From a virus: DNA of 64,000 nt. Position numbers and translations under genes: made by a program. The notes beneath the pieces were generated by a model. That model was given only the letters and a program-made list of their open reading frames with translations. It was not told the DNA's origin and made no database searches. The stretch is taken from the IMG/VR virus record IMGVR_UViG_3300025697_000021, positions 1-64,000 of that record; one strand, 5' to 3'. Below are positions 1 through 64,000 of this stretch, piece after piece. Position 1 is the stretch's first letter. Every line of letters starts with the position of its first letter.

Positions 1-49
1 ATTCTGGACAGGGACCGTGATCCATTATGTCGGTTACTGTGAAATTCAT
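1..49 (-). CDS. Start of an Ala-rich-family protein (partial)
   Basis: Only the first 16 codons are in the window; the gene runs off the left edge. The encoded start (MNFTVTDIM, then PCP) is nearly identical to the genes at 2412-2903 and 2972-3451 and related to 16602-17129, so this is a fourth member of that family. The leader GGGAGAAG and the upstream promoter are also copied from the 2903 gene (58-bp exact repeat). Function unknown. Confidence 0.75.
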   Translation of the reverse strand, partial: MNFTVTDIMDHGPCPE

Positions 50-80
50 TGTTCTTCTCCCTTGTTCGTTCTGCGTCCTA
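23..80. repeat. 58-bp direct repeat, copy 1 (other copy 2877-2934)
   Basis: Bases 23-80 are identical to 2877-2934. The repeat spans the first codons, the ribosome binding site and the leader up to the -10 box of two paralogous genes, so it is a duplicated start cassette. Confidence 0.9.
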
Positions 81-85
81 TAGAT

Positions 86-114
86 AACATAACTCAGGTG
101 GGATCGGATGTCAA
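86..114 (-). promoter_or_regulatory. Sigma-70-type promoter
   Basis: On the minus strand: TTGACA (109-114), 17-bp spacer, TATGTT (86-91). It lies inside the last codons of the 94-762 gene and points at the partial gene at 49. Confidence 0.8.
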
Positions 115-762
115 GGGGCTATTATCTTCCTCAAGTCTCTTGATCTTATCATCCATCATTCGGATCATCCTAGCCTCAAGGCTTGCAAAGTCTATCTTCC
201 GGAGTATCTTCTCTTCAATCTCTTCAAGGGTCCAAGTGTCATTCACAGGTGGCAGGTTCTGCATTTCTGGCGTTAGCCTACCTACTCGCCTCCCGGTAGG
301 AGATACTAGACAAGTCCTAGAGTCCTTCTCAATTCTGGAAGTCAGTAGCAGGTTTTGCTCTTGAACATACCTAAGAAGCTCCTCCTTCTCCAGAATAATC
401 TCTTGGAATGATTCAATAGCGTAATCCTTATTCTCAATAGAGTCTCTAGCCTCAGTAAGTGATTTCGCATATTCCAGTTTCCGCTCATTCACAACGATAT
501 TGAGCTTCCGCAATGATTCATTATGCGCCTTAAGGGATTCAATTGTATTATACGCTTCTTGAAGTTCAGAAACCTCAGCACTGAGCGCTGAGGTTTCTTT
601 GGTCAATACTCTATTAGTCTCCATGAGTTCTTCGTTAGTCTCCGCTAGCTCCTCAATTCGGGCGGACTGTGCCATTTGGATAGTTATGTTGCTATCTCTC
701 TTACAGTAGTCCGCAAGTTCGTGATCCTTAGCCTCATCAGGTACAATATTCCAAGGTTGCAT
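94..762 (-). CDS. Coiled-coil protein, unknown function
   Basis: 222 residues, almost entirely heptad-like and rich in Glu, Leu, Ser and Asn from about residue 30 to 150, then a linker and a second helical part ending EARMIRMMDDKIKRLEED. That C-terminal segment is repeated as the 32-residue gene at 9179-9277. The start overlaps the preceding stop (TAATG) with GGAG eight bases upstream. The last codons contain the next promoter. No enzyme motif is visible; a structural or scaffolding early protein is possible but unproven. Confidence 0.7.
   Translation of the reverse strand: MQPWNIVPDEAKDHELADYCKRDSNITIQMAQSARIEELAETNEELMETNRVLTKETSALSAEVSELQEAYNTIESLKAHNESLRKLNIVVNERKLEYAKSLTEARDSIENKDYAIESFQEIILEKEELLRYVQEQNLLLTSRIEKDSRTCLVSPTGRRVGRLTPEMQNLPPVNDTWTLEEIEEKILRKIDFASLEARMIRMMDDKIKRLEEDNSPLTSDPT
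568..598. repeat. Intragenic hairpin, 12-bp stem
   Basis: Perfect 12-bp inverted repeat (568-579 with 587-598), 7-base loop, inside the coiled-coil gene. Confidence 0.85.
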
Positions 763-1031
763 TAGTTATTCTCCATCTCGTCTAGAACAATACCCTCCAG
801 GTATTGTTCTAATGTTATATTCTTGATAGACTCATTATGCTTCAGGTGATGCTTAATGAATCTGGCGATAGCTTCTCCTGACTCATGCTCCCAAAGGTCT
901 ACTGCGCTTTCCGCAGCTGCTACTCTACTTAGAAGAACAACCACCTCCTCTTTACGTAGGCTCATAGAGGCCTTGAGGTAGATAGTATAAGCAGATAGGA
1001 GTATTAATACAACTATTAAGAATCCCATCAT
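762..1031 (-). CDS. Small single-pass membrane protein
   Basis: About 89 residues. A hydrophobic segment (MGFLIVVLILLSAYTIYL) fills the N-terminus, followed by a soluble, charged helical part, so it is probably anchored in the inner membrane with the C-terminus inside. Two ATGs are in tandem (1031 and 1028). The site AAGGAG is better spaced from the second, so translation may start at 1028. The first overlaps the preceding stop by one base (TAATG). Function unknown. Confidence 0.65.
   Translation of the reverse strand: MMGFLIVVLILLSAYTIYLKASMSLRKEEVVVLLSRVAAAESAVDLWEHESGEAIARFIKHHLKHNESIKNITLEQYLEGIVLDEMENN
783..811. repeat. Intragenic hairpin, 12-bp stem
   Basis: Perfect 12-bp inverted repeat (783-794 with 800-811), 5-base loop, in the membrane-protein gene. 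Confidence 0.85.
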
Positions 1032-1207
1032 TATCTCCTTATACGGTCCAGTTCATTATATTCCAGCATAATGACATACTCATCCACCTTACCCAGTTCA
1101 TCTTTAACCTCATCTAGTTCTTCTTTCAGCGATTCATTCTCGCCGGTTAGGATTTCGATTGTTTGAGATAGTTTCTCAATTTTAAGCGTCAGTTGTTCTA
1201 CAGTCAT
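1031..1207 (-). CDS. Short coiled-coil protein, 58 aa
   Basis: A 58-codon frame with ATG at 1207 and TAA at 1031-1033. AAAGG lies just upstream of the start. The protein is a charged coiled coil (LTLKIEKLSQTIEIL, then EELDEVKDELGK). Its stop overlaps the start of the next gene, so the two are probably translationally coupled. It resembles the longer coiled-coil neighbours at 94-762 and 1735-2364 in composition. Function unknown. Confidence 0.65.
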   Translation of the reverse strand: MTVEQLTLKIEKLSQTIEILTGENESLKEELDEVKDELGKVDEYVIMLEYNELDRIRR

Positions 1208-1208
1208 G

Positions 1209-1733
1209 TTAGTTACCTTTTACTGGGAAAATTCCGGTTGCTTGCGTACAGCCATTTGAGCATTCAAACGACATTCCAGTATCATATGCTGGAGACTTAC
1301 AGTTGCTGCACATACAGTTCCACAAAGAAGAGTCATAAGCATCACGCTTTACAGTCTTAAGCAAGGTTCCAATCTGAGCAAGTGCAGCTTGCTTGTGAGT
1401 ATAGCAATCCTGAACAGCGTTTAAGAAGTCCGTACTCACAAAGAATAGGTTTCCTATAAGGTGAGGGTCAATGCTGTTACTGTGCCAACGAACCTTAGTA
1501 AAGCCAGTCCCGACCATAATAGGGCTGTCATCTACATAAATACAATTCTTATCGGAGTTATACACTAAGAAGTGTTCATAGTCACCTAAACGGTGTACGT
1601 CAGTAGCTTTAACTTCTTGCCCATCTTTCCAGGTAATGCCTGCGCCCAGAGAGGCTAGGTCGTCTAGGACTCCAAATAGATAGTACTTGTTGGTCCTATC
1701 TCCTGTATTAATTGTCAATGCAGAGAGGGCCAT
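1209..1733 (-). CDS. Zinc-ribbon family protein, paralog 1
   Basis: 174 residues from ATG 1733, preferred because AGAGGA lies eight bases upstream; an earlier in-frame ATG at 1766 is inside the preceding gene. The C-terminus carries CSNC, 12 residues, then CSNGC, a four-cysteine metal site. The same layout (C-x2-C, 11-13 residues, C-x3-C at the extreme C-terminus, after a variable N-terminal domain) recurs at 8444-8956 and 14455-14913, making a three-member family. Role unknown. Confidence 0.65.
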   Translation of the reverse strand: MALSALTINTGDRTNKYYLFGVLDDLASLGAGITWKDGQEVKATDVHRLGDYEHFLVYNSDKNCIYVDDSPIMVGTGFTKVRWHSNSIDPHLIGNLFFVSTDFLNAVQDCYTHKQAALAQIGTLLKTVKRDAYDSSLWNCMCSNCKSPAYDTGMSFECSNGCTQATGIFPVKGN

Positions 1734-1734
1734 T

Positions 1735-2364
1735 TTAGTTATCCTCTGTATGTTGTATTCTCTCATCTAGATCAGCTAGAGAGATTGCTACTTCTTCTCT
1801 AAACTTGGTCAGTTCTTTGACGCAGACCTTGAAGTCCATTGACTCTTCTAGATCTTTAAGAGTTAGTTCAATGCTCTCCAGTGTGGCTAGCATGGTTATT
1901 CTGAACCGGTCCATCTCGTTAATCCTCCGACCGACCGCTGTTTGACTGTTGACTATCTCCGTCACTCTGTCATTGCTCATATCCATGTACTGGTTGAGCG
2001 TGAACGCCAGGTCATTAATCCTATCGGTCTGCTGCGGGTCTTTGGCATTACGTAGGATCATTAGCATACTCTTTAGGTCACTGATCTCATCTACAAATGC
2101 TCGGTCTGAGGCGACATGAGCATCTAGCTCTTGGTTCTTTTCTTGTAAGAGGAGACTTAACTCATCATTAGCCGACCATAGCGCATGATTGTTAGCGTCA
2201 GCATCCATGAGATCAAATGATAGCTTCTCGTTTAGGGCGCGGAGTTCTGAAATCTTTTCTACAAATAGAGCATCCTTCTCATAATGCTGCGCCAACTCTT
2301 GCTTTAGTTTCTCGTTTTGAGAGCGGATGTTTAGAATGTCTTGAAGAGTGGATGTACATTTCAT
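1735..2364 (-). CDS. Coiled-coil protein, unknown function
   Basis: 209 residues, mostly alpha-helical with heptad spacing (segments around residues 15-40, 60-90 and 110-150) and many Asp and Asn. AGGAG lies seven bases before ATG 2364 and a promoter sits at 2404-2432, so this is the first gene of a short operon that continues through 1733, 1207, 1031 and 762. No catalytic or DNA-binding motif is seen. Confidence 0.65.
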   Translation of the reverse strand: MKCTSTLQDILNIRSQNEKLKQELAQHYEKDALFVEKISELRALNEKLSFDLMDADANNHALWSANDELSLLLQEKNQELDAHVASDRAFVDEISDLKSMLMILRNAKDPQQTDRINDLAFTLNQYMDMSNDRVTEIVNSQTAVGRRINEMDRFRITMLATLESIELTLKDLEESMDFKVCVKELTKFREEVAISLADLDERIQHTEDN

Positions 2365-2403
2365 TTTTATTCTCCTGTTTGGGGGGTTTCCTTATCTATA
2401 GAT

Positions 2404-2432
2404 AATATAAGTCAGGTTATTCCGGATGTCAA
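2404..2432 (-). promoter_or_regulatory. Sigma-70-type promoter
   Basis: TTGACA (2427-2432), 17 bp, TATATT (2404-2409) on the minus strand. It overlaps the last codons and stop of the gene ending at 2412 and drives the 2364 gene. Confidence 0.85.
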
Positions 2433-2903
2433 GTCGTATTCAGCCTCATGCATTTCTACCAGTTTTAGGAGAAGTCTTTCTAGTTCCTCGTTTCGTGTTT
2501 TAGTCCAATCAGCATCAGCAGCCCAATAAGCAGCAGCAGTAGTAGCAGCATTAGAAGCATAAGTAGCAGCATCAGCAGCATAATCAGCAGCATAATCAGC
2601 ATTAGTAGTAGCAGTAGCAGCCCAATAATCAGCATTAGTAGCAGCAGCAGCAGCCCAATAAGCAGTAGCAGTAGCAGTAGCATGTTTTCCTGCTTCGTCT
2701 ACACAGTAGTCAGCCCAGCTGACTACTGTGGCTCTTGATGCTAGTCTAACAGCTATCCAAATACGATCTCTAGCGCTAATACCAAGGCTACAAATCTCTC
2801 TAAATGTCAGATCTTCTCTTCCTGCCCAGAGTTCGGTTACTACTTCTTCCGTGTAACTAGGGCAGGGTTTTTTGTTCATTATGTCGGTTACTGTGAAATT
2901 CAT
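2412..2903 (-). CDS. Ala-rich helical repeat protein, family member 2
   Basis: 163 residues. A conserved head (FTV-DI, PCPSYTEE, LTFRE, RDRIWIAVRLAS, SWADYC) is followed by about 65 residues of almost pure Ala with regularly placed Tyr/Trp, Thr, Asn and Asp (for example AAYWAADAD), then a charged tail (TKTRNEELERLLLK). The Ala tract is coded by GCA/GCT-like triplets that read as poly-Leu in the next frame. Head and tail are shared with 2972-3451, the head with 16602-17129 and the partial gene at 49. Probably a long amphipathic helix; function unknown. Confidence 0.75.
   Translation of the reverse strand: MNFTVTDIMNKKPCPSYTEEVVTELWAGREDLTFREICSLGISARDRIWIAVRLASRATVVSWADYCVDEAGKHATATATAYWAAAAATNADYWAATATTNADYAADYAADAATYASNAATTAAAYWAADADWTKTRNEELERLLLKLVEMHEAEYDLTSGIT
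2702..2730. repeat. Intragenic hairpin, 13-bp stem
   Basis: Perfect 13-bp inverted repeat with 3-base loop, covering the SWADYC codons. The same hairpin recurs in the paralog at 3247-3275. Confidence 0.85.
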
Positions 2904-2934
2904 TGTTCTTCTCCCTTGTTCGTTCTGCGTCCTA
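2877..2934. repeat. 58-bp direct repeat, copy 2
   Basis: Identical to 23-80; start cassette of the 2412-2903 gene. Confidence 0.9.
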
Positions 2935-2939
2935 TCTAT

Positions 2940-2968
2940 AATATAACTCAGGTGGGTGAGGATGTCAA
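2940..2968 (-). promoter_or_regulatory. Sigma-70-type promoter
   Basis: TTGACA (2963-2968), 17 bp, TATATT (2940-2945). It starts four bases after the stop of the 2972 gene and drives the 2903 gene. Confidence 0.85.
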
Positions 2969-2971
2969 GTC

Positions 2972-3451
2972 TTATTCAGCCTCGTGCATCTCTATCAGTT
3001 TGGATAAGAAGCGCTCTAGTTCCTCGTTTCGTGTTTTAGTCCAATCAGCATCAGCAGCCCAATAAGCAGCAGCAGTAGTAGCAGCAGCATCAGCAGCCCA
3101 ATAAGCAGCATCAGCATCAATAGCAGCAGCATAAGCATAAGCAGAAGTAGCAGAAGCAGCATAAGCAGCAGCAGCATTAGTAGCAGCATCAGCAGCATAA
3201 TCAGCAGCAGAAGCAGAAGCAGAAGCATGTTTTTGTGCTTCTGCTGCACAGTAGTCAGCCCAGCTGACTACTGTGGCTCTTGATGCTAGTCTAACAGCTA
3301 TCCAAATACGATCACCTACGTCGATGTCAAGGGTGCATACCTCTCTAAATGTTAGCTCTTCTCTTCCTGCCCAGAGTTCGGTTACTACTTCTTCCGTGTA
3401 ACTAGGGCAGGGTTCTTTGTTCATTATGTCTTTTACTGTAAATTTCTTCAT
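2972..3451 (-). CDS. Ala-rich helical repeat protein, family member 3
   Basis: 159 residues, same plan as 2412-2903: head with PCPSYTEE, LTFRE, DRIWIAVRLAS and SWADYC, about 60 residues of Ala-rich repeat with Tyr, Asp, Ser and Trp, and a tail with KTRNEELERFL. Head and tail are nearly identical between the two while the Ala tract differs in order and length, as expected if the tract expands and contracts by slippage. It has its own promoter at 3486-3514. Function unknown. Confidence 0.75.
   Translation of the reverse strand: MKKFTVKDIMNKEPCPSYTEEVVTELWAGREELTFREVCTLDIDVGDRIWIAVRLASRATVVSWADYCAAEAQKHASASASAADYAADAATNAAAAYAASATSAYAYAAAIDADAAYWAADAAATTAAAYWAADADWTKTRNEELERFLSKLIEMHEAE
3247..3275. 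repeat. Intragenic hairpin, 13-bp stem
   Basis: Perfect 13-bp stem, 3-base loop; same sequence as 2702-2730. Confidence 0.85.
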
Positions 3452-3485
3452 TTTAATACCTTGTTTGTTTTACATCCTATCTATA

Positions 3486-3514
3486 ATAATAGAGCTGCTC
3501 AGTTAGATTGTCAA
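3486..3514 (-). promoter_or_regulatory. Sigma-70-type promoter
   Basis: TTGACA (3509-3514), 17 bp, TATTAT (3486-3491), three bases after the stop of the 3518 gene; drives 2972-3451. Confidence 0.88.
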
Positions 3515-3517
3515 GCC

Positions 3518-3751
3518 CTAATCTTCTAGATCCTGATATTCTTCCAATTCAGTTAGAACATCCTGGAGGTTCTGTCCCAGAACCTCCAGCCTCCCGTGCC
3601 AATAACCTGCCATGAAGCGTTCTTTCTCTGATAGTTCTTCTTTCGCTGATTTCTTCTGACCTCTCTTAGCTGCTTTAATAGACCGGACGATACCTTCCTT
3701 AGTATGGTCGAGTTCTTTCTTCTTACGATCTCTTACTTCCCATTCTCTCAT
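3518..3751 (-). CDS. Small charged helical protein
   Basis: 77 residues, strongly basic in the first half (RDRKKKELDH, KAAKRGQKKSAKEE) and acidic at the end (LTELEEYQDLED). AAGGA precedes ATG 3751 and a promoter lies at 3785-3812, so it is a single-gene unit. The basic part could bind nucleic acid, but no known fold is recognised. Confidence 0.65.
   Translation of the reverse strand: MREWEVRDRKKKELDHTKEGIVRSIKAAKRGQKKSAKEELSEKERFMAGYWHGRLEVLGQNLQDVLTELEEYQDLED
3563..3589. repeat. Intragenic hairpin, 12-bp stem
   Basis: Perfect 12-bp stem with 3-base loop, in the 3518-3751 gene. Confidence 0.85.
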
Positions 3752-3784
3752 TTGAAAGTCCTTTTCGGTTGGTGCCTACTTACA

Positions 3785-3812
3785 ATTATAAGCATACTGG
3801 GTTTGAAGTCAA
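3785..3812 (-). promoter_or_regulatory. Sigma-70-type promoter
   Basis: TTGACT (3807-3812), 16 bp, perfect TATAAT (3785-3790); drives 3518-3751. Confidence 0.8.
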
Positions 3813-3816
3813 GCGG

Positions 3817-4155
3817 TTATTGATAATCCATTTCTACCAGAAAGTAGTCAATTTGGGCATCTGGGCTGAGGATGGTCTGACCAGGCATAACTCGCGGGCC
3901 TGAGTACTGGCAGACTATCATATTGTCGCCGTCTCGTAGCTTGACGGTCTCTCTGTTGAATCGAATGTTCATGTCCAGGTCATCACTGACTAGGTTAGCA
4001 ATATCTCTATTACCCAGGACAGATTTATAGTCTCCCGTTCCGATTTTATCCTGTGCTCCATCTTGGCTTATTTTAGTTACTCTAAAATCAGATACGATTC
4101 CTTGTTTGGCAGATTCGATCATATTCAATGAGAAGGTATTTCCAATAAAATTCAT
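3817..4155 (-). CDS. Hypothetical protein, 112 aa
   Basis: Start placed at ATG 4155 because AAGGAG lies seven bases upstream; an upstream in-frame ATG at 4203 is inside the previous gene. The protein alternates short strands and turns (NTFSLNMIES, RETVKLRDGDNMIVCQYSG) and looks like a small beta-rich domain. Last gene of the 4585-4379-4155 operon, whose first two members are small membrane proteins. Function unknown. Confidence 0.65.
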   Translation of the reverse strand: MNFIGNTFSLNMIESAKQGIVSDFRVTKISQDGAQDKIGTGDYKSVLGNRDIANLVSDDLDMNIRFNRETVKLRDGDNMIVCQYSGPRVMPGQTILSPDAQIDYFLVEMDYQ

Positions 4156-4166
4156 TTTATTTCTCC

Positions 4167-4379
4167 TTAGTTGATTAGGTTTCCGAAAGTGTCTCTTCCC
4201 CAATCTAGTAGGGGATTCCAGTCTTTAGGGAATAGTTCTTGAACTATTCCCAGGTGCGTTGCTACTGTGTAAACTGAGTACAGGCACATAAATACGCACA
4301 TATACTTGAGAAACTTACCCATATCTGAGCCTACACTCAATGCAAAGAAAGCAATTGTACAGAGTATCGCGAATGTCAT
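4167..4379 (-). CDS. Small membrane protein, 70 aa
   Basis: Start at ATG 4379, six bases after AAGGAGG; a longer version from 4460 would overlap the preceding gene. Two hydrophobic segments (MTFAILCTIAFFALSVG and a Met/Cys-rich one near residues 28-45) suggest two membrane passes, followed by a soluble tail with PKDWNPLLDWG. Function unknown. Confidence 0.6.
   Translation of the reverse strand: MTFAILCTIAFFALSVGSDMGKFLKYMCVFMCLYSVYTVATHLGIVQELFPKDWNPLLDWGRDTFGNLIN
4228..4251. repeat. Intragenic inverted repeat, 11 bp arms
   Basis: Arms 4228-4238 and 4241-4251 match perfectly with two bases between, inside the small membrane-protein gene. Confidence 0.8.
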
Positions 4380-4393
4380 TCTAATCCTCCTTA

Positions 4394-4585
4394 TTAACAG
4401 GTTCTTCTTGGTGAAACCGCTGCCCAGATTACTAAGGCGAACCAGACAAGGCCCGTCCAACCAAAGAACAGATTGAGGAAGAAGATAAGGCCTGCGTTCT
4501 CCTTACCTTGAGCAACGTGAGCTGGGAGGAAGTAAAGCCAGATACCTAGAAGTGTAAATAATAGAAGTGTAAATCCTGATAACAT
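4394..4585 (-). CDS. Small membrane protein, about 63 aa
   Basis: Two hydrophobic segments (LSGFTLLLFTLLGIWLYF and LIFFLNLFFGWTGLVWFALVI) joined by a short polar loop, so two membrane passes. Two ATGs occur (4591 and 4585); AGGAG is seven bases from the second and only one or two from the first, so 4585 is preferred. First gene after the promoter at 4633-4661. Function unknown. Confidence 0.6.
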   Translation of the reverse strand: MLSGFTLLLFTLLGIWLYFLPAHVAQGKENAGLIFFLNLFFGWTGLVWFALVIWAAVSPRRTC

Positions 4586-4632
4586 TTTCATTCTCCTTTT
4601 AGTTCGTTTATTTGTTCTGCGTCCTATCTATA

Positions 4633-4661
4633 ATAATAGGGCTTCTAGTTCTGGATGTCAA
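4633..4661 (-). promoter_or_regulatory. Sigma-70-type promoter
   Basis: TTGACA (4656-4661), 17 bp, TATTAT (4633-4638). The stop codon of the 4658-5347 gene is part of the -35 box. Drives the 4585-4379-4155 operon. Confidence 0.9.
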
Positions 4662-5347
4662 TAGATACTTGCAATGTTTTTAAACTTAGCATGAGTAACG
4701 ATTGTCACCTGCTCTTCGATGCTCTGGATCTTCCCCCGTAGGTTTGCTGCAAACCCTTGTGTAGCCAGCGGAATAGACCAGTCTAGATCCCTTCCGATAG
4801 TATTGAGCCAAGTCAGAGATACTAGCGACTCCTCGGAAGTTTTAAACCAGACTCTTTCGTTCTGGTCATTGATACACATGAAGCAGAAGTCCTGTGCTCC
4901 TGAGTTCCTGTTGTCCCGGCTCTGTACACTCATTATCTGGAACCTACCCATATCAATCATAGCTCCCATAGGACCGGGGTACCCCGTGATGGGCTTCTTC
5001 CTAGGCATACTGAGAGGCATTCTACAAACTAGCTCCTTTTCATAAGTGGCTACCAGTACTCCACATGAGCACCTATGAAAGCCGCCATGAAGATCCTCTA
5101 TAGGTATTCGTACGCTACAATTTGGGCAAGAAACACCTAAGGTGTTAGATACTCTTCGTTTAGGGTTTATGAAAGAAGGTCGAGTCTTGGTTATTAGATA
5201 ATCTGCTAGGCAGAGCGTTTCTCTGAAATAGAGTACTTCGTCATGCATCGAAAACACTAAAGAGCATTCACAAGTAGCTATATTGTGAAGAGGCTCGAAT
5301 TCAGGAACATCTCTCCCACAAAGTGGACACTTTGTTTGGTTAGTCAT
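4658..5347 (-). CDS. Protein with two zinc-ribbon-like modules
   Basis: 229 residues. The N-terminus has CPLCG then CEC about 20 residues on, and a second set CPNC then CSCG near residues 75-95, each a plausible four-Cys metal site. The C-terminal half has no recognised motif. AGGAG is six bases before ATG 5347. It follows the 58-residue zinc gene at 5362-5538 in one operon. Possibly a nucleic-acid- or protein-binding adaptor; not identified. Confidence 0.65.
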   Translation of the reverse strand: MTNQTKCPLCGRDVPEFEPLHNIATCECSLVFSMHDEVLYFRETLCLADYLITKTRPSFINPKRRVSNTLGVSCPNCSVRIPIEDLHGGFHRCSCGVLVATYEKELVCRMPLSMPRKKPITGYPGPMGAMIDMGRFQIMSVQSRDNRNSGAQDFCFMCINDQNERVWFKTSEESLVSLTWLNTIGRDLDWSIPLATQGFAANLRGKIQSIEEQVTIVTHAKFKNIASIY

Positions 5348-5361
5348 TGGGGTCTCCTGGA

Positions 5362-5538
5362 TTATTTGAGTCGTTTATTGAACTTGGTGATCTCGAAGGG
5401 GACGGTCAAATCTGGGTTCTGTCTAGCATGTGCTCTATCGCATCTCTCACATACCCAATGGCATTCCTTTTTACGCCACGCTCGAATATAGACTAGGTGT
5501 TTTACGATTGCGCCACATTTCATACATGTCTCTTTCAT
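5362..5538 (-). CDS. 58-aa zinc-finger protein
   Basis: ATG 5538 is preceded by AAGGAG and the frame ends with TAA at 5362-5364. The protein starts MKETCMKCG and has a second CERC pair about 22 residues later, a compact C2-C2 zinc knuckle with basic residues between (RAWRKKECHW). Fifteen bases separate it from the following zinc-ribbon gene. Probably a small nucleic-acid-binding phage protein. Confidence 0.65.
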   Translation of the reverse strand: MKETCMKCGAIVKHLVYIRAWRKKECHWVCERCDRAHARQNPDLTVPFEITKFNKRLK

Positions 5539-5574
5539 TTTTAACTCCTTAGTTAAAATGGGTTACTTACTTAG

Positions 5575-5603
5575 ACCTTAGCAGGTCGATAACTGGCTGT
5601 CAA
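5575..5603 (-). promoter_or_regulatory. Possible sigma-70 promoter (weak -10)
   Basis: TTGACA (5598-5603) with TAAGGT (5575-5580) 17 bp downstream. The -35 is perfect and the location, four bases after a stop, fits the local pattern, but the -10 is poor. Confidence 0.4.
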
Positions 5604-5606
5604 CAT

Positions 5607-5801
5607 TTATCTCCTTTTTCCAAAAGATGCTAACTCACCTTCTAGTTCTTTAACTTGTTTCCAGCATAGAGCATCAGTATGTTCAAGTTTGAACAGTTTC
5701 TCTTCTGCTACTCTTAGGTCTTTACTACTGAAGTTTGCAGCTATCATCAGTAGTCCTACTATAATTACTAGAACGGTTATTACTTTATCTTTCGTATACA
5801 T
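5607..5801 (-). CDS. Small single-pass membrane protein, 64 aa
   Basis: Residues 6-24 (KVITVLVIIVGLLMIAANF) form one membrane segment; the rest is a charged helix (EEKLFKLEHTDALCWK) with basic end GKRR. Similar in plan to 762-1031 and 8289-8447. AAGGAG lies six bases before ATG 5801. Driven by a promoter inside the next upstream small gene (5853-5881). Function unknown. Confidence 0.65.
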   Translation of the reverse strand: MYTKDKVITVLVIIVGLLMIAANFSSKDLRVAEEKLFKLEHTDALCWKQVKELEGELASFGKRR

Positions 5802-5821
5802 CTTATCTCCTTAGCTTAGAC

Positions 5822-5920
5822 TCAGGTAAGCCAAATGCCTCCCGATACGAGTAAGATAGCACTTACCCAGTAGATTGTCAAGAGGCCAATCAGCTTTAAG
5901 AACACTATGAAGTCGCGCAT
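5822..5920 (-). CDS. 32-aa hydrophobic peptide
   Basis: ATG 5920 overlaps the stop of the preceding gene (TAATG). The product is almost entirely hydrophobic (FIVFLKLIGLLTIYWVSAIL), so it would be a single membrane helix. A promoter for the next gene lies inside it; the Leu-Thr-Ile codons read TTGACAATC. Coupling to the upstream membrane gene supports translation. Confidence 0.5.
   Translation of the reverse strand: MRDFIVFLKLIGLLTIYWVSAILLVSGGIWLT
5853..5881 (-). promoter_or_regulatory. Sigma-70-type promoter inside a small gene
   Basis: TTGACA (5876-5881), 17 bp, TATCTT (5853-5858); drives the 64-residue membrane protein at 5801. Confidence 0.75.
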
Positions 5921-6192
5921 TACTCGTCGTCATCCTCTCCTGGTGTGTCGCTGAAATGGTTGGCTACTGCGAAGATTGTTGTGAAGATGCCCAGAAGCAT
6001 CCAGAACCAATTACAAATCTTACCACTTACCGTATTCGGAGCCAGCTGCCCCAATGCTACAGAACCGATAATCCAAGAAAAGACACAAACCATCTCCCCG
6101 TACCGACCAAAGTAGTCTGGAGCAAAGTAGCAAACAGCAATCAAAAGAATGAGAGGCATGATAAATCCTTTTCGTTTTCGGGGAGGGTCCAT
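5920..6192 (-). CDS. Membrane protein, 90 aa, about three passes
   Basis: Three hydrophobic stretches (MPLILLIAVCYFAP, VCVFSWIIGSVALG, NWFWMLLGIFTTIFAV) and a highly acidic C-terminus (PGEDDDE). ATG 6192 follows GGAAGAGGG. An internal ATG at 6159 also has AAGGA at good spacing, so the protein may start there without the basic leader PPRKRKG. Promoter at 6210-6237. Function unknown. Confidence 0.6.
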   Translation of the reverse strand: MDPPRKRKGFIMPLILLIAVCYFAPDYFGRYGEMVCVFSWIIGSVALGQLAPNTVSGKICNWFWMLLGIFTTIFAVANHFSDTPGEDDDE

Positions 6193-6209
6193 TCCCTCTT
6201 CCTATATAT

Positions 6210-6237
6210 AATTTAACACACCTAGCCGGTGTGTCAA
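6210..6237 (-). promoter_or_regulatory. Sigma-70-type promoter
   Basis: TTGACA (6232-6237), 16 bp, TAAATT (6210-6215); drives the 6192 operon. Confidence 0.7.
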
Positions 6238-6281
6238 GTCATCCATCAATTTTAATAAGTTTTTATAAAGAAGCGTAGGCA

Positions 6282-6314
6282 GCCCACCTAGCAGCTCTTA
6301 GGAGCTAGGTGGGC
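6282..6314. terminator. Intergenic hairpin, possible terminator
   Basis: Perfect 11-bp GC-rich stem (6282-6292 with 6304-6314) in the 117-base gap between the 37-residue gene and the next promoter. On the minus strand it is followed by a loose T-rich stretch (CTTCTTTATAAAA) rather than a tight U run, so termination is likely but not certain. The rest of the gap holds nothing I recognise. Confidence 0.5.
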
Positions 6315-6354
6315 GCTACTATATAAACCCCAGGGACGAGCCCAGAGGAGTTAT

Positions 6355-6468
6355 CTAGAAGCTGTAGTTCAGTATAAGGAAGAGGATGATCAGCTGAATG
6401 GGGATAATTACGGAGAAGCGGGCTATAATACTGTTTACGGCAATCCTAGACGTTATCCATTGTGTCAT
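6355..6468 (-). CDS. 37-aa membrane peptide
   Basis: ATG 6468 follows AGGAG, which lies in the last codons of the 6471 gene, at 10 bases; stop TAG 6355-6357. About residues 18-34 (FSVIIPIQLIILFLIL) form a single membrane helix after a polar N-terminus. The last gene before the hairpin at 6282-6314. Confidence 0.5.
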   Translation of the reverse strand: MTQWITSRIAVNSIIARFSVIIPIQLIILFLILNYSF

Positions 6469-6470
6469 TT

Positions 6471-7103
6471 TTAAAATTCTCCTCGGGCCTTTAAGTCCTT
6501 AAGTACGCGTTCTGCAAAGGTTTTTTCAAATTCTTCCCCAACTAAAAGCATAATGTCTGTATCTGAAAAGCCTTGGAATACGAGGTTCTGGACGAGTCTT
6601 TTGATTTCTGTGTACCCTTTTTGAGGATTCTGCTCAAACTCCGGAAAATCAACCTTAAGATCAAGGTTAGAGGTGTCGAAAGAGGTGTCTAAGGGGTTGC
6701 TAGCTGTATGATTTTGTTGAGTAATTTCGAAAGGAGCAATAGGGTTGATATTAGCGTCAGAAATCAAGCCTAGGCTTGATTTCTTGCGGGTGAAGCTTGA
6801 ATGTACTTTTGCAACGACTGCATTAGGGTCAGGATTACTTGGGTCCAAGTTATCCTGGACGGTGAATCGATTGGATACTTCTTGATTCTCGACTGTGTTA
6901 ACTCCATTTACGGGGTCTTGGCCTTCTTGAACGAGAACCATTTCCGGTTTCATTGGGTCGTTCTCTGCAACGGTAAAGGAATCGCCTTGTTCGTCATAGA
7001 TTGTTTGACCTTGTTGAATACTGTTGGGGTCCATTGGGGGGGCGTTTACATCCATTTGCTGTTGGGACAGCTTATGGATTAAACTTTCTATTAGATCGTT
7101 CAT
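6471..7103 (-). CDS. Hypothetical Gln/Pro/Asp-rich protein
   Basis: 210 residues. The first 100 are low-complexity with repeats of the type DPN-x-QGQ, FTVAEND, FTVQDNLDPSNPDPN; the last 60 form an alpha-helical domain (EIKRLVQNLVFQGFSDTDIM, then GEEFEKTFAERVLKDLK). The style resembles the late-type genes at 20-30 kb rather than its small neighbours. No ribosome binding site is visible; a TATAAT box at 7111-7116 lies at -13 to -8, predicting a leaderless mRNA. Function unknown. Confidence 0.6.
   Translation of the reverse strand: MNDLIESLIHKLSQQQMDVNAPPMDPNSIQQGQTIYDEQGDSFTVAENDPMKPEMVLVQEGQDPVNGVNTVENQEVSNRFTVQDNLDPSNPDPNAVVAKVHSSFTRKKSSLGLISDANINPIAPFEITQQNHTASNPLDTSFDTSNLDLKVDFPEFEQNPQKGYTEIKRLVQNLVFQGFSDTDIMLLVGEEFEKTFAERVLKDLKARGEF
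6759..6784. repeat. Intragenic palindrome, 12 bp arms
   Basis: Perfect inverted repeat (6759-6770 with 6773-6784) around CCTAGG, in the 6471 gene. Confidence 0.85.
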
Positions 7104-7110
7104 GTTTATA

Positions 7111-7116
7111 ATTATA
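7111..7116 (-). promoter_or_regulatory. -10 box abutting a start codon (leaderless)
   Basis: TATAAT at -13 to -8 from ATG 7103, with no TTGACA upstream and no Shine-Dalgarno between. Transcription would start at about the A of ATG. Confidence 0.5.
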
Positions 7117-7184
7117 ATACAGAAAGGTTAGGATTCTTTAAAGGAGGGGAATTAGTCTTCCTCTTCCCCTTATTATGCGATTCA

Positions 7185-7490
7185 TCAGCGGTTCTTTAGA
7201 ACTGGGTTCTTCCCGGTTAGGCCCTTAAGAAGCTTGTTGATCGCTGCTAGAGGATCGTCTGGTAGAGGCGCTGGTGGTGCACCGGGCTCTTCCCAAGGCC
7301 ACTCCTGCTTATCAGCCATTTCTTTCATTTGAGTAGTGAACTCATCGGTATCTCTAGGACCTCCGTCAGCTACATAGAGCTGGGTATCCCGGTCCAGGTA
7401 GTCCCGAGTGAATATAAAGCCTTCTCTAACTCGCTCCACTATAGTAATAGGGTCTACCTCTGAAGATAGGTTCTTTACATAGTAGCTCAT
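7185..7490 (-). CDS. Hypothetical protein, 101 aa
   Basis: ATG 7490 overlaps the stop of the preceding 41-codon gene as ATGA; a TTG at 7499 is less likely. N-terminal half is mixed alpha/beta (ITIVERVREGFIFTRDYLD); then a Pro-rich linker (GAPPAPLPDDP) and a short basic tail. Not recognised; the linker plus tail could be a binding peptide. Confidence 0.55.
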   Translation of the reverse strand: MSYYVKNLSSEVDPITIVERVREGFIFTRDYLDRDTQLYVADGGPRDTDEFTTQMKEMADKQEWPWEEPGAPPAPLPDDPLAAINKLLKGLTGKNPVLKNR

Positions 7491-7612
7491 ATATTCCAAG
7501 GATCTATAATACAGATGTCCGGATAGCTGATGGTCTTATCAAAGCTATAGATTTCCGTGAAGACCTCTTGGCCGTCTTCGATAGTTACTTTGAATACTTT
7601 TCCTGTTGTCAT
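7487..7612 (-). CDS. 41-aa protein
   Basis: ATG 7612 six bases after the stop of the 7804 gene, with AGGA in that gene's end; stop TGA 7487-7489 shared with the next start (ATGA). The sequence (MTTGKVFKVTIEDGQEVFTE) reads as a small beta-sheet. Translational coupling on both sides is the main support. Confidence 0.5.
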   Translation of the reverse strand: MTTGKVFKVTIEDGQEVFTEIYSFDKTISYPDICIIDPWNI

Positions 7613-7618
7613 TGCGTC

Positions 7619-7804
7619 CTATTCCTCTCCTAAATCCACCCATTCCAGGGTGTCATCAATTATGCGCCCTTTATAGTCTAGGTACTCATCTTCCAGTTCC
7701 GCGTCGGGAACTCCTTGAATAGTATCCAGGCTAATCACCAGGCAGTTGTACCTTTTTCTCAAGACGTCTCGGGCTTCTCGCACAAGTTTCTTTCTAACCG
7801 ACAT
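7619..7804 (-). CDS. Hypothetical protein, about 61 aa
   Basis: Start placed at ATG 7804, where the N-terminus is a basic helix (SVRKKLVREARDVLRKRY) followed by a strand and an acidic tail (LEDEYLDYKG, ending LEWVDLGEE). It overlaps the end of the zinc-ribbon gene by 11 bases. Longer versions would run through that gene. Function unknown. Confidence 0.5.
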   Translation of the reverse strand: MSVRKKLVREARDVLRKRYNCLVISLDTIQGVPDAELEDEYLDYKGRIIDDTLEWVDLGEE

Positions 7805-7988
7805 CAATAAGCCCCATAATAAGAGCTTCTTCAGCCCCAAACACAGTGTGGTCGCCACAGACATGGCACTCATACTCTTCGGCATCCGGCTCACAGCTAT
7901 CCGTTGTGAACTCTTGACACGATGTGCACCATCCCATGTAGTCATATACTGCGTCCTGATACTCACCCACTGTCATTTTATTACTCAT
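7794..7988 (-). CDS. Zinc-ribbon protein, 64 aa
   Basis: ATG 7988 follows AGGAG by eight bases. Contains GWCTSCQ and, about 17 residues later, YECHVCG: a C2-C2 zinc ribbon followed by a helical end (GAEEALIMG). Small proteins of this layout are common in large phages, with no known role. First gene after the promoter at 8023-8051. Confidence 0.65.
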   Translation of the reverse strand: MSNKMTVGEYQDAVYDYMGWCTSCQEFTTDSCEPDAEEYECHVCGDHTVFGAEEALIMGLIDVG

Positions 7989-8022
7989 TTTGGAAGCTCC
8001 TTTTTGTTTGTACCTACTTAAT

Positions 8023-8051
8023 ATATTAGGACATGCAGCCGAGCTTGTCAA
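8023..8051 (-). promoter_or_regulatory. Sigma-70-type promoter
   Basis: TTGACA (8046-8051), 17 bp, TAATAT (8023-8028); begins nine bases after the stop of the 8060 gene. Confidence 0.8.
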
Positions 8052-8059
8052 GATCTTTA

Positions 8060-8260
8060 TCATCTTTTTTTCAAAAGCTCCCTAATAGTATGAGCCTCAA
8101 AGTCAATAAAACCTCCAGGCTGTTCGACACTTTTCCGATTGCCCCCAACCTCAAAACTAATCGTCAAATCGTGGTACTGCTCCATGACCTCAATACTACC
8201 TTTATGTTTTTCCAGAAGAGTGGCTAGATCCTCCAAAAATGCTTTTAATTCTTTAGTCAT
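8060..8260 (-). CDS. Small protein, paralog of 42632-42829
   Basis: 66 residues. N-terminal helix LKAFLEDLATLLEKHKG, a two-strand middle (LTISFEVGG), then FIDFEAHTIRELLKKR. The gene at 42632-42829 has the same layout (LKDILVELAFILEKY, LELVVD, YIDADAVKKMIEELK), so the two are probable paralogs 34 kb apart. Function unknown. Confidence 0.6.
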   Translation of the reverse strand: MTKELKAFLEDLATLLEKHKGSIEVMEQYHDLTISFEVGGNRKSVEQPGGFIDFEAHTIRELLKKR

Positions 8261-8288
8261 TTATCTTTATTCCTCAGTACTTCAGGTG

Positions 8289-8447
8289 TCACAGGGTATC
8301 CAGTGTTGAAGCCTCCCGTGCTACCTCCTTGCGTAACTCCTCTATAGTGTCGGCAGCATTCTTCGGTTCAGAAGTTGCATGCCCCCAAAGCCATAGAAAA
8401 CTGACAACCCATAGAACACTAAGTATTATTGGTAGTATTACGTTCAT
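8289..8447 (-). CDS. 52-aa single-pass membrane protein
   Basis: ATG 8447 overlaps the preceding stop as ATGA; stop TGA 8289-8291. N-terminal hydrophobic segment (VILPIILSVLWVVSFLWLWG) then a charged helix (ADTIEELRKEVAREA). Same plan as 762-1031 and 5607-5801. Confidence 0.6.
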   Translation of the reverse strand: MNVILPIILSVLWVVSFLWLWGHATSEPKNAADTIEELRKEVAREASTLDTL

Positions 8448-8956
8448 TCTTTTACTCCTGTAGAGTCTTTACAACCATTCTCGCATTCAAATGCGAAAGG
8501 TGATTGATATGCATTAGATCCGCATTCAGCACATTTACAATTCCACATTGATGTTCCTTCTGGGTTGGGCAGCTTCTTTACAGTGTATACAATACGGCGC
8601 GTGGGGGCTGGATGAGTGCTCCGGGAGTACGCCTTAACTGCCTCGGTAAAGTCAATCTCGGAGAAGTACAGATTTCCTTTATCCCCTTGAATAGACGTCC
8701 AGGCACTAGTAAAGATGCTGAGGGGGTTTATTTGCAGTCTACTAGGCCCCAAATCTATAGCTAGTGTGCCATCCTTACATACCAGTGCAGTTGAGGTACT
8801 ACCTAGATAATCAGCATCATCATCTTTAATCTCCGACCAATCCCCCCAGGTAACAGCGCCATGCGTCTGAGCCTTTATAGTCTTTAGGACACGAGTTAAT
8901 CGGACTTTGTCAAGTACGCCATGGTTATCTATCTTCAGTGCAAATATGTCAGTCAT
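8444..8956 (-). CDS. Zinc-ribbon family protein, paralog 2
   Basis: 170 residues. C-terminal metal site CAEC, 12 residues, CENGC, as in 1209-1733 and 14455-14913. The N-terminal part has VTWGDW near residue 37, comparable to ITWKDG and VTWYCG in the other two, and a Trp-Asn-Cys lead-in shared with paralog 1. AAGGAGG is six bases before ATG 8956. Role unknown. Confidence 0.65.
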   Translation of the reverse strand: MTDIFALKIDNHGVLDKVRLTRVLKTIKAQTHGAVTWGDWSEIKDDDADYLGSTSTALVCKDGTLAIDLGPSRLQINPLSIFTSAWTSIQGDKGNLYFSEIDFTEAVKAYSRSTHPAPTRRIVYTVKKLPNPEGTSMWNCKCAECGSNAYQSPFAFECENGCKDSTGVKE

Positions 8957-9176
8957 TGGGATCCTCCTTCTGCAGTAACTCTTCGCGCAGGTCTTCTACC
9001 TCAGCATATGCGTCGTCTACCTCTTTCATGAGAGACTCTATAGCATCTTCCTTACTTTCCAACTCCTCGTATAGCTCCCCTATCTTAGCGCGGAGTATCT
9101 TGTTTAGCTCTTGCAAGTTATCTACTAGTCTATTGAAGTTATCGAGTTCCTCTCTGTGATGTATCAGTGCATCCAT
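8949..9176 (-). CDS. Coiled-coil protein, 75 aa
   Basis: A continuous acidic coiled coil (NRLVDNLQELNKILRAKIGE, then EVEDLREELLQKED). AGGGAGG lies seven bases before ATG 9176, inside the preceding 32-residue gene. It overlaps the 8956 gene by eight bases. One of several small coiled-coil proteins in this region; function unknown. Confidence 0.65.
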   Translation of the reverse strand: MDALIHHREELDNFNRLVDNLQELNKILRAKIGELYEELESKEDAIESLMKEVDDAYAEVEDLREELLQKEDPND

Positions 9177-9178
9177 TG

Positions 9179-9277
9179 TTATTCCTCCCTATATAGGTTA
9201 TTATCTCCCTTAAGTCTCTCGATCTTATCATCCATCGTTCGGATCATCCTAGCCTCAAGTATTTCTACAGCAATCAT
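9179..9277 (-). CDS. 32-aa protein copied from the 94-762 C-terminus
   Basis: ATG 9277 overlaps the preceding stop (ATGA); TAA at 9179-9181. The core EARMIRTMDDKIERLKGDN matches the end of the coiled-coil protein at 94-762 almost residue for residue, and 48 bases (9212-9259 against 133-180) differ at only two positions. So this is a free-standing copy of that C-terminal segment. Confidence 0.6.
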   Translation of the reverse strand: MIAVEILEARMIRTMDDKIERLKGDNNLYREE

Positions 9278-9492
9278 TCTTCATCTCCCTTACCCTTATA
9301 TTGGAAGGCCAACTCTTCCAAGCTTATCCTCTCCCCATCTCTATCCATGAGGAGGCACATTCCATCGCGCATGTCTATTCGTATCGTGACATACTTACAC
9401 TTAGTATTCCGGGACCAGCGCCACTTAGGGTTGCACAGCGCATGCTTAACACCTTCCCAAACTGAATAGGAGGATTCCCATAGTTCTTCCAT
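9274..9492 (-). CDS. Hypothetical protein, 72 aa
   Basis: Starts TAATG on the preceding stop. Contains a short helical N-terminus (ELWESSYSVWEGVKHALC) and a beta-like part (KYVTIRIDMRDGMCLLMDRD) ending in a charged tail. Not recognised. Confidence 0.6.
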   Translation of the reverse strand: MEELWESSYSVWEGVKHALCNPKWRWSRNTKCKYVTIRIDMRDGMCLLMDRDGERISLEELAFQYKGKGDEE

Positions 9493-9806
9493 TACTCTTG
9501 CTCCTCAAACTCTGGGCAGCAACCGTACTGCCTATTTATTCTATGCTTCCTAAAGGAGCAGAACTTAGCTTCGCAAAACTTGCAATCCATACAGAGGTCT
9601 GCATTGTCATTGGATTCCACGTATAAGGAATTAGTAACCAAAGGCTTCTTATTGATCTGATGGTCTACCCGGAAGATGCTCTCTTCCATAAGATTGATCT
9701 GCTTGCCGAGCTTTACGGAGTTGATGCTCTGACCCTTCTGATCAGCACTAATCAATCGGTGAAGAATGTCTACCAGTTCGGTCTTGTAGGCTACCAAATC
9801 ATTCAT
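9492..9806 (-). CDS. Helical protein with C-terminal Cys cluster
   Basis: 104 residues. The first 60 are helical (VDILHRLISADQKG, KLGKQINLMEESIFRVDHQI). The end has six Cys in 27 residues (CMDCKFCEAKFC, then GCCPEF), a likely metal-binding knuckle. AGGGAG precedes ATG 9806; promoter at 9848-9875. Function unknown. Confidence 0.65.
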   Translation of the reverse strand: MNDLVAYKTELVDILHRLISADQKGQSINSVKLGKQINLMEESIFRVDHQINKKPLVTNSLYVESNDNADLCMDCKFCEAKFCSFRKHRINRQYGCCPEFEEQE

Positions 9807-9847
9807 TTTGTTTCTCCCTTGTTAGTTGTTTCGTTCTGCCTATAACT

Positions 9848-9875
9848 AATCTAACACAGTGAACTCAGATGTCAA
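9848..9875 (-). promoter_or_regulatory. Sigma-70-type promoter
   Basis: TTGACA (9870-9875), 16 bp, TAGATT (9848-9853); overlaps the 3' end of the gene ending at 9865. Confidence 0.65.
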
Positions 9876-10227
9876 CCCAACCCATCTCTAAAGCTAAAGA
9901 TCGAATGAGAATACGCCTGCCTACGGTTCTAGCAGCCATCATCCCCTTCAGCATGCCCTTAGAAATGCCTCGGTCAATGTATACGACGGTGTAGTCTAGC
10001 TTCTCCTCAACAGCACAGCCCATCTCAATACCTAGCTTACGCTCCTCTGGGTCGCTATCGTCCAGAACTCCTGGCTGAGTATAGAGCAAGTGACTGGCGA
10101 ACGGGGCTTCCCCACGTAAGATACAATCTCTCATACACTTTCTACCGTATTCAACGTTCTCTTCAATTACCTTAGGATCATCAGATCCATAGGGGCTCTC
10201 TAATGCTACCAACTTAAATCTGCTCAT
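9865..10227 (-). CDS. Nucleoside 2-deoxyribosyltransferase-like protein
   Basis: 120 residues. Opens with a strand and ESPYGSDDP, then a helix with NVEYGRKCMRDCILRGE and the phrase PFASHLLYT, the layout of the small phage families related to nucleoside 2-deoxyribosyltransferases (DUF4406/DUF7768 type). The later strand YTVVYIDRGISKGM fits the second half of the fold. The true substrate is unknown; such proteins may act on nucleotides or nucleotide signals. Another member of this fold is at 54879-55292. Confidence 0.6.
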   Translation of the reverse strand: MSRFKLVALESPYGSDDPKVIEENVEYGRKCMRDCILRGEAPFASHLLYTQPGVLDDSDPEERKLGIEMGCAVEEKLDYTVVYIDRGISKGMLKGMMAARTVGRRILIRSLALEMGWVDI

Positions 10228-10240
10228 ATCTTAAAGCTCC

Positions 10241-10615
10241 TCACCCAATCAAGACCAATTGTTTTTTCATAAACTCTGCATACTCTTTGTCCGCTGCAGA
10301 CTTATCCAGGAGTTCTTCAATCCATTCATAAGTAAACCCGTCATCCAGCTCACCATCTTCATTTCTAACAATAACCGTTCCGTGGTTGTTAGGTAGGATT
10401 TCATCTTCAAACCAAGACCTATTAGCCGGAACGGCCAAATCGAAGTCCCTACTCATTGAAAGGTGAGTAACCTCCTCATAGCAGTTCATATCCAGGTTAT
10501 CATCTACCCACTCCTCAATATCTCCCTCTACTTTACTGGGAGTCTCATCGTTAGGCACCACTGCATACCCAGTAAATTCTTGATTAATGGTTCTTGTGAA
10601 TTTGATTAGCTTCAT
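10241..10615 (-). CDS. Hypothetical acidic protein, 124 aa
   Basis: Starts one base inside the stop of the nucleotidyltransferase gene (TGATG), so it is coupled to it. Strongly acidic, with IEEWVDDNLDMN near residue 33 and YEWIEELLDKSAADKEYAEFM at the end. The tight coupling suggests a partner of the 10615-11616 enzyme, but no fold is recognised. Confidence 0.6.
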   Translation of the reverse strand: MKLIKFTRTINQEFTGYAVVPNDETPSKVEGDIEEWVDDNLDMNCYEEVTHLSMSRDFDLAVPANRSWFEDEILPNNHGTVIVRNEDGELDDGFTYEWIEELLDKSAADKEYAEFMKKQLVLIG

Positions 10616-11616
10616 CAGTATTTCTCCCTGTGCAAGTGGTGCTCCATTTCTTGGATAACAAATTCTTCAATTTTTGCGTAATCAGCAGTTGCGGGCAAAC
10701 TTGATTTCATAAGCAGCACGTCCAACTGACCCTCTAGATCTTCAGAGTACTCTATGATCTCCTCAATTGTCAAGCTACCATTTCGAATATCTAGCAATTC
10801 TTGTGCATTATGCAACGGGAAGGCTAACGCTCCGGTCTCCAGGAGAGTTACACCTTCCGTTAGCAGCCTGATCAAATGCATACCAAACTTACGATCGAAT
10901 CCATATTTCATGATAAGATCCTTACGATTAGTGACCTTATCCAATCTATCCTTAAGTTTCTTTCGTGCCTTCTTTACGTAGATCCCCGGCTCAAAGCAAA
11001 TATCCCCAATATGAATATGGGAAGTCTTCTTAAGAAAAAGAGGTAGCGTCTTTGGTTGAAGGCTAAAGGTATTCTCCTTCATAAAGTTATTAGGGTCCCG
11101 AATGACCTCAGCCATGCACATCTTGTCGGGTAGCTGGGTCAATAAGTCAAACCCCTTCTGAAGCTCATTGAAGTGATCTCTCTTAATAACCATCTTATGG
11201 CGCTGGCTATGAGCATATCCAATGAACTTCTTAGCTGAGACTTTAGACGGGAAGAGATTCCTCATACTGAGGAGCCGCCTGCCTGTGAAATCAATGAACT
11301 TAATGTTCGACTCATCGACAAAGAGCATCTCAATAATATTCGGATTGTTGGCCATAGCTAATTGGCAAAACTTCCGAAACTCGTAGAGCTTCCTATCCAC
11401 AGCTTCTTTGGAATTTTTTCCGCTTTCTAACTTACTAACAATGCCCAAGTCAACTTCTTTAACAGACTTAAGGCCCAGGATGTACTCTGTGGGCGGTAGG
11501 AAGATCCCTAAGAAGTCTTCATCAGACTCAGGCGTGGTTGTCCCATAGAGGTGACTCCCAGCGGTTATCTCGATGACCCTATTCTCTTCTGCGTAATCTC
11601 TTAGTTTATCGCTCAT
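10615..11616 (-). CDS. RlaP-type nucleotidyltransferase (pol-beta superfamily)
   Basis: 333 residues. Residues about 20-37 read GSHLYGTTTPESDEDFLG: the GS motif and the paired acidic residues (SDEDF) of DNA polymerase beta-like nucleotidyltransferases, in the spacing of the RlaP/COG3541 family linked with RNA repair. The rest is a long helical C-terminal domain typical of that family. AAGGAG precedes ATG 11616. The gene shares an operon with 10241 and 9865 under the 11861-11889 promoter. A polynucleotide-kinase-like ATPase (12191) lies close by, which fits nucleic-acid end repair. The substrate is not certain. Confidence 0.75.
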   Translation of the reverse strand: MSDKLRDYAEENRVIEITAGSHLYGTTTPESDEDFLGIFLPPTEYILGLKSVKEVDLGIVSKLESGKNSKEAVDRKLYEFRKFCQLAMANNPNIIEMLFVDESNIKFIDFTGRRLLSMRNLFPSKVSAKKFIGYAHSQRHKMVIKRDHFNELQKGFDLLTQLPDKMCMAEVIRDPNNFMKENTFSLQPKTLPLFLKKTSHIHIGDICFEPGIYVKKARKKLKDRLDKVTNRKDLIMKYGFDRKFGMHLIRLLTEGVTLLETGALAFPLHNAQELLDIRNGSLTIEEIIEYSEDLEGQLDVLLMKSSLPATADYAKIEEFVIQEMEHHLHREKY

Positions 11617-11625
11617 GGTTTCTCC

Positions 11626-11841
11626 TTATAGAGATGCTAGTAGTAGTAGCTCTTCTTTGGTTGCGAATAGGTGTTCACCTTTAAATGAGGGCCCGCCTCC
11701 TCCTGATAAGTAATAGTCCCTGGTGGCCGCACCAGACACCGTATCCTGGTAGCACCTAGCCCGAACCGCCGTAGAGAGCACCTTGTTGTCCTTCATGTAA
11801 AAGACTTCCTGATTTAATTCAAATTTAAACCTAATCTCCAT
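11626..11841 (-). CDS. Small SH3-like protein, 71 aa
   Basis: ATG 11841 follows AGGAGG by seven bases; longer versions would run upstream through the promoter. FKFELNQEVFYMKDNK at the N-terminus matches FKFEMGQEVWFID at the start of the 16189-16599 protein, and both go on to a Tyr then an ELLF/RLFE turn, so they are paralogs with a probable small beta-barrel. Role unknown. Confidence 0.6.
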   Translation of the reverse strand: MEIRFKFELNQEVFYMKDNKVLSTAVRARCYQDTVSGAATRDYYLSGGGGPSFKGEHLFATKEELLLLASL

Positions 11842-11860
11842 TTTTCTTCCTCCTGAGTCT

Positions 11861-11889
11861 AATTTAGCAACTATGAACTCAGATGTCAA
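11861..11889 (-). promoter_or_regulatory. Sigma-70-type promoter
   Basis: TTGACA (11884-11889), 17 bp, TAAATT (11861-11866). It is back to back with the plus-strand promoter at 11906-11934 and drives 11841, 11616, 10615 and 10227. Confidence 0.8.
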
Positions 11890-11905
11890 CCGGTTTCTTT
11901 TGCCC

Positions 11906-11934
11906 TTGCAAATTCTTACAATCTGAGGTATCAT
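11906..11934 (+). promoter_or_regulatory. Plus-strand sigma-70-type promoter
   Basis: TTGCAA (11906-11911), 17 bp, TATCAT (11929-11934), 23 bases before the start of the only plus-strand gene. Confidence 0.6.
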
Positions 11935-11957
11935 TATTAATGAAGGAGATCTAAAAA

Positions 11958-12194
11958 ATGCTAATAGTTTCATTGCAGTTGCCCGAAGTACTAAAAACCG
12001 AAGAAGCCTCAATCATAAACTTTACTGAGTGGAAGGACTTCTACAAATACTATTACAAAAACTGTGAAACCGAGGAAAGGAAGTTCACAATGGTTATCTC
12101 TAATCTATCAATAAGAACCCGCACAGCGGGTTCTGTCGTTAAATGCGCTAAGGATGATGGTTATTGGATTGTGGAACTCTCGGAAAGAAACTAG
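11958..12194 (+). CDS. Lone plus-strand gene, 78 aa, unknown
   Basis: The only convincing gene on the plus strand. AAGGAG lies nine bases before ATG 11958 and a promoter is placed correctly upstream. The stop overlaps the end of the convergent kinase gene by four bases. The protein is mixed alpha/beta, with FTEWKDFYKYYYKNC in the first half, the basic stretch NLSIRTRTAGSVVKC, and a C-terminal strand GYWIVELSER. Divergent placement next to a promoter is typical of regulators, but no DNA-binding motif is evident. Confidence 0.7.
   Translation: MLIVSLQLPEVLKTEEASIINFTEWKDFYKYYYKNCETEERKFTMVISNLSIRTRTAGSVVKCAKDDGYWIVELSERN
12114..12134. repeat. Intragenic hairpin, 9-bp stem
   Basis: Perfect 9-bp stem with 3-base loop near the 3' end of the plus-strand gene; it could also act in the convergent gene. 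Confidence 0.7.
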
Positions 12195-12649
12195 TCAGTT
12201 GCTACTACGGTCTGCTTAGGCCAATGCTTAGGCAGGTCCGCAGTCCTTTCCCACATGGTTTGAATAGTCTCACGAGGTACTCCATGAGTACACCTCGCAA
12301 ATGCCTCATCCAATGAACATATAGTATGTATAAACTCTACTTCAGCATTATGCAGATCGGCTACCATCACATAGGGAGACATCTCGTGTAATTGAGTATT
12401 TGTATTGTCGACAACTATTAGTTCATCCTCTCTGCGAAGAGCATCAACAAAGCTTTTAAAGCACTCTGCGTGGGCTTCTCCAATTTTAGCAGGATCCCAA
12501 TTATAATCTCCTTCCTCATTAATGTGGAAATTGTCAGCTGACACAATGGTTTTGGTTGAGGATTCGGAAGAGTTGTTTAGCTTAACTCGTTGAGCTAAAT
12601 TGCTCTTTCCGGATCCTGGGACACCTCTCATAATAATCACTTTACTCAT
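12191..12649 (-). CDS. Polynucleotide-kinase-like P-loop ATPase
   Basis: 152 residues. Residues 5-16 (IIMRGVPGSGKS) are a Walker A loop; SADNFHI and VVDNTN follow in the order seen in T4 polynucleotide kinase N-terminal domains and their AAA_33 relatives. The length fits a single kinase domain without phosphatase. The start overlaps the 12642 gene by eight bases. Together with the RlaP-like enzyme it suggests nucleic-acid end repair; a nucleotide or RNA substrate is equally possible. Confidence 0.75.
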   Translation of the reverse strand: MSKVIIMRGVPGSGKSNLAQRVKLNNSSESSTKTIVSADNFHINEEGDYNWDPAKIGEAHAECFKSFVDALRREDELIVVDNTNTQLHEMSPYVMVADLHNAEVEFIHTICSLDEAFARCTHGVPRETIQTMWERTADLPKHWPKQTVVATD

Positions 12650-13001
12650 TTTCTTTCTCCTCCCGCATTATATGCTCCTCTGCTAGCTCTGACCACCAAT
12701 GTTCACCCCCTAAGCGCTGAACGATAATATATTCACAGATACTGCTACAATCTCGCCCCAGCTCATCACGCAGGATCGGACAATTTAACACTTTCTGTCT
12801 TACAACCAGCGTTGACTTGTGCGCCAGTGCTAGATACCACCCAGGAGCCAGTATAGGCTTCTGGTATACAGGAATCTCCCTATCTACTACTTCCTGATAA
12901 GTATAAATATGCCTCCCCGTAAGAGCATGCCGCTCCTCTACCGTCCCTACATACTCTTCGGTGTCTGTGAGGTATACGTCATAATAGCGTTTTTTACTCA
13001 T
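12642..13001 (-). CDS. Hypothetical protein, paralog of 40164-40505
   Basis: 119 residues. It shares with the 40164-40505 protein the order YQEV, IPVY, then P-x-L-x2-GWYLA/V, VVR-x-K, a Cys/Arg stretch and a final W. The resemblance is spread over most of both proteins, so they are diverged paralogs lying next to quite different neighbours. No function is recognised. Confidence 0.6.
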   Translation of the reverse strand: MSKKRYYDVYLTDTEEYVGTVEERHALTGRHIYTYQEVVDREIPVYQKPILAPGWYLALAHKSTLVVRQKVLNCPILRDELGRDCSSICEYIIVQRLGGEHWWSELAEEHIMREEKENE

Positions 13002-13006
13002 TTTCC

Positions 13007-13186
13007 TTATCCTTTCTCTGAAGTTCGTACTTTAAACCCGAACCACTTGAAGCCCGCGTTTAGCCAATGTTGTCCACAAGGGCAGGTTGATAGGTACACA
13101 AATTCACCAGTTGATGTATCAATGTGCAAGAACCGGAGCAGGTAGAGCGGTCTATGAATTCCTAGTCTGCATAATAGTTGTCTCAT
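13007..13186 (-). CDS. 59-aa protein with CPCG-H motif
   Basis: ATG 13186 follows AGGAG by seven bases and the promoter at 13205-13233; stop TAA 13007-13009. Starts MRQLLCRLGIHRPLY, a phrase common in very small phage proteins, and has CPCGQHW in the middle, giving a plausible metal site with the early Cys and His. Basic C-terminus. Function unknown. Confidence 0.6.
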   Translation of the reverse strand: MRQLLCRLGIHRPLYLLRFLHIDTSTGEFVYLSTCPCGQHWLNAGFKWFGFKVRTSEKG

Positions 13187-13204
13187 TTTATTTCTCCTAT
13201 TGAT

Positions 13205-13233
13205 AATTTAACGCATCTTGGGCAGGGAGTCAA
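13205..13233 (-). promoter_or_regulatory. Sigma-70-type promoter
   Basis: TTGACT (13228-13233), 17 bp, TAAATT (13205-13210); heads the 13186-13001-12649 operon. Confidence 0.75.
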
Positions 13234-13239
13234 GGACTT

Positions 13240-13560
13240 TTATCTAATAACTAACCATTCGCGTAGCTTTTCCGGCATGGGGAGGCTTAAGGAATCGGGA
13301 TTGGTAAGGTCTCTTTTGCTTGGATCTACGTCGAATTCTGAAGCCTTCCATAAATTGCTTGGAATACATCCTCTCATAACAAGACTCTTTAATTCACATT
13401 CCCAATCATGTACCATAGAATAGATGGTTGCGGCATCTATGCTATGGTACATGTACTTAGTAGCTAGCATCTCCATAATCTGGTATATTTCTTTCTGGGC
13501 AGCATGCTTATCTACGAGTGACCATGCTCGCCTAGTAATTACTGGGTTTTTAGGTGTCAT
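13240..13560 (-). CDS. Hypothetical protein, 106 aa
   Basis: ATG 13560 follows AAGGAG by eight bases and overlaps the preceding stop by one base (TAATG). Helical, with RRAWSLVDKHAAQKEIYQI and SMVHDWECELKSLV. Its coding sequence contains the longest hairpin of the window (13407-13453). Not recognised. Confidence 0.6.
   Translation of the reverse strand: MTPKNPVITRRAWSLVDKHAAQKEIYQIMEMLATKYMYHSIDAATIYSMVHDWECELKSLVMRGCIPSNLWKASEFDVDPSKRDLTNPDSLSLPMPEKLREWLVIR
13407..13453. repeat. Intragenic hairpin, 20-bp stem, one mismatch
   Basis: Arms 13407-13426 and 13434-13453 pair at 19 of 20 positions with a 7-base loop; the strongest hairpin in the window, inside the 13240-13560 gene. Confidence 0.9.
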
Positions 13561-13947
13561 TACCAAAGCTCCTTAGCTATGATTTTTCTAATACCCTTAG
13601 CCTCTAAAAAAGTGTCAGGGTAGACCTTGAGAATGCTCCTATCGTACGTTATACAAAGGCTCATAAAGTCCTGATCGCCAGTATCAAAGGCTACCTCGTA
13701 CTCTTCGAACAAGTCGGCTAGCTTAGTCAGGAAGTCGATCTTGGCAATCTTCCTCTCTTCATACCAATCAATCAGTTCCGATGAGAGTTCTTCAAATTCC
13801 AGAATACAACAATTAGGTTTCAGGCACTTGAGCGGCTGAAAGGTCGCTTAGGTAAGACTTAAGCGTTGGTAGACACTTAAGGTAAACCGTAATATCATGT
13901 AGCCATCTAAAACTGACCCACTGTTTTTTAGAAGAATTCGAAACCAT
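13560..13947 (-). pseudogene. Gene split by a +1 frameshift
   Basis: Two frames together look like one protein. The first starts at ATG 13947, inside the end of the 13928 gene, and is open for 44 codons to TAA 13813-13815 (SFRWLHDITVYLKCLPTLK). The second is open from 13847 to TAA 13560-13562 for 95 codons (IDWYEERKIAKIDFLTKL, then TYDRSILKVYP) but has no ATG, GTG or TTG near its beginning. They overlap over 13816-13847, and a +1 shift there would join them into about 135-140 residues. A one-base mutation or sequencing error, or a programmed shift, would explain this. Function unknown. Confidence 0.55.
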
Positions 13948-14461
13948 CAGTCCCCCATTCTTCTCGCTCTTCATCCTTCTCAATAGGTTTCTTACGTTTA
14001 CTAAAGAAGAAGTCCATCATTTGGTCGCCCTCACTCGGACCCTCTTCTTTCTTCTTCTCCATTTTCTTAGGTGGAATTGTGTCAGCATCCTCATCCTCGT
14101 CCTCATCTAAGGCATCTCCATAGTAATTGAAGGTATAGCTGCAGGTAAAGCTGAGTAGCTCGCTAGCCGTGCATACATCGTCAGGATCGGTAAGAGACTC
14201 TGTAAGGTCCAGTGCAGATAGAAGAAGCGGACAGATGCCCTTGCCGGGAGTTTTAGGAAATAGGGGCTCCTCATAAAAAATCTTAGGAGGCCCGCCATTC
14301 GAAGAAGGGCTCGCACAGAAGACTCGAAAGTCCCCCGTAACGGCAATATCATCAGGTTGTAGGCCCTTTTTAACACCAAGGATTCCTGTGTATCCATCTA
14401 GCATAACGAATTGGCCAACTGCCGGAATAGCGTCCCGTATTTTTTCAATAACTTTTAACAT
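13928..14461 (-). CDS. Hypothetical protein with acidic/basic tail
   Basis: 177 residues from ATG 14461, six bases after AAAGGA; it overlaps the preceding stop by seven bases. The N-terminal 110 residues are compact (AVGQFVMLDGYTGILGV); then an acidic run (DEDEDEDAD), a basic run (KKMEKKKEE) and a mixed tail with DFFFSKRKK. The tail looks disordered and suited to protein contacts. Function unknown. Confidence 0.6.
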   Translation of the reverse strand: MLKVIEKIRDAIPAVGQFVMLDGYTGILGVKKGLQPDDIAVTGDFRVFCASPSSNGGPPKIFYEEPLFPKTPGKGICPLLLSALDLTESLTDPDDVCTASELLSFTCSYTFNYYGDALDEDEDEDADTIPPKKMEKKKEEGPSEGDQMMDFFFSKRKKPIEKDEEREEWGTDGFEFF

Positions 14462-14913
14462 CCGCATCCTTTCGAGCATTTCACACTGAACATCAGCGTT
14501 TGAGCGGGTGCTCCACAGTGATAGCATGTTGTATCGTAGGTAGTGGTAGGTTCAACCGTGAAACGTTCTTGCCCCTCATCAGGCACGGGAGATTGGTGCA
14601 TCGAGTGGCCCATCCGTGCATTTATCTCCATAACAAAATCGAACATAGTGTAAACGGGATGGGCGTGCAAAAGTATCCCAGGATCTGCCGTATTCGTCAG
14701 GCGCCTACACAAAGTATCAAAAAGTAAGTGCGTGTCGTTATAATCACGGTATGGGTGGGCGGAAGGTTTTTCGCCACAATACCACGTGACGTCGGTGTTG
14801 TGCTCTAAGTCCATAAGATAGCTCTCCCACCTTAATTTTTTACAGGAGGGGTCCACCCCCGCCTTCATCGACCACTCAAAACTGATCCACCTCGCGTTAT
14901 TAGCATTACTCAT
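14455..14913 (-). CDS. Zinc-ribbon family protein, paralog 3
   Basis: 152 residues from ATG 14913, seven bases after AAGGAG and overlapping the previous stop. Ends with CYHCGAPAQTLMFSVKC then SKGC, the same C-terminal C-x2-C / C-x3-C site as 1209-1733 and 8444-8956. The N-terminal domain is shorter and diverged, keeping VTWYCG. Role unknown. Confidence 0.65.
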   Translation of the reverse strand: MSNANNARWISFEWSMKAGVDPSCKKLRWESYLMDLEHNTDVTWYCGEKPSAHPYRDYNDTHLLFDTLCRRLTNTADPGILLHAHPVYTMFDFVMEINARMGHSMHQSPVPDEGQERFTVEPTTTYDTTCYHCGAPAQTLMFSVKCSKGCGC

Positions 14914-15155
14914 TAACAATCTCCTTCTTTAGGCTCGAGCGTAGACATGTCCAGGTCATCAACAAATTTGAATACCTTCTGGAGGACCACTGCAGCCTTC
15001 TTACCAACATCAGTCAAATAAGGCGTCAAGCCAATGATAGAGACGAACCCGTCCTCTACCAGCTCCGCTAAGAGCGTTGGGTCATATTCCATAGTGCCCA
15101 TCAATAAGGAGATAAGCACTTCGCACTTCATGACATATCTTTCTTCGCCGGTCAT
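14913..15155 (-). CDS. Hypothetical protein, 80 aa
   Basis: ATG 15155, after AAAGGACTAGG. Helical: EERYVMKCEVLISLLMGTME, then LLAELVEDGF and a conserved-looking turn GLTPYLTDVGKKAAVVL that resembles small winged-helix proteins. DNA binding is possible but weakly supported. Lies directly downstream of the ClpP-like gene. Confidence 0.55.
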   Translation of the reverse strand: MTGEERYVMKCEVLISLLMGTMEYDPTLLAELVEDGFVSIIGLTPYLTDVGKKAAVVLQKVFKFVDDLDMSTLEPKEGDC

Positions 15156-15168
15156 TTTCCTAGTCCTT

Positions 15169-15750
15169 TTAAAAATCAGCTGAAATAACAGTTTCTTGAG
15201 AAAATTTAGGAGTACCAATAATATCAGCAAACCCATATTTTACAGCGTCTTTAGCTGATACTTGCCACTCCTTCTCGCTATCTTTAATCATCCTTAGCAG
15301 CTCAGCTTTTGTAAGATTAGATTTATCAGCCATCATACGTATCATTCTAGAATTAAGTACCTTCGCATGCCCTACTCCTACTTCCATTGACGGTACATCT
15401 CCGATAACTGCCCCGGATGCAAAATGAATATGCAAAAAAGAATTAGAAGTTATAAACCGTTTACCCGTACCACAGATAGCAAGAGCCGCACCAGCAGAAG
15501 CCCCAATCCCCATTACAATAGTGTTTACTGGTTTACTACAAGAAACCATTGCATCAATCATTCCAAAACAGGAATACACCATGCCACCAGGGGAAGAGAT
15601 GTACACAAAAATCTCTTCAATCGTTGGGTCGGATTCAAATTTAAAAATACTTTGACAGAATCTTTGTGTTGACTCAAGCTCAAATTCCGTAACCCAGATA
15701 CACGGAAGGGTTTCGACCAATGGCGCACTTTCAATTCTAGATACCTGCAT
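15169..15750 (-). CDS. clpP: ClpP-family serine protease
   Basis: 193 residues, the usual ClpP length. The active-site serine is in GASAGAA (Ser85), the histidine in FLHIHF (His109, 24 residues later against 25 in E. coli ClpP), and Asp176 in KYGFAD completes the triad. The early YISSPGG matches the ClpP substrate-strand motif. No ClpX or ClpA partner is in the window, so it may use host unfoldases, act alone, or serve as a prohead-type protease; its place among small early genes argues against the last. Start overlaps the previous stop (TAATG). Confidence 0.85.
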   Translation of the reverse strand: MQVSRIESAPLVETLPCIWVTEFELESTQRFCQSIFKFESDPTIEEIFVYISSPGGMVYSCFGMIDAMVSCSKPVNTIVMGIGASAGAALAICGTGKRFITSNSFLHIHFASGAVIGDVPSMEVGVGHAKVLNSRMIRMMADKSNLTKAELLRMIKDSEKEWQVSAKDAVKYGFADIIGTPKFSQETVISADF

Positions 15751-16142
15751 TACTTACCTCCATTTACGAACAAATACTCGTTAAATACTACACAATTCTC
15801 TGTAAGGAGTTGTAGCATGCCTTCCGTATACTTATTTTGGAGTATACGGTTGTATATAGGGTTATTTTCATCTGCATGAGCGGAGAGACATAGCTTGTCT
15901 CTCTCGCTCAACTTCGTTTTATCAAGATCTTCAAGAAGGGTTGTCGCCCCACCTATATAATAGGTGGGGCTGGTGGTTTTTGAGCCCTCCTCGAGTAGAT
16001 CAAAGAAGAATGCCCTAACTCCTGTTCCTTCTTTATGAAGTTGGATAGCTCTGAAAAGGGCTTTAGCCTCATTCCAATCGGAAACCTCTTCACTACAGAA
16101 ATAAGGTGCCTCATATAGCCAAAAATGTACTTTCCGTTTCAT
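15750..16142 (-). CDS. Hypothetical protein, 130 aa
   Basis: First gene of the operon leading into clpP, with AAGGAG upstream of ATG 16142 and the promoter at 16164-16192. Mixed alpha/beta, with VHFWLYEAPYF at the start and LTENCVVFNEYLFV at the end. Coupled to clpP by stop-start overlap, so it may be a partner or adaptor; not recognised. Confidence 0.6.
   Translation of the reverse strand: MKRKVHFWLYEAPYFCSEEVSDWNEAKALFRAIQLHKEGTGVRAFFFDLLEEGSKTTSPTYYIGGATTLLEDLDKTKLSERDKLCLSAHADENNPIYNRILQNKYTEGMLQLLTENCVVFNEYLFVNGGK
15824..15849. repeat. Intragenic hairpin, 9-bp stem
   Basis: Perfect 9-bp stem, 8-base loop, in the 15750-16142 gene, which carries a second hairpin at 15946-15970. Confidence 0.75.
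15946..15970. repeat. Intragenic hairpin, 11-bp stem
   Basis: Perfect 11-bp stem with 3-base loop, GC-rich, in the 15750-16142 gene. Confidence 0.85.
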
Positions 16143-16163
16143 TAAAAAAGTCTCCTTAACTCA

Positions 16164-16192
16164 ATAATAGCTACAATGGGAGAAGAAGTCAA
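16164..16192 (-). promoter_or_regulatory. Sigma-70-type promoter
   Basis: TTGACT (16187-16192), 17 bp, TATTAT (16164-16169); overlaps the stop of the 16189 gene and drives 16142 and clpP. Confidence 0.82.
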
Positions 16193-16599
16193 GCTTCTTT
16201 ATCGCCTTCGTAGTATCCAATCAATTTACAGATGTCTTTTATCAACTTACGTGCTGCCGGTGTACATCTTATCATTTCCTCATCCTTGATCACGTTATCG
16301 TCTATGAAATACCCACACAGATCATGGAGCTTTCTGTAGTTGTCTAGTGTTTCTCCATCTGGTGTTTTGATACTATATTCTACAGTGGTATTTGAAAAGA
16401 AATCAGCCGTTAACGCCTGGGCGCTCTCAAATAATCGGTGCTCTGGTTTGTCACTAACTTCATCCATGGAATACGCGATACGTGCGCAGTCTGCGCTTTC
16501 TTCAATCGTTCGCCTGGTGATTTTCCCAGTAGTAGCTTTGCTGCTATGGTCTATAAACCAAACTTCTTGACCCATTTCAAATTTGAAAACTTCACTCAT
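16189..16599 (-). CDS. SH3-like protein, paralog of 11626-11841
   Basis: 136 residues. Begins FKFEMGQEVWFIDHSSKATTG, like the 71-residue protein at 11626, with the same RLFESAQAL turn; then an extra helical C-terminal half (KLHDLCGYFI, AARKLIKDICKLIGYY). The N-terminal part is probably a small beta-barrel. Function unknown. Confidence 0.6.
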   Translation of the reverse strand: MSEVFKFEMGQEVWFIDHSSKATTGKITRRTIEESADCARIAYSMDEVSDKPEHRLFESAQALTADFFSNTTVEYSIKTPDGETLDNYRKLHDLCGYFIDDNVIKDEEMIRCTPAARKLIKDICKLIGYYEGDKEA

Positions 16600-16601
16600 C
16601 T

Positions 16602-17129
16602 TTATCCTCCTTCTTCCATTTCTACTAGTTTATTCATGAACTTATTTATGGTTTGAACGAATTTCGAATCTTGTATGTAAAGCTCAGGAAGATACTCTAC
16701 AAACTGCATTGCAATATTGGCGGCAAGGTCTTCTGCCAGCAGACTCACTGCTGCGAAGCAGTCTAACGCCTTAGTCCTCGTGGCAAACAAAGGCCGCCCC
16801 TTCAACCAGTCTTTACCCCGAGCGGTAAGCCGTTTGGCATCTAGGACCTGTTGGAGAGCTTCCCCGTAGACAGCATAGGATGAGGAGAGTCCAGATTCTT
16901 CCGCAATCACTCTAGCTTCATAGACGCAGTATATCATCCACTCCACTACTACTGAGGGCCCCGCTAGTCGGGGCAGTACCCATAGTCTATCCCGAGGCCG
17001 TATATTGAGCGAGTTAATCTCCCGTAATGAAAGGCCGTCCTTTCCGTCCCACAACTGCGCTAATCTCTCTTCTGTGTATCCGGAACAGGGCTTGCACATC
17101 AGTACGTCTCCTATTGTGAATTTATTCAT
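16602..17129 (-). CDS. Ala-rich-family member 4 without the Ala tract
   Basis: 175 residues. The head FTIGDV, CKPCSGYTEERLAQLWDGK, LSLREINSL, RDRLWVLPRLAG, VEWMIYC aligns along its length with 2412-2903 and 2972-3451, and the tail FMNKLVEMEE matches LLKLVEMHE. The middle has no Ala repeat but a normal helical sequence. So the repeat is an insertion in, or replacement of, an ordinary domain. AAGGAGG is 14 bases upstream of ATG 17129, longer than usual. Confidence 0.7.
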   Translation of the reverse strand: MNKFTIGDVLMCKPCSGYTEERLAQLWDGKDGLSLREINSLNIRPRDRLWVLPRLAGPSVVVEWMIYCVYEARVIAEESGLSSSYAVYGEALQQVLDAKRLTARGKDWLKGRPLFATRTKALDCFAAVSLLAEDLAANIAMQFVEYLPELYIQDSKFVQTINKFMNKLVEMEEGG

Positions 17130-17138
17130 CTTTATTCA

Positions 17139-17618
17139 CTAATCCTCCTTATTAATCATAAAAAACTGAGCACATCTCTTGCGCCAACCTTGTTTACCCG
17201 CTGCAATACGCTCTTTCTTAGTCATGTAGCAACCATCCCTAATAATACAGGGTGGTGGAGGCGGAGGCTTAATAGCATCTGCAGGTGGACTAGGATTTGA
17301 TTCTTTTTTCATATTATTCCTCTCCAAAAATACCTTAGCTTCCCTAATAGCTTCCGTGACTTCTTCTGTATCCTGTTTAAGAGTATCAGCAACTTCCTTA
17401 TCAGCGTGCATCCTCTCCGGAATTAGTTCCCAAATAACTACAGTGCGTATTTTTTCATACAGGGTAGTTGTGCATGAGTTACAAAGGGTAGGCGAAGGCT
17501 CGTCCCAAGGAGTCATCTCAAAAATAGCAGCCTCTATGAACAGGTTCTTATCTTGGATCATAGGATCGGAAAGGTCTTTCAGTGTTACTTCAGCTCCGCA
17601 TTTATCACATATTATCAT
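17139..17618 (-). CDS. Zinc-ribbon protein with Pro-rich linker
   Basis: 159 residues. Starts IICDKCGAEVTLKDLSD and has LCNSC at residues 46-49, a C2-C2 ribbon in the style of small phage or plasmid zinc proteins. A helical stretch, a run of Pro (KPPPPPPC) and a basic C-terminus (KKERIAAGKQGWRKRC) follow. Promoter at 17637-17665. Possibly nucleic-acid-binding. Confidence 0.6.
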   Translation of the reverse strand: MIICDKCGAEVTLKDLSDPMIQDKNLFIEAAIFEMTPWDEPSPTLCNSCTTTLYEKIRTVVIWELIPERMHADKEVADTLKQDTEEVTEAIREAKVFLERNNMKKESNPSPPADAIKPPPPPPCIIRDGCYMTKKERIAAGKQGWRKRCAQFFMINKED

Positions 17619-17636
17619 AGTGAACCTCCTACAGTA

Positions 17637-17665
17637 ATAATAGAGGCCCGAAGATAAGAAGTCAA
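17637..17665 (-). promoter_or_regulatory. Sigma-70-type promoter
   Basis: TTGACT (17660-17665), 17 bp, TATTAT (17637-17642) in the 120-base gap below the reductase gene; drives 17618, 17129 and 16599. No clear terminator is seen in the gap. Confidence 0.8.
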
Positions 17666-17738
17666 GAAGTATTTGGGATTATATTAGGGGAGTAGTAGTT
17701 AAGGTATTACTTTAAGAAAGTGGCGTAAGTACTTGATA

Positions 17739-20255
17739 TCATGAGCATCCGCTAGATCCACCGCAGGCCAAGCAGTAATTACAAGTTCCGGCTGTAACAG
17801 TCACCCCACCGCATATAGGACAAAGGCCCCCAAGCGCAGAAGGTGGAGAGGATTTGATAGCCTTGATGATCTCTTCTTGGGCTTCTATATCCTCCGGAGT
17901 ATTCATAAAGGTTTTCTCTACCCATTTGAAGATATAGTCAATGATAGAGTCAGCGAAGACAATATCAGGATTCTGCGTAATACCCTGAGGTTCGAATTTA
18001 GATCCTTTGAACTTATCCACCATGTGTCTTAGCGGTACGCCATATTGAAGCATCAGAGATATGGAGATAGCAAACGCATCCATCATACCTGAGATATTAG
18101 ATCCCTCTTTCTGCATTTTGATGAACATCTCTCCAGGTGAGCCATCCGGATACATCCCTACGGTGATGTATCCTTCATGGCCCGTTATAGAGAACTTGTG
18201 AGTCTTTGAATCACGGTCATCCAGGAGGCGCTCTCGTCTTGTTCGAGGAGCTTCTATAGGGGATTGATCAGGTTGCACAATAGGGGCGTCAGAAGACTCC
18301 TCTGGAGTCTTCTTAGCCGTCATGGGTTGGTAGGCCTTGCATTGGTCTCTAAATAAAGCCACTGCCTTAAGCCCTAGGTGGTGCGCTTCCCAATAAATAT
18401 CGTAGACCTCATCAACGGACGCATCCTTATGGAGATTTACCGACTTGGAAATACCTGAATGAAGATGGGCTTGGCAGGCTTCCATCATCTTTATATGTGA
18501 GTGGCCGCTTAGATCATTAGCAGTATCAAAAATCCCGACACACTTGAAGACCTCCTCATCTGAGTAGTCAGCAACTTCCGGAATGTTATTCCGAACCCAG
18601 GCCAGCCCAGCCCGTACACAGTCCGGAGTCATTTCCAGCATCCCACCGCCGACTAGAGATTTGTAGGAAGTGAGCGCAAAGAGAGGCTCAACCCCGAAAG
18701 AGTCGCAGTCCATCATCAAACCAATAGTTCCAGTTGGAGCGAGAAGTGTTAATTGGGAGTTCCGTATTCCCGTGGATGCTAGTACCTCTTTAAATGTATT
18801 TAAGAGGGCGCTTCCTGCTAGAGTACGTTCCATAATATCCAGCATCGCAATCTCAGAAGCTCCATCGAAAGCAGCAAAGGACCCGTGGTCCTTTGCCAAA
18901 GTAAGACTTGCATGATAGGCTGCTTCCGTCATCTCCATAGTAATTCGACTGGCCAGCGTCCTTGCTTCTTCAGAATGATACGCGAGTCCCTTCCTCATGA
19001 GCAACCCGCCTAGGCCTGAGAAGCCTAACCCCAGTGCTCTTGTATCCCGTGTAACCCTACCCACTCCCTCATTCGGATAGTGGGCCGGGTCTATCATAAT
19101 ATCCATAGCCTTTATAATAATCTGAATGTCTTCAAAGAAAGCATTCTGGTTGAAGTCATTAGTATCGGTATCTAGATACTTAGTCAAGTTCATACTGGCC
19201 AAATTGCACGAGCTATTATTTACGAAATGAAACTCACTACATGGGTTCGATCCACGAATTTCCCCCAAGCTAGGGACGGGATTGTCTAAGTTAATTCGGT
19301 CGTGGAACTGAACTCCGGGGTCTCCGGTCTTATGCGCGTGGAAGGCAACTAGCTCGAGTAGCTCTTTAGCATCAACTGTCTTAGCAATAGCGCCATCTCC
19401 TCTGTTGATTAGGTCCCAAGAGTCGCCATTCTCAACAGCTAGCATGAAAGCGTCAGTAATTCGAACTGAGTGATTAGTATTCTGGTAGGCTACGGTATCC
19501 TTAGCATCGTCATAGGAGTACCCAGCATCCATGAGTACTCGTATCTTCTCCTCTTCCTCCGTTTTGCAAGCTATGAACTCCTCAATGTCTGGGTGGTCCA
19601 TATCCATACAAATCATTTTAGCAGACCTTCGGGTGCGCCCGCCACTCTTAACGGAGCCCGCTGATCTATCAAACCCTTGCAGAAATGAAATAGGACCCGA
19701 GCTACAGCCTTTATTGGAAAGCATCTCACCCTTAGCCCTTAAGTCAGAAATATTAGATCCCGAACCAGAACCATCCATAAAAATTTTCCCCTCAACGACG
19801 TAGTTATTGAGGATACTTTCCATGGTATCCTCAATAGGGGTAATGAAACAAGCGGAGACTCGAGGACGTGCATCCGGAACGCCAATATTCATCCAGGTTG
19901 GACTATTGAAGGCGGCTTTCTGGTTGACTAGGATGTCTTTAAGTGCGGTCTTAAACGCACAAGCCTGTGCTACTACCTCATCTATATCCCCGTCCTCTTC
20001 GTTTTGGGCACTATCGAAGTAGCCTTGATCAATGCCCCACTTAGTAATCTGGTCTACTACTCTGTCTATAATAGCAAAAGCACTGCACTCTGCATCCGTT
20101 GCGTACTTATCGGCACAAATTGTGGCAGCAGTCCTACTCCAAGCCTCCGGTACTTCAAATCCATCTTTTTGAAATACTATCTCTCCAGTTTTATCATTCT
20201 TAATGAGTACGTCTACTTTCTTAGACGCATAAACGCAAGTATCCCTTTGAGCCAT
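17739..20255 (-). CDS. nrdJ: Class II (B12-dependent) ribonucleotide reductase
   Basis: 838 residues. Reduces ribonucleotides to deoxyribonucleotides for phage DNA synthesis using adenosylcobalamin, so it needs no second subunit or oxygen. Seen: VSACF (first redox Cys), the nucleotide-site NTNHSVR, NPCSE with the catalytic Cys and Glu, NSSCNLASMNL (second redox Cys), and a C-terminal CPICGG...CNYCLACGG zinc ribbon followed by a final Cys that would reduce the active site. Length and motif order match NrdJ. AAGGAGG precedes ATG 20255. A single-gene unit between the late-type block and the accessory genes. Confidence 0.95.
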   Translation of the reverse strand: MAQRDTCVYASKKVDVLIKNDKTGEIVFQKDGFEVPEAWSRTAATICADKYATDAECSAFAIIDRVVDQITKWGIDQGYFDSAQNEEDGDIDEVVAQACAFKTALKDILVNQKAAFNSPTWMNIGVPDARPRVSACFITPIEDTMESILNNYVVEGKIFMDGSGSGSNISDLRAKGEMLSNKGCSSGPISFLQGFDRSAGSVKSGGRTRRSAKMICMDMDHPDIEEFIACKTEEEEKIRVLMDAGYSYDDAKDTVAYQNTNHSVRITDAFMLAVENGDSWDLINRGDGAIAKTVDAKELLELVAFHAHKTGDPGVQFHDRINLDNPVPSLGEIRGSNPCSEFHFVNNSSCNLASMNLTKYLDTDTNDFNQNAFFEDIQIIIKAMDIMIDPAHYPNEGVGRVTRDTRALGLGFSGLGGLLMRKGLAYHSEEARTLASRITMEMTEAAYHASLTLAKDHGSFAAFDGASEIAMLDIMERTLAGSALLNTFKEVLASTGIRNSQLTLLAPTGTIGLMMDCDSFGVEPLFALTSYKSLVGGGMLEMTPDCVRAGLAWVRNNIPEVADYSDEEVFKCVGIFDTANDLSGHSHIKMMEACQAHLHSGISKSVNLHKDASVDEVYDIYWEAHHLGLKAVALFRDQCKAYQPMTAKKTPEESSDAPIVQPDQSPIEAPRTRRERLLDDRDSKTHKFSITGHEGYITVGMYPDGSPGEMFIKMQKEGSNISGMMDAFAISISLMLQYGVPLRHMVDKFKGSKFEPQGITQNPDIVFADSIIDYIFKWVEKTFMNTPEDIEAQEEIIKAIKSSPPSALGGLCPICGGVTVTAGTCNYCLACGGSSGCS
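18291..18313. repeat. Intragenic hairpin, 10-bp stem
   Basis: Perfect 10-bp stem, 3-base loop, inside nrdJ. Confidence 0.85.
18874..18896. repeat. Intragenic hairpin, 10-bp stem
   Basis: Perfect 10-bp stem, 3-base loop, inside nrdJ. Confidence 0.85.
19805..19836. repeat. Intragenic hairpin, 12-bp stem
   Basis: Perfect 12-bp stem (19805-19816 with 19825-19836), 8-base loop, inside nrdJ. Confidence 0.85.
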
Positions 20256-20304
20256 AAGACCTCCTTAGTCCATTCTCTCTTAGAGCGTTCCTATTAAATT
20301 GTTT

Positions 20305-21528
20305 TTAGGAAGATTTCTTTAGGTTCTCCGTAGGAACATTTAGAAGACTTCCATCCTCAAAACATACCACAAAGCTATTACCATGTCCATCAAATTCCGT
20401 TTTTATGACGCCTTTTAAGCCTCCGTCAAGAGTCATCGGACAACCACCTACCGTAGATGTCTCAAATGCTTTAGAAATTTGGACCTTGTCCCCTTTTTGG
20501 AAAGGGAGACGATCCTCTGAAAGTATCTCTGCAGGGTCCAAACCCAAATGGGTTTGGCCCAATTCTTTAACTTCCCTTTTAGGCTCTTCAGACTTTTTAC
20601 TAGTGCGCATAGTCTCAAACGGCATTCCCTGAAAAGCTGGCATTTCTACGAGGGGCTCATCAATAGAGACTCCTTCCATCAATTCTGCCATATCAGAGGC
20701 CATTTCTGGAAATGCGCCAATACCTTCTGTAGGGATCTTCTCAATCACGTTACGCTGGAGGCACTCTAAAGAGAGGCTTTCCATTTGGTTCTCAATTGCT
20801 TGGTGCGCCTCATACATCGAGTCATGAGACTCATCGCGCTTATTCAACTCTTGGCGAACATCTAAATACCGATTAACTAGCTTCATAACTTCAGGCTCTA
20901 TCGACGTGCTAGCAAAGCTATCCACGAAGAGTTGAAGGTCTGCATGATCATTAAACCACGCGTGTTTCTTGTATGTGTGAGCTTGAATGATGATGACCTT
21001 TGCGCCAGCTGGGATTTCACGCAGTCGTTGAAGGTTCAACATCTTTAGTTTATGCTCAATGTCCGTTTGCTCTGCCCACAGTTCCGTATTAGTATCTTCA
21101 ATAGTTGCTTGCTCGAGTTCCAGTGAATACAAGTTTTCCAACAGGTTGAAGGCTACGTCCTCGAATTGGGTGCCTTTGAATGAGAGGTACCATTCCTCAT
21201 GCTCCATAGTCTGGTATGTAAATGCTTTCTTATTAGCCATAATTTCTACTCCTTGTTCGGGCACATCAGCTCCTGCTCCCATGCCCAGAGTTCCTCTTTC
21301 AGACTCAAAAATATCAATAGCCGCTTGGGCAGCTTCGTTAATCAGATCAATAGTAGCACCCTCTTGCTCTTGAGGCAAGGGAATATCCCCACTCCAAACT
21401 TCGTCATTCTGCTCGGCCAAGGTTACGAATGCATAAGCATCCCCAAATTGTGAAGGAGTAATGATCGCATCAAACCCTTGTAGAACAATGGTTTGAGGAT
21501 CCGGAGTTATAAAGTCAATGCCTGCCAT
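20305..21528 (-). CDS. Large hypothetical protein, probably virion-related
   Basis: 407 residues from ATG 21528, two bases after the previous stop; an earlier ATG at 21576 lies inside the previous gene. Helical middle (EDTNTELWAEQTDIEHKLKM, VMKLVNRYLDVRQELNKR), then a linker and a C-terminal beta domain (PFQKGDKVQISKAFETST, GHGNSFVVCFEDGSLLNV) resembling a KOW/SH3 fold. The 21530 protein ends in a similar small beta domain, so the pair may share a partner. Lies in the 20-30 kb late-type block. Confidence 0.6.
   Translation of the reverse strand: MAGIDFITPDPQTIVLQGFDAIITPSQFGDAYAFVTLAEQNDEVWSGDIPLPQEQEGATIDLINEAAQAAIDIFESERGTLGMGAGADVPEQGVEIMANKKAFTYQTMEHEEWYLSFKGTQFEDVAFNLLENLYSLELEQATIEDTNTELWAEQTDIEHKLKMLNLQRLREIPAGAKVIIIQAHTYKKHAWFNDHADLQLFVDSFASTSIEPEVMKLVNRYLDVRQELNKRDESHDSMYEAHQAIENQMESLSLECLQRNVIEKIPTEGIGAFPEMASDMAELMEGVSIDEPLVEMPAFQGMPFETMRTSKKSEEPKREVKELGQTHLGLDPAEILSEDRLPFQKGDKVQISKAFETSTVGGCPMTLDGGLKGVIKTEFDGHGNSFVVCFEDGSLLNVPTENLKKSS
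20534..20560. repeat. Intragenic hairpin, 8+3 bp with bulge
   Basis: Eight-bp stem around a 4-base loop, extended by three G-C pairs across a 1-base bulge, in the 20305 gene. Confidence 0.65.
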
Positions 21529-21529
21529 C

Positions 21530-22741
21530 TTACATATACATTTTCTTGAAGGTTGCTGGTAGCGCCTCGATCTCATCGACCTTGACTCTGTATTCCATAC
21601 CCTTCGATTTGATTATGAGCGTAGCATTGTCAGGATTAACCTCTACAATATTGCCGCGCATTTGGTCTTTCTTAGGTCCACCAAACTTAACGCCATCACC
21701 CGCCTCCATAGGAGTTCGAGTACCTGGATACATTTGCTCAATAACCTCTTCAAGGACTTCTTCCATATCCATGGGAGGTGCAGATACTTCTAGCTCCACA
21801 TCTTTACCCATCATATCCTCTTCTTGACCTTCTTCTCCTATCATCATTTGCGCCCTACGCCCTCTATTATTGCCATAGGGGTTAAGAGCAATACTTTTAT
21901 TGATAAGATGAGGTTCCCAAGCGTCTCTACTAGCTGTAGATACGTGATTAAGAATATAGTTTCTTAGAAGATAGATCCAAGGACGGGGGAACGTATCCAA
22001 GCCATCCTTCTCAGCTGCTTCAATATCTTCCAGTACCGCTGCAAATCCTGCAGGGACAGCTGAAGTACCGATAGCTGCTTCTTTAATCTTAGTTGTATAG
22101 TCCTGAGCATTATCTCGAGGAAGGGGCCCTGTGAAGTCTCTAAGACCTACAGCAAGCGCCTTCTCTTGTGGATTCAAAGGTGCGTCGTACATCCCTCTAA
22201 GCTCTGGGACCTCATAAGAGGTGACTCGGTCAAGAACTTTATCCAAAGCGTCCTGAGATACCGTGTAGAGCCGTCCTTCGATTACCATCATTGAAGGTGG
22301 AAGTGCTTCTCCACGAATAACCTTAACAGGAATAGTAGCTTCTTTACGAACACCCGATTTAGAAACCAAATGAACGTTGAATAGGACTAGACCTTCAAGA
22401 ATGTCAGTCTGACTATCACGCGCATATTTAACGTCTCTAACGTTGTTGTAAGATACTTTGGGAAAAATTGGAAGTACGAATTGGGAAAGTGTGTCTTGAA
22501 GGGCTTTAGATGCCTCAAATACCATTCCTCTCATAGAAGTAACTTCTCTTGTCTCTTGAGGAGCGCCTCGCATAGAGAAAATGTCATTCAGAGATCCGCC
22601 ATCTATTGACTCTTGATCCTCTTGCAGTCCGTGTGCTGGGTATGCTTGAGCGTCTCTTCGTGCCTTCATCTTATGGTAGCCCTTAAGAAGTGGATGATCA
22701 GACACAACCTTATTTTTCATTAAATCATCAAATGTAGCCAT
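21530..22741 (-). CDS. Large hypothetical protein, late-type
   Basis: 403 residues. Starts TAATG on the previous stop. N-terminal helical part, a central beta-rich domain (DILEGLVLFNVHLVSKSGV, ATIPVKVIRGEALPP), an acidic Met-rich segment (EEGQEEDMMGKDVELEV) and a C-terminal small beta domain (MRGNIVEVNPDNATLIIKS). No homology recognised. The size and linker style fit a virion or head-assembly protein, but this is inference from context. Confidence 0.6.
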   Translation of the reverse strand: MATFDDLMKNKVVSDHPLLKGYHKMKARRDAQAYPAHGLQEDQESIDGGSLNDIFSMRGAPQETREVTSMRGMVFEASKALQDTLSQFVLPIFPKVSYNNVRDVKYARDSQTDILEGLVLFNVHLVSKSGVRKEATIPVKVIRGEALPPSMMVIEGRLYTVSQDALDKVLDRVTSYEVPELRGMYDAPLNPQEKALAVGLRDFTGPLPRDNAQDYTTKIKEAAIGTSAVPAGFAAVLEDIEAAEKDGLDTFPRPWIYLLRNYILNHVSTASRDAWEPHLINKSIALNPYGNNRGRRAQMMIGEEGQEEDMMGKDVELEVSAPPMDMEEVLEEVIEQMYPGTRTPMEAGDGVKFGGPKKDQMRGNIVEVNPDNATLIIKSKGMEYRVKVDEIEALPATFKKMYM

Positions 22742-23106
22742 TATAAAGTCCGTTTCCTAGCGCTATTACGATTATTCTGCATAATCGCCTCGCGTTTTTT
22801 CTTCTCTGCCTTCTTTGTGGCATTCTTAGTTCGCTCAACTTTTAAGAGACCTTTAATCTCTGTTATATCGATACCGGCGCGTCCCACGGGAGCGTCTACT
22901 ACCGTTATGGCAGAAGCAAGCATAGTAATTTCATAGAATACGCCGTTAGGAGCTTGGAGTTGAGTCTCTAAACAAGCACCCTTGGAGGATAACTCCAGAA
23001 TACACACCCAAAACTCAGACATAGTAGCATAAGGAACTAGCACATTATGTATGTGCCCTCCTGAAGTGTGTACTCGATATGTGTAATGTCTAACTACTTT
23101 AGTCAT
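22741..23106 (-). CDS. Basic hypothetical protein, 121 aa
   Basis: A beta-rich first part (RHYTYRVHTSGGHIHNVLVP) and a very basic C-terminus (RTKNATKKAEKKKREA, NSARKRTL), suggesting nucleic-acid contact. Coupled to the 21530 gene by TAATG. Not recognised. Confidence 0.6.
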   Translation of the reverse strand: MTKVVRHYTYRVHTSGGHIHNVLVPYATMSEFWVCILELSSKGACLETQLQAPNGVFYEITMLASAITVVDAPVGRAGIDITEIKGLLKVERTKNATKKAEKKKREAIMQNNRNSARKRTL

Positions 23107-23112
23107 TTATCC

Positions 23113-23763
23113 TCACAGACTATCCGCAATAGAGGATAGAAGATGAACTAGATTAGGAGAGCTTTCATATCTATCACGAGTTTTATGCTGTACTCCTGAT
23201 ACTACTCTGTGGGACTCCTCCTCTACTTCAATAACATCCTTCTCAGATACTGCAAACAAAGCTACACGATCCCCAACTCTTACTTTATTGAGAGCACAAA
23301 ACCCACCATTTACCTCAAGTAGTCCAGTACAATCAGGGCAAGACCAAACATCGCTTGATCCAACCTTAGTGTTTTCCTGTACTCTACATACCATATCGTC
23401 CTGTAGGAAAATAAGGTCCAATTCAAAAGGAACTGACCCTTGATGAATACGAACCGTCTGGTAGGGTACGTACGGGAAGTACATACCCCTATGTTGCTCA
23501 AGAGAGTCTACGCCCTGCAGACCCTGAATCTTTAACTCCATAGTATCTGCGATACTACAAGCAACCTTAATTTCCTTCTCGACCCATAGAGCACTAACTC
23601 TTAGAACGGGAGAAGTATCTAGGCGATCACTAGGAATGCCCGCTACTTTCTCACCTCTCCATGCACGTTCCATACAATGGTCATACAAGTAAATAGAGTC
23701 TTCATGCAGAAGACCAAAGTCTTCTGCATGTTTGTCTGAGTTGGTTGCTTTAACTAGTTTCAT
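23113..23763 (-). CDS. Protein with DUF192 domain
   Basis: 216 residues. The part from about residue 76 follows the DUF192 pattern: MELKIQGLQGVDSLEQHRGM, then a strand where the family has FWMKNT, PFELDLIFLQDDMV (family: PLDIVFLD), and a closing LEVNGGF...VRVGDRV. DUF192 proteins are small beta-barrel domains of unknown role, found in bacteria and some phages. An inserted CPDC pair is unusual for the family. Ends next to the acidic 23770 gene in the late-type block. Confidence 0.6.
   Translation of the reverse strand: MKLVKATNSDKHAEDFGLLHEDSIYLYDHCMERAWRGEKVAGIPSDRLDTSPVLRVSALWVEKEIKVACSIADTMELKIQGLQGVDSLEQHRGMYFPYVPYQTVRIHQGSVPFELDLIFLQDDMVCRVQENTKVGSSDVWSCPDCTGLLEVNGGFCALNKVRVGDRVALFAVSEKDVIEVEEESHRVVSGVQHKTRDRYESSPNLVHLLSSIADSL
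23703..23730. repeat. Intragenic hairpin, 12-bp stem
   Basis: Perfect 12-bp stem, 4-base loop, near the start of the DUF192 gene. Confidence 0.88.
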
Positions 23764-23769
23764 TGGGAA

Positions 23770-24228
23770 TTACTCCTTTTTAGCCCTCTTAAAGGAAGAG
23801 AATCCCCTTTTACCTTTTTTACCCATTGAGGGAAGTACTGGTGCAGGAGCCTCTTCAATAATTTCGACTTCTTCCAATTCTACTTCGATTGGTTCATCTT
23901 CTATTAAAATAGACTCTTCTATTACTTCTTCTATCTCTACATCAGCTATTACGACTACGTGAGTCTCCCATACAACTTTAATCATGCCTCTACGCACGAA
24001 TGTTTTAAAGTCTGCACATTCCCTAATGGCATCTGGAGACAATCCGGATGCCGCAACCAAGTCAATCTTCTTTTGACTATCAATACGAATATTGATAGAG
24101 GCTGCTTTGATCGCTCGTTTGGCCTTATGCTTAGAAAGAACTATGAGTTCCTCCTCATTTATCTTGGGAGTAAGGTTTAAACTAACTGCCGTAACTGTTG
24201 GGTTAACAACCCATAATGATTCTTTCAT
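23770..24228 (-). CDS. Hypothetical protein with acidic region
   Basis: 152 residues. Residues 30-90 are mixed alpha/beta with KHKAKRAIKAASINIRIDSQ; residues 95-130 are extremely rich in Glu and Ile (VEIEEVIEESILIEDEPIEV); the end is basic (GKKGKRGFSSFKRAKKE). Acidic arm plus basic tip could mimic DNA or bind a basic partner. Not recognised. Confidence 0.55.
   Translation of the reverse strand: MKESLWVVNPTVTAVSLNLTPKINEEELIVLSKHKAKRAIKAASINIRIDSQKKIDLVAASGLSPDAIRECADFKTFVRRGMIKVVWETHVVVIADVEIEEVIEESILIEDEPIEVELEEVEIIEEAPAPVLPSMGKKGKRGFSSFKRAKKE
24077..24098. repeat. Intragenic hairpin, 9-bp stem
   Basis: Perfect 9-bp stem with CGAA-like 4-base loop, in the 23770 gene. Confidence 0.7.
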
Positions 24229-24238
24229 AAATTATCTC

Positions 24239-26572
24239 CTATTTAAATAGAGTATTAAAGCCTTTGTCCTTAGTTAGACCAAACAGCGTACGAGCTTCAT
24301 TGATAGGCATTCCAACTTCGGTTAGAAGTCGTTGCACTAGCATTTGAGCCTTGAGTGCTGGAACTTGGTCAGCAGTAGATGCTTTAACTTCTTGTTCCAT
24401 AATCTCGTTGTACACGCTAAGAGCAGTAGCCTCGGGGCTTGAGTCAGCTTCGGCAAACTCACCGCCTGGGGCGGGAGGTGCGTTAGGATCTGCTGGGGGA
24501 GCATTTGGGTCCGCAGGTGGATTTGGAACTCCTACTGGACCAGCTGGGGCCGGTGCTGCGGGAGCAGGAGCGGGCATTGCGGGTGCTGCTTGTGCTTCTC
24601 TAGTCAACATGGCAAACGCTTTATCAATTGAAGCTATAGGTGCTTTCCCCTCGTCCATCGATACCGGTGCTGGACCTGGAGCTGGGGCTGCAGGAAGAGT
24701 GTTAGGAGATCCTTTTGGATCTGCACCAGGGCCCAGTGGATCTACCGGAGGTTTAATGGGAGCTGCCGGGGCTGCTCCAGTCTCAGAAACGCCTGCACCA
24801 GGCTTACGTAGTTTAACCTGCATGATCTTGGTTTTATCTTCATCAGACATTGCTTGAACATCTTGATCAGTCCATCCTAGAGCCTTCAAACCTTCGTCGC
24901 CTGCGCCGGGTGCCGGTGCAGCAGGTTTAGGACCTTCTGCCGGTACGGGAGCGCCGGGGGCGGGAGCACCAGGGGCCGGTGCGGGAGCAGCGGGGCCTGG
25001 GTCAGGGCTTGAAGTTGGGGGTGTTGGGATTGCACCACCGGGACCATTTTGCATTTGGGCTTTTACAGTTTGTTGATTAGCTGGTTTAGGGGCTTCTTGA
25101 ACTGCAGGCTCAAACTTATCATCTACGGAGCGATCTGCTTGAACATTCTCTTTCTTAGCAGGAGCATCCTTCTTATCTTTTTTAGAGTCATTATCCTTGA
25201 CTAGGTCTCTACCATAATCTTTATAGTAATCAATCCAATAGGACTTGGCAGCTTCATCAACGGCTAGCTTATCAGTAGACATAGAACCGATACCCGTATC
25301 TACTGGAGTCTCAGCTAGGCCACCTGGAAGAGCGGGAACGTCTTGACCAGGACCAGCAGCGTTAGGGCGAGAACTTGCCCAATCATAACTATCCTCCTGC
25401 CCAAGAGATCTTGTCAAATGATAAAGGTCCTCTGCAGACTCAGCATCCATATCACGAGTATATGTACCATCTTGGCCCCAGTTCTCTTTAATGCGAGTAG
25501 CTGCAGAACCTAGACCGGCATTTTCTTTCATTTGCTGAATATAGGCAGTAATTTGGTGTGAACCATAATCCTGAGCTAGTTGAGCAATCACTTCCAGTTG
25601 AACGCCTCTTGAAAGGAGGTCATCGACGCTGTCCATATTCTCAGTACTGACCGCTTCTTTAATGTATTCAACTAGAGAAATGTCTTGACCTGATTTGCCA
25701 TGGATAGCTTCTTTAATTCGAGCTTCCATGTCGTGGCCCTCTTCCTCCTCGAGGTTCTCATCATACGGATCTTCTTCTTCCAATAGGGCGTCTTCCTGGG
25801 CCAACAGATGACGAGCATTCCATCTCTCAGTATCGCCAATATCTCTCAAGAGATTGGCTGAAGGAGAGGCGGCCACCATTTCTCTATAAGTAGCTTCTCG
25901 TTTAGGCTCTGCATAAGTATCCACAATACCGGCATTATGAAAATCATCTACTGGGGTGACTTGCTCTCCAACTACGGGTAGCTCACCGGATACTCCAGCA
26001 TAAGGAGAATTATCTTCAGAATCTTCAGAAGGTACGCTTATTGTAGAATCGTTCTGTGCTTGCTTCTCAGACTGAGTCGTTTGTTGTTCGTCACCCCAAT
26101 TAACTGAATTACCACCTGAGTCTGGCCCCAAGTTAGTATCCGGAAGTGTCATATCTGCACTATTTTCTGGAAGTTTAACTACTGAAGGATCAACCCAAGG
26201 TTTATCGCTTGTAGTATCAGTTCCCAAACCGGGTTCTGAAGTAGCACCTTGCGGAACAGGTTGCTTATTCACTTTAGGATCTGACCACGGCTTATCGCTT
26301 GTACTATCATCTTCCAGAGGGCCTGATCCTGAGGGAATAGCCTCAAAAGTTACTGGAGAAGGGGTCTTATCCGGCATTCCACCAGCTTCCTTCATGAAAT
26401 CAGCAATAGCCATTTCCAAATAACAGATGTCATTAGCGGTTTTAGCTCCATTAGGAGAAGAGATCTCAATATCATCATTCTCATCAATACGAGCTACCCA
26501 ACCCTTGATCTTAACAGTTTCACAGTTAAGGAGGGCTTCTTTTACTTCACTTGCATTCTTATAGGTCTTCAT
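24239..26572 (-). CDS. Large Pro/Ala-rich protein, probable virion or assembly protein
   Basis: 777 residues from ATG 26572, seven bases after AGGAGG. Order: a small N-terminal beta domain (TVKIKGWVARIDENDDIEIS), a disordered region with two copies of TSDKPW-x-DP, a helical middle, the segment KLAVDEAAKSYWIDYYKDYG (shared with 27847-28650), about 180 residues of Pro/Ala/Gly linker (PAPAPGAPAPGAPVP), and a helical C-terminus ending FGLTKDKGFNTLFK. This modular, linker-rich plan is typical of structural or scaffold proteins. Function unproven. Confidence 0.65.
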   Translation of the reverse strand: MKTYKNASEVKEALLNCETVKIKGWVARIDENDDIEISSPNGAKTANDICYLEMAIADFMKEAGGMPDKTPSPVTFEAIPSGSGPLEDDSTSDKPWSDPKVNKQPVPQGATSEPGLGTDTTSDKPWVDPSVVKLPENSADMTLPDTNLGPDSGGNSVNWGDEQQTTQSEKQAQNDSTISVPSEDSEDNSPYAGVSGELPVVGEQVTPVDDFHNAGIVDTYAEPKREATYREMVAASPSANLLRDIGDTERWNARHLLAQEDALLEEEDPYDENLEEEEGHDMEARIKEAIHGKSGQDISLVEYIKEAVSTENMDSVDDLLSRGVQLEVIAQLAQDYGSHQITAYIQQMKENAGLGSAATRIKENWGQDGTYTRDMDAESAEDLYHLTRSLGQEDSYDWASSRPNAAGPGQDVPALPGGLAETPVDTGIGSMSTDKLAVDEAAKSYWIDYYKDYGRDLVKDNDSKKDKKDAPAKKENVQADRSVDDKFEPAVQEAPKPANQQTVKAQMQNGPGGAIPTPPTSSPDPGPAAPAPAPGAPAPGAPVPAEGPKPAAPAPGAGDEGLKALGWTDQDVQAMSDEDKTKIMQVKLRKPGAGVSETGAAPAAPIKPPVDPLGPGADPKGSPNTLPAAPAPGPAPVSMDEGKAPIASIDKAFAMLTREAQAAPAMPAPAPAAPAPAGPVGVPNPPADPNAPPADPNAPPAPGGEFAEADSSPEATALSVYNEIMEQEVKASTADQVPALKAQMLVQRLLTEVGMPINEARTLFGLTKDKGFNTLFK

Positions 26573-26585
26573 AGTCAATCCTCCT

Positions 26586-27269
26586 CTACCAGCTGCCGTC
26601 TTCGTCTGCATTAATTAACATCTCTGCAGTTTTATGGGCTTCTGGTTCACCATTGATCAATGCTAGAATAAAGTTGCGTGACTTCTTCTGGAAAGGATTT
26701 CCCCCCGCAAGTCCAGCTTCTTTAATATAGTAATCATAATCTTCTTGAGTTCTAATTTGGCTTGCAACATGCACAAGGTCTTCAACCGGAAGCATGAAAT
26801 ACCCATTAGAGCTAATATCTTCAATTAGGTTAGATGCTGCGGATTTAGGATAGTTCCTGTTGTAGTGGTCCTTAACCTTTAGCATATCAGATACCGTCAG
26901 GTTGGCTGTACGATCCCGTTTCCACAACTTCTCTAGATGAGTTGTCAGGATACGAACTCCTAGGTCTCTAGGGGCGTGCTTAGCTGCGCTCTTGGCTTGC
27001 TGATAAGCCTCAAACACTGAAGAAACGGGAAGACTTCCATCTACTCTATCCACTTCCTTCTCAAGCTCTTCAGCAACTACCTTTCGCATCCAATCAATAT
27101 GGCGCTCGTTAAGCTCTTTACCATTTTCATAAGCAGCTTCTTTTTGAAGGTCTTCTTCTTTTAGCTCAGTAACCACGCCTGCGAACTTACTAGCTAGTCG
27201 AGAGTAGTCAACAGTGGCTTGTTTTTCTCCAGTTAGGTCTTCGAGATGTTGATATACGTTTTTACTCAT
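26586..27269 (-). CDS. Hypothetical helical protein, 227 aa
   Basis: ATG 27269 follows GGGAG; the 5' leader is about 35 bases and contains a small inverted repeat. All-helical, with RHIDWMRKVVAEELEKEVDR and HYNRNYPKSAASNLIED, and the ending AEMLINADEDGSW. First gene of the long 27269 to 20305 operon. Not recognised. Confidence 0.6.
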   Translation of the reverse strand: MSKNVYQHLEDLTGEKQATVDYSRLASKFAGVVTELKEEDLQKEAAYENGKELNERHIDWMRKVVAEELEKEVDRVDGSLPVSSVFEAYQQAKSAAKHAPRDLGVRILTTHLEKLWKRDRTANLTVSDMLKVKDHYNRNYPKSAASNLIEDISSNGYFMLPVEDLVHVASQIRTQEDYDYYIKEAGLAGGNPFQKKSRNFILALINGEPEAHKTAEMLINADEDGSW

Positions 27270-27310
27270 TATAAATTCTCCCAAGATAGAAATCTATCAT
27301 CAATATAGTT

Positions 27311-27319
27311 ATAATAGCA
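27311..27319 (-). promoter_or_regulatory. Possible extended -10 promoter
   Basis: TGC followed by TATTAT (27311-27316), about 40 bases before ATG 27269, with no good -35. It would drive the 27269 to 20305 genes. Confidence 0.4.
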
Positions 27320-27344
27320 TACTGTCCTTTGGTTTTCGTAAACC

Positions 27345-27647
27345 TCAACTAGTTTTTTGAATATCTAGAAGTTTTCGTAATATATATGTTTTTCCACAAT
27401 CCCGGCATTCAACTAACAATGGAGACGTGCCAAACACAGTAGACATAATGGCATTACAACACTCTGATAGCAAATCAGAGCAATCTTCGCCCTCGGGACA
27501 ATCCTCTTCCTGAGGATGCCCCTGGGCTCTATTTGTAACATTGGTTAGTAACTTAAAAAACTTTTCCGCTTCCGGGTCTCTTGAAGTATTAGCCTTTGCT
27601 GCATCAACTATGGCTTGCATTTGTTCTTTTAATTCGGTAGGGTCCAT
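27345..27647 (-). CDS. Small protein with CxxC zinc site
   Basis: 100 residues from ATG 27647; a longer frame to 27710 exists but is less likely. N-terminal helix (ELKEQMQAIVDAAKA), a Cys/Glu-rich loop (EEDCPEGEDCSDLLSECC) and a C-terminal CRDCGKTY ribbon. No ribosome binding site, but TATATT lies at -12 to -7, so it may be read from a leaderless mRNA. Function unknown. Confidence 0.55.
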   Translation of the reverse strand: MDPTELKEQMQAIVDAAKANTSRDPEAEKFFKLLTNVTNRAQGHPQEEDCPEGEDCSDLLSECCNAIMSTVFGTSPLLVECRDCGKTYILRKLLDIQKTS

Positions 27648-27653
27648 GCTGTT

Positions 27654-27659
27654 AATATA
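27654..27659 (-). promoter_or_regulatory. -10 box abutting a start codon (leaderless)
   Basis: TATATT at -12 to -7 from ATG 27647; no -35 consensus and no Shine-Dalgarno. Confidence 0.4.
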
Positions 27660-27661
27660 GA

Positions 27662-27862
27662 CTATAGGGGCTCTAAATTGGTTTCTGTAATCTTCTGTAG
27701 ATAGCCCCAAGCATCATCTGTCTGATTAGCATCAAGAAGCTGCTCGAGTACTTGAGTCTGCTCTGGAGAGGCTTTTTCATAGAAAGCCATCATCTCTTCA
27801 AATCCCAAATTACCGGGATAGGAAGCAGCCTCTTTAATAAATTGGATTACTCTACTTTTTTT
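27662..27862 (-). CDS. -1 frame extension of the 27847 gene
   Basis: A 66-codon frame with clear coding character (VIQFIKEAASYPGNLGFEEM, then EQLLDANQTDDAWGYLQK). It has no start codon near its beginning: a TAA in this frame lies right at the start of the A9 run (27856-27864), so the only entry is through that run. It is in -1 frame to the 27847-28650 gene, which stops nine bases after the run. Best explained as the second half of a protein made by -1 slippage on A9. A short internal start (ATG about 27800) is the alternative. Confidence 0.6.
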   Translation of the reverse strand, partial: KKSRVIQFIKEAASYPGNLGFEEMMAFYEKASPEQTQVLEQLLDANQTDDAWGYLQKITETNLEPL

Positions 27863-28650
27863 TTAGAATTAGATGGGGAGATCTTCTTAGGAATGTCTTT
27901 AGTCAGTGCTTTACCGTAGCCAGCCTCTGAGAAATAGTTCTGCCAGTAGGCTGCCGCGACGGCGTCTACGCCACATTTAGTCAGCCAGTCACAGGCAACA
28001 TCAGCTCTGATTCTTTTTTTAACTTCCTTCACAAGCTGCTCACCATATTCTCCATAATAAGCAGTCCAATAATCTGCAGCAACGCTATCTACAGCTAGCT
28101 TACAAAGACCCTGCCTAGCCTCTTCAAACAGACTTGCTACTTTTTGAGCAGGCGCACCATACTCATTAACAGCAGACTCTTCGTTACCAGATCGAATTTC
28201 CTCTACAATTGCCTTAACGGCAGATTTACCCATGATGTCCATGTCGTCTAGTAGGTCCGCTGCAGCAATAAAAGGCACATTCAAGTACTTAGACGCTTGA
28301 CGAGTCTTCATACCATGTACAACAAACTCTCTAATCTCTGCTACTGTATCAAAGCCATATTCATCATTAAGTTCAGTCCAAGTCTTAACTAGGGGCGGGA
28401 TGTCTCCAGCTGCTTTTAGTTGAGTTGCTGTTACCTCAAATCTAGCACAGATAGACTTAGGGATCTCCATTTTAGGGTGATCTAGCTCGTCTACCACACC
28501 GGCACCGAATAGGCCCCAGGCACTAGCTGACACTACTCGAGCGTACTCGTTAGCATCGAATTCTTCTCGTTCTGCAACAGTTCTATTGACGATTACGTTA
28601 CCGTGCTCATCCTTTTCCGCGTTCCATAGGTGATGTGATTGTTTTTTCAT
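27847..28650 (-). CDS. Helical protein with YW-repeat, frameshift donor
   Basis: 267 residues from ATG 28650 (GGAG six bases upstream). Helical throughout. Two copies of a motif occur near residues 190-250: ADYWTAYYGEYGEQLVKE and AAYWQNYFSEAGYGKALTKD; the first is also present in the 24239 protein. The end PKKISPSNSKKKVE is coded over a run of nine A, after which -1 slippage would add 66 residues. Probably a virion-associated protein by context; function unknown. Confidence 0.65.
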   Translation of the reverse strand: MKKQSHHLWNAEKDEHGNVIVNRTVAEREEFDANEYARVVSASAWGLFGAGVVDELDHPKMEIPKSICARFEVTATQLKAAGDIPPLVKTWTELNDEYGFDTVAEIREFVVHGMKTRQASKYLNVPFIAAADLLDDMDIMGKSAVKAIVEEIRSGNEESAVNEYGAPAQKVASLFEEARQGLCKLAVDSVAADYWTAYYGEYGEQLVKEVKKRIRADVACDWLTKCGVDAVAAAYWQNYFSEAGYGKALTKDIPKKISPSNSKKKVE

Positions 28651-28668
28651 TATATTCTCCATCGTAGC

Positions 28669-29247
28669 TTAAATCGTAAAAGGTTCTTTATTCCCTGCAA
28701 ACATCGTGGAAGCTAGTGCGTCCATTGGATCAGCTCCCTCGCTTACCAGTTTAGCAACCGCTTGGGATTGATTGGCAGATGAAGCCTGATCAGCTACGCG
28801 TAGCGCCGTGTTAAAATCTACTTGACCTTGCAGGTCACCATGGCCCACAACAGCCCAGAAGACATCATTGTAAGGCTCTCCGTATTGAGCTATCTTATCG
28901 CTTACGAGATCGGCAAGAGCTGCTGCTTGTGCTTCTCCATCAGGTCCCTGAGGAAGGAACATCGCTAGATTGTCCTGTATCTGTATTTGTCTGTCCGGAA
29001 GTTGCTCTGCAGGGCTACCGTTATTAGTTTGTGCCCATTCGGGAAGTTCTCTATCCGTTGGTACGCTATCTACCGCGTTCTGGATAAGGTAGTCCCTGTT
29101 ACGCTCCCCTTGTGATAGGGGAACCCCATTTTCGTCAGTCTCTACAAGATCTATGTCATCTACATGCATCTCTTCTTCTTGAGCAGTCTTGGTGTTGGCT
29201 TTGATATGCAGGAATGCCTCTAGTGAGAAGCCTTTTTTCATCAACAT
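28669..29247 (-). CDS. Hypothetical protein, 192 aa
   Basis: Two possible starts (29247 or 29241), both with only a weak ribosome site. N-terminal 50 residues are acidic, the centre Gln/Ala-rich (QIQDNLAMFLPQGPDGEA) and the end helical (DQASSANQSQAVAKLVSEG). In the late-type block; not recognised. Confidence 0.55.
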   Translation of the reverse strand: MLMKKGFSLEAFLHIKANTKTAQEEEMHVDDIDLVETDENGVPLSQGERNRDYLIQNAVDSVPTDRELPEWAQTNNGSPAEQLPDRQIQIQDNLAMFLPQGPDGEAQAAALADLVSDKIAQYGEPYNDVFWAVVGHGDLQGQVDFNTALRVADQASSANQSQAVAKLVSEGADPMDALASTMFAGNKEPFTI

Positions 29248-29248
29248 G

Positions 29249-29599
29249 CTAGTTACCTAACTCTTCCCAATTCCAAGGCCTACCTTCAGGATCTGCTTCT
29301 TGGGGAGACTCAGCGTTAATTTCATCCCAATTCCAAGGCCTACCTTCAGGATCTGCTTCTTGGGGAGACTCAGCGTTAGCTGCTTCAGTACTAAGAGCCC
29401 TACTTAATACGTCCCATCTAATTCCTTGCGCATCCTCTACCGAGCTAACTAAACCAGACTCCATAAGGAGTTGATAGATAGCCGCCTCCGGCCCACTCAA
29501 ACTCTCTGCAGTCATTTGAGCTTTTTTAGTAGCAGGACCCCTCTTGTTTGCAGAAGCAATCCGCTTAAGAGCGCTATTCGATAAACTAAGTTTTGACAT
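29249..29599 (-). CDS. Protein with a duplicated 20-aa C-terminal motif
   Basis: 116 residues. After a basic N-terminus and a helix, the C-terminus contains two tandem copies of INAESPQEADPEGRPWNWDE (the second ends EE). The DNA is repeated exactly over 54 bases with a 60-base period, so the duplication is recent. AGGAG precedes ATG 29599, inside the previous gene. The Trp-rich motif could be a short docking peptide. Function unknown. Confidence 0.6.
   Translation of the reverse strand: MSKLSLSNSALKRIASANKRGPATKKAQMTAESLSGPEAAIYQLLMESGLVSSVEDAQGIRWDVLSRALSTEAANAESPQEADPEGRPWNWDEINAESPQEADPEGRPWNWEELGN
29265..29378. repeat. Tandem 60-bp repeat, two copies
   Basis: 29265-29318 and 29325-29378 are identical, period 60 bases (20 codons), inside 29249-29599. 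Confidence 0.92.
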
Positions 29600-29600
29600 G

Positions 29601-29843
29601 TTATTCTCCTAATTCCCCTGTTTTCTCATTAATCCAGCTCTGGAGGAGCTTAACGATCCCTGTTAGCTTCCAATCCATAGTTTTAATGGCAACCTCCGAA
29701 AGACCCGCAAGTGCTCCCTCAACTAAGTGGCGGAACATAGCGAACTCTAATGGATTAGCGTAAGAACGCTTACTAATTCGACTAAAGTCAAATCCGGCTG
29801 CCTCAACTACACCCTTTAGAAATTTTTCTTCTTCTCGTTGCAT
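29601..29843 (-). CDS. Hypothetical helical protein, 80 aa
   Basis: Helical with EEEKFLKGVVEAAGF and a central hydrophobic part (FAMFRHLVEGALAGLSEVAI). No ribosome binding site: TATAAT ends six bases before ATG 29843, so its mRNA should be leaderless. First gene of the 29843-29599-29247-28650 group. Not recognised. Confidence 0.6.
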   Translation of the reverse strand: MQREEEKFLKGVVEAAGFDFSRISKRSYANPLEFAMFRHLVEGALAGLSEVAIKTMDWKLTGIVKLLQSWINEKTGELGE

Positions 29844-29849
29844 ATCTCT

Positions 29850-29855
29850 ATTATA
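29850..29855 (-). promoter_or_regulatory. -10 box abutting a start codon (leaderless)
   Basis: Perfect TATAAT at -12 to -7 from ATG 29843, without a TTGACA-like -35. Confidence 0.55.
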
Positions 29856-29876
29856 AATGAAAGAAAATAGATTCCT

Positions 29877-30512
29877 TTAACTTACCCTTTCAAAATAATG
29901 TATGGGATTGCACCTAGTTGGTACCTGAATGGGCACACAAGGGTTCAACCTGATTATAGGACACACAGTATAGAAATGCGCTGGTTTAGGAGCCAATGCA
30001 AATACACTATCTGAAATCTTCCTAATATTGGGAAACCCCCTAAGGATAGATGAAACCACCTCTTGTGGGCAATTAGTCATAATGTGATTAGGTTCAAGCG
30101 CATTTAGGCAGGCACAGTACTTACTCCTGTTTCTAATTTTCTTCAGAATGTAATCATTCCGGCTATATGAAGACCTTTCTATGTCTAATGTATAGCATTT
30201 AGTTGAGTTGCATATAAATGTTCTCCTGAACTCCTGAAAGGTTAAGTTAAAATACTTAAATATCCAATTGTACATGGTTACAAAGGAAACCCCAACATAG
30301 TCACTCATCCCATTCGCCGTCTTGAACAGCTTTGCGTCTAAGATGACTTCTTTAATGGGTTTTTCGTGGTCAACTTGTACTTTTAGAGCACATAAAGAGT
30401 GTTCTTTACGACATTCAGGACAGAAGACGTAATCGTAGTTGATTACGTCTTCTTCCTTAATTAATACAGTATTTGAACAATATGGGGTGCAACAATCTAG
30501 TATTTCTCTCAT
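29877..30512 (-). CDS. Zinc-ribbon protein with HTH-like segment
   Basis: 211 residues. N-terminus CCTPYCSN then FCPEC gives a zinc ribbon; residues 60-95 (LFKTANGMSDYVGVSFVTMY, then NWIF) have the helix-turn-helix pattern of sequence-specific DNA binders; the rest is Cys-rich. AGAGGA precedes ATG 30512 in a leader with nested inverted repeats. A transcription regulator or homing-type protein is possible. Sits between the replication module and the late-type block, where a switch protein would fit. Confidence 0.55.
   Translation of the reverse strand: MREILDCCTPYCSNTVLIKEEDVINYDYVFCPECRKEHSLCALKVQVDHEKPIKEVILDAKLFKTANGMSDYVGVSFVTMYNWIFKYFNLTFQEFRRTFICNSTKCYTLDIERSSYSRNDYILKKIRNRSKYCACLNALEPNHIMTNCPQEVVSSILRGFPNIRKISDSVFALAPKPAHFYTVCPIIRLNPCVPIQVPTRCNPIHYFERVS
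30422..30453. repeat. Intragenic hairpin, 13-bp stem
   Basis: Perfect 13-bp stem with 6-base loop, near the start of the HTH-like gene. Confidence 0.88.
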
Positions 30513-30567
30513 TTTTAGTCCTCTTTGTACTACTTCTTAATAAGAATATAGACTATTGGACTAAAAA
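30512..30567. promoter_or_regulatory. Intergenic nested inverted repeats, possible operator
   Basis: Arms 30512-30521 and 30558-30567 match over 10 bp and enclose the 13-base palindrome 30534-30546 (TTCTTA-A-TAAGAA). It covers the leader and possible promoter of the HTH-like gene, so it could be its own operator. Confidence 0.45.
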
Positions 30568-30572
30568 AGAGG

Positions 30573-31781
30573 CTAATCGACCCAAATAACGCGAGAGCGC
30601 ATATCAGCAGCTATAGATTGGTTATCAGCAAGGCAATCAAATTCATCCGCATACCACATATTAGCCATTTGCTGAACTGTCTCCTTGTACACTTGGCCCT
30701 CAAACATCTTACGCAAGGCATCCTCCGTCTGAACACCAACAACTTCCATAGCTTTTTGGAGGTTGCCCCCTTGTGAGTCTACGTGACGATCAACAAACCT
30801 ATCAATATTTGAAGTAAGCCATGCGTTCGGAATATTCTCCATATCAGAGGTTGTCATAATCTTCATAGTTAAATCGCTATAGCACTGTCCTTGCTCTGAC
30901 ACCTCTTTTTGCTTTTCAAATTGATTTTGAAATTTAGCCCTAAAGTCCGCTTTAGACTCATTACCTGCTGAGATATAGAGATCTTCATCGTCCAGATCCA
31001 TGCGAACGATGTCATTAGCCGCATATACCTTAACATGAACATTGATCTCATCCTCTCCGTCCATGAAGCTCAACTCTACCAGTTCTCCGATCTTACTCGC
31101 CAGGACTGCATCTTTGACTTCTGGTGGATAAAGGTCTTCTACCTCTACCCACACACTCCTCTTGGTATGCTCCTCACTGGGCTTACCGTTAATGGCCGTT
31201 AAAATGTCCATAGAGAGACGCTGGTTCTCACTTTTTATAATATCTGTAGTTGTAAAAGTCTTATAGCTTTGTCTCAGTTGCTCGCATCGCGCCGTAAAGG
31301 CTTTCTCAAAATCCCGATCTCCACTCGATTTTAGCTCGAAGTTCAACGGCTCTGGCATGGTTAGCTTAGGCCAATAGTAATATTGCATAATACCCACAGT
31401 AGGCTTATCTGGAGTGTCAAAATCGTTGAGAAGTAGATCTGTAACGAACATGATGCGCTTACCTGTCTCTTTCTCTACCGCAGTACCAATCATATCAGCG
31501 ATAATATCACTATAGAGGCGATTAACGCCTAGCGTATTCTCTACAACTTTCCGGGCCTTGGGAGTGTTTAAACTACCTCCAGGACCCTTCTTACCTTTAT
31601 AGTACTTCTGACAGAGCATCTCACCGTTTTGGAGCCAGTGATCATCAAACTTCTCCTTCAGATCTCTCTCTTTCAGCGCAACGTTCGCATGGAACGGGGT
31701 CGCCAACGGCATAATCGCCACTTCGCTCCGCTCTGGGGGTGTACTTTCGGATGGTGATTTCAGTTCTGGGCTCTCCGTCAT
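30573..31781 (-). CDS. Trigger-factor-like chaperone
   Basis: 402 residues. The C-terminal half follows the trigger factor layout: an acidic hinge (RMDLDDEDLYISAG), a helix resembling the TF 'elr' region (ADFRAKFQNQFEKQKEVSEQ), then IPNAWLTSNIDRFVDRHV, where TF has an IP-E turn, and a long final helix with AMEVVGVQTEDALRKMF. The centre may be a PPIase-like domain (SKIGELVELSFMDGEDEI). AAAGGAG lies six bases before ATG 31781, 137 bases inside the RusA-like gene. No ribosome-binding signature was verified. If correct, it would help fold phage proteins. Confidence 0.5.
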   Translation of the reverse strand: MTESPELKSPSESTPPERSEVAIMPLATPFHANVALKERDLKEKFDDHWLQNGEMLCQKYYKGKKGPGGSLNTPKARKVVENTLGVNRLYSDIIADMIGTAVEKETGKRIMFVTDLLLNDFDTPDKPTVGIMQYYYWPKLTMPEPLNFELKSSGDRDFEKAFTARCEQLRQSYKTFTTTDIIKSENQRLSMDILTAINGKPSEEHTKRSVWVEVEDLYPPEVKDAVLASKIGELVELSFMDGEDEINVHVKVYAANDIVRMDLDDEDLYISAGNESKADFRAKFQNQFEKQKEVSEQGQCYSDLTMKIMTTSDMENIPNAWLTSNIDRFVDRHVDSQGGNLQKAMEVVGVQTEDALRKMFEGQVYKETVQQMANMWYADEFDCLADNQSIAADMRSRVIWVD

Positions 31782-32178
31782 AATCTTCTCCTTTTATGAG
31801 CTTCTCGCTCAGTTCCCTTCTTAGTAACTTATCGTCTGATAGAACTGCAAACGTGCGAGTTTTATCTCCCTTTTTCTTAGATTTCTTTCCTTGTAGAGCA
31901 TCTAACACGATAGCGGGGAGATTATCCAAATCGGGCTCCCATTGCCTAGTACTGTAAAAATCAAAAAAGATCTCTACATGACAGTCAATGGGCTCTGTGT
32001 AGCCCATTGACGTGTATTGCTCATGGAAGTCCTTCATCATCTCATCTCGAATGGCGATCATTTTCTTGGAATGACTGACAATAGGCCTTCCGCCTTTGCC
32101 TTTCCATATAACTAGATCGTTCTTTTGGACTTTAGGCCTCCCAATGTAGACCAGCGTAATTGGTTCTTCTATTTGCAA
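31645..32178 (-). CDS. rusA: RusA-like Holliday junction resolvase
   Basis: 177 residues. Residues 83-97 (DLDNLPAIVLDALQG) and 114-117 (SDDK) carry the acidic residues that bind metal in RusA, in the right order, and EPRTEITI is the usual final strand. RusA cuts four-way DNA junctions formed in recombination and replication. The family normally ends soon after that strand; here about 35 extra residues follow (ERSGDYAVGD, ERCAERERSE) that share DNA with the start of the next gene. Fits the neighbouring SbcCD and RecA genes. Confidence 0.85.
   Translation of the reverse strand: MQIEEPITLVYIGRPKVQKNDLVIWKGKGGRPIVSHSKKMIAIRDEMMKDFHEQYTSMGYTEPIDCHVEIFFDFYSTRQWEPDLDNLPAIVLDALQGKKSKKKGDKTRTFAVLSDDKLLRRELSEKLIKGEDYDGEPRTEITIRKYTPRAERSGDYAVGDPVPCERCAERERSEGEV
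31984..32011. repeat. Intragenic hairpin, 11-bp stem
   Basis: Perfect 11-bp stem, 6-base loop, inside the RusA-like gene. Confidence 0.86.
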
Positions 32179-32411
32179 AATAATTCCTTTATAATCTCCA
32201 CTACCTCCGCAGTACCTCTTTTATAGATATGCTTGAATATATAGTCTCTTTCATCCGGACCTTGACACCACATGGCTTTAACCCAGTAACCAGCATACGG
32301 ACCATTCAAAATCTGAATGTCGCCATCCTCTATCTTAAATATACCAGCATTCTTGTCCCTCGGTTTATTGTCCGCTTGAACAACACGCCTATCCTGGCGT
32401 ATCTCGGTCAT
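32169..32411 (-). CDS. Hypothetical protein, 80 aa
   Basis: Overlaps the RusA-like start by 10 bases. Contains GIFKIEDGDIQILNGPYAGY and the helix TAEVVEIIKELF. AGAGG precedes ATG 32411. Not recognised; a recombination accessory is possible from position. Confidence 0.55.
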   Translation of the reverse strand: MTEIRQDRRVVQADNKPRDKNAGIFKIEDGDIQILNGPYAGYWVKAMWCQGPDERDYIFKHIYKRGTAEVVEIIKELFCK

Positions 32412-32413
32412 TA

Positions 32414-32938
32414 CTAGCCTCTTGCTATCTGGATCAAATCCTCCTGAGTAGGGGTGACCAAACCAGACTCTCCGATTCTGGTTTGGGAGTAGTTTTCCTC
32501 GTAGGAGGATGCGAGACGCATGTCTTGTGGCCGAGAATTGAGTAGTATGTAGATGCTGTCATACTTGATTTGGAAGTCATCAATGCAACCCAACGTCATA
32601 TAGGGAACCTGCATGCCGATTTGAAGTGATCCTTCTTGCGTGACCATCTCACGGTATAGTACGGGATTGACTAGGATGCAGGAGGCTTCGTAGAGTTCTG
32701 CAATGCCCCCAATATAAGTCTTCATCCCGGACTCAATAACCGCAATAGGCATAAACTTGTCTGCGAATGGATGCTTGATATACTGTCTCTCGAGCATCTT
32801 TTGATTCTCAGCTTCCTCTAAACTTTTACGAGCATCTATACAATCCGAACACGATGTCGATCCTCGCTCACAGCAATCTCCACAGCAATCCTCTTCCGAA
32901 GGATCATCCATATCTACAATTGTTTGTTCATCACTCAT
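32414..32938 (-). CDS. Hypothetical protein with N-terminal Cys cluster
   Basis: 174 residues. Residues 16-35 hold six Cys (EDCCGDCCERG, then SCSDC), a probable metal site. The rest is beta-rich (YIGGIAELYEASCILVNPV, QVPYMTLGCIDDFQIKYD). AGGAGG precedes ATG 32938 and the promoter at 32963-32991 follows. Not recognised. Confidence 0.6.
   Translation of the reverse strand: MSDEQTIVDMDDPSEEDCCGDCCERGSTSCSDCIDARKSLEEAENQKMLERQYIKHPFADKFMPIAVIESGMKTYIGGIAELYEASCILVNPVLYREMVTQEGSLQIGMQVPYMTLGCIDDFQIKYDSIYILLNSRPQDMRLASSYEENYSQTRIGESGLVTPTQEDLIQIARG
32458..32486. repeat. Intragenic hairpin, 10-bp stem
   Basis: Perfect 10-bp stem, 9-base loop, in the 32414 gene. Confidence 0.8.
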
Positions 32939-32962
32939 TAGCTTCCTCCTCTTTCAACCTTT

Positions 32963-32991
32963 AGCTTATCCTAATATATACTAGATGTCAA
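32963..32991 (-). promoter_or_regulatory. Probable sigma-70 promoter
   Basis: TTGACA (32986-32991), 17 bp, weak TAAGCT (32963-32968); between the 33013 gene and the 32938 gene. Confidence 0.5.
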
Positions 32992-33012
32992 GAACTACTC
33001 ACCACAAACTCC

Positions 33013-33366
33013 TTAGAGAACCTTCTGGTCCAGGTCCAATACGGGCTTGACAGCTACCATATCAAATTTTACCTTAACTTTAGCAAGAGATGCAACGTGC
33101 TTAGTCTCAATTTCTACAATATCGCTTTCTAGGGTTTCTACTGCCTCTTCTGCGGTATTAAAAATAGATGTTACAAAGAATGATCTAGAATGGAAAAAAT
33201 CGTCCATTCCCTCCTCTTGGATTTTCAAAACAACAGAGTGTACTCCAGAAGCTCTTTCATTCTTTTCCTCTACTTCTCCGGAACCGACATCTAGTTCGCC
33301 CAATCTGTTCGTAGTTGTAAAGAAAACAGTGTCTCCCAAGTTAATGGAAATTAGGTCAATTGTCAT
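33013..33366 (-). CDS. Hypothetical SH3-like protein
   Basis: 117 residues. The N-terminus NLGDTVFFTTTNRLGELDVG resembles the strand pattern of the 11626 and 16189 proteins (GQEVWFID), giving a possible third SH3-like member; identity is low. A charged helix (AEEAVETLESDIVEIETKH) follows. AAGGAG precedes ATG 33366. Function unknown. Confidence 0.5.
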   Translation of the reverse strand: MTIDLISINLGDTVFFTTTNRLGELDVGSGEVEEKNERASGVHSVVLKIQEEGMDDFFHSRSFFVTSIFNTAEEAVETLESDIVEIETKHVASLAKVKVKFDMVAVKPVLDLDQKVL

Positions 33367-33395
33367 AATAATTCTCCTTTTCTTAGCAAAAAATG

Positions 33396-33956
33396 CTAGT
33401 CCTCGATAACCTTGTACGTAACATCAAAGACGTCTTCCGTATCCGTCTCCACTACTTCAATATCAAAAATATCATTTATAGTCAAACCCTCTTTTTTGAG
33501 TTCTTCGACAAACATATCAGTAACAGAGTCAAAATACGACTTAATAGCGTCATTTTTAATCTTTCTCTCAGCCCTGAGCGCTTGAATCCCCTGAACAGCT
33601 GTTGCCCTTGCCGCATCCTTCTCTTTCTTTCCCGCTCTGTACGCTTTTTGCTTAGCTGCATACAGCTCTTTATTCTCCGCACGGTGAGCCCTTCTCCGGG
33701 CAGCTACCTTATCCTTGTTCTTCTCTCGGTACGCCGTCGACTTAGCTATTAGAGCCTCCTTATTAGCCTCGTAGTACGCCTTAGCTTGTTCAATCACCCT
33801 CTCTTTATTAGCCTCGTAGTACGCCGCCCTCTTAATACGGGAGCATAGCTTACACTGCCCGCGAAGCCCATCTTTGATTCTAGTATCCTTATTAAACTCA
33901 GAGAGGTCTTTCTCTACTTTACACTTAGAACATAATTTGGTTTCTGCTTCACTCAT
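33396..33956 (-). CDS. Zinc protein with five 15-aa repeats
   Basis: 186 residues. N-terminal CSKCKVEKDLSEFNK then CKLCSRIKR is the zinc module often found at the start of phage HNH-type proteins, but no HNH catalytic residues follow. Instead residues 47-115 are five imperfect copies of a 15-residue unit (AYYEANKERVIEQAK), a long basic helix, then an acidic C-terminus. A similar zinc module is at 53263-53523. Overlaps the sbcC-like start by four bases. May bind nucleic acid; an eroded homing endonuclease is an alternative. Confidence 0.6.
   Translation of the reverse strand: MSEAETKLCSKCKVEKDLSEFNKDTRIKDGLRGQCKLCSRIKRAAYYEANKERVIEQAKAYYEANKEALIAKSTAYREKNKDKVAARRRAHRAENKELYAAKQKAYRAGKKEKDAARATAVQGIQALRAERKIKNDAIKSYFDSVTDMFVEELKKEGLTINDIFDIEVVETDTEDVFDVTYKVIED
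33760..33825. repeat. 21-bp direct repeat, period 45 bp
   Basis: 33760-33780 and 33805-33825 are identical; part of the 15-residue repeat array in 33396-33956. Confidence 0.85.
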
Positions 33957-36187
33957 ACCTCAAGCTCCGTTTGTCCTGATCTCTTACGAGCTGTCCAAGT
34001 ATGGTCAAAGTCGATAAGGTCTTTAACCGCTCCGGAGTTGTCTGTTACAAACACAGTCCCCTTCTTGAGAAGTTTGGACATAGAACTCGCTATCTTTTGA
34101 CTATTGTTAGAATCAACGAATGAGAATACCTCGTCCAGCAACATGAGATTACAACCCTGTCCATATTTACGGGCCAATTCGTTCAATGCCCTTATAATGG
34201 CCACTGAAATTTTACTGGCCTCTCCATCTGAATAGAGCTTAGGTGAGATGTTCTTCGATCCATCCACAATCTCGATCTTGACGTCGGATTTCATCAGTGC
34301 TTTAACATCTGCGGCATTCTTCTGCCGAGACTTGTGCTCGAATGAAGTAATAGAGATTCTCATAGAGTCGCCCAGGTCTTCCAGGTACTCGTTAGCTAAA
34401 TCACTAATCTCAGCCATTGCTACAGACATCTTATGCAACTTGATAAATGGGATATTGTCAATAAGCCACAAGAAGACATCCAAATTTCCCTGAACCTCTG
34501 CAATCTCTTTAACAAAGAAGTCCAGATGAAGCTTTTTCTCTTCAATCTGGGCTTCTGCTGCTTTGAGCTGGTCAACACTCTTATTAGCTTGGTCAATTTT
34601 GTTCTTATGGTCCAAGCCTTTTGACTTGAAGCCGTCTTGCTCATCTCGAAGACCTTGAATAGTCCCTGCTACATCATGCAACTTAGAAGCATAGGATGAA
34701 TGTATATCCCTCTCTAGTTTGATGTTGTTCATAAGCTCATTATTCTGATTCACTAAGATAGTCTTCTTGGTTGCAATACCTTCTCTGTACGCCAGTAACC
34801 TTCTGTCAGTCTCCTTCTCTTGTGCAGCCAGGGCCGCCTTATACGTCTCCATCTGACCCTCGTACTCTCTATTTAGAACCAACTGACGAGCCTCAAGCCG
34901 GGCTGTAGCTCCTTTAATGCTCACCTCCTGCAGCTTAGTCTCCTTAGCTTCCAGGAGAGTACAATTATCTTCCAGTTCCTTGATCTTATCTCCAATACTC
35001 TCTTTCTTCTTTTTGGTAATAGACGTGTCACAAGTCGGACACCTTGTAAGATCCATCAAAGATCCTGCATCATTCACAAACCCTTGTAGTTGACCTCTAC
35101 ATGCTGATCTACTATCTCTAGTTTCTGAGAGCATAGCCTTCAGATCGTCCAGTTCGGCCATTAGGTCATGGCCCTTCTTATCCAGATTAGGATTGATAGG
35201 CTTAGGCTCTGTAAAGACTTCCTTGCCTTCCCAAGTAGGTGTCGTCCACATCTCTTTATCCAGCTTTTGAATCTTTTCGTTATTCTGACGAATCTCTTTA
35301 TCCGTAGAATCTACCTTTTCTTGATTGTACGCTTCAGATTGCTTAGCAGTCAAATCCTCAACTATGTTCTTATAGTTCTTTATCTTATCTGCGATCTCTT
35401 TCCACTTTACTCTGGAAGCCGCCAAGGCGGCTTCCTCCTGTTCAATATACTCTGCCCAATCAAAAGCCTTAGCACTTTGATATTGCTCCTGGAGGGTCTG
35501 TAAGGCCCCCTTCTCAAAGTTCACTTTATCATCAATTGCTGATATTTGAGTATTCAGTGCTTTCTTCTTAGCACGACTCCTATCCGATATAGAATCCCAC
35601 TCTTCAATCCCCGTAATTCCTGAAAGAATCTCCATGCGATCTTTATTAGTTCCTCTAAGGAAAGCGTCACCCACTCGATAGGACATATAAGCAATAGCCA
35701 AGAACCTGTTATAGGACATTCCTATTACATCCAGTATCTTTAGGTGTGTTTGAGGCATACCTGACCCTCTTTTATCGACCCAAACACCATCTTCAAACTT
35801 ATCCAAATACAAAGAAGTGCCCAAATATGCAGTATGAGTATCGTTGTCTACTGCATAATTAGTTTCCTTCCAACTACGACAGTACGTGACTCTGTAATGC
35901 TCTCCAATATGATTTGTGAAATAAACTCGACCGGCCATTCCCTTATCCCATATAGAATTAATTACGTCATCACCTTTGCAGCCGGTGGGGTTCTCGCGGA
36001 AGAGAATCTCACAGGCTGCGTTGAATAGGGAGGACTTGCCCGATCCGTTGGAGTCCCCATCCTTATCTTCGTTAATACCTGTTAGGTGAACTAAACCCTT
36101 ATTTAGGACGTTTATGTCCTTGCTTTCGCCGTAGGAGAACATCCCAGTGGGGTTGATCGAATGTAGAGTTAAAATATTATCTTGCAT
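33953..36187 (-). CDS. sbcC: SbcC/gp46-like recombination ATPase
   Basis: 744 residues. Walker A NGSGKSS at 47-53, long coiled-coil arms on both sides of a CPTC zinc hook at 382-385, and a C-terminal Walker B (LMLLDEVFSFVD). This is the order of Rad50/SbcC and T4 gp46, with arms of phage length. With the SbcD-like subunit next to it, it should process double-strand ends for recombination and cut hairpin DNA. Adjacent stop and start (36188/36187) and AGGAGG in the previous gene's last codons mark coupled synthesis. Confidence 0.92.
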   Translation of the reverse strand: MQDNILTLHSINPTGMFSYGESKDINVLNKGLVHLTGINEDKDGDSNGSGKSSLFNAACEILFRENPTGCKGDDVINSIWDKGMAGRVYFTNHIGEHYRVTYCRSWKETNYAVDNDTHTAYLGTSLYLDKFEDGVWVDKRGSGMPQTHLKILDVIGMSYNRFLAIAYMSYRVGDAFLRGTNKDRMEILSGITGIEEWDSISDRSRAKKKALNTQISAIDDKVNFEKGALQTLQEQYQSAKAFDWAEYIEQEEAALAASRVKWKEIADKIKNYKNIVEDLTAKQSEAYNQEKVDSTDKEIRQNNEKIQKLDKEMWTTPTWEGKEVFTEPKPINPNLDKKGHDLMAELDDLKAMLSETRDSRSACRGQLQGFVNDAGSLMDLTRCPTCDTSITKKKKESIGDKIKELEDNCTLLEAKETKLQEVSIKGATARLEARQLVLNREYEGQMETYKAALAAQEKETDRRLLAYREGIATKKTILVNQNNELMNNIKLERDIHSSYASKLHDVAGTIQGLRDEQDGFKSKGLDHKNKIDQANKSVDQLKAAEAQIEEKKLHLDFFVKEIAEVQGNLDVFLWLIDNIPFIKLHKMSVAMAEISDLANEYLEDLGDSMRISITSFEHKSRQKNAADVKALMKSDVKIEIVDGSKNISPKLYSDGEASKISVAIIRALNELARKYGQGCNLMLLDEVFSFVDSNNSQKIASSMSKLLKKGTVFVTDNSGAVKDLIDFDHTWTARKRSGQTELEV
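35414..35435. repeat. Intragenic inverted repeat, 10 bp arms
   Basis: Perfect GC-rich arms of 10 bp with two bases between, inside sbcC. Confidence 0.82.
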
Positions 36188-37285
36188 CTATGCCTCCTGG
36201 TTTTTCAATTGATTTACAGCTTCCGTGACAACTTCACTCTTCAATGCGCCCAGACTTGCAAATCCACTCTCTAGATATAGAGAAAGGTCATCCATAACCC
36301 CATTTGAAGACGTTAGGTCCACGACTACGTTAGATTGCTGCGTCTCGTATGCTCGTAGTTTTTCAATCTTACGAGGTTTGAGCTTCTTTTCCAGCTTCTT
36401 CCAGCCTGGATCGTCGGCAATCCTATCAACGTTGATTTTATCCCCGGAGATCTTTACTTCGACAAATTGATCCTCAAACAAAGAGGCCTCGAATGTAAGC
36501 CCCTCGAAAGTACTCTTATCACCAACTCCGTACTGAATACGGGTAAACAGGTTCTTAGTAGGAACGAAGTTGACTTGAAAGCTCCACCTATTGGGCTCTT
36601 TAACAGCTTTCATCTCTGTCCACCCTCGAGACTTATTAGAATCTATTCGAGTCCTCTGGACTACAGACCCCAAATAACCTCCATGAGTGTTTTTGAGTTT
36701 GAATTTCTGTCTAATATGAATATCTCCCGCAATGACGAAGTCCCATTGCGGGAGATCTATTGCTGAAAGCTCTATGCCTGAGTCAAACTTCATTGTACCT
36801 TCTTCATTCATCCAAGATCCTCGAACGGTATCATGGAATACAAAGAGATTTAGGCAATCTGGATCTACCTCATACTTACTCATATCGAACTCAAAATCAG
36901 CCGGTAAAGCATGAATACGGACATTATCCTGGCCATAAGTCTTAGCTTCGTCCATAATAATGACATTGTTCATCCATTTTAGAGATTCTGCAGTATGCCA
37001 TCTCCGGGTATTATCCGTCCAATCATGATTACCAATCAAATGGTAATGGGGGATGCTTCCTTTATGTACGAAGTCGTACATAACACGATCCGCCATTACC
37101 TTGACTTCATCTCTCGGCTCTCTTTTCAAGTAGCGATCCCCTGGAAACAACGTAAAATCACACTTAATGTCTCGAGCGCGTTGAAAGAGGTCTCGCTCTA
37201 CTTTAATTGTATCGTTCAGAGTTACACATTTTGCGCCTAGCTCATCATGATGTACATCTGCCCATGTTAGGAATGTATATTCCAT
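36188..37285 (-). CDS. sbcD: SbcD/gp47-like nuclease
   Basis: 365 residues. Calcineurin-type phosphoesterase motifs in order: WADVHHD (residues 8-14), FPGDRY, GNHDWT, then FHDTVRGS and AGDIHIRQKF. These bind two metals and give the Mre11/SbcD/gp47 nuclease. It forms a complex with the SbcC-like protein encoded directly downstream. The C-terminal part has the expected helical cap-binding region. A 13-bp hairpin lies in its coding sequence. Confidence 0.92.
   Translation of the reverse strand: MEYTFLTWADVHHDELGAKCVTLNDTIKVERDLFQRARDIKCDFTLFPGDRYLKREPRDEVKVMADRVMYDFVHKGSIPHYHLIGNHDWTDNTRRWHTAESLKWMNNVIIMDEAKTYGQDNVRIHALPADFEFDMSKYEVDPDCLNLFVFHDTVRGSWMNEEGTMKFDSGIELSAIDLPQWDFVIAGDIHIRQKFKLKNTHGGYLGSVVQRTRIDSNKSRGWTEMKAVKEPNRWSFQVNFVPTKNLFTRIQYGVGDKSTFEGLTFEASLFEDQFVEVKISGDKINVDRIADDPGWKKLEKKLKPRKIEKLRAYETQQSNVVVDLTSSNGVMDDLSLYLESGFASLGALKSEVVTEAVNQLKNQEA
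36722..36756. repeat. Intragenic hairpin, 13-bp stem
   Basis: Perfect 13-bp stem with 9-base loop, inside sbcD. Confidence 0.9.
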
Positions 37286-37295
37286 AGTTTCTCCT

Positions 37296-37664
37296 TTATT
37301 TGATCGGTCCTAGTACTTTAAAGCCCTCTTTCCTCGAAAAAGTAAACCACAAGTTGTTTTTAGACTTCAGGCCTTTAATCGCAGTGAAAACTTCCTGAGA
37401 GTCGCAATCTACATGAAAATAAGATACAGCAATATCCAATACGAAGAAAGAGGTGGCGCTGAGGTCATTAAAATATACAAAGCTATTAGTGGCGGCCTCA
37501 TAAAAGTAATAAGGAGCCCCTCTAGTACTCCAGTCACCCGTCCAATGCTTAATCTCACTCTCTGCTTGGCGGTAAAGGGGTCCTACAGACCCACCATCCT
37601 TCATAAACAGAGCAACGAGTCTATTCCCACCCGTTACTAGCATCTCACTCAGATTCTCAAACAT
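37296..37664 (-). CDS. Hypothetical protein, 122 aa
   Basis: Between recA and sbcD; overlaps the end of recA by eight bases, with AAGGAG upstream of ATG 37664. Mixed alpha/beta with aromatic residues (APYYFYEAATNSFVYF, LDIAVSYFHVDCD). Not recognised; context suggests a recombination accessory. Confidence 0.6.
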   Translation of the reverse strand: MFENLSEMLVTGGNRLVALFMKDGGSVGPLYRQAESEIKHWTGDWSTRGAPYYFYEAATNSFVYFNDLSATSFFVLDIAVSYFHVDCDSQEVFTAIKGLKSKNNLWFTFSRKEGFKVLGPIK

Positions 37665-38685
37665 CTCTAACTCCTTTGTCCAACTCGGCTTCCAGATACG
37701 CTAACAGATCCGGATTATCTTTAACATGCTGGACTGCTCGAGCCATTCCTTGACCTAATGAAGTTTCGTCTTTAACTAAATAAACCCAAGTACCTTTTTG
37801 AACAATGAGGCCTGCACCAAGCGCCGTCTTAACAATATTATTAATATATGAAACACCTTCTCCAAATATAAGTTCCACTTCAACTTCTCTGAAAGGAGGG
37901 GCTACTTTATTCTTTACAACCTTAATCTTAGTTTTATTACCAATAATATCTTCTTTATTTTTAATCTTACCAATACTCCTAATATCCAATCGTATAGAGG
38001 AATAGTACTTTAGGGCCATACCCCCAGCTCCTACCTCCGGACTCCCATAAGTTACCATACGCGTCCTGATTTGATTAATGAATAATAAAAAGACTCCGCC
38101 CTTAGCTACAATACCAGTAAGCTTCCGCATGGCTTGAGACATCAACCGTGCCTGAAGTCCCACATGCGAGTCTCCCATATCTCCATCGATCTCTCTTCTA
38201 GGAGTTAAAGCTGCTACCGAGTCCACGACTATAATATCCCCAGGTCCTAGGAGACCTGCCAGGTACTCGACTGCGGAGAGCGCAGCTTCTCCGCAGTCGG
38301 GTTGTATTACCATAAGCTTTTCTACATCTATTCCCAAATTTTGAGCATATTTAATATCTAGTGCATGCTCCGCATCTACGAATGCGCAAAGTCCTCCATG
38401 TTTTTGGGCAGAGGCAATAGCATGCAAAGTTATCGAAGTTTTCCCAACTCCAGCGGGGCCAATCACCTCCCCTATTCTTCCTTGGGGATAGCCACCTACT
38501 CCCAGAGCTTTATCCAATGATGGAATCCCACTTGGAATAACTGGAATATCTTGAATAACTTCTCCAGCGCCCATAACCTGAATTTCTCCAGAAGTGTTAG
38601 AAATTTTATCGTATGCCTTAACAATCTTATCGATCCTAGACATCTCTTCTTCAGTTTTCTCCGTTTTCTTTTTTGACTTGGCCAT
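37657..38685 (-). CDS. recA: RecA recombinase
   Basis: 342 residues from ATG 38685, eight bases after AGGAGG; a frame to 38745 runs through a hairpin and is less likely. Walker A GPAGVGKTS (76-84, bacterial RecA has GPESSGKTT), Walker B DIIVVDSVAAL, NQIRTR and the L2-like region VGAGGMALKYYSS are all in order. It pairs homologous DNA in phage recombination and repair, together with the SSB-like and SbcCD-like proteins beside it. A bacterial-type RecA rather than a UvsX type. Confidence 0.96.
   Translation of the reverse strand: MAKSKKKTEKTEEEMSRIDKIVKAYDKISNTSGEIQVMGAGEVIQDIPVIPSGIPSLDKALGVGGYPQGRIGEVIGPAGVGKTSITLHAIASAQKHGGLCAFVDAEHALDIKYAQNLGIDVEKLMVIQPDCGEAALSAVEYLAGLLGPGDIIVVDSVAALTPRREIDGDMGDSHVGLQARLMSQAMRKLTGIVAKGGVFLLFINQIRTRMVTYGSPEVGAGGMALKYYSSIRLDIRSIGKIKNKEDIIGNKTKIKVVKNKVAPPFREVEVELIFGEGVSYINNIVKTALGAGLIVQKGTWVYLVKDETSLGQGMARAVQHVKDNPDLLAYLEAELDKGVRDV
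38268..38299. repeat. Intragenic hairpin, 12-bp stem
   Basis: Perfect 12-bp GC-rich stem, 8-base loop, inside recA. Confidence 0.9.
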
Positions 38686-38715
38686 ATGTAAATCCTCCTG
38701 GATATAAATCCTAGC

Positions 38716-38753
38716 GGGATGTCTTGCCCCCTCTCCAAAAAGCAAGGCATCCC
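38716..38753 (-). promoter_or_regulatory. Hairpin in the recA leader
   Basis: Arms 38716-38727 and 38742-38753 pair at 11 of 12 positions with a 14-base loop in the 87-base gap between the SSB-like gene and recA. There is no U run after it, so it looks like an mRNA processing or translation-control element more than a terminator. Confidence 0.6.
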
Positions 38754-38772
38754 TAAGGAATCCGATCCTAAG

Positions 38773-40167
38773 TTACCAACTAATGTCATCCTCTTCTTCA
38801 ACAGGAGCATGGTCACCCGCCGTAAAAGCGGGTGCCGGGGGAGCAGGAGTTGCAGCAGGAGCTGGCATGGGTGGTGGGGCCATCTGTGGAGCTGGTGCTA
38901 CTGGAGGTGCCGCTTGTGGCATCTGTCCAGCAGGAGCTGCTACAGGGGGTGGGGTGAAGGCTGCCGGTGCGGGAGCAGCGGGTGTCATAGTTGGTGCAGG
39001 AGGCGTGGAAGGTGCCATCGTTGGTGGGGGTGTCATATGTGGAGCTGGTGCTGCCGGGGCTGCCAGGGGAGCCGCTTGTTGGGGTACAGGTATAGCAACG
39101 GGTGCAGGTGTAGCAACAGGTGCTGCTGCCGGTGTAGCAACAGGTGCCGCCTGTGGTGCAGGAGCAGCTGCAGGCTGGTTGTAACTATCTTGCTGAGGAG
39201 ATGCATAAACCTTTTGCTCTGCGTACGGCAGGACCGTTAGCAATGCTGTGGGATCTGGCATACTGGCCAGATTGGTCAAGTACGCTCTCCAGGCTTCGTC
39301 ATACGGGAATACTGGACCATTCATGACTGAGTACTCTGTTAGTAGCATAGATTGACCACTGCATTGAGTAGTATCTTTGATCACTGCCAAAACTTGCAAA
39401 CCCTGAGGATTTGCAAAGTCAAAAAATGCCGGATTGCCATACGTCTCGGCTGCTTTGTATTGCGCCTTGAGAGTAGCAATTACTGATTTGGGGGCACCGA
39501 ACCAAGGAAGGTAGACGTTCTCTTCACCCTCTTTAGCCGGTCGAGTACCCATCAACTTACCGTGATCAAATGTCATTAGGATATTGCGGTCCTGATGCCG
39601 GAACATTTGGGCTTGCTTGTACGTTTGAGCCAGGCCTGCATCCTCCTTACGAATTTTCAGGTATCCGTCCTTGTTGAGGTCCTTCTTAACGATGCCTCGC
39701 TCACGCTCTACTTGCTCCCATCGTTCATTATGGGCACCCCAGGCCTTAGTAGTTGCTTCACAAAAAGCACATTGAGGATTAGTGAACAATGGCTTGCGAC
39801 CAAGGTTCTTATCCAAGTACTCATTGAGTTTGTGAGGACAAACTACCGAAGTGAAGCCCATTGAACCATCAGGTCTCTGAAAATTCTTGACCGGGTGTGT
39901 AGGGACCTTGAAAAAGAAGGTATACAGCGTGGGCATACCATCTACGATGAGAGGATTGTCAGTAGACATACCCAATCGTTTGGCATTCTCTGGAGTTTGG
40001 TTGAAAATACCCCAAGTATCTGGTTGGAAGAGCGGAATAAACAGCTCGTTGGTGTACTGAGTTCCTGCCTCTACGGGCAGGGGCTTGTACATAGCCAAAG
40101 AAGCTGTTTGGGTACTGTTGTCCGCAGCTTCGTCTCTGTCCATGTCCATTGTCATCTTAATTGTCAT
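38773..40167 (-). CDS. gp32-like single-stranded DNA-binding protein
   Basis: 464 residues. The first 300 residues contain CPHKLN and CAFCEAT about 40 residues apart, a metal site placed like that of T4 gp32, in an otherwise aromatic and basic domain. About 130 residues of Pro/Ala/Gln linker (APVATPAAAPVATPAPV) follow, and the extreme C-terminus is acidic and ends EEEDDISW, the plan of SSB tails that bind other replication proteins. Coupled to the upstream gene by ATGA and followed by recA. The linker is much longer than in usual SSBs. Confidence 0.7.
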   Translation of the reverse strand: MTIKMTMDMDRDEAADNSTQTASLAMYKPLPVEAGTQYTNELFIPLFQPDTWGIFNQTPENAKRLGMSTDNPLIVDGMPTLYTFFFKVPTHPVKNFQRPDGSMGFTSVVCPHKLNEYLDKNLGRKPLFTNPQCAFCEATTKAWGAHNERWEQVERERGIVKKDLNKDGYLKIRKEDAGLAQTYKQAQMFRHQDRNILMTFDHGKLMGTRPAKEGEENVYLPWFGAPKSVIATLKAQYKAAETYGNPAFFDFANPQGLQVLAVIKDTTQCSGQSMLLTEYSVMNGPVFPYDEAWRAYLTNLASMPDPTALLTVLPYAEQKVYASPQQDSYNQPAAAPAPQAAPVATPAAAPVATPAPVAIPVPQQAAPLAAPAAPAPHMTPPPTMAPSTPPAPTMTPAAPAPAAFTPPPVAAPAGQMPQAAPPVAPAPQMAPPPMPAPAATPAPPAPAFTAGDHAPVEEEDDISW

Positions 40168-40505
40168 TCTTGTTCTCCTTCTTGATTATCTAACCATTCA
40201 ATATCGTTCAGTTTTGCGAATACTGTGTAATACGTCCAATAATTCCGGAAAAGGCCGTTGCGGCACATCCCTCGAACACCTTTTTTCAACCTTACAACGG
40301 TTTCTCCGTCGCCTGCTCGTACCAAATACCACCCATCTTCCAATTCGGGCTCCTTGTAAACGGGCTCCTTGTAAACGGGGATCGTTGTTACTTCTTGATA
40401 GAGTAGGTCATTGTAGATCTCTACTGCTACTGGAGTCCTGTACCCGGAGCACACCCACTTCTTTGTTACCTTATCAAAAATATCATAAGCTTTCTTCATA
40501 TCCAC
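40164..40505 (-). CDS. Hypothetical protein, paralog of 12642-13001
   Basis: 113 residues. Shares with 12642-13001 the order YQEV, IPVY, GWYLV, VVRLKKG, then an Arg/Cys segment and EWLD. It carries a tandem 15-base duplication giving PVYKEPVYKEP. Its end is coupled to the SSB-like gene. Function unknown. Confidence 0.6.
   Translation of the reverse strand: MDMKKAYDIFDKVTKKWVCSGYRTPVAVEIYNDLLYQEVTTIPVYKEPVYKEPELEDGWYLVRAGDGETVVRLKKGVRGMCRNGLFRNYWTYYTVFAKLNDIEWLDNQEGEQE
40346..40375. repeat. Tandem 15-bp duplication
   Basis: 40346-40360 equals 40361-40375, adding one VYKEP unit to the 40164-40505 protein. Confidence 0.88.
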
Positions 40506-40535
40506 TCCTTCTCTGTATCCCTGTCCGGGAATTGT

Positions 40536-40724
40536 TTACTTTGATGATGCATAATCAGTTGCGTACCAACCGTTTCCTTGTAATGAGAATGAAGAGCGTG
40601 CTATCTGCTTCTCCGCCTCCATCTCTCCGCATTCCTCACATTCTTCTATTGGGTCATCAGAAAACTTCTGAATTACTTCCCATTCGTGTTCACAGGCCAA
40701 GCACTTATACACGTATAACGGCAT
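40536..40724 (-). CDS. FmdB-type zinc-ribbon protein
   Basis: 62 residues. MPLYVYKCLACEHEWEVIQ with CEEC 18 residues later is the FmdB/CxxC_CxxC_SSSS family signature almost exactly. The family is a small zinc ribbon proposed to regulate transcription, of unknown use in phages. AAGGAG-like site (AAGGAGTAAG) before ATG 40724. Confidence 0.8.
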   Translation of the reverse strand: MPLYVYKCLACEHEWEVIQKFSDDPIEECEECGEMEAEKQIARSSFSLQGNGWYATDYASSK

Positions 40725-40736
40725 TCTTACTCCTTG

Positions 40737-41414
40737 CTACTTACCACCGTGACTTGACATAGACTTCATCAATTCACGTTCCTGTTTATCTTCTGAATAT
40801 GACATTGGCATATTCCCATGTTTAGCTTGCAAAAGACTCGTCAGGTCCTTCATATGGTAGGACCTACTGTCGAGTCTTTTAGCTATATTCTGAAAAGTCA
40901 AAAAATTCTTCTCCAAATGTTTGGTCGTATTGACCAATGTCTCAAAGTACCATGCTGGAGACATATTTAAATACTTATACATGATCCGCTTGAAAGAGTC
41001 AAGGTCATAAGACTCAAAATCTTTTCCCTTGAGAGAGGCACTTGCATAAGCAATAGTTGCATATCTATCCCTCTCCACCTCAGACGTATCCACTGAGCAT
41101 GCCTGAATGACAGTATCTTTGATAGTATCAATCGTGGGCTTCTTCTCACCATATCCGATCAGAAGGTACTTTGCAAACCTTTTGTTATGCGCCCACCACT
41201 TTTTCTCAAATTCCTCCGTGAACCGTTCGTACTCATTCCGGAGATTGATTGCCATCTGCTCCCAACGAGCCTGTATCGCGGCATGGTCGCGATACAGGTC
41301 TTCTAAGCAATTCTCATCGAATTCTAAGAGATCTACAATATCAGTCTCCTCCAGTTCATCACCGCAGAGAATTGAGACTTGCCCATTGATTATGGAGACT
41401 TTAAAGTCACTCAT
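40737..41414 (-). CDS. Hypothetical helical protein, 225 aa
   Basis: A small N-terminal beta part (FKVSIINGQVSILCGDELEE) followed by a fully helical body (QMAINLRNEYERFTEEFEKK, NLTKHLEKN-like stretches). Between the FmdB-like and metallopeptidase genes; coupled to the latter by a shared stop/start. Not recognised; a recombination mediator is possible from position only. Confidence 0.55.
   Translation of the reverse strand: MSDFKVSIINGQVSILCGDELEETDIVDLLEFDENCLEDLYRDHAAIQARWEQMAINLRNEYERFTEEFEKKWWAHNKRFAKYLLIGYGEKKPTIDTIKDTVIQACSVDTSEVERDRYATIAYASASLKGKDFESYDLDSFKRIMYKYLNMSPAWYFETLVNTTKHLEKNFLTFQNIAKRLDSRSYHMKDLTSLLQAKHGNMPMSYSEDKQERELMKSMSSHGGK
40831..40880. repeat. Nested intragenic inverted repeats
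   Basis: Outer perfect 10-bp arms (40831-40840 with 40871-40880) enclose a second 6-bp hairpin (40843-40848 with 40860-40865), in the 40737 gene. Confidence 0.75.
41270..41298. repeat. Intragenic hairpin, 11-bp stem
   Basis: Perfect 11-bp stem, 7-base loop, in the 40737 gene. Confidence 0.88.
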
Positions 41415-42094
41415 CAGGTAGACTCATCAAATTCAAATTTACCACCGGTCCCACTCTTTGGTATAAAGGGCGGAGGGGGTGGTAAAGCAGGGGCGTTCTT
41501 GGGCGGGGCTACAGCCTCAAAGGTGGAGCCTGGGCCCACGAACGCATCCAGAGCATCATTCATACCTTCAATAAATTCCCCATTAGCTACGGCCTCTTCC
41601 TCAGTAGGATCTTTAAAGATACCCTCATCCCAATAAGGACCGAACTTATCTACCAAAACTTTAAAATCTTCGCAGTCATGCTTGACGAGCTTCACGCCGT
41701 CTTCATGAATATGCATCATCTCATGAATGAGAGTGCTATCCTCTACTCGCTGTAGCTCGCCCTCAGCTTGAGCAATGGAGTCATCATTGATGACGATGAC
41801 ATACCGGATGTCGAAAATGTCCAAGTCGATGTCTGATAGACCATCTAGCTTCAGGAGATTGAACTCCTTAAGCTTCATTACCACATATTTAGGAATCAAT
41901 GTGACCGGTGCTTTGTGAATCGCGAAACACTTACCGTGGAACTTCCCTTTGCTGCCGGACAGGCGAATAAAAATGACCTGATCCAGTTCAACATGACCAA
42001 TCCACTCTGCGAAGTGATCGATCAATCTTCCAGCTCTATCCCGCAATCCTTCATCTATCGCCCATTGTGCACCTGAATTATCTACAAAAAACAT
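41414..42094 (-). CDS. Putative phage metallopeptidase (HExxH)
   Basis: 226 residues. LIHEMMHIHEDG near residue 125 is a zincin HExxH motif in the setting typical of the phage metallopeptidase family (PF18894 type): a strand with DDSIAQAEG before it and a long helix after. The C-terminal 50 residues are a Pro-rich linker and acidic tip (PPPPPFIPK, then FEFDES). Substrate unknown. AGGAGG precedes ATG 42094. Confidence 0.72.
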   Translation of the reverse strand: MFFVDNSGAQWAIDEGLRDRAGRLIDHFAEWIGHVELDQVIFIRLSGSKGKFHGKCFAIHKAPVTLIPKYVVMKLKEFNLLKLDGLSDIDLDIFDIRYVIVINDDSIAQAEGELQRVEDSTLIHEMMHIHEDGVKLVKHDCEDFKVLVDKFGPYWDEGIFKDPTEEEAVANGEFIEGMNDALDAFVGPGSTFEAVAPPKNAPALPPPPPFIPKSGTGGKFEFDEST

Positions 42095-42108
42095 TAGTCC
42101 TCCTCATT

Positions 42109-42267
42109 TTAATCCCAAGCCCCTCTTGAAAATATAGCAATAAGTACGCAAGCGATGTAGATCCACAAAGGAATCAAAACCACTGGCCACGACCAGGCAA
42201 TTAGCCCCTCAAACTTCAAAATTAGCAAAAATATCTGCGGTATACCCAACAGTAAAAAATCTAGCAT
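42109..42267 (-). CDS. 52-aa membrane protein
   Basis: ATG 42267 overlaps the previous stop (TAATG); AGGAGGAG lies in that gene's end. Two hydrophobic segments (LDFLLLGIPQIFLLILKF and PVVLIPLWIYIACVLIAIF). It lies near a small lipoprotein gene (42822), so a host-envelope role, for example in lysis, is possible but unproven. Confidence 0.6.
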   Translation of the reverse strand: MLDFLLLGIPQIFLLILKFEGLIAWSWPVVLIPLWIYIACVLIAIFSRGAWD

Positions 42268-42635
42268 TATCCTAGCTCCTCCTCGTCTCTATTTACCGCG
42301 TTACCAAACTCACGCGCTACATCTTTTTGCCACTGAGGCCAACTTTCGATCATAGCTCTGGCCCTAGTAAACGATTGCTCAACTCGTACTTTCTTTATAA
42401 AATCCCGTAGCTCCTTTAATTTTGTGACAGTCTCCATCTCCAATTGCTGATAGTATTCAAGGTCTATCTCTACTTTGTTTCGACAACGCTCCCAATCATA
42501 AGTAAACTCTCCAGTAGTCACGTTATCAAGGACCTTATCGTCAGCCATTATTAAGACTTCAGCCACCTTGAAATACTTCCCCTTTGTGACCACTTTATAT
42601 CGCAGCCCTGGCACCATTTCTCTTAATTTGGTCAT
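42267..42635 (-). CDS. Hypothetical protein, 122 aa
   Basis: Starts ATGA on the previous stop. N-terminal strand part (GLRYKVVTKGKYFKVAEVLI) and a helical half (METVTKLKELRDFIKKVRVE). Not recognised. Confidence 0.58.
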   Translation of the reverse strand: MTKLREMVPGLRYKVVTKGKYFKVAEVLIMADDKVLDNVTTGEFTYDWERCRNKVEIDLEYYQQLEMETVTKLKELRDFIKKVRVEQSFTRARAMIESWPQWQKDVAREFGNAVNRDEEELG

Positions 42636-42829
42636 TTCAGTTCCTCTATCATTTTTTTGACTGCATCAGCATCGATATACTCATCAAACATCTCCCAGTT
42701 CCTATGTTCGTGGGGTGAGTTATCGGCATCGACTACAAGTTCTAGAGTTCCATCAAATGACATATAAGCGTCATACTTTTCTAGAATAAAAGCTAGCTCC
42801 ACAAGTATATCTTTTAAATCATCAGTCAT
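42632..42829 (-). CDS. Small protein, paralog of 8060-8260
   Basis: 65 residues with the same helix-strand-helix order as the 8060-8260 protein (LKDILVELAFILEKYDAY; YIDADAVKKMIEELK). Coupled on both sides by overlaps. Function unknown. Confidence 0.6.
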   Translation of the reverse strand: MTDDLKDILVELAFILEKYDAYMSFDGTLELVVDADNSPHEHRNWEMFDEYIDADAVKKMIEELK

Positions 42830-43052
42830 TTTCTTCTTCCATCCTCTTAACTTCTTCCCCAGCTAGTTCCCATTTACAATAAAGATCCAGAGCATAATTC
42901 TTACAAAACCCATAGATCTCGCCATCTTTACTAGCGCATTTATGTATAAAATCAATCATCTCTTCTTTTGTTTCGTCTGGACATACACGTCTAGCTCCGG
43001 GTCCACATCCGGTAGAAAGCAACAGCACTGTGATTAAAGATAACACTTTCAT
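42822..43052 (-). CDS. Small lipoprotein, 76 aa
   Basis: ATG 43052 follows AAGGAG by eight bases; the ATG at 43073 lies inside dnaX. Signal MKVLSLITVLLLSTGCGPG has an LSTGC lipobox, so it should be exported and lipid-anchored at its Cys. The mature part is helical with three more Cys (RVCPDE, FIHKCAS, LYCKWE). It could be a host-envelope or superinfection-exclusion protein; a spanin is less likely because of the Cys pattern and position. Confidence 0.7.
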   Translation of the reverse strand: MKVLSLITVLLLSTGCGPGARRVCPDETKEEMIDFIHKCASKDGEIYGFCKNYALDLYCKWELAGEEVKRMEEEND

Positions 43053-43056
43053 AACA

Positions 43057-44148
43057 TTACTCCTTGTTAGCACAAATATTTATCATAAACATGCTCCATA
43101 TTATTTTAGGATGATGAGTCCCGCCCATTAATTCTAAGAGCGATTCCCACTGCCCAGATACTAGCTTGACCTGTTCATATGATAATGTCAACCTTTTTCT
43201 AATAACATCTGCAGGAATTCCACTCAATAGGGTTATTTGGTCACTGTACGCACCTGAGAGCACCACCATGAAGTCCCTCAGCAGGTTCGGGACTCCATCC
43301 CGGTACAATATGTCCAGATCGTACCCCTCGTTGTACCAGCGCTCAATAGCCTCTATGCCCTTCTTAATATCCAATGAACAGAATACTGGAGCCATTGCCC
43401 TATACTGGCGTACAGACACCACTCCTACTGCATCCTCCAAATAGCTAGAGTCGACAATGCCATCCCCGGCAGCTAAAATACACTGGTCTAGGATTTGTTG
43501 AACATCCCTCAGAGATCCGCCACCGGTCAGGCTCAACGTACTGACGAAATCCTCTGTATACTGTTTTCCCTCTTGTTCCAATATCCCACTAATACTCAAC
43601 TCGAGGTCCTTACCTGAAATAGCCTTTAATGGCATACTTAGGCACCGGGATCTGATAGTATCTTCCAGTTTGTCTGGGTCTGTTGTCACGAGTATGAATG
43701 TCAATTGTTTGGGCGGCTCTTCCAGGATCTTCAGTAACGCGGCTTGCGCTTGCTTCGAGAACATATGAGCTTCGTCAAATATGATTATACGCCTCGAGTA
43801 GGACGGGATTTGTCCTATCAGATCATTTAAATCACGAATAAAATCAACGCCATTGTTAGAGGCGGCATCGTACTCGATTATGTCGGGGTGTGTGCCGTTT
43901 TTAGCTTCTAAACACGAAGGACACACCCCGCAAACGTCAGAATTATCTGCGAATAAAGGGCAGTTCAACGCTGCTGCATAAATCCTTGCTAAAGTAGTTT
44001 TACCAGTTCCTCGAATACCAGTCAAGAGCATTGCCTTGATCTCTCGATTAAGGATAATGGAATTCTGAAGCATTCTACAAGTAGTTGGTTGCCCAACTAC
44101 TTGAGAAAGCTTCATTGGTCTATACTTTCTAGCAATAGGCAGACTCAT
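43057..44148 (-). CDS. dnaX: DnaX-type clamp loader ATPase
   Basis: 363 residues. RKYRPM and the start of the AAA+ fold, Walker A GIRGTGKTT (44-52), the zinc module CGVCPSC between Walker A and B, DEAHMFS Walker B, and the later TDPDKL and RSRC sensor regions make this a gamma/tau-type clamp loader. It is shorter than bacterial tau, so probably loader only. It loads the sliding clamp (probably 50108-51232). No delta or delta-prime subunits are recognised here. Confidence 0.93.
   Translation of the reverse strand: MSLPIARKYRPMKLSQVVGQPTTCRMLQNSIILNREIKAMLLTGIRGTGKTTLARIYAAALNCPLFADNSDVCGVCPSCLEAKNGTHPDIIEYDAASNNGVDFIRDLNDLIGQIPSYSRRIIIFDEAHMFSKQAQAALLKILEEPPKQLTFILVTTDPDKLEDTIRSRCLSMPLKAISGKDLELSISGILEQEGKQYTEDFVSTLSLTGGGSLRDVQQILDQCILAAGDGIVDSSYLEDAVGVVSVRQYRAMAPVFCSLDIKKGIEAIERWYNEGYDLDILYRDGVPNLLRDFMVVLSGAYSDQITLLSGIPADVIRKRLTLSYEQVKLVSGQWESLLELMGGTHHPKIIWSMFMINICANKE
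43884..43930. repeat. Intragenic inverted repeat, 10-bp arms, large loop
   Basis: Perfect 10-bp GC-rich arms (43884-43893 with 43921-43930) separated by 27 bases, in the zinc-module codons of dnaX. Confidence 0.6.
44078..44103. repeat. Intragenic hairpin, 11-bp stem
   Basis: Perfect 11-bp stem, 4-base loop, near the start of dnaX. Confidence 0.88.
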
Positions 44149-44313
44149 TTAGAGTCTGTCTTCTAGGGCGATTGCTACCTCGTCCAAGTCATCTGGCTCA
44201 ATATCCAATTCCAGCCGGTCGCAGAACTCAGCAATCTCCTCTCTAGGGGCCGCCTCACCACCATATTTCCAAAAAAGCGCTTCAACCAATAACATTCTTT
44301 CAGTGTCAGTCAT
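44149..44313 (-). CDS. 54-aa acidic protein
   Basis: ATG 44313 seven bases after AAGGAG; stop TAA abuts the dnaX start. Helical and acidic (EAAPREEIAEFCDRLELDIE, then LDEVAIALEDRL). Tight coupling to dnaX suggests a partner, but nothing is recognised. Confidence 0.6.
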   Translation of the reverse strand: MTDTERMLLVEALFWKYGGEAAPREEIAEFCDRLELDIEPDDLDEVAIALEDRL

Positions 44314-44314
44314 T

Positions 44315-44536
44315 TTAATTCTCCTTTGCTATTTCATCAATAAAGGAAGAGGTCATCTCCTCCAACTTAAGAAAAAGACGATCTTTGCAATCCTTACATA
44401 GGATACACCCGTCTAAGTTACCTTTTCCAACATCACCTGAAAACATAAGTGCATTTGTCCAACTCAAGTGAACATTGTACCCCGTTTCGGAATCCTTACC
44501 GCATACATCACACTCGTGTACTACTCTACGCCGCAT
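44315..44536 (-). CDS. Zinc-ribbon protein, 73 aa
   Basis: HECDVCGKDSETGYNV and CILCKDCKDRLFLKL make a C2-C2 ribbon, with a helical C-terminus. Overlaps the SLOG-domain gene by 11 bases. Function unknown. Confidence 0.65.
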   Translation of the reverse strand: MRRRVVHECDVCGKDSETGYNVHLSWTNALMFSGDVGKGNLDGCILCKDCKDRLFLKLEEMTSSFIDEIAKEN

Positions 44537-45056
44537 CTATATCTCCTTTTTTAGAATTGATAAAACTCTGCACAACCCACATATCCATAGGCCTTGCTAG
44601 ATTCAGAATCGGGATATTCTTGCAAAATGCAATGCTAATTGCCGTTCCCGTTCCTCCCGTATTAATATCCCTTGTGTAGTGGCTGATGCATCCGTCTTTA
44701 GTCCAGCATATAACCAGATTAGAAGGGGTCTCCATATCCATACCCAGAACCTGGAAAGCGTTCCGGGTATGGAGCTTCTGAGCAAACTCCGGGAGTCTTA
44801 CCCAAGCTGGATGGTACATTGCGGCTAATCTCTGCGCTTTATCATATGAGAACTTGTCCACGCCTTCTCCAATAGAAGCTAGGTAGATCTCTTTCAAATC
44901 CCCAGCTCCTGACTCAAAGGCCAGGTCAGCCCCTCTAGCAGCTCCTGATCGAAGGATCCATCCCATGCTATTGTATATTTTAGCGAGGGTTCGCATAACC
45001 TCCAAGACGTCCTCTGGCGTGTCTCTGCTTCCAATTCCTGTGTAATAGTTAGGCAT
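44526..45056 (-). CDS. SLOG-superfamily (DprA/LOG-like) protein
   Basis: 176 residues. TGIGSRDTPEDVLEVMRTLA, then LRSGAARGADLAFESG is the nucleotide-binding loop pattern of SLOG proteins (related to DprA and LOG). A later IVCWTKDG-like strand and GGTGTAISIA complete the Rossmann fold. Members bind nucleotides or nucleotide-derived molecules; phage ones are common but undefined. It may act on small nucleotide signals or on nucleosides. Confidence 0.7.
   Translation of the reverse strand: MPNYYTGIGSRDTPEDVLEVMRTLAKIYNSMGWILRSGAARGADLAFESGAGDLKEIYLASIGEGVDKFSYDKAQRLAAMYHPAWVRLPEFAQKLHTRNAFQVLGMDMETPSNLVICWTKDGCISHYTRDINTGGTGTAISIAFCKNIPILNLARPMDMWVVQSFINSKKGDIDAA
44737..44773. repeat. Intragenic hairpin, 14-bp stem, one mismatch
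   Basis: Arms 44737-44750 and 44760-44773 pair at 13 of 14 positions, 9-base loop, in the SLOG gene. Confidence 0.86.
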
Positions 45057-45618
45057 CCAAAACCTCCACTTCTTTCTCGGTAGCGCCCCAAACCTCTTTA
45101 AGGTACATTTGATACAACCTTCCGTAGCTTACTGGTCGATAATTGTGCACATCTACTCCACAGTTCACGCATCCGTGCATTTGCGTAAATAGCTTATGTA
45201 CGTGACCACAGATCATAAAATCCCTATCCGAGAGCATTGTGTATTCCGCTGGATCGTGGGCTACGTAGGTATCCACATCATAATTGAACACAATAGAGGT
45301 GTGGACACTATCAAACCCCATTTTCAAATAGTCATTTACTTTGTAATCGTCGTGGTTGCCTAAAACTAGAATCTTATGGCCCTTAAGGTTGCTAATGAAA
45401 TGAGGGAGCTTCGCAAGCTTCCCCATACACAGGTCTCCCACGATAACCGTTACATCATCTTTATGCTTAACCGTAGCATTCCAATTTCTCACAAGTGCAT
45501 GGTCCATATCACTTACGTTCTTGAACGGACGATTGCAATACTCTAAGATCTTCGCGTGAGAGAAATGGGGATCCGCAGTAAAGAACAGTTTTTTCGGGTC
45601 TTTAGGTAGCTTTATCAT
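45049..45618 (-). CDS. Calcineurin-type metallophosphoesterase
   Basis: 189 residues from ATG 45618 (GGAG six bases upstream, ATGA overlap). TADPHFSH, VGDLCMG, LGNHDDY, YVAHDP and CGHVHK are the five metal-binding motifs in order. This size and motif set match the phage and bacterial phosphoesterase group acting on phosphodiesters or nucleotides. Substrate unknown. Confidence 0.85.
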   Translation of the reverse strand: MIKLPKDPKKLFFTADPHFSHAKILEYCNRPFKNVSDMDHALVRNWNATVKHKDDVTVIVGDLCMGKLAKLPHFISNLKGHKILVLGNHDDYKVNDYLKMGFDSVHTSIVFNYDVDTYVAHDPAEYTMLSDRDFMICGHVHKLFTQMHGCVNCGVDVHNYRPVSYGRLYQMYLKEVWGATEKEVEVLDA

Positions 45619-45956
45619 ACGATACTCCAATGATTATCAACTTCAATAACAAAACCCAAAGCTACTAAGTTGAAGAAATAGTCTTTGGTTTTGACCAAGG
45701 CCTTGGATAGAGTATCCCAGTCATAATGAAAACACTTCTGGTCAGATATATAATGATCAATTGCATACGACGTAAGCATGTTGTTCAACTGAATGCTAAC
45801 CCGACCTTCCGGAAATATGATTGCGGGATACCCGCCAAGACCCGACTCATCTAGATACTGTGCGCCCATACCGGGGAAAATAACGCCATTGACTTCATAA
45901 GGGAGAAAATTCAAGGTTTTCTCAACTATTGTGCCTTCGGTAGTTTCCGTATCCAT
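45615..45956 (-). CDS. Hypothetical protein, 113 aa
   Basis: Beta-rich (FLPYEVNGVIFPGMGAQY, RVSIQLNNMLTSYAI) with a helical end. Not recognised; coupled to the phosphoesterase gene by ATGA. Confidence 0.58.
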   Translation of the reverse strand: MDTETTEGTIVEKTLNFLPYEVNGVIFPGMGAQYLDESGLGGYPAIIFPEGRVSIQLNNMLTSYAIDHYISDQKCFHYDWDTLSKALVKTKDYFFNLVALGFVIEVDNHWSIV

Positions 45957-45964
45957 ATAGCTCC

Positions 45965-46873
45965 TTAGTACCTGCTAACAGGTAGATCCAATCCGTAAAA
46001 TTCTCCCATCGCTTTCTTAATGCGTCTGATGCGAGGCACCTTGTTTTCAGGCTTCGCATAACTCCAATTCGCATATTTATTGCGATTCAGTCTACTCCAG
46101 AGCCCTTCAAAGAACGTATCAGGATCTTTCCGTCCAGTCAAGCGATATTCGTTCAAAAAAAGTCGATAAGTCCCTGCCGGACTGTTTTGCCACAGATTGA
46201 AGAACAGTGCCGGAATCGGCGTATCCCACGTCCCATCCAAGAGGTTGGCAATGGTCTCATGCTCTTTCAAAGGTCTACGAGTAATAGGCAAGCACCGTTT
46301 AAACTCATTCTTGGCGAACTCTATCTGGGCAAATGCCGCATCTTCGTCCTGACCTGCCGTAGCAAAGATCTCAGCTAGATCCATAGCATGCTGCTTCTGC
46401 TTTGCAAACTTTTTGTATTTGACTCTACCCATGCAGATGTCTGAAATTCGTTGTCGGTTCTTCTTGAGGTTAGGGATCAAGCGCTTATTGCTTCCGTCTT
46501 CCAAAATCTCGCAGAAGTAGCCACTTTCGATTCTAAACCCGAATTTCTCAAAAACTTGAGTTTGGCCTTTAATGAAATGCTCCTCGAACAAGGTCAGTTG
46601 CTCAACACCCTCAACGTCGCTGTCAAAATCGTAATCAGAGAGGCTCTTCATTGATTGAAGGAGTTTTTGTAGACGTCCGCTTGTGAATGTCCATTGAAGG
46701 TAACCCCACGTCATGCCTGTGTTGTCGTAAGACACGCAGGTGTCGTGGTTGCCCTCACAGCGGGCTACTACGCCCATAATCTTCGTCCAGGGCCCCCAGG
46801 GCTTAGGAGGAGTATACCTATTGCTACCCATGTGTCTAGCGCCTTGATAATCATGCCATTTAGTCCACTTCAT
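45965..46873 (-). CDS. Lysozyme-like (peptidoglycan hydrolase) protein
   Basis: 302 residues from ATG 46873, six bases after AAGGAGG. Near residue 35 it has ARCEGNHDTCVSYDNTGMTW, then GYLQWTFTSGRLQKLLQ: a Glu in a conserved turn followed by a Gln-Trp strand, as in soluble lytic transglycosylase-like muramidases. The remaining 230 residues are helical. A cell-wall hydrolase (endolysin) is the best guess, without a signal peptide. Its place beside DNA polymerase is odd for a lysis gene. Confidence 0.5.
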   Translation of the reverse strand: MKWTKWHDYQGARHMGSNRYTPPKPWGPWTKIMGVVARCEGNHDTCVSYDNTGMTWGYLQWTFTSGRLQKLLQSMKSLSDYDFDSDVEGVEQLTLFEEHFIKGQTQVFEKFGFRIESGYFCEILEDGSNKRLIPNLKKNRQRISDICMGRVKYKKFAKQKQHAMDLAEIFATAGQDEDAAFAQIEFAKNEFKRCLPITRRPLKEHETIANLLDGTWDTPIPALFFNLWQNSPAGTYRLFLNEYRLTGRKDPDTFFEGLWSRLNRNKYANWSYAKPENKVPRIRRIKKAMGEFYGLDLPVSRY

Positions 46874-46884
46874 TTTCATCCTCC

Positions 46885-49089
46885 TTATTTCTTGTCTCCC
46901 CAACAATGAACAATTTCAGTGTCAGTCACCAGAGGTACTCGGAATTGAGTAATCTCTTGTAGTTGTCTTACCATACAATCTTCCATTATCTTCTCCGCTT
47001 GTTCCAGGTCTTTCTTATGGGTGTAGCACCCGATCTCATCATGGATGTACAAAACCGGCCTAGAGTCTAATTTAGCCTTCTTCAACTCATTCGTAACGTT
47101 GATCAATGCTAACGAACTCATATCCGCCGCAGATCCCTGAACAATGGAGTTCACGGACTGTCTCATCGCCTTAGCCTTGATGCTCTTAAGGTACTTGATT
47201 TCAGAATTAATAAAACAGCTTATTAGGTGCGGGCAGTCACAGCACTTGTAGTGATCATACCTTTTCCATAGTTTAATGTTCTGTTTAAGATTTGCCGCTG
47301 GAATCGTATACATGTGCTCATTCGATATACCGACATCTTTGGGAGCTACGCATTTGCGGTAGCATTCTGGACGACCCTCTTGCTCTGGCCATCTCATCCC
47401 CTTAGGAATTTGTAGTTGAGCCTTAGGTAGGTGGCGGATTCGATTGAAGATGTTCCGCACCTGCCCCGTGTTGGCTGCTAGCTCATGTGTGTCATCTATC
47501 CACGCTTTCAAGGTAGGAGCTGCCCCAAAGTACTCTACATTCACTAGGTGGGTAGCCTCTTCCATAGTCATGCCTAAGGTTTCGGATAGGCTCCAAATCG
47601 ATTCCCCATAAATAATACCAAAGTTAATAGTCTTAGCAGCAGATCTCTTATCCTTAAACAATTCCTTAACTTCTCCCACTGTACATGGCAAATTCCAAAG
47701 ATGGTGAGCCGTTGCTGCATGCATATCGTCCCCCCTAATGAAGCCATTTATCCAAGCGGGCTCTCCCGAGATATGGGCAGCTACCCTTAGCTCAATCTGG
47801 GAAAAATCCTTAAACATAAACACATAATCTTCCTCACACTCCCACATCCCTTTAACAATATCTCCCCCGTTCTCTGGACGGGGGAGATTGGTCAGATTCG
47901 GGTCAGAACATTTCAAACGTCCTGTTTTAGAGTCTTGTCGAATATCTGGATGGACCCAACCGATTTTACCATCTGAGGTATAGTCGGCTACCAGTGCCAA
48001 AGCTGATTTAGCGTAGGTAGATCCAATCTTCTGCGCCTTCCTGTATCTCATAAGGGGTTCAATGACCGGGTGCTCTAACTTACCCAACGCATCCGCATCC
48101 ACCACCCATCCACCCATCTTATTGTGCACACCTCCAGGAAGCTGTAAATCCTCAAATAAGATCCTACCTACTTGAGCACCTGAAGATATTAAAAACTCCT
48201 TACCCACAATCTGATGAATAATAGGGGTTAGCTCGTCCATAATGGCCTGCTGATCAATGTCTACCTTCTTCGCCTTCTCGATGTTTAGTGGGCATCCAAA
48301 AAGCTCCATGTGCATTAGGGTCCTAGATAACGGCATAACGATCTTATGATATGTCTGAGTCAGGCCCTCTTCCTCTAAAATAGGAGTAAGAACGCATTTC
48401 AAGCTAAGGCATAAATCGGCATCTGCACAGCCATATGGATATAAGGTGCTCAGAGGTACTTTGTGGTATCTTCTAAAATCCTTATCGTAATAGTTCAGTG
48501 CTGCATCCAAATCGCCCTTAAATATGCTAGCTGAGGTGTCTAAGTAGTAATCTGCCATGCCTAGTCGATTCACTTCCCCCTTTAAGTTAAATTTGGACTT
48601 CAACGCATGAAAGCAGTTATTGTTCTCCTCGTCCAGGAGCGTATTCATAAGCATCGTACAATATTTCATGTTCCGGACCTTAATGCCCAAGAGTTTGAAA
48701 GACTCCGATGTGTCGAACTTGCTATTATGCGCTATCTTTGGAATTGGGGTCTCTAGAATTTTCTTGAGGGCATTAGTAACGTGAGCTTGCTTGTCTCGCC
48801 AGTAAGGGCTCTCATCCTTGTTAATTAGGGGTACATAGCATGCCATTCCGGGAGTCCACGGAAAGGTAACTTCCTCCCTACCCCAAGCAAAGCCGATTCC
48901 CGCAATCATGATTTCTTTTTCTTTTTTGTATGCTTGTATCTTCTTCTTGCTCTTAACGGTTGGGTGAGTCGTCTCCAGATCGTAGGCAAACTCTTTCGAA
49001 GCTGCTAATTGAGTCAAAACCCAAGCTAATTTCCTTGGACTATCTATTAAAAAATAAGTCGGTGGAACTACGAGATCAGTATAAAACAT
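46885..49089 (-). CDS. polA: Family A DNA polymerase
   Basis: 734 residues. A 3'-5' exonuclease domain (YDLETTHP, Asp37 and Glu39; IAHNSKFDT; YGCADADLCL) and polymerase motifs A (DFSQIELRVAAH), B (RSAAKTINFGIIYG) and C (LYIHDEIG). No 5' nuclease domain, which is supplied by the separate gene at 62642. Between motifs B and C a Cys-rich insert (RKCVAPKD, KCCDCPHLISC) is not usual. Main replicative polymerase of the phage. AGGAGG precedes ATG 49089; promoter at 49115-49143. Confidence 0.95.
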   Translation of the reverse strand: MFYTDLVVPPTYFLIDSPRKLAWVLTQLAASKEFAYDLETTHPTVKSKKKIQAYKKEKEIMIAGIGFAWGREEVTFPWTPGMACYVPLINKDESPYWRDKQAHVTNALKKILETPIPKIAHNSKFDTSESFKLLGIKVRNMKYCTMLMNTLLDEENNNCFHALKSKFNLKGEVNRLGMADYYLDTSASIFKGDLDAALNYYDKDFRRYHKVPLSTLYPYGCADADLCLSLKCVLTPILEEEGLTQTYHKIVMPLSRTLMHMELFGCPLNIEKAKKVDIDQQAIMDELTPIIHQIVGKEFLISSGAQVGRILFEDLQLPGGVHNKMGGWVVDADALGKLEHPVIEPLMRYRKAQKIGSTYAKSALALVADYTSDGKIGWVHPDIRQDSKTGRLKCSDPNLTNLPRPENGGDIVKGMWECEEDYVFMFKDFSQIELRVAAHISGEPAWINGFIRGDDMHAATAHHLWNLPCTVGEVKELFKDKRSAAKTINFGIIYGESIWSLSETLGMTMEEATHLVNVEYFGAAPTLKAWIDDTHELAANTGQVRNIFNRIRHLPKAQLQIPKGMRWPEQEGRPECYRKCVAPKDVGISNEHMYTIPAANLKQNIKLWKRYDHYKCCDCPHLISCFINSEIKYLKSIKAKAMRQSVNSIVQGSAADMSSLALINVTNELKKAKLDSRPVLYIHDEIGCYTHKKDLEQAEKIMEDCMVRQLQEITQFRVPLVTDTEIVHCWGDKK
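47860..47888. repeat. Intragenic hairpin, 11-bp stem
   Basis: Perfect 11-bp GC-rich stem, 7-base loop, inside polA. Confidence 0.88.
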
Positions 49090-49114
49090 TAAGCCTCCTA
49101 ATGATGCCTATAAT

Positions 49115-49143
49115 AATTTACTGTAAAATGGTGGGAATGTCAA
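49115..49143 (-). promoter_or_regulatory. Sigma-70-type promoter of polA
   Basis: TTGACA (49138-49143), 17 bp, TAAATT (49115-49120), six bases after the stop of the 49149 gene; about 20 bases of leader to polA. Confidence 0.82.
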
Positions 49144-49148
49144 GGGAA

Positions 49149-49415
49149 TTAAGCTTTATCTCTGATATTTCTATGTTGAATAGAGATCCACTCCATCGCG
49201 TTGGCTAGGGCAATTATGTTGTCTCTCATATCTCTTTGCTGGCAGTAAGGCCCCCTTCCAACATCATCTCCGCTGATGTTGAACTCTCTGGAGGTCCTAT
49301 AGTCAAAATATGTCTTATTAGTCCTTGCATCAACTTTTTTATAGATCTCAAGAATAACACTACCAGACACTACTTCATGAACCTTTACTCTATTATCTTT
49401 AAATGCTTCAGCCAT
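49149..49415 (-). CDS. Hypothetical protein, 88 aa
   Basis: A short beta part (RVKVHEVVSGSVILEIYKK) and a C-terminal helix (RDNIIALANAMEWISIQ). AGGAG precedes ATG 49415. Not recognised. Confidence 0.58.
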   Translation of the reverse strand: MAEAFKDNRVKVHEVVSGSVILEIYKKVDARTNKTYFDYRTSREFNISGDDVGRGPYCQQRDMRDNIIALANAMEWISIQHRNIRDKA

Positions 49416-49423
49416 AATAACTC

Positions 49424-50104
49424 CTAAAGAGCAGCCTTTCGGCCCCTCTTACCTTTTCTATCAGCCATAAACGCAGCCAAAACGTCTTTATTGATTTTTT
49501 TACGTTTACGAGGGCCTACCTCACGATATTCCAATTGCCCACCTTTCACATAATTGTATATGTTGCTATAAGTACAACCATAGTGATCCGCCGCCTGTTT
49601 AACAGATAACAAGTCTCCGGTGAGCCCTACCTCTTCAATTTCCTCTACAACCTCCTCTTCCTGCTCTTCCTCCACCTCTACAACACACGGCTCCAACTCT
49701 GCTTCACAATCGAACTCAATCTCCTCCATACTGAATTTCTTAGTTACCTCGTTGTACAAGCCCTCCCTATTTAGAACATACAAATTATTGTGAAGAGCCT
49801 CTTCCAGCAATTCGCCCCCGATACCCAATCTCCATGCAAAAACTGCAAGACAGAAATGCTGAAAGTCACATGAATGCTTACAAGGTCGCCCTGGAACATG
49901 TCGACAACTTGTGCATTCATGGCCACCTAAAAGTTTAGCTCTTGAATTACAATCATGATACTGAAGACTCGGATGAGAGAAGCACTCCCACTCGAGAAAC
50001 TCCTCAGGGTCCCACTCCTCCGAAGATGTCTTAATTTTATAGTACTTACACAACTCTTTTAACATTTCCGCGTCTAAAACTCTTTTCGGCAATAGTTTAG
50101 CCAT
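49424..50104 (-). CDS. Excisionase-type HTH protein with Cys cluster
   Basis: 226 residues. The N-terminal half carries HECTSCRHVPGRPCKHSC, a probable metal site; a Glu-rich linker (EEEQEEEVVEEIEE) follows; the C-terminus is a MerR/excisionase-like helix-turn-helix (LLSVKQAADHYGCTYSNIYN) with a basic wing (GPRKRKKINK). Probably sequence-specific DNA binding, as in excisionases or regulators. Between polA and the clamp-like gene, so possibly a replication-origin or transcription factor. Confidence 0.65.
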   Translation of the reverse strand: MAKLLPKRVLDAEMLKELCKYYKIKTSSEEWDPEEFLEWECFSHPSLQYHDCNSRAKLLGGHECTSCRHVPGRPCKHSCDFQHFCLAVFAWRLGIGGELLEEALHNNLYVLNREGLYNEVTKKFSMEEIEFDCEAELEPCVVEVEEEQEEEVVEEIEEVGLTGDLLSVKQAADHYGCTYSNIYNYVKGGQLEYREVGPRKRKKINKDVLAAFMADRKGKRGRKAAL

Positions 50105-50107
50105 TTT

Positions 50108-51232
50108 TCACCTCGATGATTTCAATAAAATAGAAACAACTGATCCCTCGTCATTCGATAAAGCTACAAATGACGTACTAAAGTCACATAAGGACACTCG
50201 GTCCTCAAACATACCCAATAATCCTAACAATGTCTTTTTTTGAACTTGAAAGACCTCTACTGCCTCAGTTCCAGAGCTTAAAATATCCTCTTGGACTTCT
50301 ACCCCCGTATGAGACTTTCCAGAGATACGCCATACCAAATCCTCGCCTGAGATACCTACCGTTTCTAGTGAGGCCCAATGCTCGGTATCTCCTAAAGAAG
50401 TTGATACCAACTCCACTGCCCCAACTAAAGAATCCTTCAAAAAACTATACTTACAAGCGTCTTCCGGTATCAAAGAAGCGCCTGTACCGAACTTCCAAGC
50501 ATCTAGGTATTCCAGAGGATAAGGATCGTGCATTAGCGCAAAATAGACTACTGTCCCATTCTTAAGCAAAAATACAGAATGAGATCTTCCGAATGCAATA
50601 GATTTGATCTCCCTTTTAAAGGTTTTAGCCGCTTTCGCAAACTCATCCGAGACGACCACTCGGTATGGTGTCTGAAAGATGGGTGGCGTCGTAGATAGGA
50701 AAAGAGACCGGGCCGTAAACTTACAAATCCTGAGCTGGTCCTTATTGTCAAACAAAACCCCAGTAAATTTCTTATCCAAGCCCTTCTTATCCTCATCAAC
50801 CATTGTGCAATAAGCTAACTTACTCGAAATCTCTTTAACTACTAACTCATCATCAATCACCGAAAGCAGCTCTGGAGCCTTAGACCTAGATCTTGGACTG
50901 GAAATGGGCAATTGCGCTTTAATATTGTCCAGCCGGATCTCTACCTTGGATTTTAGAATTCTAAACCGTACCGACCCCTCGTACATCTTCTTAAAGAGGC
51001 TGATAAACCGCTCCCTGTTAAAACCAGCAGAAAAATCCTCTACCTCGGAGGCTCTTACTGGAAGAGTCACAAATGCAGTAGACACAGATCCTTCCGTATA
51101 AAGATCAACAGATCCCTTTTCGTGCCGCAGATAAACAAAAGCCGCATCCTTTATATGAGACGCTGCCTTACAAAATTCCGAAATTATATCAAAATCGATA
51201 AAAACTTCATTCTTTTTTACTTTTGTACTCAT
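50108..51232 (-). CDS. dnaN: DnaN-like sliding clamp
   Basis: 374 residues, the length of bacterial beta clamps. Three repeated strand-rich sections can be seen; the middle (FTGVLFDNKDQLRICKFTAR) and the following VVVSDEFAKAAKTFK correspond to the pattern where beta clamps have G-(v/i)-L-x-(5)-DG-R-L and IP-K. Sequence identity is low and the call rests on this pattern, the length, and the presence of a clamp loader (dnaX). It would tether the polymerase. The next gene downstream starts four bases later. Confidence 0.65.
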   Translation of the reverse strand: MSTKVKKNEVFIDFDIISEFCKAASHIKDAAFVYLRHEKGSVDLYTEGSVSTAFVTLPVRASEVEDFSAGFNRERFISLFKKMYEGSVRFRILKSKVEIRLDNIKAQLPISSPRSRSKAPELLSVIDDELVVKEISSKLAYCTMVDEDKKGLDKKFTGVLFDNKDQLRICKFTARSLFLSTTPPIFQTPYRVVVSDEFAKAAKTFKREIKSIAFGRSHSVFLLKNGTVVYFALMHDPYPLEYLDAWKFGTGASLIPEDACKYSFLKDSLVGAVELVSTSLGDTEHWASLETVGISGEDLVWRISGKSHTGVEVQEDILSSGTEAVEVFQVQKKTLLGLLGMFEDRVSLCDFSTSFVALSNDEGSVVSILLKSSR

Positions 51233-51233
51233 G

Positions 51234-52274
51234 TTATATCACTGATGTCCTCAAATGCACGGGTGTTCGGTACTTAAGGTATTCAATGCTAACGTCAGAT
51301 TTGTAAGCATAAAAACCATTTTTTATAGCGGGATCCAGCTCATTCAAATAAATAGTACCATCATCTACCTCTATGCCATCTGTTCCCACGTAATAGCACT
51401 CTCCTTTGTGCAGTGCATAGGGACAATAAGCACTTTTTTCACATTTGTCAAGGACTTTATCCAATTGAAGCAAAACTTCTCTCTTAGCGTATTTTACTTG
51501 CCGCATAGTCAGCCCAGTAATTCTCCTCAAATCCCTATCGGATAGTTGAGGACTTTCTTGAAGAGCCTCATACGCTTTTACAGCTTCTTGAGATAAACCC
51601 TTCCTCAAATACTTGTCCAACCAACTAGCAGTGGCGTAATCCTCTTGGTTGTAGTCTTTCGTGGAAATAATGTCTCCCAGGCAAAACATGTCCGATGAAT
51701 CGGTATTCACCGGACTATCTAGAGATACTTCCGAAATCTTAGCCAATTTCTTAACTTCAATCCTTTTATAAGGAGCGTCAAAGGCATTTCCTCGAGTCTT
51801 GACCAGTTTCGTCTCAGTACCGGTTACTGTGTAACCATTTTTCTGAGTAAAGTTATTCCTAAGCAGCAATTGAGCAGTTTGTTGGATATTGTGATAAACC
51901 AAAGAGCACAAGCTCGCCTTGTCCACATACTCTACATCTATTTCTGGAATAACAAAATCCTTCTTATTTGCAAGCTTAGAAAACTCCGGAGTTACCAGTC
52001 TCAAATTCTCCTCGTCACAATCTATCAAATCGTATAGACTCCCATTATGCCGGTACTGTACTGAGTCATACGTAGTACCCATACGCACTATAGATACCAG
52101 AAGATCGGCTATTACATCCTCTTCAGGCTGCTTAAGAATAGTTGAAAGCCTTTTAGTAGTACTTATTAGCAGAGCCTTCCATTTTTTAATTGCCGCTGCT
52201 ACTTCTATATCAGTAGTCTCACTATTAACAATAGAATTAACGTAGATTGAGAGTTCTTCATACGTGCTATTCAA
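51234..52274 (-). CDS. Sigma-factor-like protein
   Basis: 346 residues. An N-terminal helical part (YVNSIVNSETTDIEVAAAIK, LKQPEEDVIADLLVSIVRMG), then EVSLDSPVNTDSSDM followed by LGDIISTK, where sigma-70 proteins have SLD-P and L-D-I, and a final helix-turn-helix LSDRDLRRITGLTMRQVKY resembling sigma region 4. It then adds a Cys-containing C-terminal domain. A divergent phage sigma factor is likely but could be a helix-turn-helix regulator. Placed directly before the clamp-like gene, as T4 couples its late sigma to its clamp. Confidence 0.5.
   Translation of the reverse strand: MNSTYEELSIYVNSIVNSETTDIEVAAAIKKWKALLISTTKRLSTILKQPEEDVIADLLVSIVRMGTTYDSVQYRHNGSLYDLIDCDEENLRLVTPEFSKLANKKDFVIPEIDVEYVDKASLCSLVYHNIQQTAQLLLRNNFTQKNGYTVTGTETKLVKTRGNAFDAPYKRIEVKKLAKISEVSLDSPVNTDSSDMFCLGDIISTKDYNQEDYATASWLDKYLRKGLSQEAVKAYEALQESPQLSDRDLRRITGLTMRQVKYAKREVLLQLDKVLDKCEKSAYCPYALHKGECYYVGTDGIEVDDGTIYLNELDPAIKNGFYAYKSDVSIEYLKYRTPVHLRTSVI
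51423..51451 (-). promoter_or_regulatory. Possible internal promoter
   Basis: TTGACA (51446-51451), 17 bp, TATTGT (51423-51428) inside the sigma-like gene, about 190 bases before the clamp-like start. Confidence 0.35.
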
Positions 52275-53187
52275 GGCTCTTCCTCCAAACTTCGTGCAAT
52301 CTCTCTAATGTGAGAGATCCGGGATCCTCTTTACCGAATAGTTCAACATATAGCGGATCAAGACCACATGCGAAGAGTTCATCGTGTAGTTTCCTAGCAG
52401 CTATCTGAGCGTCTGCATCCAAACATACAACAGGGCGTAAACCAATATACTTACAGAGCTTTATGATTTTATTCATCTGAGAAGGTGACGCTTCCTTAGT
52501 GTTCAAGCCTACGGCTTGGAGACCATAGGTGTGAAGCTTCCATACGTCGCTGGCACCCTCTACAATCCATAAACAAGAAGATACGGAGGTCACCGCATGA
52601 CCTCCGTAAAGAAGGTGCTGAATAGGGCTCCCTGCCGGGTTGCACCAACGCTTGAATGTGTCGGGCGCTAGGAATCTGAGCTGAAAAGTCTTGTAAGAGC
52701 CGTCTGTGTCCCAAACTGGGCATATGATAGAACCTGCCATTTGTAGTTTACCCAAATACCCAGATTTTACATATTTCAATCCATAAGTGTCTATCGTATT
52801 CTGATTAATTCCTCTATCCACCAAATATTGAACATTTCCTATAGGGTCCAGATTCTCATCCCCTGGGAAGTCATTTATCTGCAGGCCTTTTACAACATTG
52901 CCTTTTTTATCGAAAAGGTCGTTTATATTGAAATCTGTAGAGGTGCTTTTTAGGTCTTCCCAGACTTCTCTCCAGGAATCGATGTTCTCGAGTAGTTTGT
53001 ACAGGAGTGGAAAAGTACCCCGGACCGAGCACGATTGCGACCCACATATAAAAAAGCCTTCATCCAGATCAACAGAGAAGGAGGGGCGGCTGTCATCATG
53101 GAACGGGCAATGAGTATGAATTTTATTAGAAGAATTAGGAGTAGCTTCAGGAAATTTACTTAATATGTAGTCCCTCTTGTCGATCAT
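52267..53187 (-). CDS. dnaG: DnaG-type DNA primase
   Basis: 306 residues. N-terminal CHC2 zinc finger: HCPFHDD (Cys27, His30) and FICGSQSC (Cys48, Cys53). Toprim domain: WIVEGASDVW and VCLDADAQ supply the acidic metal site. Makes RNA primers for lagging-strand synthesis, working with the DnaB-like helicase. Short for DnaG, so the helicase-binding end is reduced or different. No ribosome binding site: a complete TTGACA-17-TATATT promoter puts the mRNA start on the ATG, so this mRNA should be leaderless. Confidence 0.92.
   Translation of the reverse strand: MIDKRDYILSKFPEATPNSSNKIHTHCPFHDDSRPSFSVDLDEGFFICGSQSCSVRGTFPLLYKLLENIDSWREVWEDLKSTSTDFNINDLFDKKGNVVKGLQINDFPGDENLDPIGNVQYLVDRGINQNTIDTYGLKYVKSGYLGKLQMAGSIICPVWDTDGSYKTFQLRFLAPDTFKRWCNPAGSPIQHLLYGGHAVTSVSSCLWIVEGASDVWKLHTYGLQAVGLNTKEASPSQMNKIIKLCKYIGLRPVVCLDADAQIAARKLHDELFACGLDPLYVELFGKEDPGSLTLERLHEVWRKSLE
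52582..52608. repeat. Intragenic hairpin, 11-bp stem
   Basis: Perfect 11-bp stem, 5-base loop, inside the primase gene. Confidence 0.88.
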
Positions 53188-53193
53188 ATGACT

Positions 53194-53222
53194 AATATAT
53201 CAGAGGAAACTTTACTTGTCAA
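53194..53222 (-). promoter_or_regulatory. Promoter giving a leaderless primase mRNA
   Basis: TTGACA (53217-53222), 17 bp, TATATT (53194-53199); the -10 spans -12 to -7 from ATG 53187, so transcription should begin at the A of ATG. About 40 bases upstream to 53262 hold nothing recognisable. Confidence 0.82.
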
Positions 53223-53262
53223 TAGAAAAGATTAGAATTATTCTACTAAATTTCCATATCGA

Positions 53263-53523
53263 TCATACCTCAACCAAGGCGTCTCTACTCGATAAGCTAA
53301 AGTAGAGTACGTACTTAGACTCCTTACATTTAGGGCATATTTTCTTAGTCTCCCTAAAAACAGGATCTGATATATCTACATGAATAGGCTTGCGTCTTGC
53401 GTATTCATACGCCTTCTTACAATCTTTACAATTATACATTAAGCCATCTGGTGCTTGGTTACTCTTATAAAAGCCCGAAAGAGGTTTAGTTATCTTGCAC
53501 TTTGTACACACTTTAGTACTCAT
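53263..53523 (-). CDS. Double zinc-ribbon protein, HNH-module-like
   Basis: 86 residues from ATG 53523. KVCTKCKITKPLSGFYKS with CKDC is the zinc module that opens many phage HNH proteins; a second pair, ICPKCKESKYVLYF, follows, with no catalytic HNH residues. Similar to the start of 33396-33956. May bind nucleic acid. The site before the start is weak. Confidence 0.62.
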   Translation of the reverse strand: MSTKVCTKCKITKPLSGFYKSNQAPDGLMYNCKDCKKAYEYARRKPIHVDISDPVFRETKKICPKCKESKYVLYFSLSSRDALVEV

Positions 53524-53543
53524 CTCAAATAAGACCACCTTCC

Positions 53544-54878
53544 CTAACAAGTATCATTACGCTTTGCTATTTCCCACAAATACGAAACATCTCTAGTAAT
53601 CATCATTTTAGAAAAATCAGTATTTACTACAACCTCTGGATTAGTTATCTCTGACTCACGTGAAAACATAGGAGATAAAACCATAAGCCCCTCAGCTTTC
53701 TCTTCTGGGGTTTGGTTAAGGGCAATCGATAAATTCACGCCCTGCGATATATCTATACTCTTGCCTCGATGTTTTTCAGAAAGACGCTCTGCGGAGACAG
53801 ACTCCATATTAGATTGAGATGCAGTAAAAATTGGTACATCAAAAGTATCCGCTAGATGTTTCATATCCCACACTATCTGACCTTGTTGCAGCCTCTCCTC
53901 TCTATGTGGTACGTTAGGTGCCACAATATTAAGATAATCTATAACTACAACATCAGGAGACCATCCTTGAGCTTTTAAGGTTACTATGTATTCCTCTACC
54001 TCCGACAACTTGGTAGATTTAGGCGTACACTTCATAATCTTTAATCTAGCATCCCAAGTATTTACACGTTGGAAGAAAACATCCAAATGATCTTTTTCTT
54101 CTTGGGTTAAGGCCATTGTTCTAACTCTATCATAGTTTAGTTGGCCAAAAAGAGCATCATATCGATCACAAGTTAATTCAATAGTATTCTCGTATATCAA
54201 GTGTAGGACATTAAAGCCCTGAAGCACAGAAGCGAAGCCTATGTGGTTGAGAACTATACTCTTTCCGCGTTTCATGGGCGCGATTACGTCAATTATCGAT
54301 TTAGATCTAATATCAAATTGTTCATCCAATCCTTTAATGCCCATCTTGAACACTGGGTTAATATCAGGGTTATCTCGTTCCGAGATACGCCTTTGGGATC
54401 TCTCTATGTAATTGCCTGCCCAATCTACGATTGGGAAGGCTTCTTCTCTAATTATCTCGTGAGCCTTCTTCTGAGCCTCCATGAGGTCATCTAGCATATA
54501 GTCTATCCTACTAGTACGGTCAAAACCCTCAAAAGCATTTTTGGTGGTGGCCTTTACTACGGAATACGCAATATAAGTTTTAAATTTCTTCTCAGCATCT
54601 TCTGTAAAGGTTAATTCCTTCTGAAAAAGGTGCCATACTTGGTCACGGAAGAGGAGCCTTTTCTCTTCCTCATCTATATCCTCAGAAAGGAGCTGGTCCG
54701 CATATTCCCACTCGAGGGGTTTCCAATTGCGAGCCTTTAGCTTCTTCGCAAGCCATTTATAGGCGTCTACTGCAAAATAACCTGGCTCAAGGTGCTCCAA
54801 AACTCCGGATTCTAACGTGATCTTACGCTTCAGTATCGAGGCTAAGAACTCCGCTTCTACTGCTGCATTAATATGCAC
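53544..54878 (-). CDS. dnaB: DnaB-type replicative helicase
   Basis: 444 residues. N-terminal helical domain, then RecA-like motor with Walker A APMKRGKS (200-207), Walker B VVVIDYLNI and TASQSN. The linker helix region (residues 150-180) has the expected pattern. It unwinds DNA at the fork; the DnaC-like protein at 55302 is the likely loader, and the primase is two genes downstream. Abuts the 54879 gene. Confidence 0.93.
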   Translation of the reverse strand: MHINAAVEAEFLASILKRKITLESGVLEHLEPGYFAVDAYKWLAKKLKARNWKPLEWEYADQLLSEDIDEEEKRLLFRDQVWHLFQKELTFTEDAEKKFKTYIAYSVVKATTKNAFEGFDRTSRIDYMLDDLMEAQKKAHEIIREEAFPIVDWAGNYIERSQRRISERDNPDINPVFKMGIKGLDEQFDIRSKSIIDVIAPMKRGKSIVLNHIGFASVLQGFNVLHLIYENTIELTCDRYDALFGQLNYDRVRTMALTQEEKDHLDVFFQRVNTWDARLKIMKCTPKSTKLSEVEEYIVTLKAQGWSPDVVVIDYLNIVAPNVPHREERLQQGQIVWDMKHLADTFDVPIFTASQSNMESVSAERLSEKHRGKSIDISQGVNLSIALNQTPEEKAEGLMVLSPMFSRESEITNPEVVVNTDFSKMMITRDVSYLWEIAKRNDTC

Positions 54879-55292
54879 CTAGACCCTCCAAATCACGGGT
54901 TTACCCCACCTAGACGCAGCTTCGATCTCAGTAACCATCCCACCGGTCGGCTCTTTAGCATAAACCCAAAGCTCATTACAGCTGAAAAGTAATGATAGGC
55001 AGAACGCCATACCTTGCTCCTCTGTAACCGAAGACTCAGGACCTTCTGACATTCCGGGAGGAAACGCCAGTATAGGTGCTATAGGTACTATAACCTCATC
55101 CCAATACAAAGGAATATAAACAAGCTTCTTAAGGTAACCCTCAAGGATAGGCATAGCACCCGCGTTCCTTTGCCCAATCTTATTTACTATATTTTCAACC
55201 TTCTTAATGTTCTTAGTGGGATCTGCCCTGTAGGGGTGGCAAATATAAACTCTTTTCATATTTTCATAGCACTGTAGGTCAATCGTATTCAT
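54879..55292 (-). CDS. DUF4406/deoxyribosyltransferase-like protein
   Basis: 137 residues. KRVYICHPYRADPTKN, a Glu-containing helix, a Pro-rich loop (FPPGMSEGPESS) and GMVTEIEAASRWGKPV follow the DUF4406-like nucleoside 2-deoxyribosyltransferase order, including the late Glu in TEIEAA. The enzyme would act on nucleosides or nucleotide-like signals. AAGGAG precedes ATG 55292. A relative is at 9865-10227. Confidence 0.65.
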   Translation of the reverse strand: MNTIDLQCYENMKRVYICHPYRADPTKNIKKVENIVNKIGQRNAGAMPILEGYLKKLVYIPLYWDEVIVPIAPILAFPPGMSEGPESSVTEEQGMAFCLSLLFSCNELWVYAKEPTGGMVTEIEAASRWGKPVIWRV

Positions 55293-55301
55293 AAACGCTC
55301 C

Positions 55302-56057
55302 TTATATAGGCCAACTCGTAAAATCTTCAATCAATCGCAAATCTTCCCCGCCACCAACAGACACCTCCCGAATAACCGCTCCCCCTAAATGACCATCTGC
55401 CTTAATCTCCAGTAATGAATCCACTTCCCGTTTATACAGAGTAGATATTGCTCCTGGAGTGTAATTGGAAGTTATGATAGTGGGCATACATCGATCTCTC
55501 CTATAATGCAGAACTCTCTGCAATCCTGAAATCATGTTTGCTCTCTTCCACTCTGCCGCATGATCCTCATTCCCCAAATCATCCAGAACTAGCCAATCGC
55601 ACTTCCACAGAGAGTCATCATTTTTAAGCATTTGGGCCATAAAATCCTCAGCATGAATGAAACTATAAGTCCTGCTGGACTTATAGTTCCCCTCTTCAAA
55701 AAAATGTCTTGCAATATGGTACATCAAGTAATGAGCAAGAGTTGTCTTCCCCCTACCACGCTCTTTAGAGAACATATACAAACAGAGCCCTTTATCTTCT
55801 GCGATACTAGGATAGTCTTTGAAATAGTTCACAAACTGCTCACCCTCCTCTATAACAGGAAGTTCATAAGCTTCATTTGTAATAATGTCCAAGGCTTTAC
55901 GAGTAAAGCCCTTGGACAGAAGCCTATTATAGACTCTAAAAACCTTCATACACTCGCACGCTTCTAAGTTATCTAGAAACCCTGATCCCTTGCATACTTC
56001 ACACGACCCTATTAGATCAGACTTTAGAGACATGCATGTACCGCTATTTGAGACCAT
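55302..56057 (-). CDS. DnaC-like helicase loader
   Basis: 251 residues from ATG 56057, or about 243 from ATG 56033; ribosome sites are weak for both. CEVCKGSGF...CEC is a zinc knuckle, followed by an AAA+ core with SKERGRGKTT (Walker A), WLVLDDLGNED (Walker B) and ITSNYTP (sensor 1). This is the DnaC/DnaI layout with an added zinc site. It should load the DnaB-like helicase encoded next to it. Confidence 0.85.
   Translation of the reverse strand: MVSNSGTCMSLKSDLIGSCEVCKGSGFLDNLEACECMKVFRVYNRLLSKGFTRKALDIITNEAYELPVIEEGEQFVNYFKDYPSIAEDKGLCLYMFSKERGRGKTTLAHYLMYHIARHFFEEGNYKSSRTYSFIHAEDFMAQMLKNDDSLWKCDWLVLDDLGNEDHAAEWKRANMISGLQRVLHYRRDRCMPTIITSNYTPGAISTLYKREVDSLLEIKADGHLGGAVIREVSVGGGEDLRLIEDFTSWPI
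55661..55688. repeat. Intragenic hairpin, 12-bp stem
   Basis: Perfect 12-bp stem, 4-base loop, in the DnaC-like gene. Confidence 0.9.
55887..55917. repeat. Intragenic hairpin, 14 bp with one bulge
   Basis: Arms 55887-55900 and 55903-55917 pair over about 14 bp with one bulged base and a very short loop, in the DnaC-like gene. Confidence 0.8.
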
Positions 56058-56698
56058 GTTTCTAGCTCAGACCAGCAATCCCACAATTCTTTTTCTGAGA
56101 TCCACCCAAGCTTCTTACCTTCTTCTTTAAGGTCTGTAGCTTGCGCGTGATCGTCAGATACGTTAACAACATATACTGCGCCGAGGTGGACCATATTAAC
56201 CATGCTACTGTCCTTTCCACCAGCATAAAGAAGTGCCTTTGGTACAATACCTAAATCTCCCATTAAGAGCAGTGCGGATGAATACGATTTAGGTAGAGAT
56301 ACTTCCTCTGCGAATTCTCTCCGGGCTGCCTCTCTAACTATCGTGGCTATGTCTGCTCCGAGGTCAACGGGGTTTATGTGCCCACCTACCCCTACGGACA
56401 AACTACCTTTCAGACGGGTCTCTGCGCCGTCTCTGGAATAGGTAAAATAGCGATCTCCATTCTTGAGTGCAATGTATGGGATAATTTGCTTATATTCTGG
56501 GTTAGTTTCCGCCAACCCTCGGGGTAGGAAGAACGAATGCTTTACGCAATGCTGGAACCAATCCAAATCAGTAGAGTTCTTTGTGAGCCCAAACATCTCC
56601 AAACTTTTTGGATATTGGTCCGTCAACAAACCAGTAAATCCGTACATAAGCTCTTTTTTAAAGACCAATACCAGCTCGTTTTGCTTCTCGATATACAT
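56024..56698 (-). CDS. Nudix-family hydrolase-like protein
   Basis: 224 residues from ATG 56698 (AGGAG five bases upstream). GGHINPVDLGADIATIV, then REAARREFAEEVSL fits the Nudix box with a longer G-E spacing than normal; the flanking beta strands (FFLPRG, GDRYFTYSR) also fit. Long for a Nudix protein, with an unusual N-terminal domain. Substrate could be a modified nucleotide, dNTP or NAD-like molecule. Confidence 0.72.
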   Translation of the reverse strand: MYIEKQNELVLVFKKELMYGFTGLLTDQYPKSLEMFGLTKNSTDLDWFQHCVKHSFFLPRGLAETNPEYKQIIPYIALKNGDRYFTYSRDGAETRLKGSLSVGVGGHINPVDLGADIATIVREAARREFAEEVSLPKSYSSALLLMGDLGIVPKALLYAGGKDSSMVNMVHLGAVYVVNVSDDHAQATDLKEEGKKLGWISEKELWDCWSELETWSQIAVHACL

Positions 56699-56955
56699 TA
56701 GCACTCCTCTTTTTCCCTAGTAAAAATTGCTAGGCGTTCCTCATACACAGCAAGGTCTCCGCACACGCGAATCATCTGCCTAGAGAACTCCACCGAAGAG
56801 GCGCAGTCAGCCTCTAGAATAGCAATACACGCCTTAAGCTCCGCCTTCTTTCGAGCTATCATCTGCATTATATAGTCAATATCGCCTTGAATATCCTCTT
56901 GCAGATGTTTCCTATTCTCTTCCCTGCGCTGTTCCTTACTTTTAAACCAACTCAT
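56698..56955 (-). CDS. Coiled-coil protein, 85 aa
   Basis: ATG 56955 overlaps the previous stop (ATGA) with GGAGG upstream. A single helical coiled coil (KEQRREENRKHLQEDIQGD, RKKAELKACIAILEAD) with three Cys. Function unknown. Confidence 0.62.
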   Translation of the reverse strand: MSWFKSKEQRREENRKHLQEDIQGDIDYIMQMIARKKAELKACIAILEADCASSVEFSRQMIRVCGDLAVYEERLAIFTREKEEC

Positions 56956-58064
56956 CTTTTCCTCCACTTAATAGCCCGGCCTCGGCCAGAAGTTGTGTTG
57001 CCTTCGGCATCCCATAGATTAGGAGATGCCCCCCATTTCATATACTCGTCCCAGGTAGGACTTTGCGTCAATCTTCGAGCGTCCAACCACTCCTCTTTAA
57101 AGAATTCAAAATTATCCGGAGTACACTTAATTACAAAATATGAGTTTACGGCATAATGTCTCTTACCGCGCCGTTGAGTCCCATCCTCATAGTAGTAATG
57201 TCCATCCCCATCCAGCTTAACAACTCTTTTCAACTCATCCCTATCATCTGATGAAGGATGCCACCCTTTTGGGATATAGCCATCAGTCAGCTCACAGTCA
57301 AGTGACAAACCTAGGAAATTCCTAATATCCCGCCAAGGATCGTTAGACTTCTGCTTAAGCTCAGCTATGTCAGGATCTAGAGCATTCACATTAATAATAG
57401 TTCTATACAAAACAGGTTTTTTAGGGAACATTTCTTTAGCTTTCATGAATTTCTCTTCCAACCAAATCTCAGGATCTACGTCCTGAGATTTGAGTTGCCT
57501 AATCCTGTCAATAAGCCTGTGGTAGCCTTCAAAATGCATAGCACCCTTCGTATTATCATCATGACGAACAATGCTACTCTTCTTTAAGGCTGCTTTTCCA
57601 AAGTGCTCAACTTGAAGTTGGATAAATTGAAGAAAAATGTCTGCTGCGTAGTCCAGCTCATCCTGGTCCTTAACATATTTCCGCAATTTAGTCATCCAGG
57701 AGCGTTCGCCTTTATTGTAAAGGAATTTACCAACCCCGGCGTACCGTTCGTACGGTATGACTGGGAATACGAAAGCTGAATAGGCTTCTAGTGAGACATC
57801 CGCCTCGTCCAGATAGTCCATAAGTCCTAAAATTGAATTATGCTGAAATCTGAATGCTTCATATTGATTATCATGCCAAGGATCGATCAAGCCCGTATAT
57901 CCTAGATAACTCCAAATCAACCTAGACATCCCGACCAGGGGACCTTCAATTTCTCTAGCTCTAGCAACCCCACCTACTGGCTGGGGCTTTGCTTTCTTAA
58001 CTTTCTTCACCTTCTTTGCTGGTTTTGATCCTGGCATAGGCATTGTCATTGTAATGGTCGCCAT
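56952..58064 (-). CDS. Hypothetical protein, 370 aa
   Basis: Basic N-terminus (GSKPAKKVKKVKKAKPQ), then an alpha-rich body with many aromatics (LIWSYLGYTGLIDPWHDN, YDEADVSLEAYS-like stretches) and a charged C-terminus (GRGRAIKWRKR). No motif recognised. Sits between the Nudix and SNF2 genes in the replication module; a nucleic-acid-binding role is suggested by charge only. Confidence 0.6.
   Translation of the reverse strand: MATITMTMPMPGSKPAKKVKKVKKAKPQPVGGVARAREIEGPLVGMSRLIWSYLGYTGLIDPWHDNQYEAFRFQHNSILGLMDYLDEADVSLEAYSAFVFPVIPYERYAGVGKFLYNKGERSWMTKLRKYVKDQDELDYAADIFLQFIQLQVEHFGKAALKKSSIVRHDDNTKGAMHFEGYHRLIDRIRQLKSQDVDPEIWLEEKFMKAKEMFPKKPVLYRTIINVNALDPDIAELKQKSNDPWRDIRNFLGLSLDCELTDGYIPKGWHPSSDDRDELKRVVKLDGDGHYYYEDGTQRRGKRHYAVNSYFVIKCTPDNFEFFKEEWLDARRLTQSPTWDEYMKWGASPNLWDAEGNTTSGRGRAIKWRKR
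57463..57492. repeat. Intragenic hairpin, 12-bp stem
   Basis: Perfect 12-bp stem, 6-base loop, in the 56952 gene. Confidence 0.9.
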
Positions 58065-58068
58065 ATTA

Positions 58069-60954
58069 TTACCTCAAATATCGTAAAAGTTCAGCTTTAC
58101 CGATTGATAGGAGTTTCTCGTTCTCTACTGTCAGCGCATCCGCTATATCTCCCTTACCTTCCAATTTCATCCTAACTAGCTCATCCAGCGACCCTACTAC
58201 GTCCAAGAATATCAGCGTAGCAGGTTGCGATCTCATTCTGTCCAACCAGGTAAGCTCACCTACAGTTTTAACACGCCTGTGAATCCTGTCAAGGGATTGT
58301 TTGTACTGAGTATAGGAATAGGGTCGGTCGATATAGATCGCAGTGCGAGCCCTTGCCAAAAAGTCGGTTCCCGTACCTGCTTTAGCTGGAATAGCTGCAG
58401 CAATTCGTATCTTGGGGTCATACTCGAAGGAGTTTGCAAGAGCATCATCGATCTCCACCCCACCACGTATCTTCACAACTCCGTACAGGGCATTCCAGCG
58501 GTCGTAGATGAAGTCGATAGCCCTTCGGTACTCAGACCAGATGATCACCTTCTGCTCGGGGTCTGACATCACCTCCTCGAGGATAGAATCCAATTCGAGG
58601 TACTTCGCGGACTCACAAGTCTCGTCAATGAACTGCGGGTGGTTTAGCAACTGTCTCAGTCGAACCGTTTTTGCACTATCTGCGAAGAACTTGGCCAGGT
58701 TGATCTTACTAGAACTGGAAAGATCTGCTATGATTTCATTGCAGACCGCTTTGTACAGCTTCTCTTGCTTTCCGGAAAGGATAACATCTCTAATAATGGT
58801 AGTCTTATCCGGGAATCCTACCATGTCCTCTTTTGTGCGCCGGATAGAGACTGCCTCTAGTCGGGATTTCAATTCTCCCAGATTTTTGTACCCCACAACC
58901 TTATCAAACGATATTTGACGGGACCGGCGACCCTTCTTCCCGTTTACGCCTTTTTTAGGCTTGAGTGTCATGGTCTTTTTCTCTTTATGTGTGAAATACG
59001 TCTCAAACCTTGAAATATTAGGAAGGTGCTCATTGCTGAGTACTTTCAAAGTTACATACGCATTCATTGGAGACTCTGAAACCGGAGTACCGGTCATCAG
59101 GATAGCTCGGGGCGGCTTCGCCTCCCGGTCCCGTAACTCTGCCAGGAGAGATAGCACGCACTTTGACCTTTTAGCATCATCGTTTTTATACATGTGCCAC
59201 TCGTCTACTATTACCATGTCGAATTTCATGGTTTTCAGGAGCTTAGTAACATCTCCATAGATGGCCTGCTTGCCAGAAGCAATCAGGTTCTCTGGGTGTA
59301 CTAGCATAAGATCCCAGTTACCCGTTTTATGTTTTTTCAAGAATTCAAGAGAAACTTTCCGTCCCGGAGGGATAGACACAGAGGTTAGGTGGGTGTGTTT
59401 TTCGATCTCGCGCCCGAACCCTAGCATAACCGATTTAGGGCAGATTACTAACGTCCTCCGGACCTTAGGACCCAATGAAATTAATGATCCTAGCGCCTGA
59501 ATAGTATTATGAGTTACGATGAAATCATCTGTGATGTACAACTGGTCAGGCGCATCTACAGAAATACACTGAGCTTCCTTTTCTCCCACGCACTCCACCT
59601 TATCAAAGCCTCTCGTAGGAGGGTACTTAGTTCTGGGTTTCCAGACATCAGCTTTCCTAGATAATTTAAAGGGCGTGTCATTTCCGGGAAATGATATGTG
59701 TAACCTGTACGCCAGTTGACCTTCTTTTTTCTTCCCCTTATACGTATACGTAGGTGTTTTAGTGCTAAGAGTAGCCTTTCCACCAAAAGACCACACTAAA
59801 AATTGAGCATCTAGGGCTAGCCGCTCCGATACAGATACATATTCAATATTACTACTTGGGGAACAATACCCGTCCGCGTCAAATAAGCCCCTCAACAGCT
59901 CTAGCCTAGACTCTTTAGATGCAAATTTATAAATATCGGGAATAAACTTAGAGTTAGACTTCCGGCCCATTAAATCTAGGCCCCTAAGCATATCTAAAAC
60001 TACATTAGCATAATGACCTTCAGTTTTAGAAATACCATAAGTTATAGTACCAACACGCCTCCTTATATACACTTCTTCCGGGAGTAGCCTCCCAATATTA
60101 GAAACTACTTCAGCATCCTCAGTCGTAAACGACACATTTTGATGTGATAAGCCTCCATCCCCTAGCAAGAACCCTAGTACATAAGGATGCAGCGGAAGCT
60201 CCCGCTCTTCGAACTCAATAGGCTTAACTATGGGTATATAATGCTTGCGGTTCCCATTTTTATAAAAAAGATCATCTTTAAAATTCTGCAACTGACGTAC
60301 CTTAGGCCTGCACCCTTGATACTTAGAGCTAGGGCTCTGGATATGCCATAGATGCTCTCCACAACATTCCGTAGAAGCTCCATCTGAGAAAGTAACTCTA
60401 TACACAAGACGTTTACCTTGAGGAAAAACTCCAATAACCTTAGAAGTACCCCCTTGCGAGTTAATAATAGGGTCACCTACTTGCACGTCTCCCATTAACA
60501 CCCACCCAGTGGGTGTTAATATCTTAGAGGATAGGGGCTGCGCTTTGCCCACCCCCATCGAATCAAACAAACCGGACCTTCTATTCTGTATGCAATAGGA
60601 TATTCCTGTTAGTTGATCTACGTATGGAACAGTCTTCAGCTTGCCTTCTAGGGATTGCTCCACCAACTCATTGTGAATTCCCTTTTTTATATCGTTGTTC
60701 CTTTTGTCGGAAGCCTGATAGTCCTTTATTAAGGTCATAGCCGCCTTGGTCATCGTGCGCCCCTCGACCAAGCCCATTGAGTCCAACTTCTTTTTAAGAG
60801 CTAACAGATCCATATAACTTAATGTATACACATCTGGCTCAGCCCCTTTCGCAGAAAGGAGCGATCTCAGAAGTAGATACACTCGAGCGTAGAACTCATG
60901 ACTAATGTCCAATTTAGCAGCAAACTCAGTCCCTCTTGCGTCAATCTTGATCAT
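58069..60954 (-). CDS. SNF2-family helicase with an in-frame intein
   Basis: 961 residues before splicing, about 615 after removal of a 346-residue intein. The host protein is an SNF2/Rad54-like DNA translocase: the Walker A DSMGVGK-T is split by the intein after Lys137, then DEWHMYKN (Walker B), TGTPVSES (motif III), and in the C-terminal lobe IWSEYRRAIDF and QSLDRIHRR (motif VI). Probably remodels DNA or replication complexes. Start overlaps the ThyX-like gene by 14 bases. Confidence 0.9.
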   Translation of the reverse strand: MIKIDARGTEFAAKLDISHEFYARVYLLLRSLLSAKGAEPDVYTLSYMDLLALKKKLDSMGLVEGRTMTKAAMTLIKDYQASDKRNNDIKKGIHNELVEQSLEGKLKTVPYVDQLTGISYCIQNRRSGLFDSMGVGKAQPLSSKILTPTGWVLMGDVQVGDPIINSQGGTSKVIGVFPQGKRLVYRVTFSDGASTECCGEHLWHIQSPSSKYQGCRPKVRQLQNFKDDLFYKNGNRKHYIPIVKPIEFEERELPLHPYVLGFLLGDGGLSHQNVSFTTEDAEVVSNIGRLLPEEVYIRRRVGTITYGISKTEGHYANVVLDMLRGLDLMGRKSNSKFIPDIYKFASKESRLELLRGLFDADGYCSPSSNIEYVSVSERLALDAQFLVWSFGGKATLSTKTPTYTYKGKKKEGQLAYRLHISFPGNDTPFKLSRKADVWKPRTKYPPTRGFDKVECVGEKEAQCISVDAPDQLYITDDFIVTHNTIQALGSLISLGPKVRRTLVICPKSVMLGFGREIEKHTHLTSVSIPPGRKVSLEFLKKHKTGNWDLMLVHPENLIASGKQAIYGDVTKLLKTMKFDMVIVDEWHMYKNDDAKRSKCVLSLLAELRDREAKPPRAILMTGTPVSESPMNAYVTLKVLSNEHLPNISRFETYFTHKEKKTMTLKPKKGVNGKKGRRSRQISFDKVVGYKNLGELKSRLEAVSIRRTKEDMVGFPDKTTIIRDVILSGKQEKLYKAVCNEIIADLSSSSKINLAKFFADSAKTVRLRQLLNHPQFIDETCESAKYLELDSILEEVMSDPEQKVIIWSEYRRAIDFIYDRWNALYGVVKIRGGVEIDDALANSFEYDPKIRIAAAIPAKAGTGTDFLARARTAIYIDRPYSYTQYKQSLDRIHRRVKTVGELTWLDRMRSQPATLIFLDVVGSLDELVRMKLEGKGDIADALTVENEKLLSIGKAELLRYLR
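59506..60543 (-). mobile_element. Intein with LAGLIDADG homing endonuclease, class 3-like
   Basis: Residues 138-483 of the SNF2 helicase. Begins Ala-Gln-Pro instead of Cys or Ser and ends THN before Thr484. Block B has ECCGEHLW (Trp203), block F AQCISVDAPDQLY (Cys463), block G IVTHN (Thr481): the W-C-T set that defines class 3 inteins, which splice through an internal Cys. LAGLIDADG motifs at about 258-268 (YVLGFLLGDGG) and 351-362 (LELLRGLFDADG) form the homing endonuclease. Inserted in the helicase Walker A, a common intein target site. Confidence 0.9.
60494..60520. repeat. Intragenic hairpin, 12-bp stem
   Basis: Perfect 12-bp stem, 3-base loop, in the first codons of the intein. Confidence 0.88.
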
Positions 60955-61525
60955 CTAAAGCCTTTTTATGTATATCTGAGAGCTTTGTAACATTGGTGAC
61001 TCGTCCACAAGGCACAGGCTCTGCGCAATACCCCCTCCACCAGGAACAATTCCTCATCAACAAGTTCCCCAAGACCTTATCATACTCGTCCCCGTCATAA
61101 ATTAGAGCACATTTCAATTTTTTCACGAAATCTTGACAAACCCTATGAGACTTATAGCACAAGCGCTTTCGAGCAAGCGAAATAAGCGCTTGTGCATTCG
61201 CATCAAAGCACATATTGATTAGGTTCCCCTGCTTAGCCTCATCCTTATCAGTCACTAAAGAAATCCCGTGATCATCCCGTTGAGAATATACGTGAGGCTC
61301 AAATCCAACAGAATGCCGGACAAGATGAACATGAGCATAATACGGAATATCCTCAATAAACACTCTATACTTAACAGCCCTATCAGAGCTGTGCTCTGAT
61401 AGGAGCATTTCATACCACGTTGAAATATTAGGCATCTTAGTAGTATACATGTCTTTTCCCTGAGTAACCCGCATAACCGGCGTCATGTACTCAGGACCAA
61501 CCAATCGTTCAAACGTTACTTTCAT
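60941..61525 (-). CDS. thyX: ThyX-like (flavin-dependent thymidylate synthase) protein
   Basis: 194 residues from ATG 61525. HLVRHSVGFEPHVYSQRDD resembles the ThyX motif RHR-x5-7-S-x-R; NAQALISLARKRLC and a final Cys pair (RNCSWWRGYC, PVPCG) fit the C-terminal part of ThyX-like proteins. Would make dTMP from dUMP. Several conserved ThyX residues differ, so the activity could have changed. Confidence 0.55.
   Translation of the reverse strand: MKVTFERLVGPEYMTPVMRVTQGKDMYTTKMPNISTWYEMLLSEHSSDRAVKYRVFIEDIPYYAHVHLVRHSVGFEPHVYSQRDDHGISLVTDKDEAKQGNLINMCFDANAQALISLARKRLCYKSHRVCQDFVKKLKCALIYDGDEYDKVLGNLLMRNCSWWRGYCAEPVPCGRVTNVTKLSDIHKKALDDQD
61157..61195. repeat. Intragenic hairpin, 12-bp stem
   Basis: Perfect 12-bp stem, 15-base loop, in the ThyX-like gene. 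Confidence 0.85.
61379..61403. repeat. Intragenic hairpin, 11-bp stem
   Basis: Perfect 11-bp stem, 3-base loop, in the ThyX-like gene. Confidence 0.88.
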
Positions 61526-61526
61526 T

Positions 61527-61955
61527 CTAAAAACCTGTATTGAGAAAATCCTCAATATCTGCCTTCCTTTTGTCCTCCTCTGAAACAGTTCCTATTTCTA
61601 ATATCCTCCCCTTAATCAAAGGATAGTTTTTCATACCTACGTCTCTTAAGGAAACCTCCCGAACCGGGGCCTCTAAATCTGCATAATACAACGACTCAAA
61701 CGTATTCTCGTGGTCCAGGCCAACTCCATTAAGAAAGGTCTTTACGGAAATCTTAATAACATCATCTTCCCCGGCCTCTGTACTACACATATACCAGATC
61801 ATTCCTTTGAATTTACGATCTTTCATAGAAGTTAAAAAAGTACCTTCCCCTCCAGTATTCCAACCAAGCTCTTCATCATTCAAATAGGCTTTCACCGACT
61901 GGGTCTTTTTGTTATTCTTAACTAGTCCTACTTGAATAATTACTTTAACGCTCAT
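61527..61955 (-). CDS. Hypothetical protein, 142 aa
   Basis: ATG 61955, ten bases after AAGGAC, preferred over the one at 61964. Beta-rich (MSVKVIIQVGLVKNNKKT, TKSFKGMIWYMCST-like stretch, DVIKISVKTFLNG) with a helical end. Overlaps the DUF3310 gene. Not recognised. Confidence 0.58.
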   Translation of the reverse strand: MSVKVIIQVGLVKNNKKTQSVKAYLNDEELGWNTGGEGTFLTSMKDRKFKGMIWYMCSTEAGEDDVIKISVKTFLNGVGLDHENTFESLYYADLEAPVREVSLRDVGMKNYPLIKGRILEIGTVSEEDKRKADIEDFLNTGF

Positions 61956-62376
61956 TGTTGTCATAGTCCTTAATGTAATCCGTCAGTGTGCTCTGAACTA
62001 ACCTAAGATGGTATACATTTGCAGATACGTTGTACCAATAGATCTGATAGGCTATCCGTTTTTGCATATCGTTAAATTGTGTATTTTCTTTTATGTACAG
62101 CTCAGGCGTTATGCGCTTCCGCATAAAGATGGGTGGGAGGAAATTGTCATGGTCCAGAAGCTGAGTCTCTACATACCATACAGATTTTTCCAGATCTTGA
62201 CGACCCTTTTTATCCTTGTACCTAAATGTGTACTTAATGATGTTTGCTAAGGTGAAAATCATTCTATTACCAGCAGCGAAAACAAAAGGTTGCATACTAC
62301 CTACATAGTGCTGGTCTTCATTGCCAGGAGTTGCCCCCAAATAAGCATCGAATTTTCTATAGTCATAATCTTCCAA
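61945..62376 (-). CDS. DUF3310-containing protein
   Basis: 143 residues. ANIIKYTFRYKDKKGRQDLE, then KSVWYVE is the DUF3310 (SaV-type) core: an N-x2-KY turn, an aromatic-basic strand and the DL-K helix. The N-terminal part has GATPGNEDQHYVG. DUF3310 proteins are widespread phage nucleotide-metabolism-linked proteins of unknown activity. Function unknown. Confidence 0.7.
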   Translation of the reverse strand: MEDYDYRKFDAYLGATPGNEDQHYVGSMQPFVFAAGNRMIFTLANIIKYTFRYKDKKGRQDLEKSVWYVETQLLDHDNFLPPIFMRKRITPELYIKENTQFNDMQKRIAYQIYWYNVSANVYHLRLVQSTLTDYIKDYDNNER

Positions 62377-62390
62377 AATATGCTCGCTCC

Positions 62391-62645
62391 TTACTTACCC
62401 GCTACCATTTCCGTAAAATCCTGTTTATAGTTATCACAGAATCCATTATAGGCCACGAGGCGACCCACAGTCCAGTGTTCATACTCATCCTTGTCTTCGT
62501 CCTCAGGACCTCTAGAAGACCAGGATGGTACTTCTGAATTATCAGAGTTGCAGTAAAAAATGGGAGCAACTCCCATTACCCTGAGAACGTGCACGCATTT
62601 ACAGTTCTGACACGATCTTACTATTTCATAACTTGGGTGAATCAT
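62391..62645 (-). CDS. 84-aa Cys-cluster protein
   Basis: SCQNCKCVHVLR near the start and FYCNSD and FCDNY later give four or five Cys spaced like a metal or Fe-S site; the middle is acidic (GPEDEDKDEYE). A promoter at 62657-62685 starts only about five bases before ATG 62645, so its leader is very short. Function unknown. Confidence 0.6.
   Translation of the reverse strand: MIHPSYEIVRSCQNCKCVHVLRVMGVAPIFYCNSDNSEVPSWSSRGPEDEDKDEYEHWTVGRLVAYNGFCDNYKQDFTEMVAGK
62559..62577. repeat. Intragenic hairpin, 8-bp stem
   Basis: Perfect 8-bp stem, 3-base loop, in the 62391 gene. Confidence 0.6.
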
Positions 62646-64000
62646 TTCTTCCGCCTATTATCCAAAAATTCCTTAATTTTGTCAACCCCAAAGTTCCAAT
62701 CAGCAATCTTCCCCGGAGATCTGATAATATCTATAGGATCGGGAAGGACTGCAACGAAACAACTATAGTCACCTATAGTTTGTTTCTCAATTTCACCTAC
62801 ATGCCTCAACACTCCATATTTGTATGGAGTCGTTGAGGCCATCGCTTCATTACCAAATGAGATAATAAGCTTCGGCTGTACCAGCCGAAGCTCCTCTTTC
62901 AAAAATCTAGAACACGCCTCAATTGAACTGTACAAAAGTGGGCTATATCCTGAAGGACATTTGCAAACGTTAGTAAGCCAGCACGTATCCTTTTTAATCT
63001 CTATGTTTTCCAAAAGCTCATCTAAATAAACCATCCGAGGCTCATCGAACGTAATATCTTTACCCAGTAGCATGATATTTGCATTACTCGGCCCGAGAGG
63101 TTGACTTCTTATCGAAGGGTGCTTCATATTACAGCCTCGACATCTGTTTACGTCATCTGTAAGAAATCCTAAATCTGGATACTGGTATGATAAAGGCTTC
63201 ACTACCTTCTCCGCGTCAACCCAGGCCTTAAACTGCTCTAGCTCTTCTGACAAATCCGACACAAACCTCTGATGACATCTAGCCCCAATAAGCTCAATCT
63301 CTAAAGGCGCTTTCAAAGAATCAGCCACTACAGGCTTCTCCAGCTCCTCGTGAAAAACCTTTAACTCGACTTCATTCATGAAGTGGCCCATATCGCCCAA
63401 CACCGGTAACTTAACCAATTGATAAGAATGCTCTAGATCATGGGATTTATCAATTATTTTAGCTGTGGTTTTCTTGGCCAGGAGCTTCTTGCTATTTGCT
63501 GGATCTAATAAAGAAGTAATATCCCCATATTCCTCTATCAGTTTCAGAGCAGTTTTGTTCCCTATTCCCTTAACCCCTTTTATATTGTCGGAAGGGTCTC
63601 CTACGAGAGCCTTCCAATCCGGGATCAAGCTAGGAGTAATACCTAGCTCCTCTTGAACATCTACAGGCTGTACAAGGGTATTAGAGAGAGGATCAAAAAT
63701 AGTAACTCTATCTGAAATAAGTTGCCAAAGATCCTTATCGCGAGAAGCGATAAGGACTTTATGAGTATGTGCGAAATATTCAGCAAACCAAGCTATCATG
63801 TCATCTGCTTCTACTCCAGGAACAGTTATATTCCGTACCCCAAAATATGAAAGGATTCTCTTGGCGTCTTCTTTCTGAATGCCCATCTCTTTAAGGTTGA
63901 TCTTAGCTTTACGATCCTCTCTTGAAGCCTTGTACTCCGGGTACATGGTGGTCCTCCACCTAGATTTACCTTTGTCCCATAAAATAAGAACATTGCTGCA
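62642..64000 (-). CDS. 5'-3' exonuclease fused to uracil-DNA-glycosylase-like domain (5' end outside)
   Basis: At least 452 residues; the start lies beyond the right edge because the frame stays open and encodes WDKGKSRWRTTMYPEYKASR at the edge, a normal FEN-type active-site stretch. Exonuclease part: GVEADDM, ASRDKDLWQL, GDPSDNIKGVKGIGNKTA (H3TH). C-terminal part (from about CRGCNMKHPS): Fe-S-type family-4 UDG pattern with TNVCKCPSG, CSRFLKEELRL and ISFGNEAMA, but the GE-PG motif region is shortened (GKDITFDEPRM), so glycosylase activity is doubtful. Would remove RNA primers and flaps. Confidence 0.85.
   Translation of the reverse strand, partial: CSNVLILWDKGKSRWRTTMYPEYKASREDRKAKINLKEMGIQKEDAKRILSYFGVRNITVPGVEADDMIAWFAEYFAHTHKVLIASRDKDLWQLISDRVTIFDPLSNTLVQPVDVQEELGITPSLIPDWKALVGDPSDNIKGVKGIGNKTALKLIEEYGDITSLLDPANSKKLLAKKTTAKIIDKSHDLEHSYQLVKLPVLGDMGHFMNEVELKVFHEELEKPVVADSLKAPLEIELIGARCHQRFVSDLSEELEQFKAWVDAEKVVKPLSYQYPDLGFLTDDVNRCRGCNMKHPSIRSQPLGPSNANIMLLGKDITFDEPRMVYLDELLENIEIKKDTCWLTNVCKCPSGYSPLLYSSIEACSRFLKEELRLVQPKLIISFGNEAMASTTPYKYGVLRHVGEIEKQTIGDYSCFVAVLPDPIDIIRSPGKIADWNFGVDKIKEFLDNRRKK
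62657..62685 (-). promoter_or_regulatory. Sigma-70-type promoter in the exonuclease 3' end
   Basis: TTGACA (62680-62685), 17 bp, GATAAT (62657-62662) in the last codons of the exonuclease gene; drives 62645 and on. Confidence 0.68.
62756..62786. repeat. Intragenic hairpin, 8+5 bp with bulge
   Basis: 8-bp stem with 4-base loop plus a 5-bp outer part across a bulge, in the exonuclease-UDG gene. Confidence 0.7.
62803..62839. repeat. Intragenic hairpin, 16 bp with one bulge
   Basis: Two 8-bp blocks (62803-62818 with 62823-62839) separated by one bulged base, 4-base loop, in the exonuclease-UDG gene. Confidence 0.85.
62868..62892. repeat. Intragenic hairpin, 11-bp stem
   Basis: Perfect 11-bp stem, 3-base loop, third hairpin in a 150-base stretch of the exonuclease-UDG gene. 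Confidence 0.88.
63732..63756. repeat. Intragenic hairpin, 10-bp stem
   Basis: Perfect 10-bp stem, 5-base loop, in the exonuclease part of the same gene. Confidence 0.85.

Follow-up and report, generated by a model that had tools for sequence, protein, structure and literature searches.

Organization of the locus

The window analysed here, a 64-kb stretch (64,000 nucleotides) that is part of a 68,126-base IMG/VR virus record of an uncultivated large phage, carries on its minus strand a gene whose protein contains two YW-x-x-Y[YF]-x-E-x-G repeats, and which is called the YW-repeat gene below (Table 1). As the preliminary description of this DNA had pointed out, the gene of 267 residues, or 271 when it is read from the upstream ATG, passes through a run of nine A and stops nine bases later. 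The junction reads CCA TCT AAT TCT AAA AAA AAA GTA GAG TAA on the minus strand, and the protein ends with ...SNSKKKVE-stop. Another frame of 66 codons, 64 of which follow the lysines, is found in the -1 frame, bounded by a TAA at the upstream edge of the run and by a TAG. The ATG of the next gene, which is zinc-ribbon-like, is located 14 nt past this TAG, so that the -1 frame fills the intergenic gap.

Table 1. Features at the end of the YW-repeat gene (positions in the window)
Feature	Position	Strand	Basis or remark
YW-repeat gene	27847..28662	minus	271 codons from ATG 28662, 267 from ATG 28650
A9 run, proposed slippage site	27856..27864	minus (T9 on plus strand)	sequence
TAA stop of frame 0	27847..27849	minus	last base begins the ATC of the -1 frame (UAAUC)
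TAA closing the -1 frame at the upstream edge of A9	27863..27865	minus	sequence
-1 frame, small three-helix phage domain and TAG	27662..27862	minus	profile, codon score, invariant residues, predicted helices; codons 27862-27665, TAG 27664-27662
Candidate rare start AUC (in UAAUC), -1 frame	27847-27845	minus	12 codons ahead of GN[IL]G
Candidate rare start AUU, -1 frame	27838-27836	minus	
Zinc-ribbon-like next gene, 100 codons	27345..27647	minus	homologous genes in the same position in G005 and G019

The A9 run is the sole homopolymer of eight or more bases in the window. Markov models of order 1-5 give about 1.1-2.1 expected A/T runs of nine or more per 64-kb window; the presence of the run is unremarkable by chance, and what is unusual is its placement exactly at the frame junction. 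Translation with varied run length revealed that the long frame is opened only by A7 and A10. The A8, A9, A11 and A12 variants all stop within two codons past the lysines and share nearly the same short end. The A10 variant gives a clean fusion of 333 residues (...SNSKKKSRVIQFIKEA...).

The -1 frame encodes a small phage domain

The preliminary description ascribed coding character to the 66-codon frame, and our analyses bore this out. The codon log-odds of the frame is 19.0. Real genes of the same virus, cut into 65-codon pieces, reach 16.6 +/- 5.5, and reading off frame gives -5.3 +/- 5.9. A domain profile, which was built from homologues in viral contigs with the window copy left out, was compared with all six frames of the window and matched in the -1 frame only, with E=1.2e-21. 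Six residues (G, N, G, E, M and L) are invariant in an alignment of 50 members, and all of them are present in the window copy. In the predicted structure (mean pLDDT 73), three helices come after a flexible N-terminus; a Foldseek search of the PDB with it gave no meaningful match. What the -1 frame encodes is a genuine, undamaged copy of a small domain that is widespread in phages.

This unnamed domain is characterized by EA-Y-GN[IL]G-EM. A degenerate pattern drawn up by hand from the motif of the window copy, GNLGxxEM followed by FY, matched 71 stretches in viral contigs, nearly all of which were judged by eye to be true homologues. In about 35 other viral contigs the domain forms a small separate gene with a start of its own, mostly 9-24 codons ahead of GN[IL]G; in others it is part of a larger protein. 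Separately started copies (L018 in the related virus G005, L061 and L065) have the same domain, the invariant residues and a length similar to that of the window copy. However, each starts at an ATG of its own and none has a homopolymer of eight or more within 120 nt upstream, whereas the window copy has A9 and no usual start. In Pfam and PHROGs, no family matches more than three members of the domain family, and those only weakly. A collection of isolate phages searched with three family members gave no match, and nucleotide and protein searches of isolate phages with both parts of the locus gave only weak repeat matches. Single-protein scans of viral contigs returned no relative of the locus, or only distant polymerases, and two scans of the genome collection found nothing.

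The N-terminus of the domain genes, MKxFxxFIxEA, resembles the capsid-targeting sequence of T4. A search for the T4-type prohead protease (PF03420) was positive in five of seven other phages that carry the domain, one of them with a split match, but negative in the window's virus and in all four of the relatives described below, and a T4-like capsid-targeting role is therefore unsupported here. A frameshift of the lambda G/GT tail chaperone type was also set aside, since no neighbour matches a tail family.

The YW-repeat locus in related viruses

Queries with the YW-repeat motif, with the domain and with aligned sequences of the 211-aa neighbour led to four syntenic relatives: G019 (L106), G005 (L094, L107), G004 (L086, L108) and G003 (L095, L109). 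Their YW-repeat proteins are 51, 39, 30 and 27% identical to that of the window, and they have in common, in whole or in part, the gene order 402-aa, 211-aa, YW-repeat, zinc ribbon, 232-aa and long repeat-rich gene. Small genes come and go around the locus. The YW-repeat proteins can be aligned as far as the second repeat extends; beyond it they diverge. The G005 protein ends at this point (ISPKSDD), 12 nt before the zinc-ribbon gene. The G019 protein continues in frame past TTPKASRKKA with three copies of another module, and those of G003 and G004 are extended in frame by a domain that is different again. In the window, ISPSNSKKK stands at the same point, followed by VE-stop in frame 0 or by the small domain in frame -1. 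Three of the four relatives thus extend in frame and one stops where the window protein stops, indicating that both lengths are tolerated.

The preliminary description proposed to check that relatives keep the run. None does: the A run is absent from G019, G005, G004 and G003. Nor is the domain found at the YW-repeat locus in any of the four. It is a separate 77-codon gene about 98 kb away in G005, and a search of G019, the nearest relative, gave no match. A separate or in-frame downstream gene in relatives had been named as evidence against slippage, and this was found in part: the domain is separately started in other phages including G005, and three relatives have in-frame C-terminal extensions, but these are made of other modules.

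Some other features were observed in the same genomes. Several long proteins of the window's virus, of its relatives and of the virus Rctr197k also contain the short YWxxY[YF]xEYG motif (window 24239-26611; L003; L084; L100). Many small proteins that are otherwise unrelated have an N-terminal motif like MKLRGLSDxAxxRIA: G005 has at least eight of them (L119, L121, L123), G019 four (L114, L116) and the window one (29249-29599). The motif looks like a shared signal for targeting or processing. At the 3' end of a 116-aa gene, about 63 bases are duplicated in tandem almost perfectly (29265-29380), so that ESPQEADPEGRPWNW is encoded twice. The SNF2-type helicase at 58069-60954 carries an intein-like LAGLIDADG insert (about 59506-60543) in its ATP-binding motif (GVGK-AQPLSSKIL...VTHN-TIQAL); the insert is missing in G005, and the G019 protein matches that of the window end to end. 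A single gene of 434 codons at 62642-63946 joins a 5'-3' exonuclease to a domain of the uracil-DNA glycosylase superfamily.

Start codons and recoding signals

No ATG, GTG or TTG precedes the conserved part of the -1 frame, and the first ATG is inside the domain. The lack of a start near the beginning of the frame and the TAA at the upstream edge of the run are as the preliminary description reported. The window copy is the only closed frame of the domain family in the set without one of these three codons. It has neither its own usual start nor an in-frame fusion, as the upstream gene is in the other frame. The candidate rare starts are an AUC, which overlaps the stop of the YW-repeat gene, and an AUU (Table 1); no Shine-Dalgarno core is found upstream of them.

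A slippery A AAA AAA heptamer is present in the right phase for -1 ribosomal frameshifting. No stimulatory RNA structure stands out downstream of the junction (fold z -0.31), no Shine-Dalgarno-like stimulator (GAGG, AGGA or GGAG) is found within 40 nt upstream of it, and no RNA family fits in a family search at the junction. With neither a downstream structure nor an upstream stimulator, a dedicated ribosomal frameshift signal is not indicated by the sequence, and the site is not conserved in related genomes. Transcriptional slippage at a lineage-specific junction is therefore favoured. The same absence of the run in the four syntenic relatives, together with the lack of an evident stimulatory structure or Shine-Dalgarno core, argues against the words "programmed" and "classic", which had been applied to this site.

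Comparison with known slippage systems

Nine is the run length for which many genomes show clear selection against slippage (PMC1088944). Transcriptional slippage on the A9 of Thermus thermophilus dnaX gives about 50% slipped product (PMC1088944), and on the A11 of Citrobacter rodentium tssM1 it gives a short and a long TssM, at 20-25% (PMC4256274). Ribosomes also slide on iterated AAA (PMC4363877). The YW-repeat locus of the window resembles tssM1 and Yersinia pseudotuberculosis tssM3 (PMC4256274) in that poly-A lies just ahead of a stop, ribosomal stimulators are lacking, and an extra A leads into a downstream frame coding for a genuine C-terminal part, so that a short and a long protein would be made, as proposed here for the window. 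However, tssM1 has A11 and measured products, whereas the window has A9 and is known from sequence; and the C-terminal part of tssM1 is standard for its family, whereas that of the window is a domain usually found elsewhere. The window shares with dnaX nine A in the coding strand and, as proposed, two C-termini. Slippage leads to the shorter product in dnaX, whereas it would lead to the longer one in the window, where conservation of the run is not seen. In short, the window has an A run of about nine or more and an indel that joins a genuine coding frame, as in dnaX and tssM, but not a run kept in relatives.

Interpretation of the junction

We propose that slippage on A9 yields a 333-residue fusion beside the 271-residue protein at a junction that is specific to this lineage and not a conserved programmed switch, a reading to which we give an even chance. 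It is favoured by the coding -1 frame without a usual start, by the fact that only A10 or A7 opens this frame, by fusion of the domain to other proteins elsewhere and by the known slippage on A9-A11. Against it stand a run that is kept in no relative, a domain that is not at this locus in relatives and is mostly a separate gene, the roughly one A9 expected per 64 kb and the lack of a stimulatory structure. RNA polymerase would slip on A9 while copying the YW-repeat gene. Most transcripts, with A9 (or A8), would encode the short protein, which ends where that of G005 ends, and a minority with A10 would encode the 333-residue protein with the domain at its C-terminus; ribosomes sliding on AAA AAA AAA may contribute to the fusion. 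The domain follows immediately on the YW-repeat gene, with an A-rich linker between them. The junction itself may have arisen by deletion or recombination and then been rescued or tolerated through slippage; perhaps the start of a small gene was lost where it came to abut the A-rich end of the YW-repeat gene. That two proteins with different C-termini are produced, as the preliminary description suggested, is the likely output if the run is real, since the -1 frame is coding and has no usual start, and bacterial RNA polymerases slip at the length of A9 (PMC1088944).

The claim that the -1 frame can be entered only by slipping fits the lack of a usual start, but is too strong. The run may really be A10, or A9 and A10 may coexist in the population; the gene would then be an ordinary in-frame fusion of 333 codons, and the frameshift an assembly miscount of the homopolymer or one allele. 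A10 does give a clean fusion, three relatives extend in frame at the same point, and the longest homopolymer of the window is the likeliest site of a miscount. On the other hand, about 40 syntenic genes of the window each align to the relatives in one frame with no other frame break, so the base quality looks good, and the stop of G005 at the same point indicates that the short end is a natural state. We regard a miscounted or polymorphic run as rather unlikely. The domain could instead be a dead remnant, a small gene whose start codon disappeared in a deletion reaching into the A-rich end of the YW-repeat gene and which no longer yields useful amounts of protein. This agrees with the missing start codon, the unconserved run and the absence of the domain at the locus in relatives. 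However, the frame is unbroken throughout, it retains the six invariant residues and it scores like a live gene in codon use, so that any loss would be very recent; moreover, A9 would still yield some fusion. Such a remnant seems to us a little less probable than a wrong or variable run length.

Even less probable, in our view, is a separate small gene that begins at the AUC of UAAUC or at the AUU and is reinitiated by ribosomes finishing the YW-repeat gene. The position of the AUC falls within the usual range of starts before GN[IL]G in the roughly 35 contigs where the domain is separate, and the turnover of small genes around the locus would fit such a gene. But bacteria very rarely start translation at AUC or AUU, every other closed member of the family in the set has an ATG, GTG or TTG, and the Shine-Dalgarno core that is missing here is present in 51 of the 75 minus-strand ORFs of at least 100 codons. 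Returning to slippage, the domain is probably made only through slippage during copying of A9. A9 might further be a selected device that appends the domain to a fraction of the YW-repeat proteins and fixes the ratio of short to long forms, whereas the length in relatives would be determined by modules read in frame or by a simple stop; we consider this as doubtful as the miscounted run.

If slippage is real, this locus would be a phage counterpart of tssM, in which a coding part is kept alive only by the infidelity of the polymerase, and annotation pipelines would miss the -1 frame or call it a pseudogene. The analysis also brings out a small, well-conserved phage domain that no Pfam or PHROGs family covers and that occurs alone or within larger proteins.
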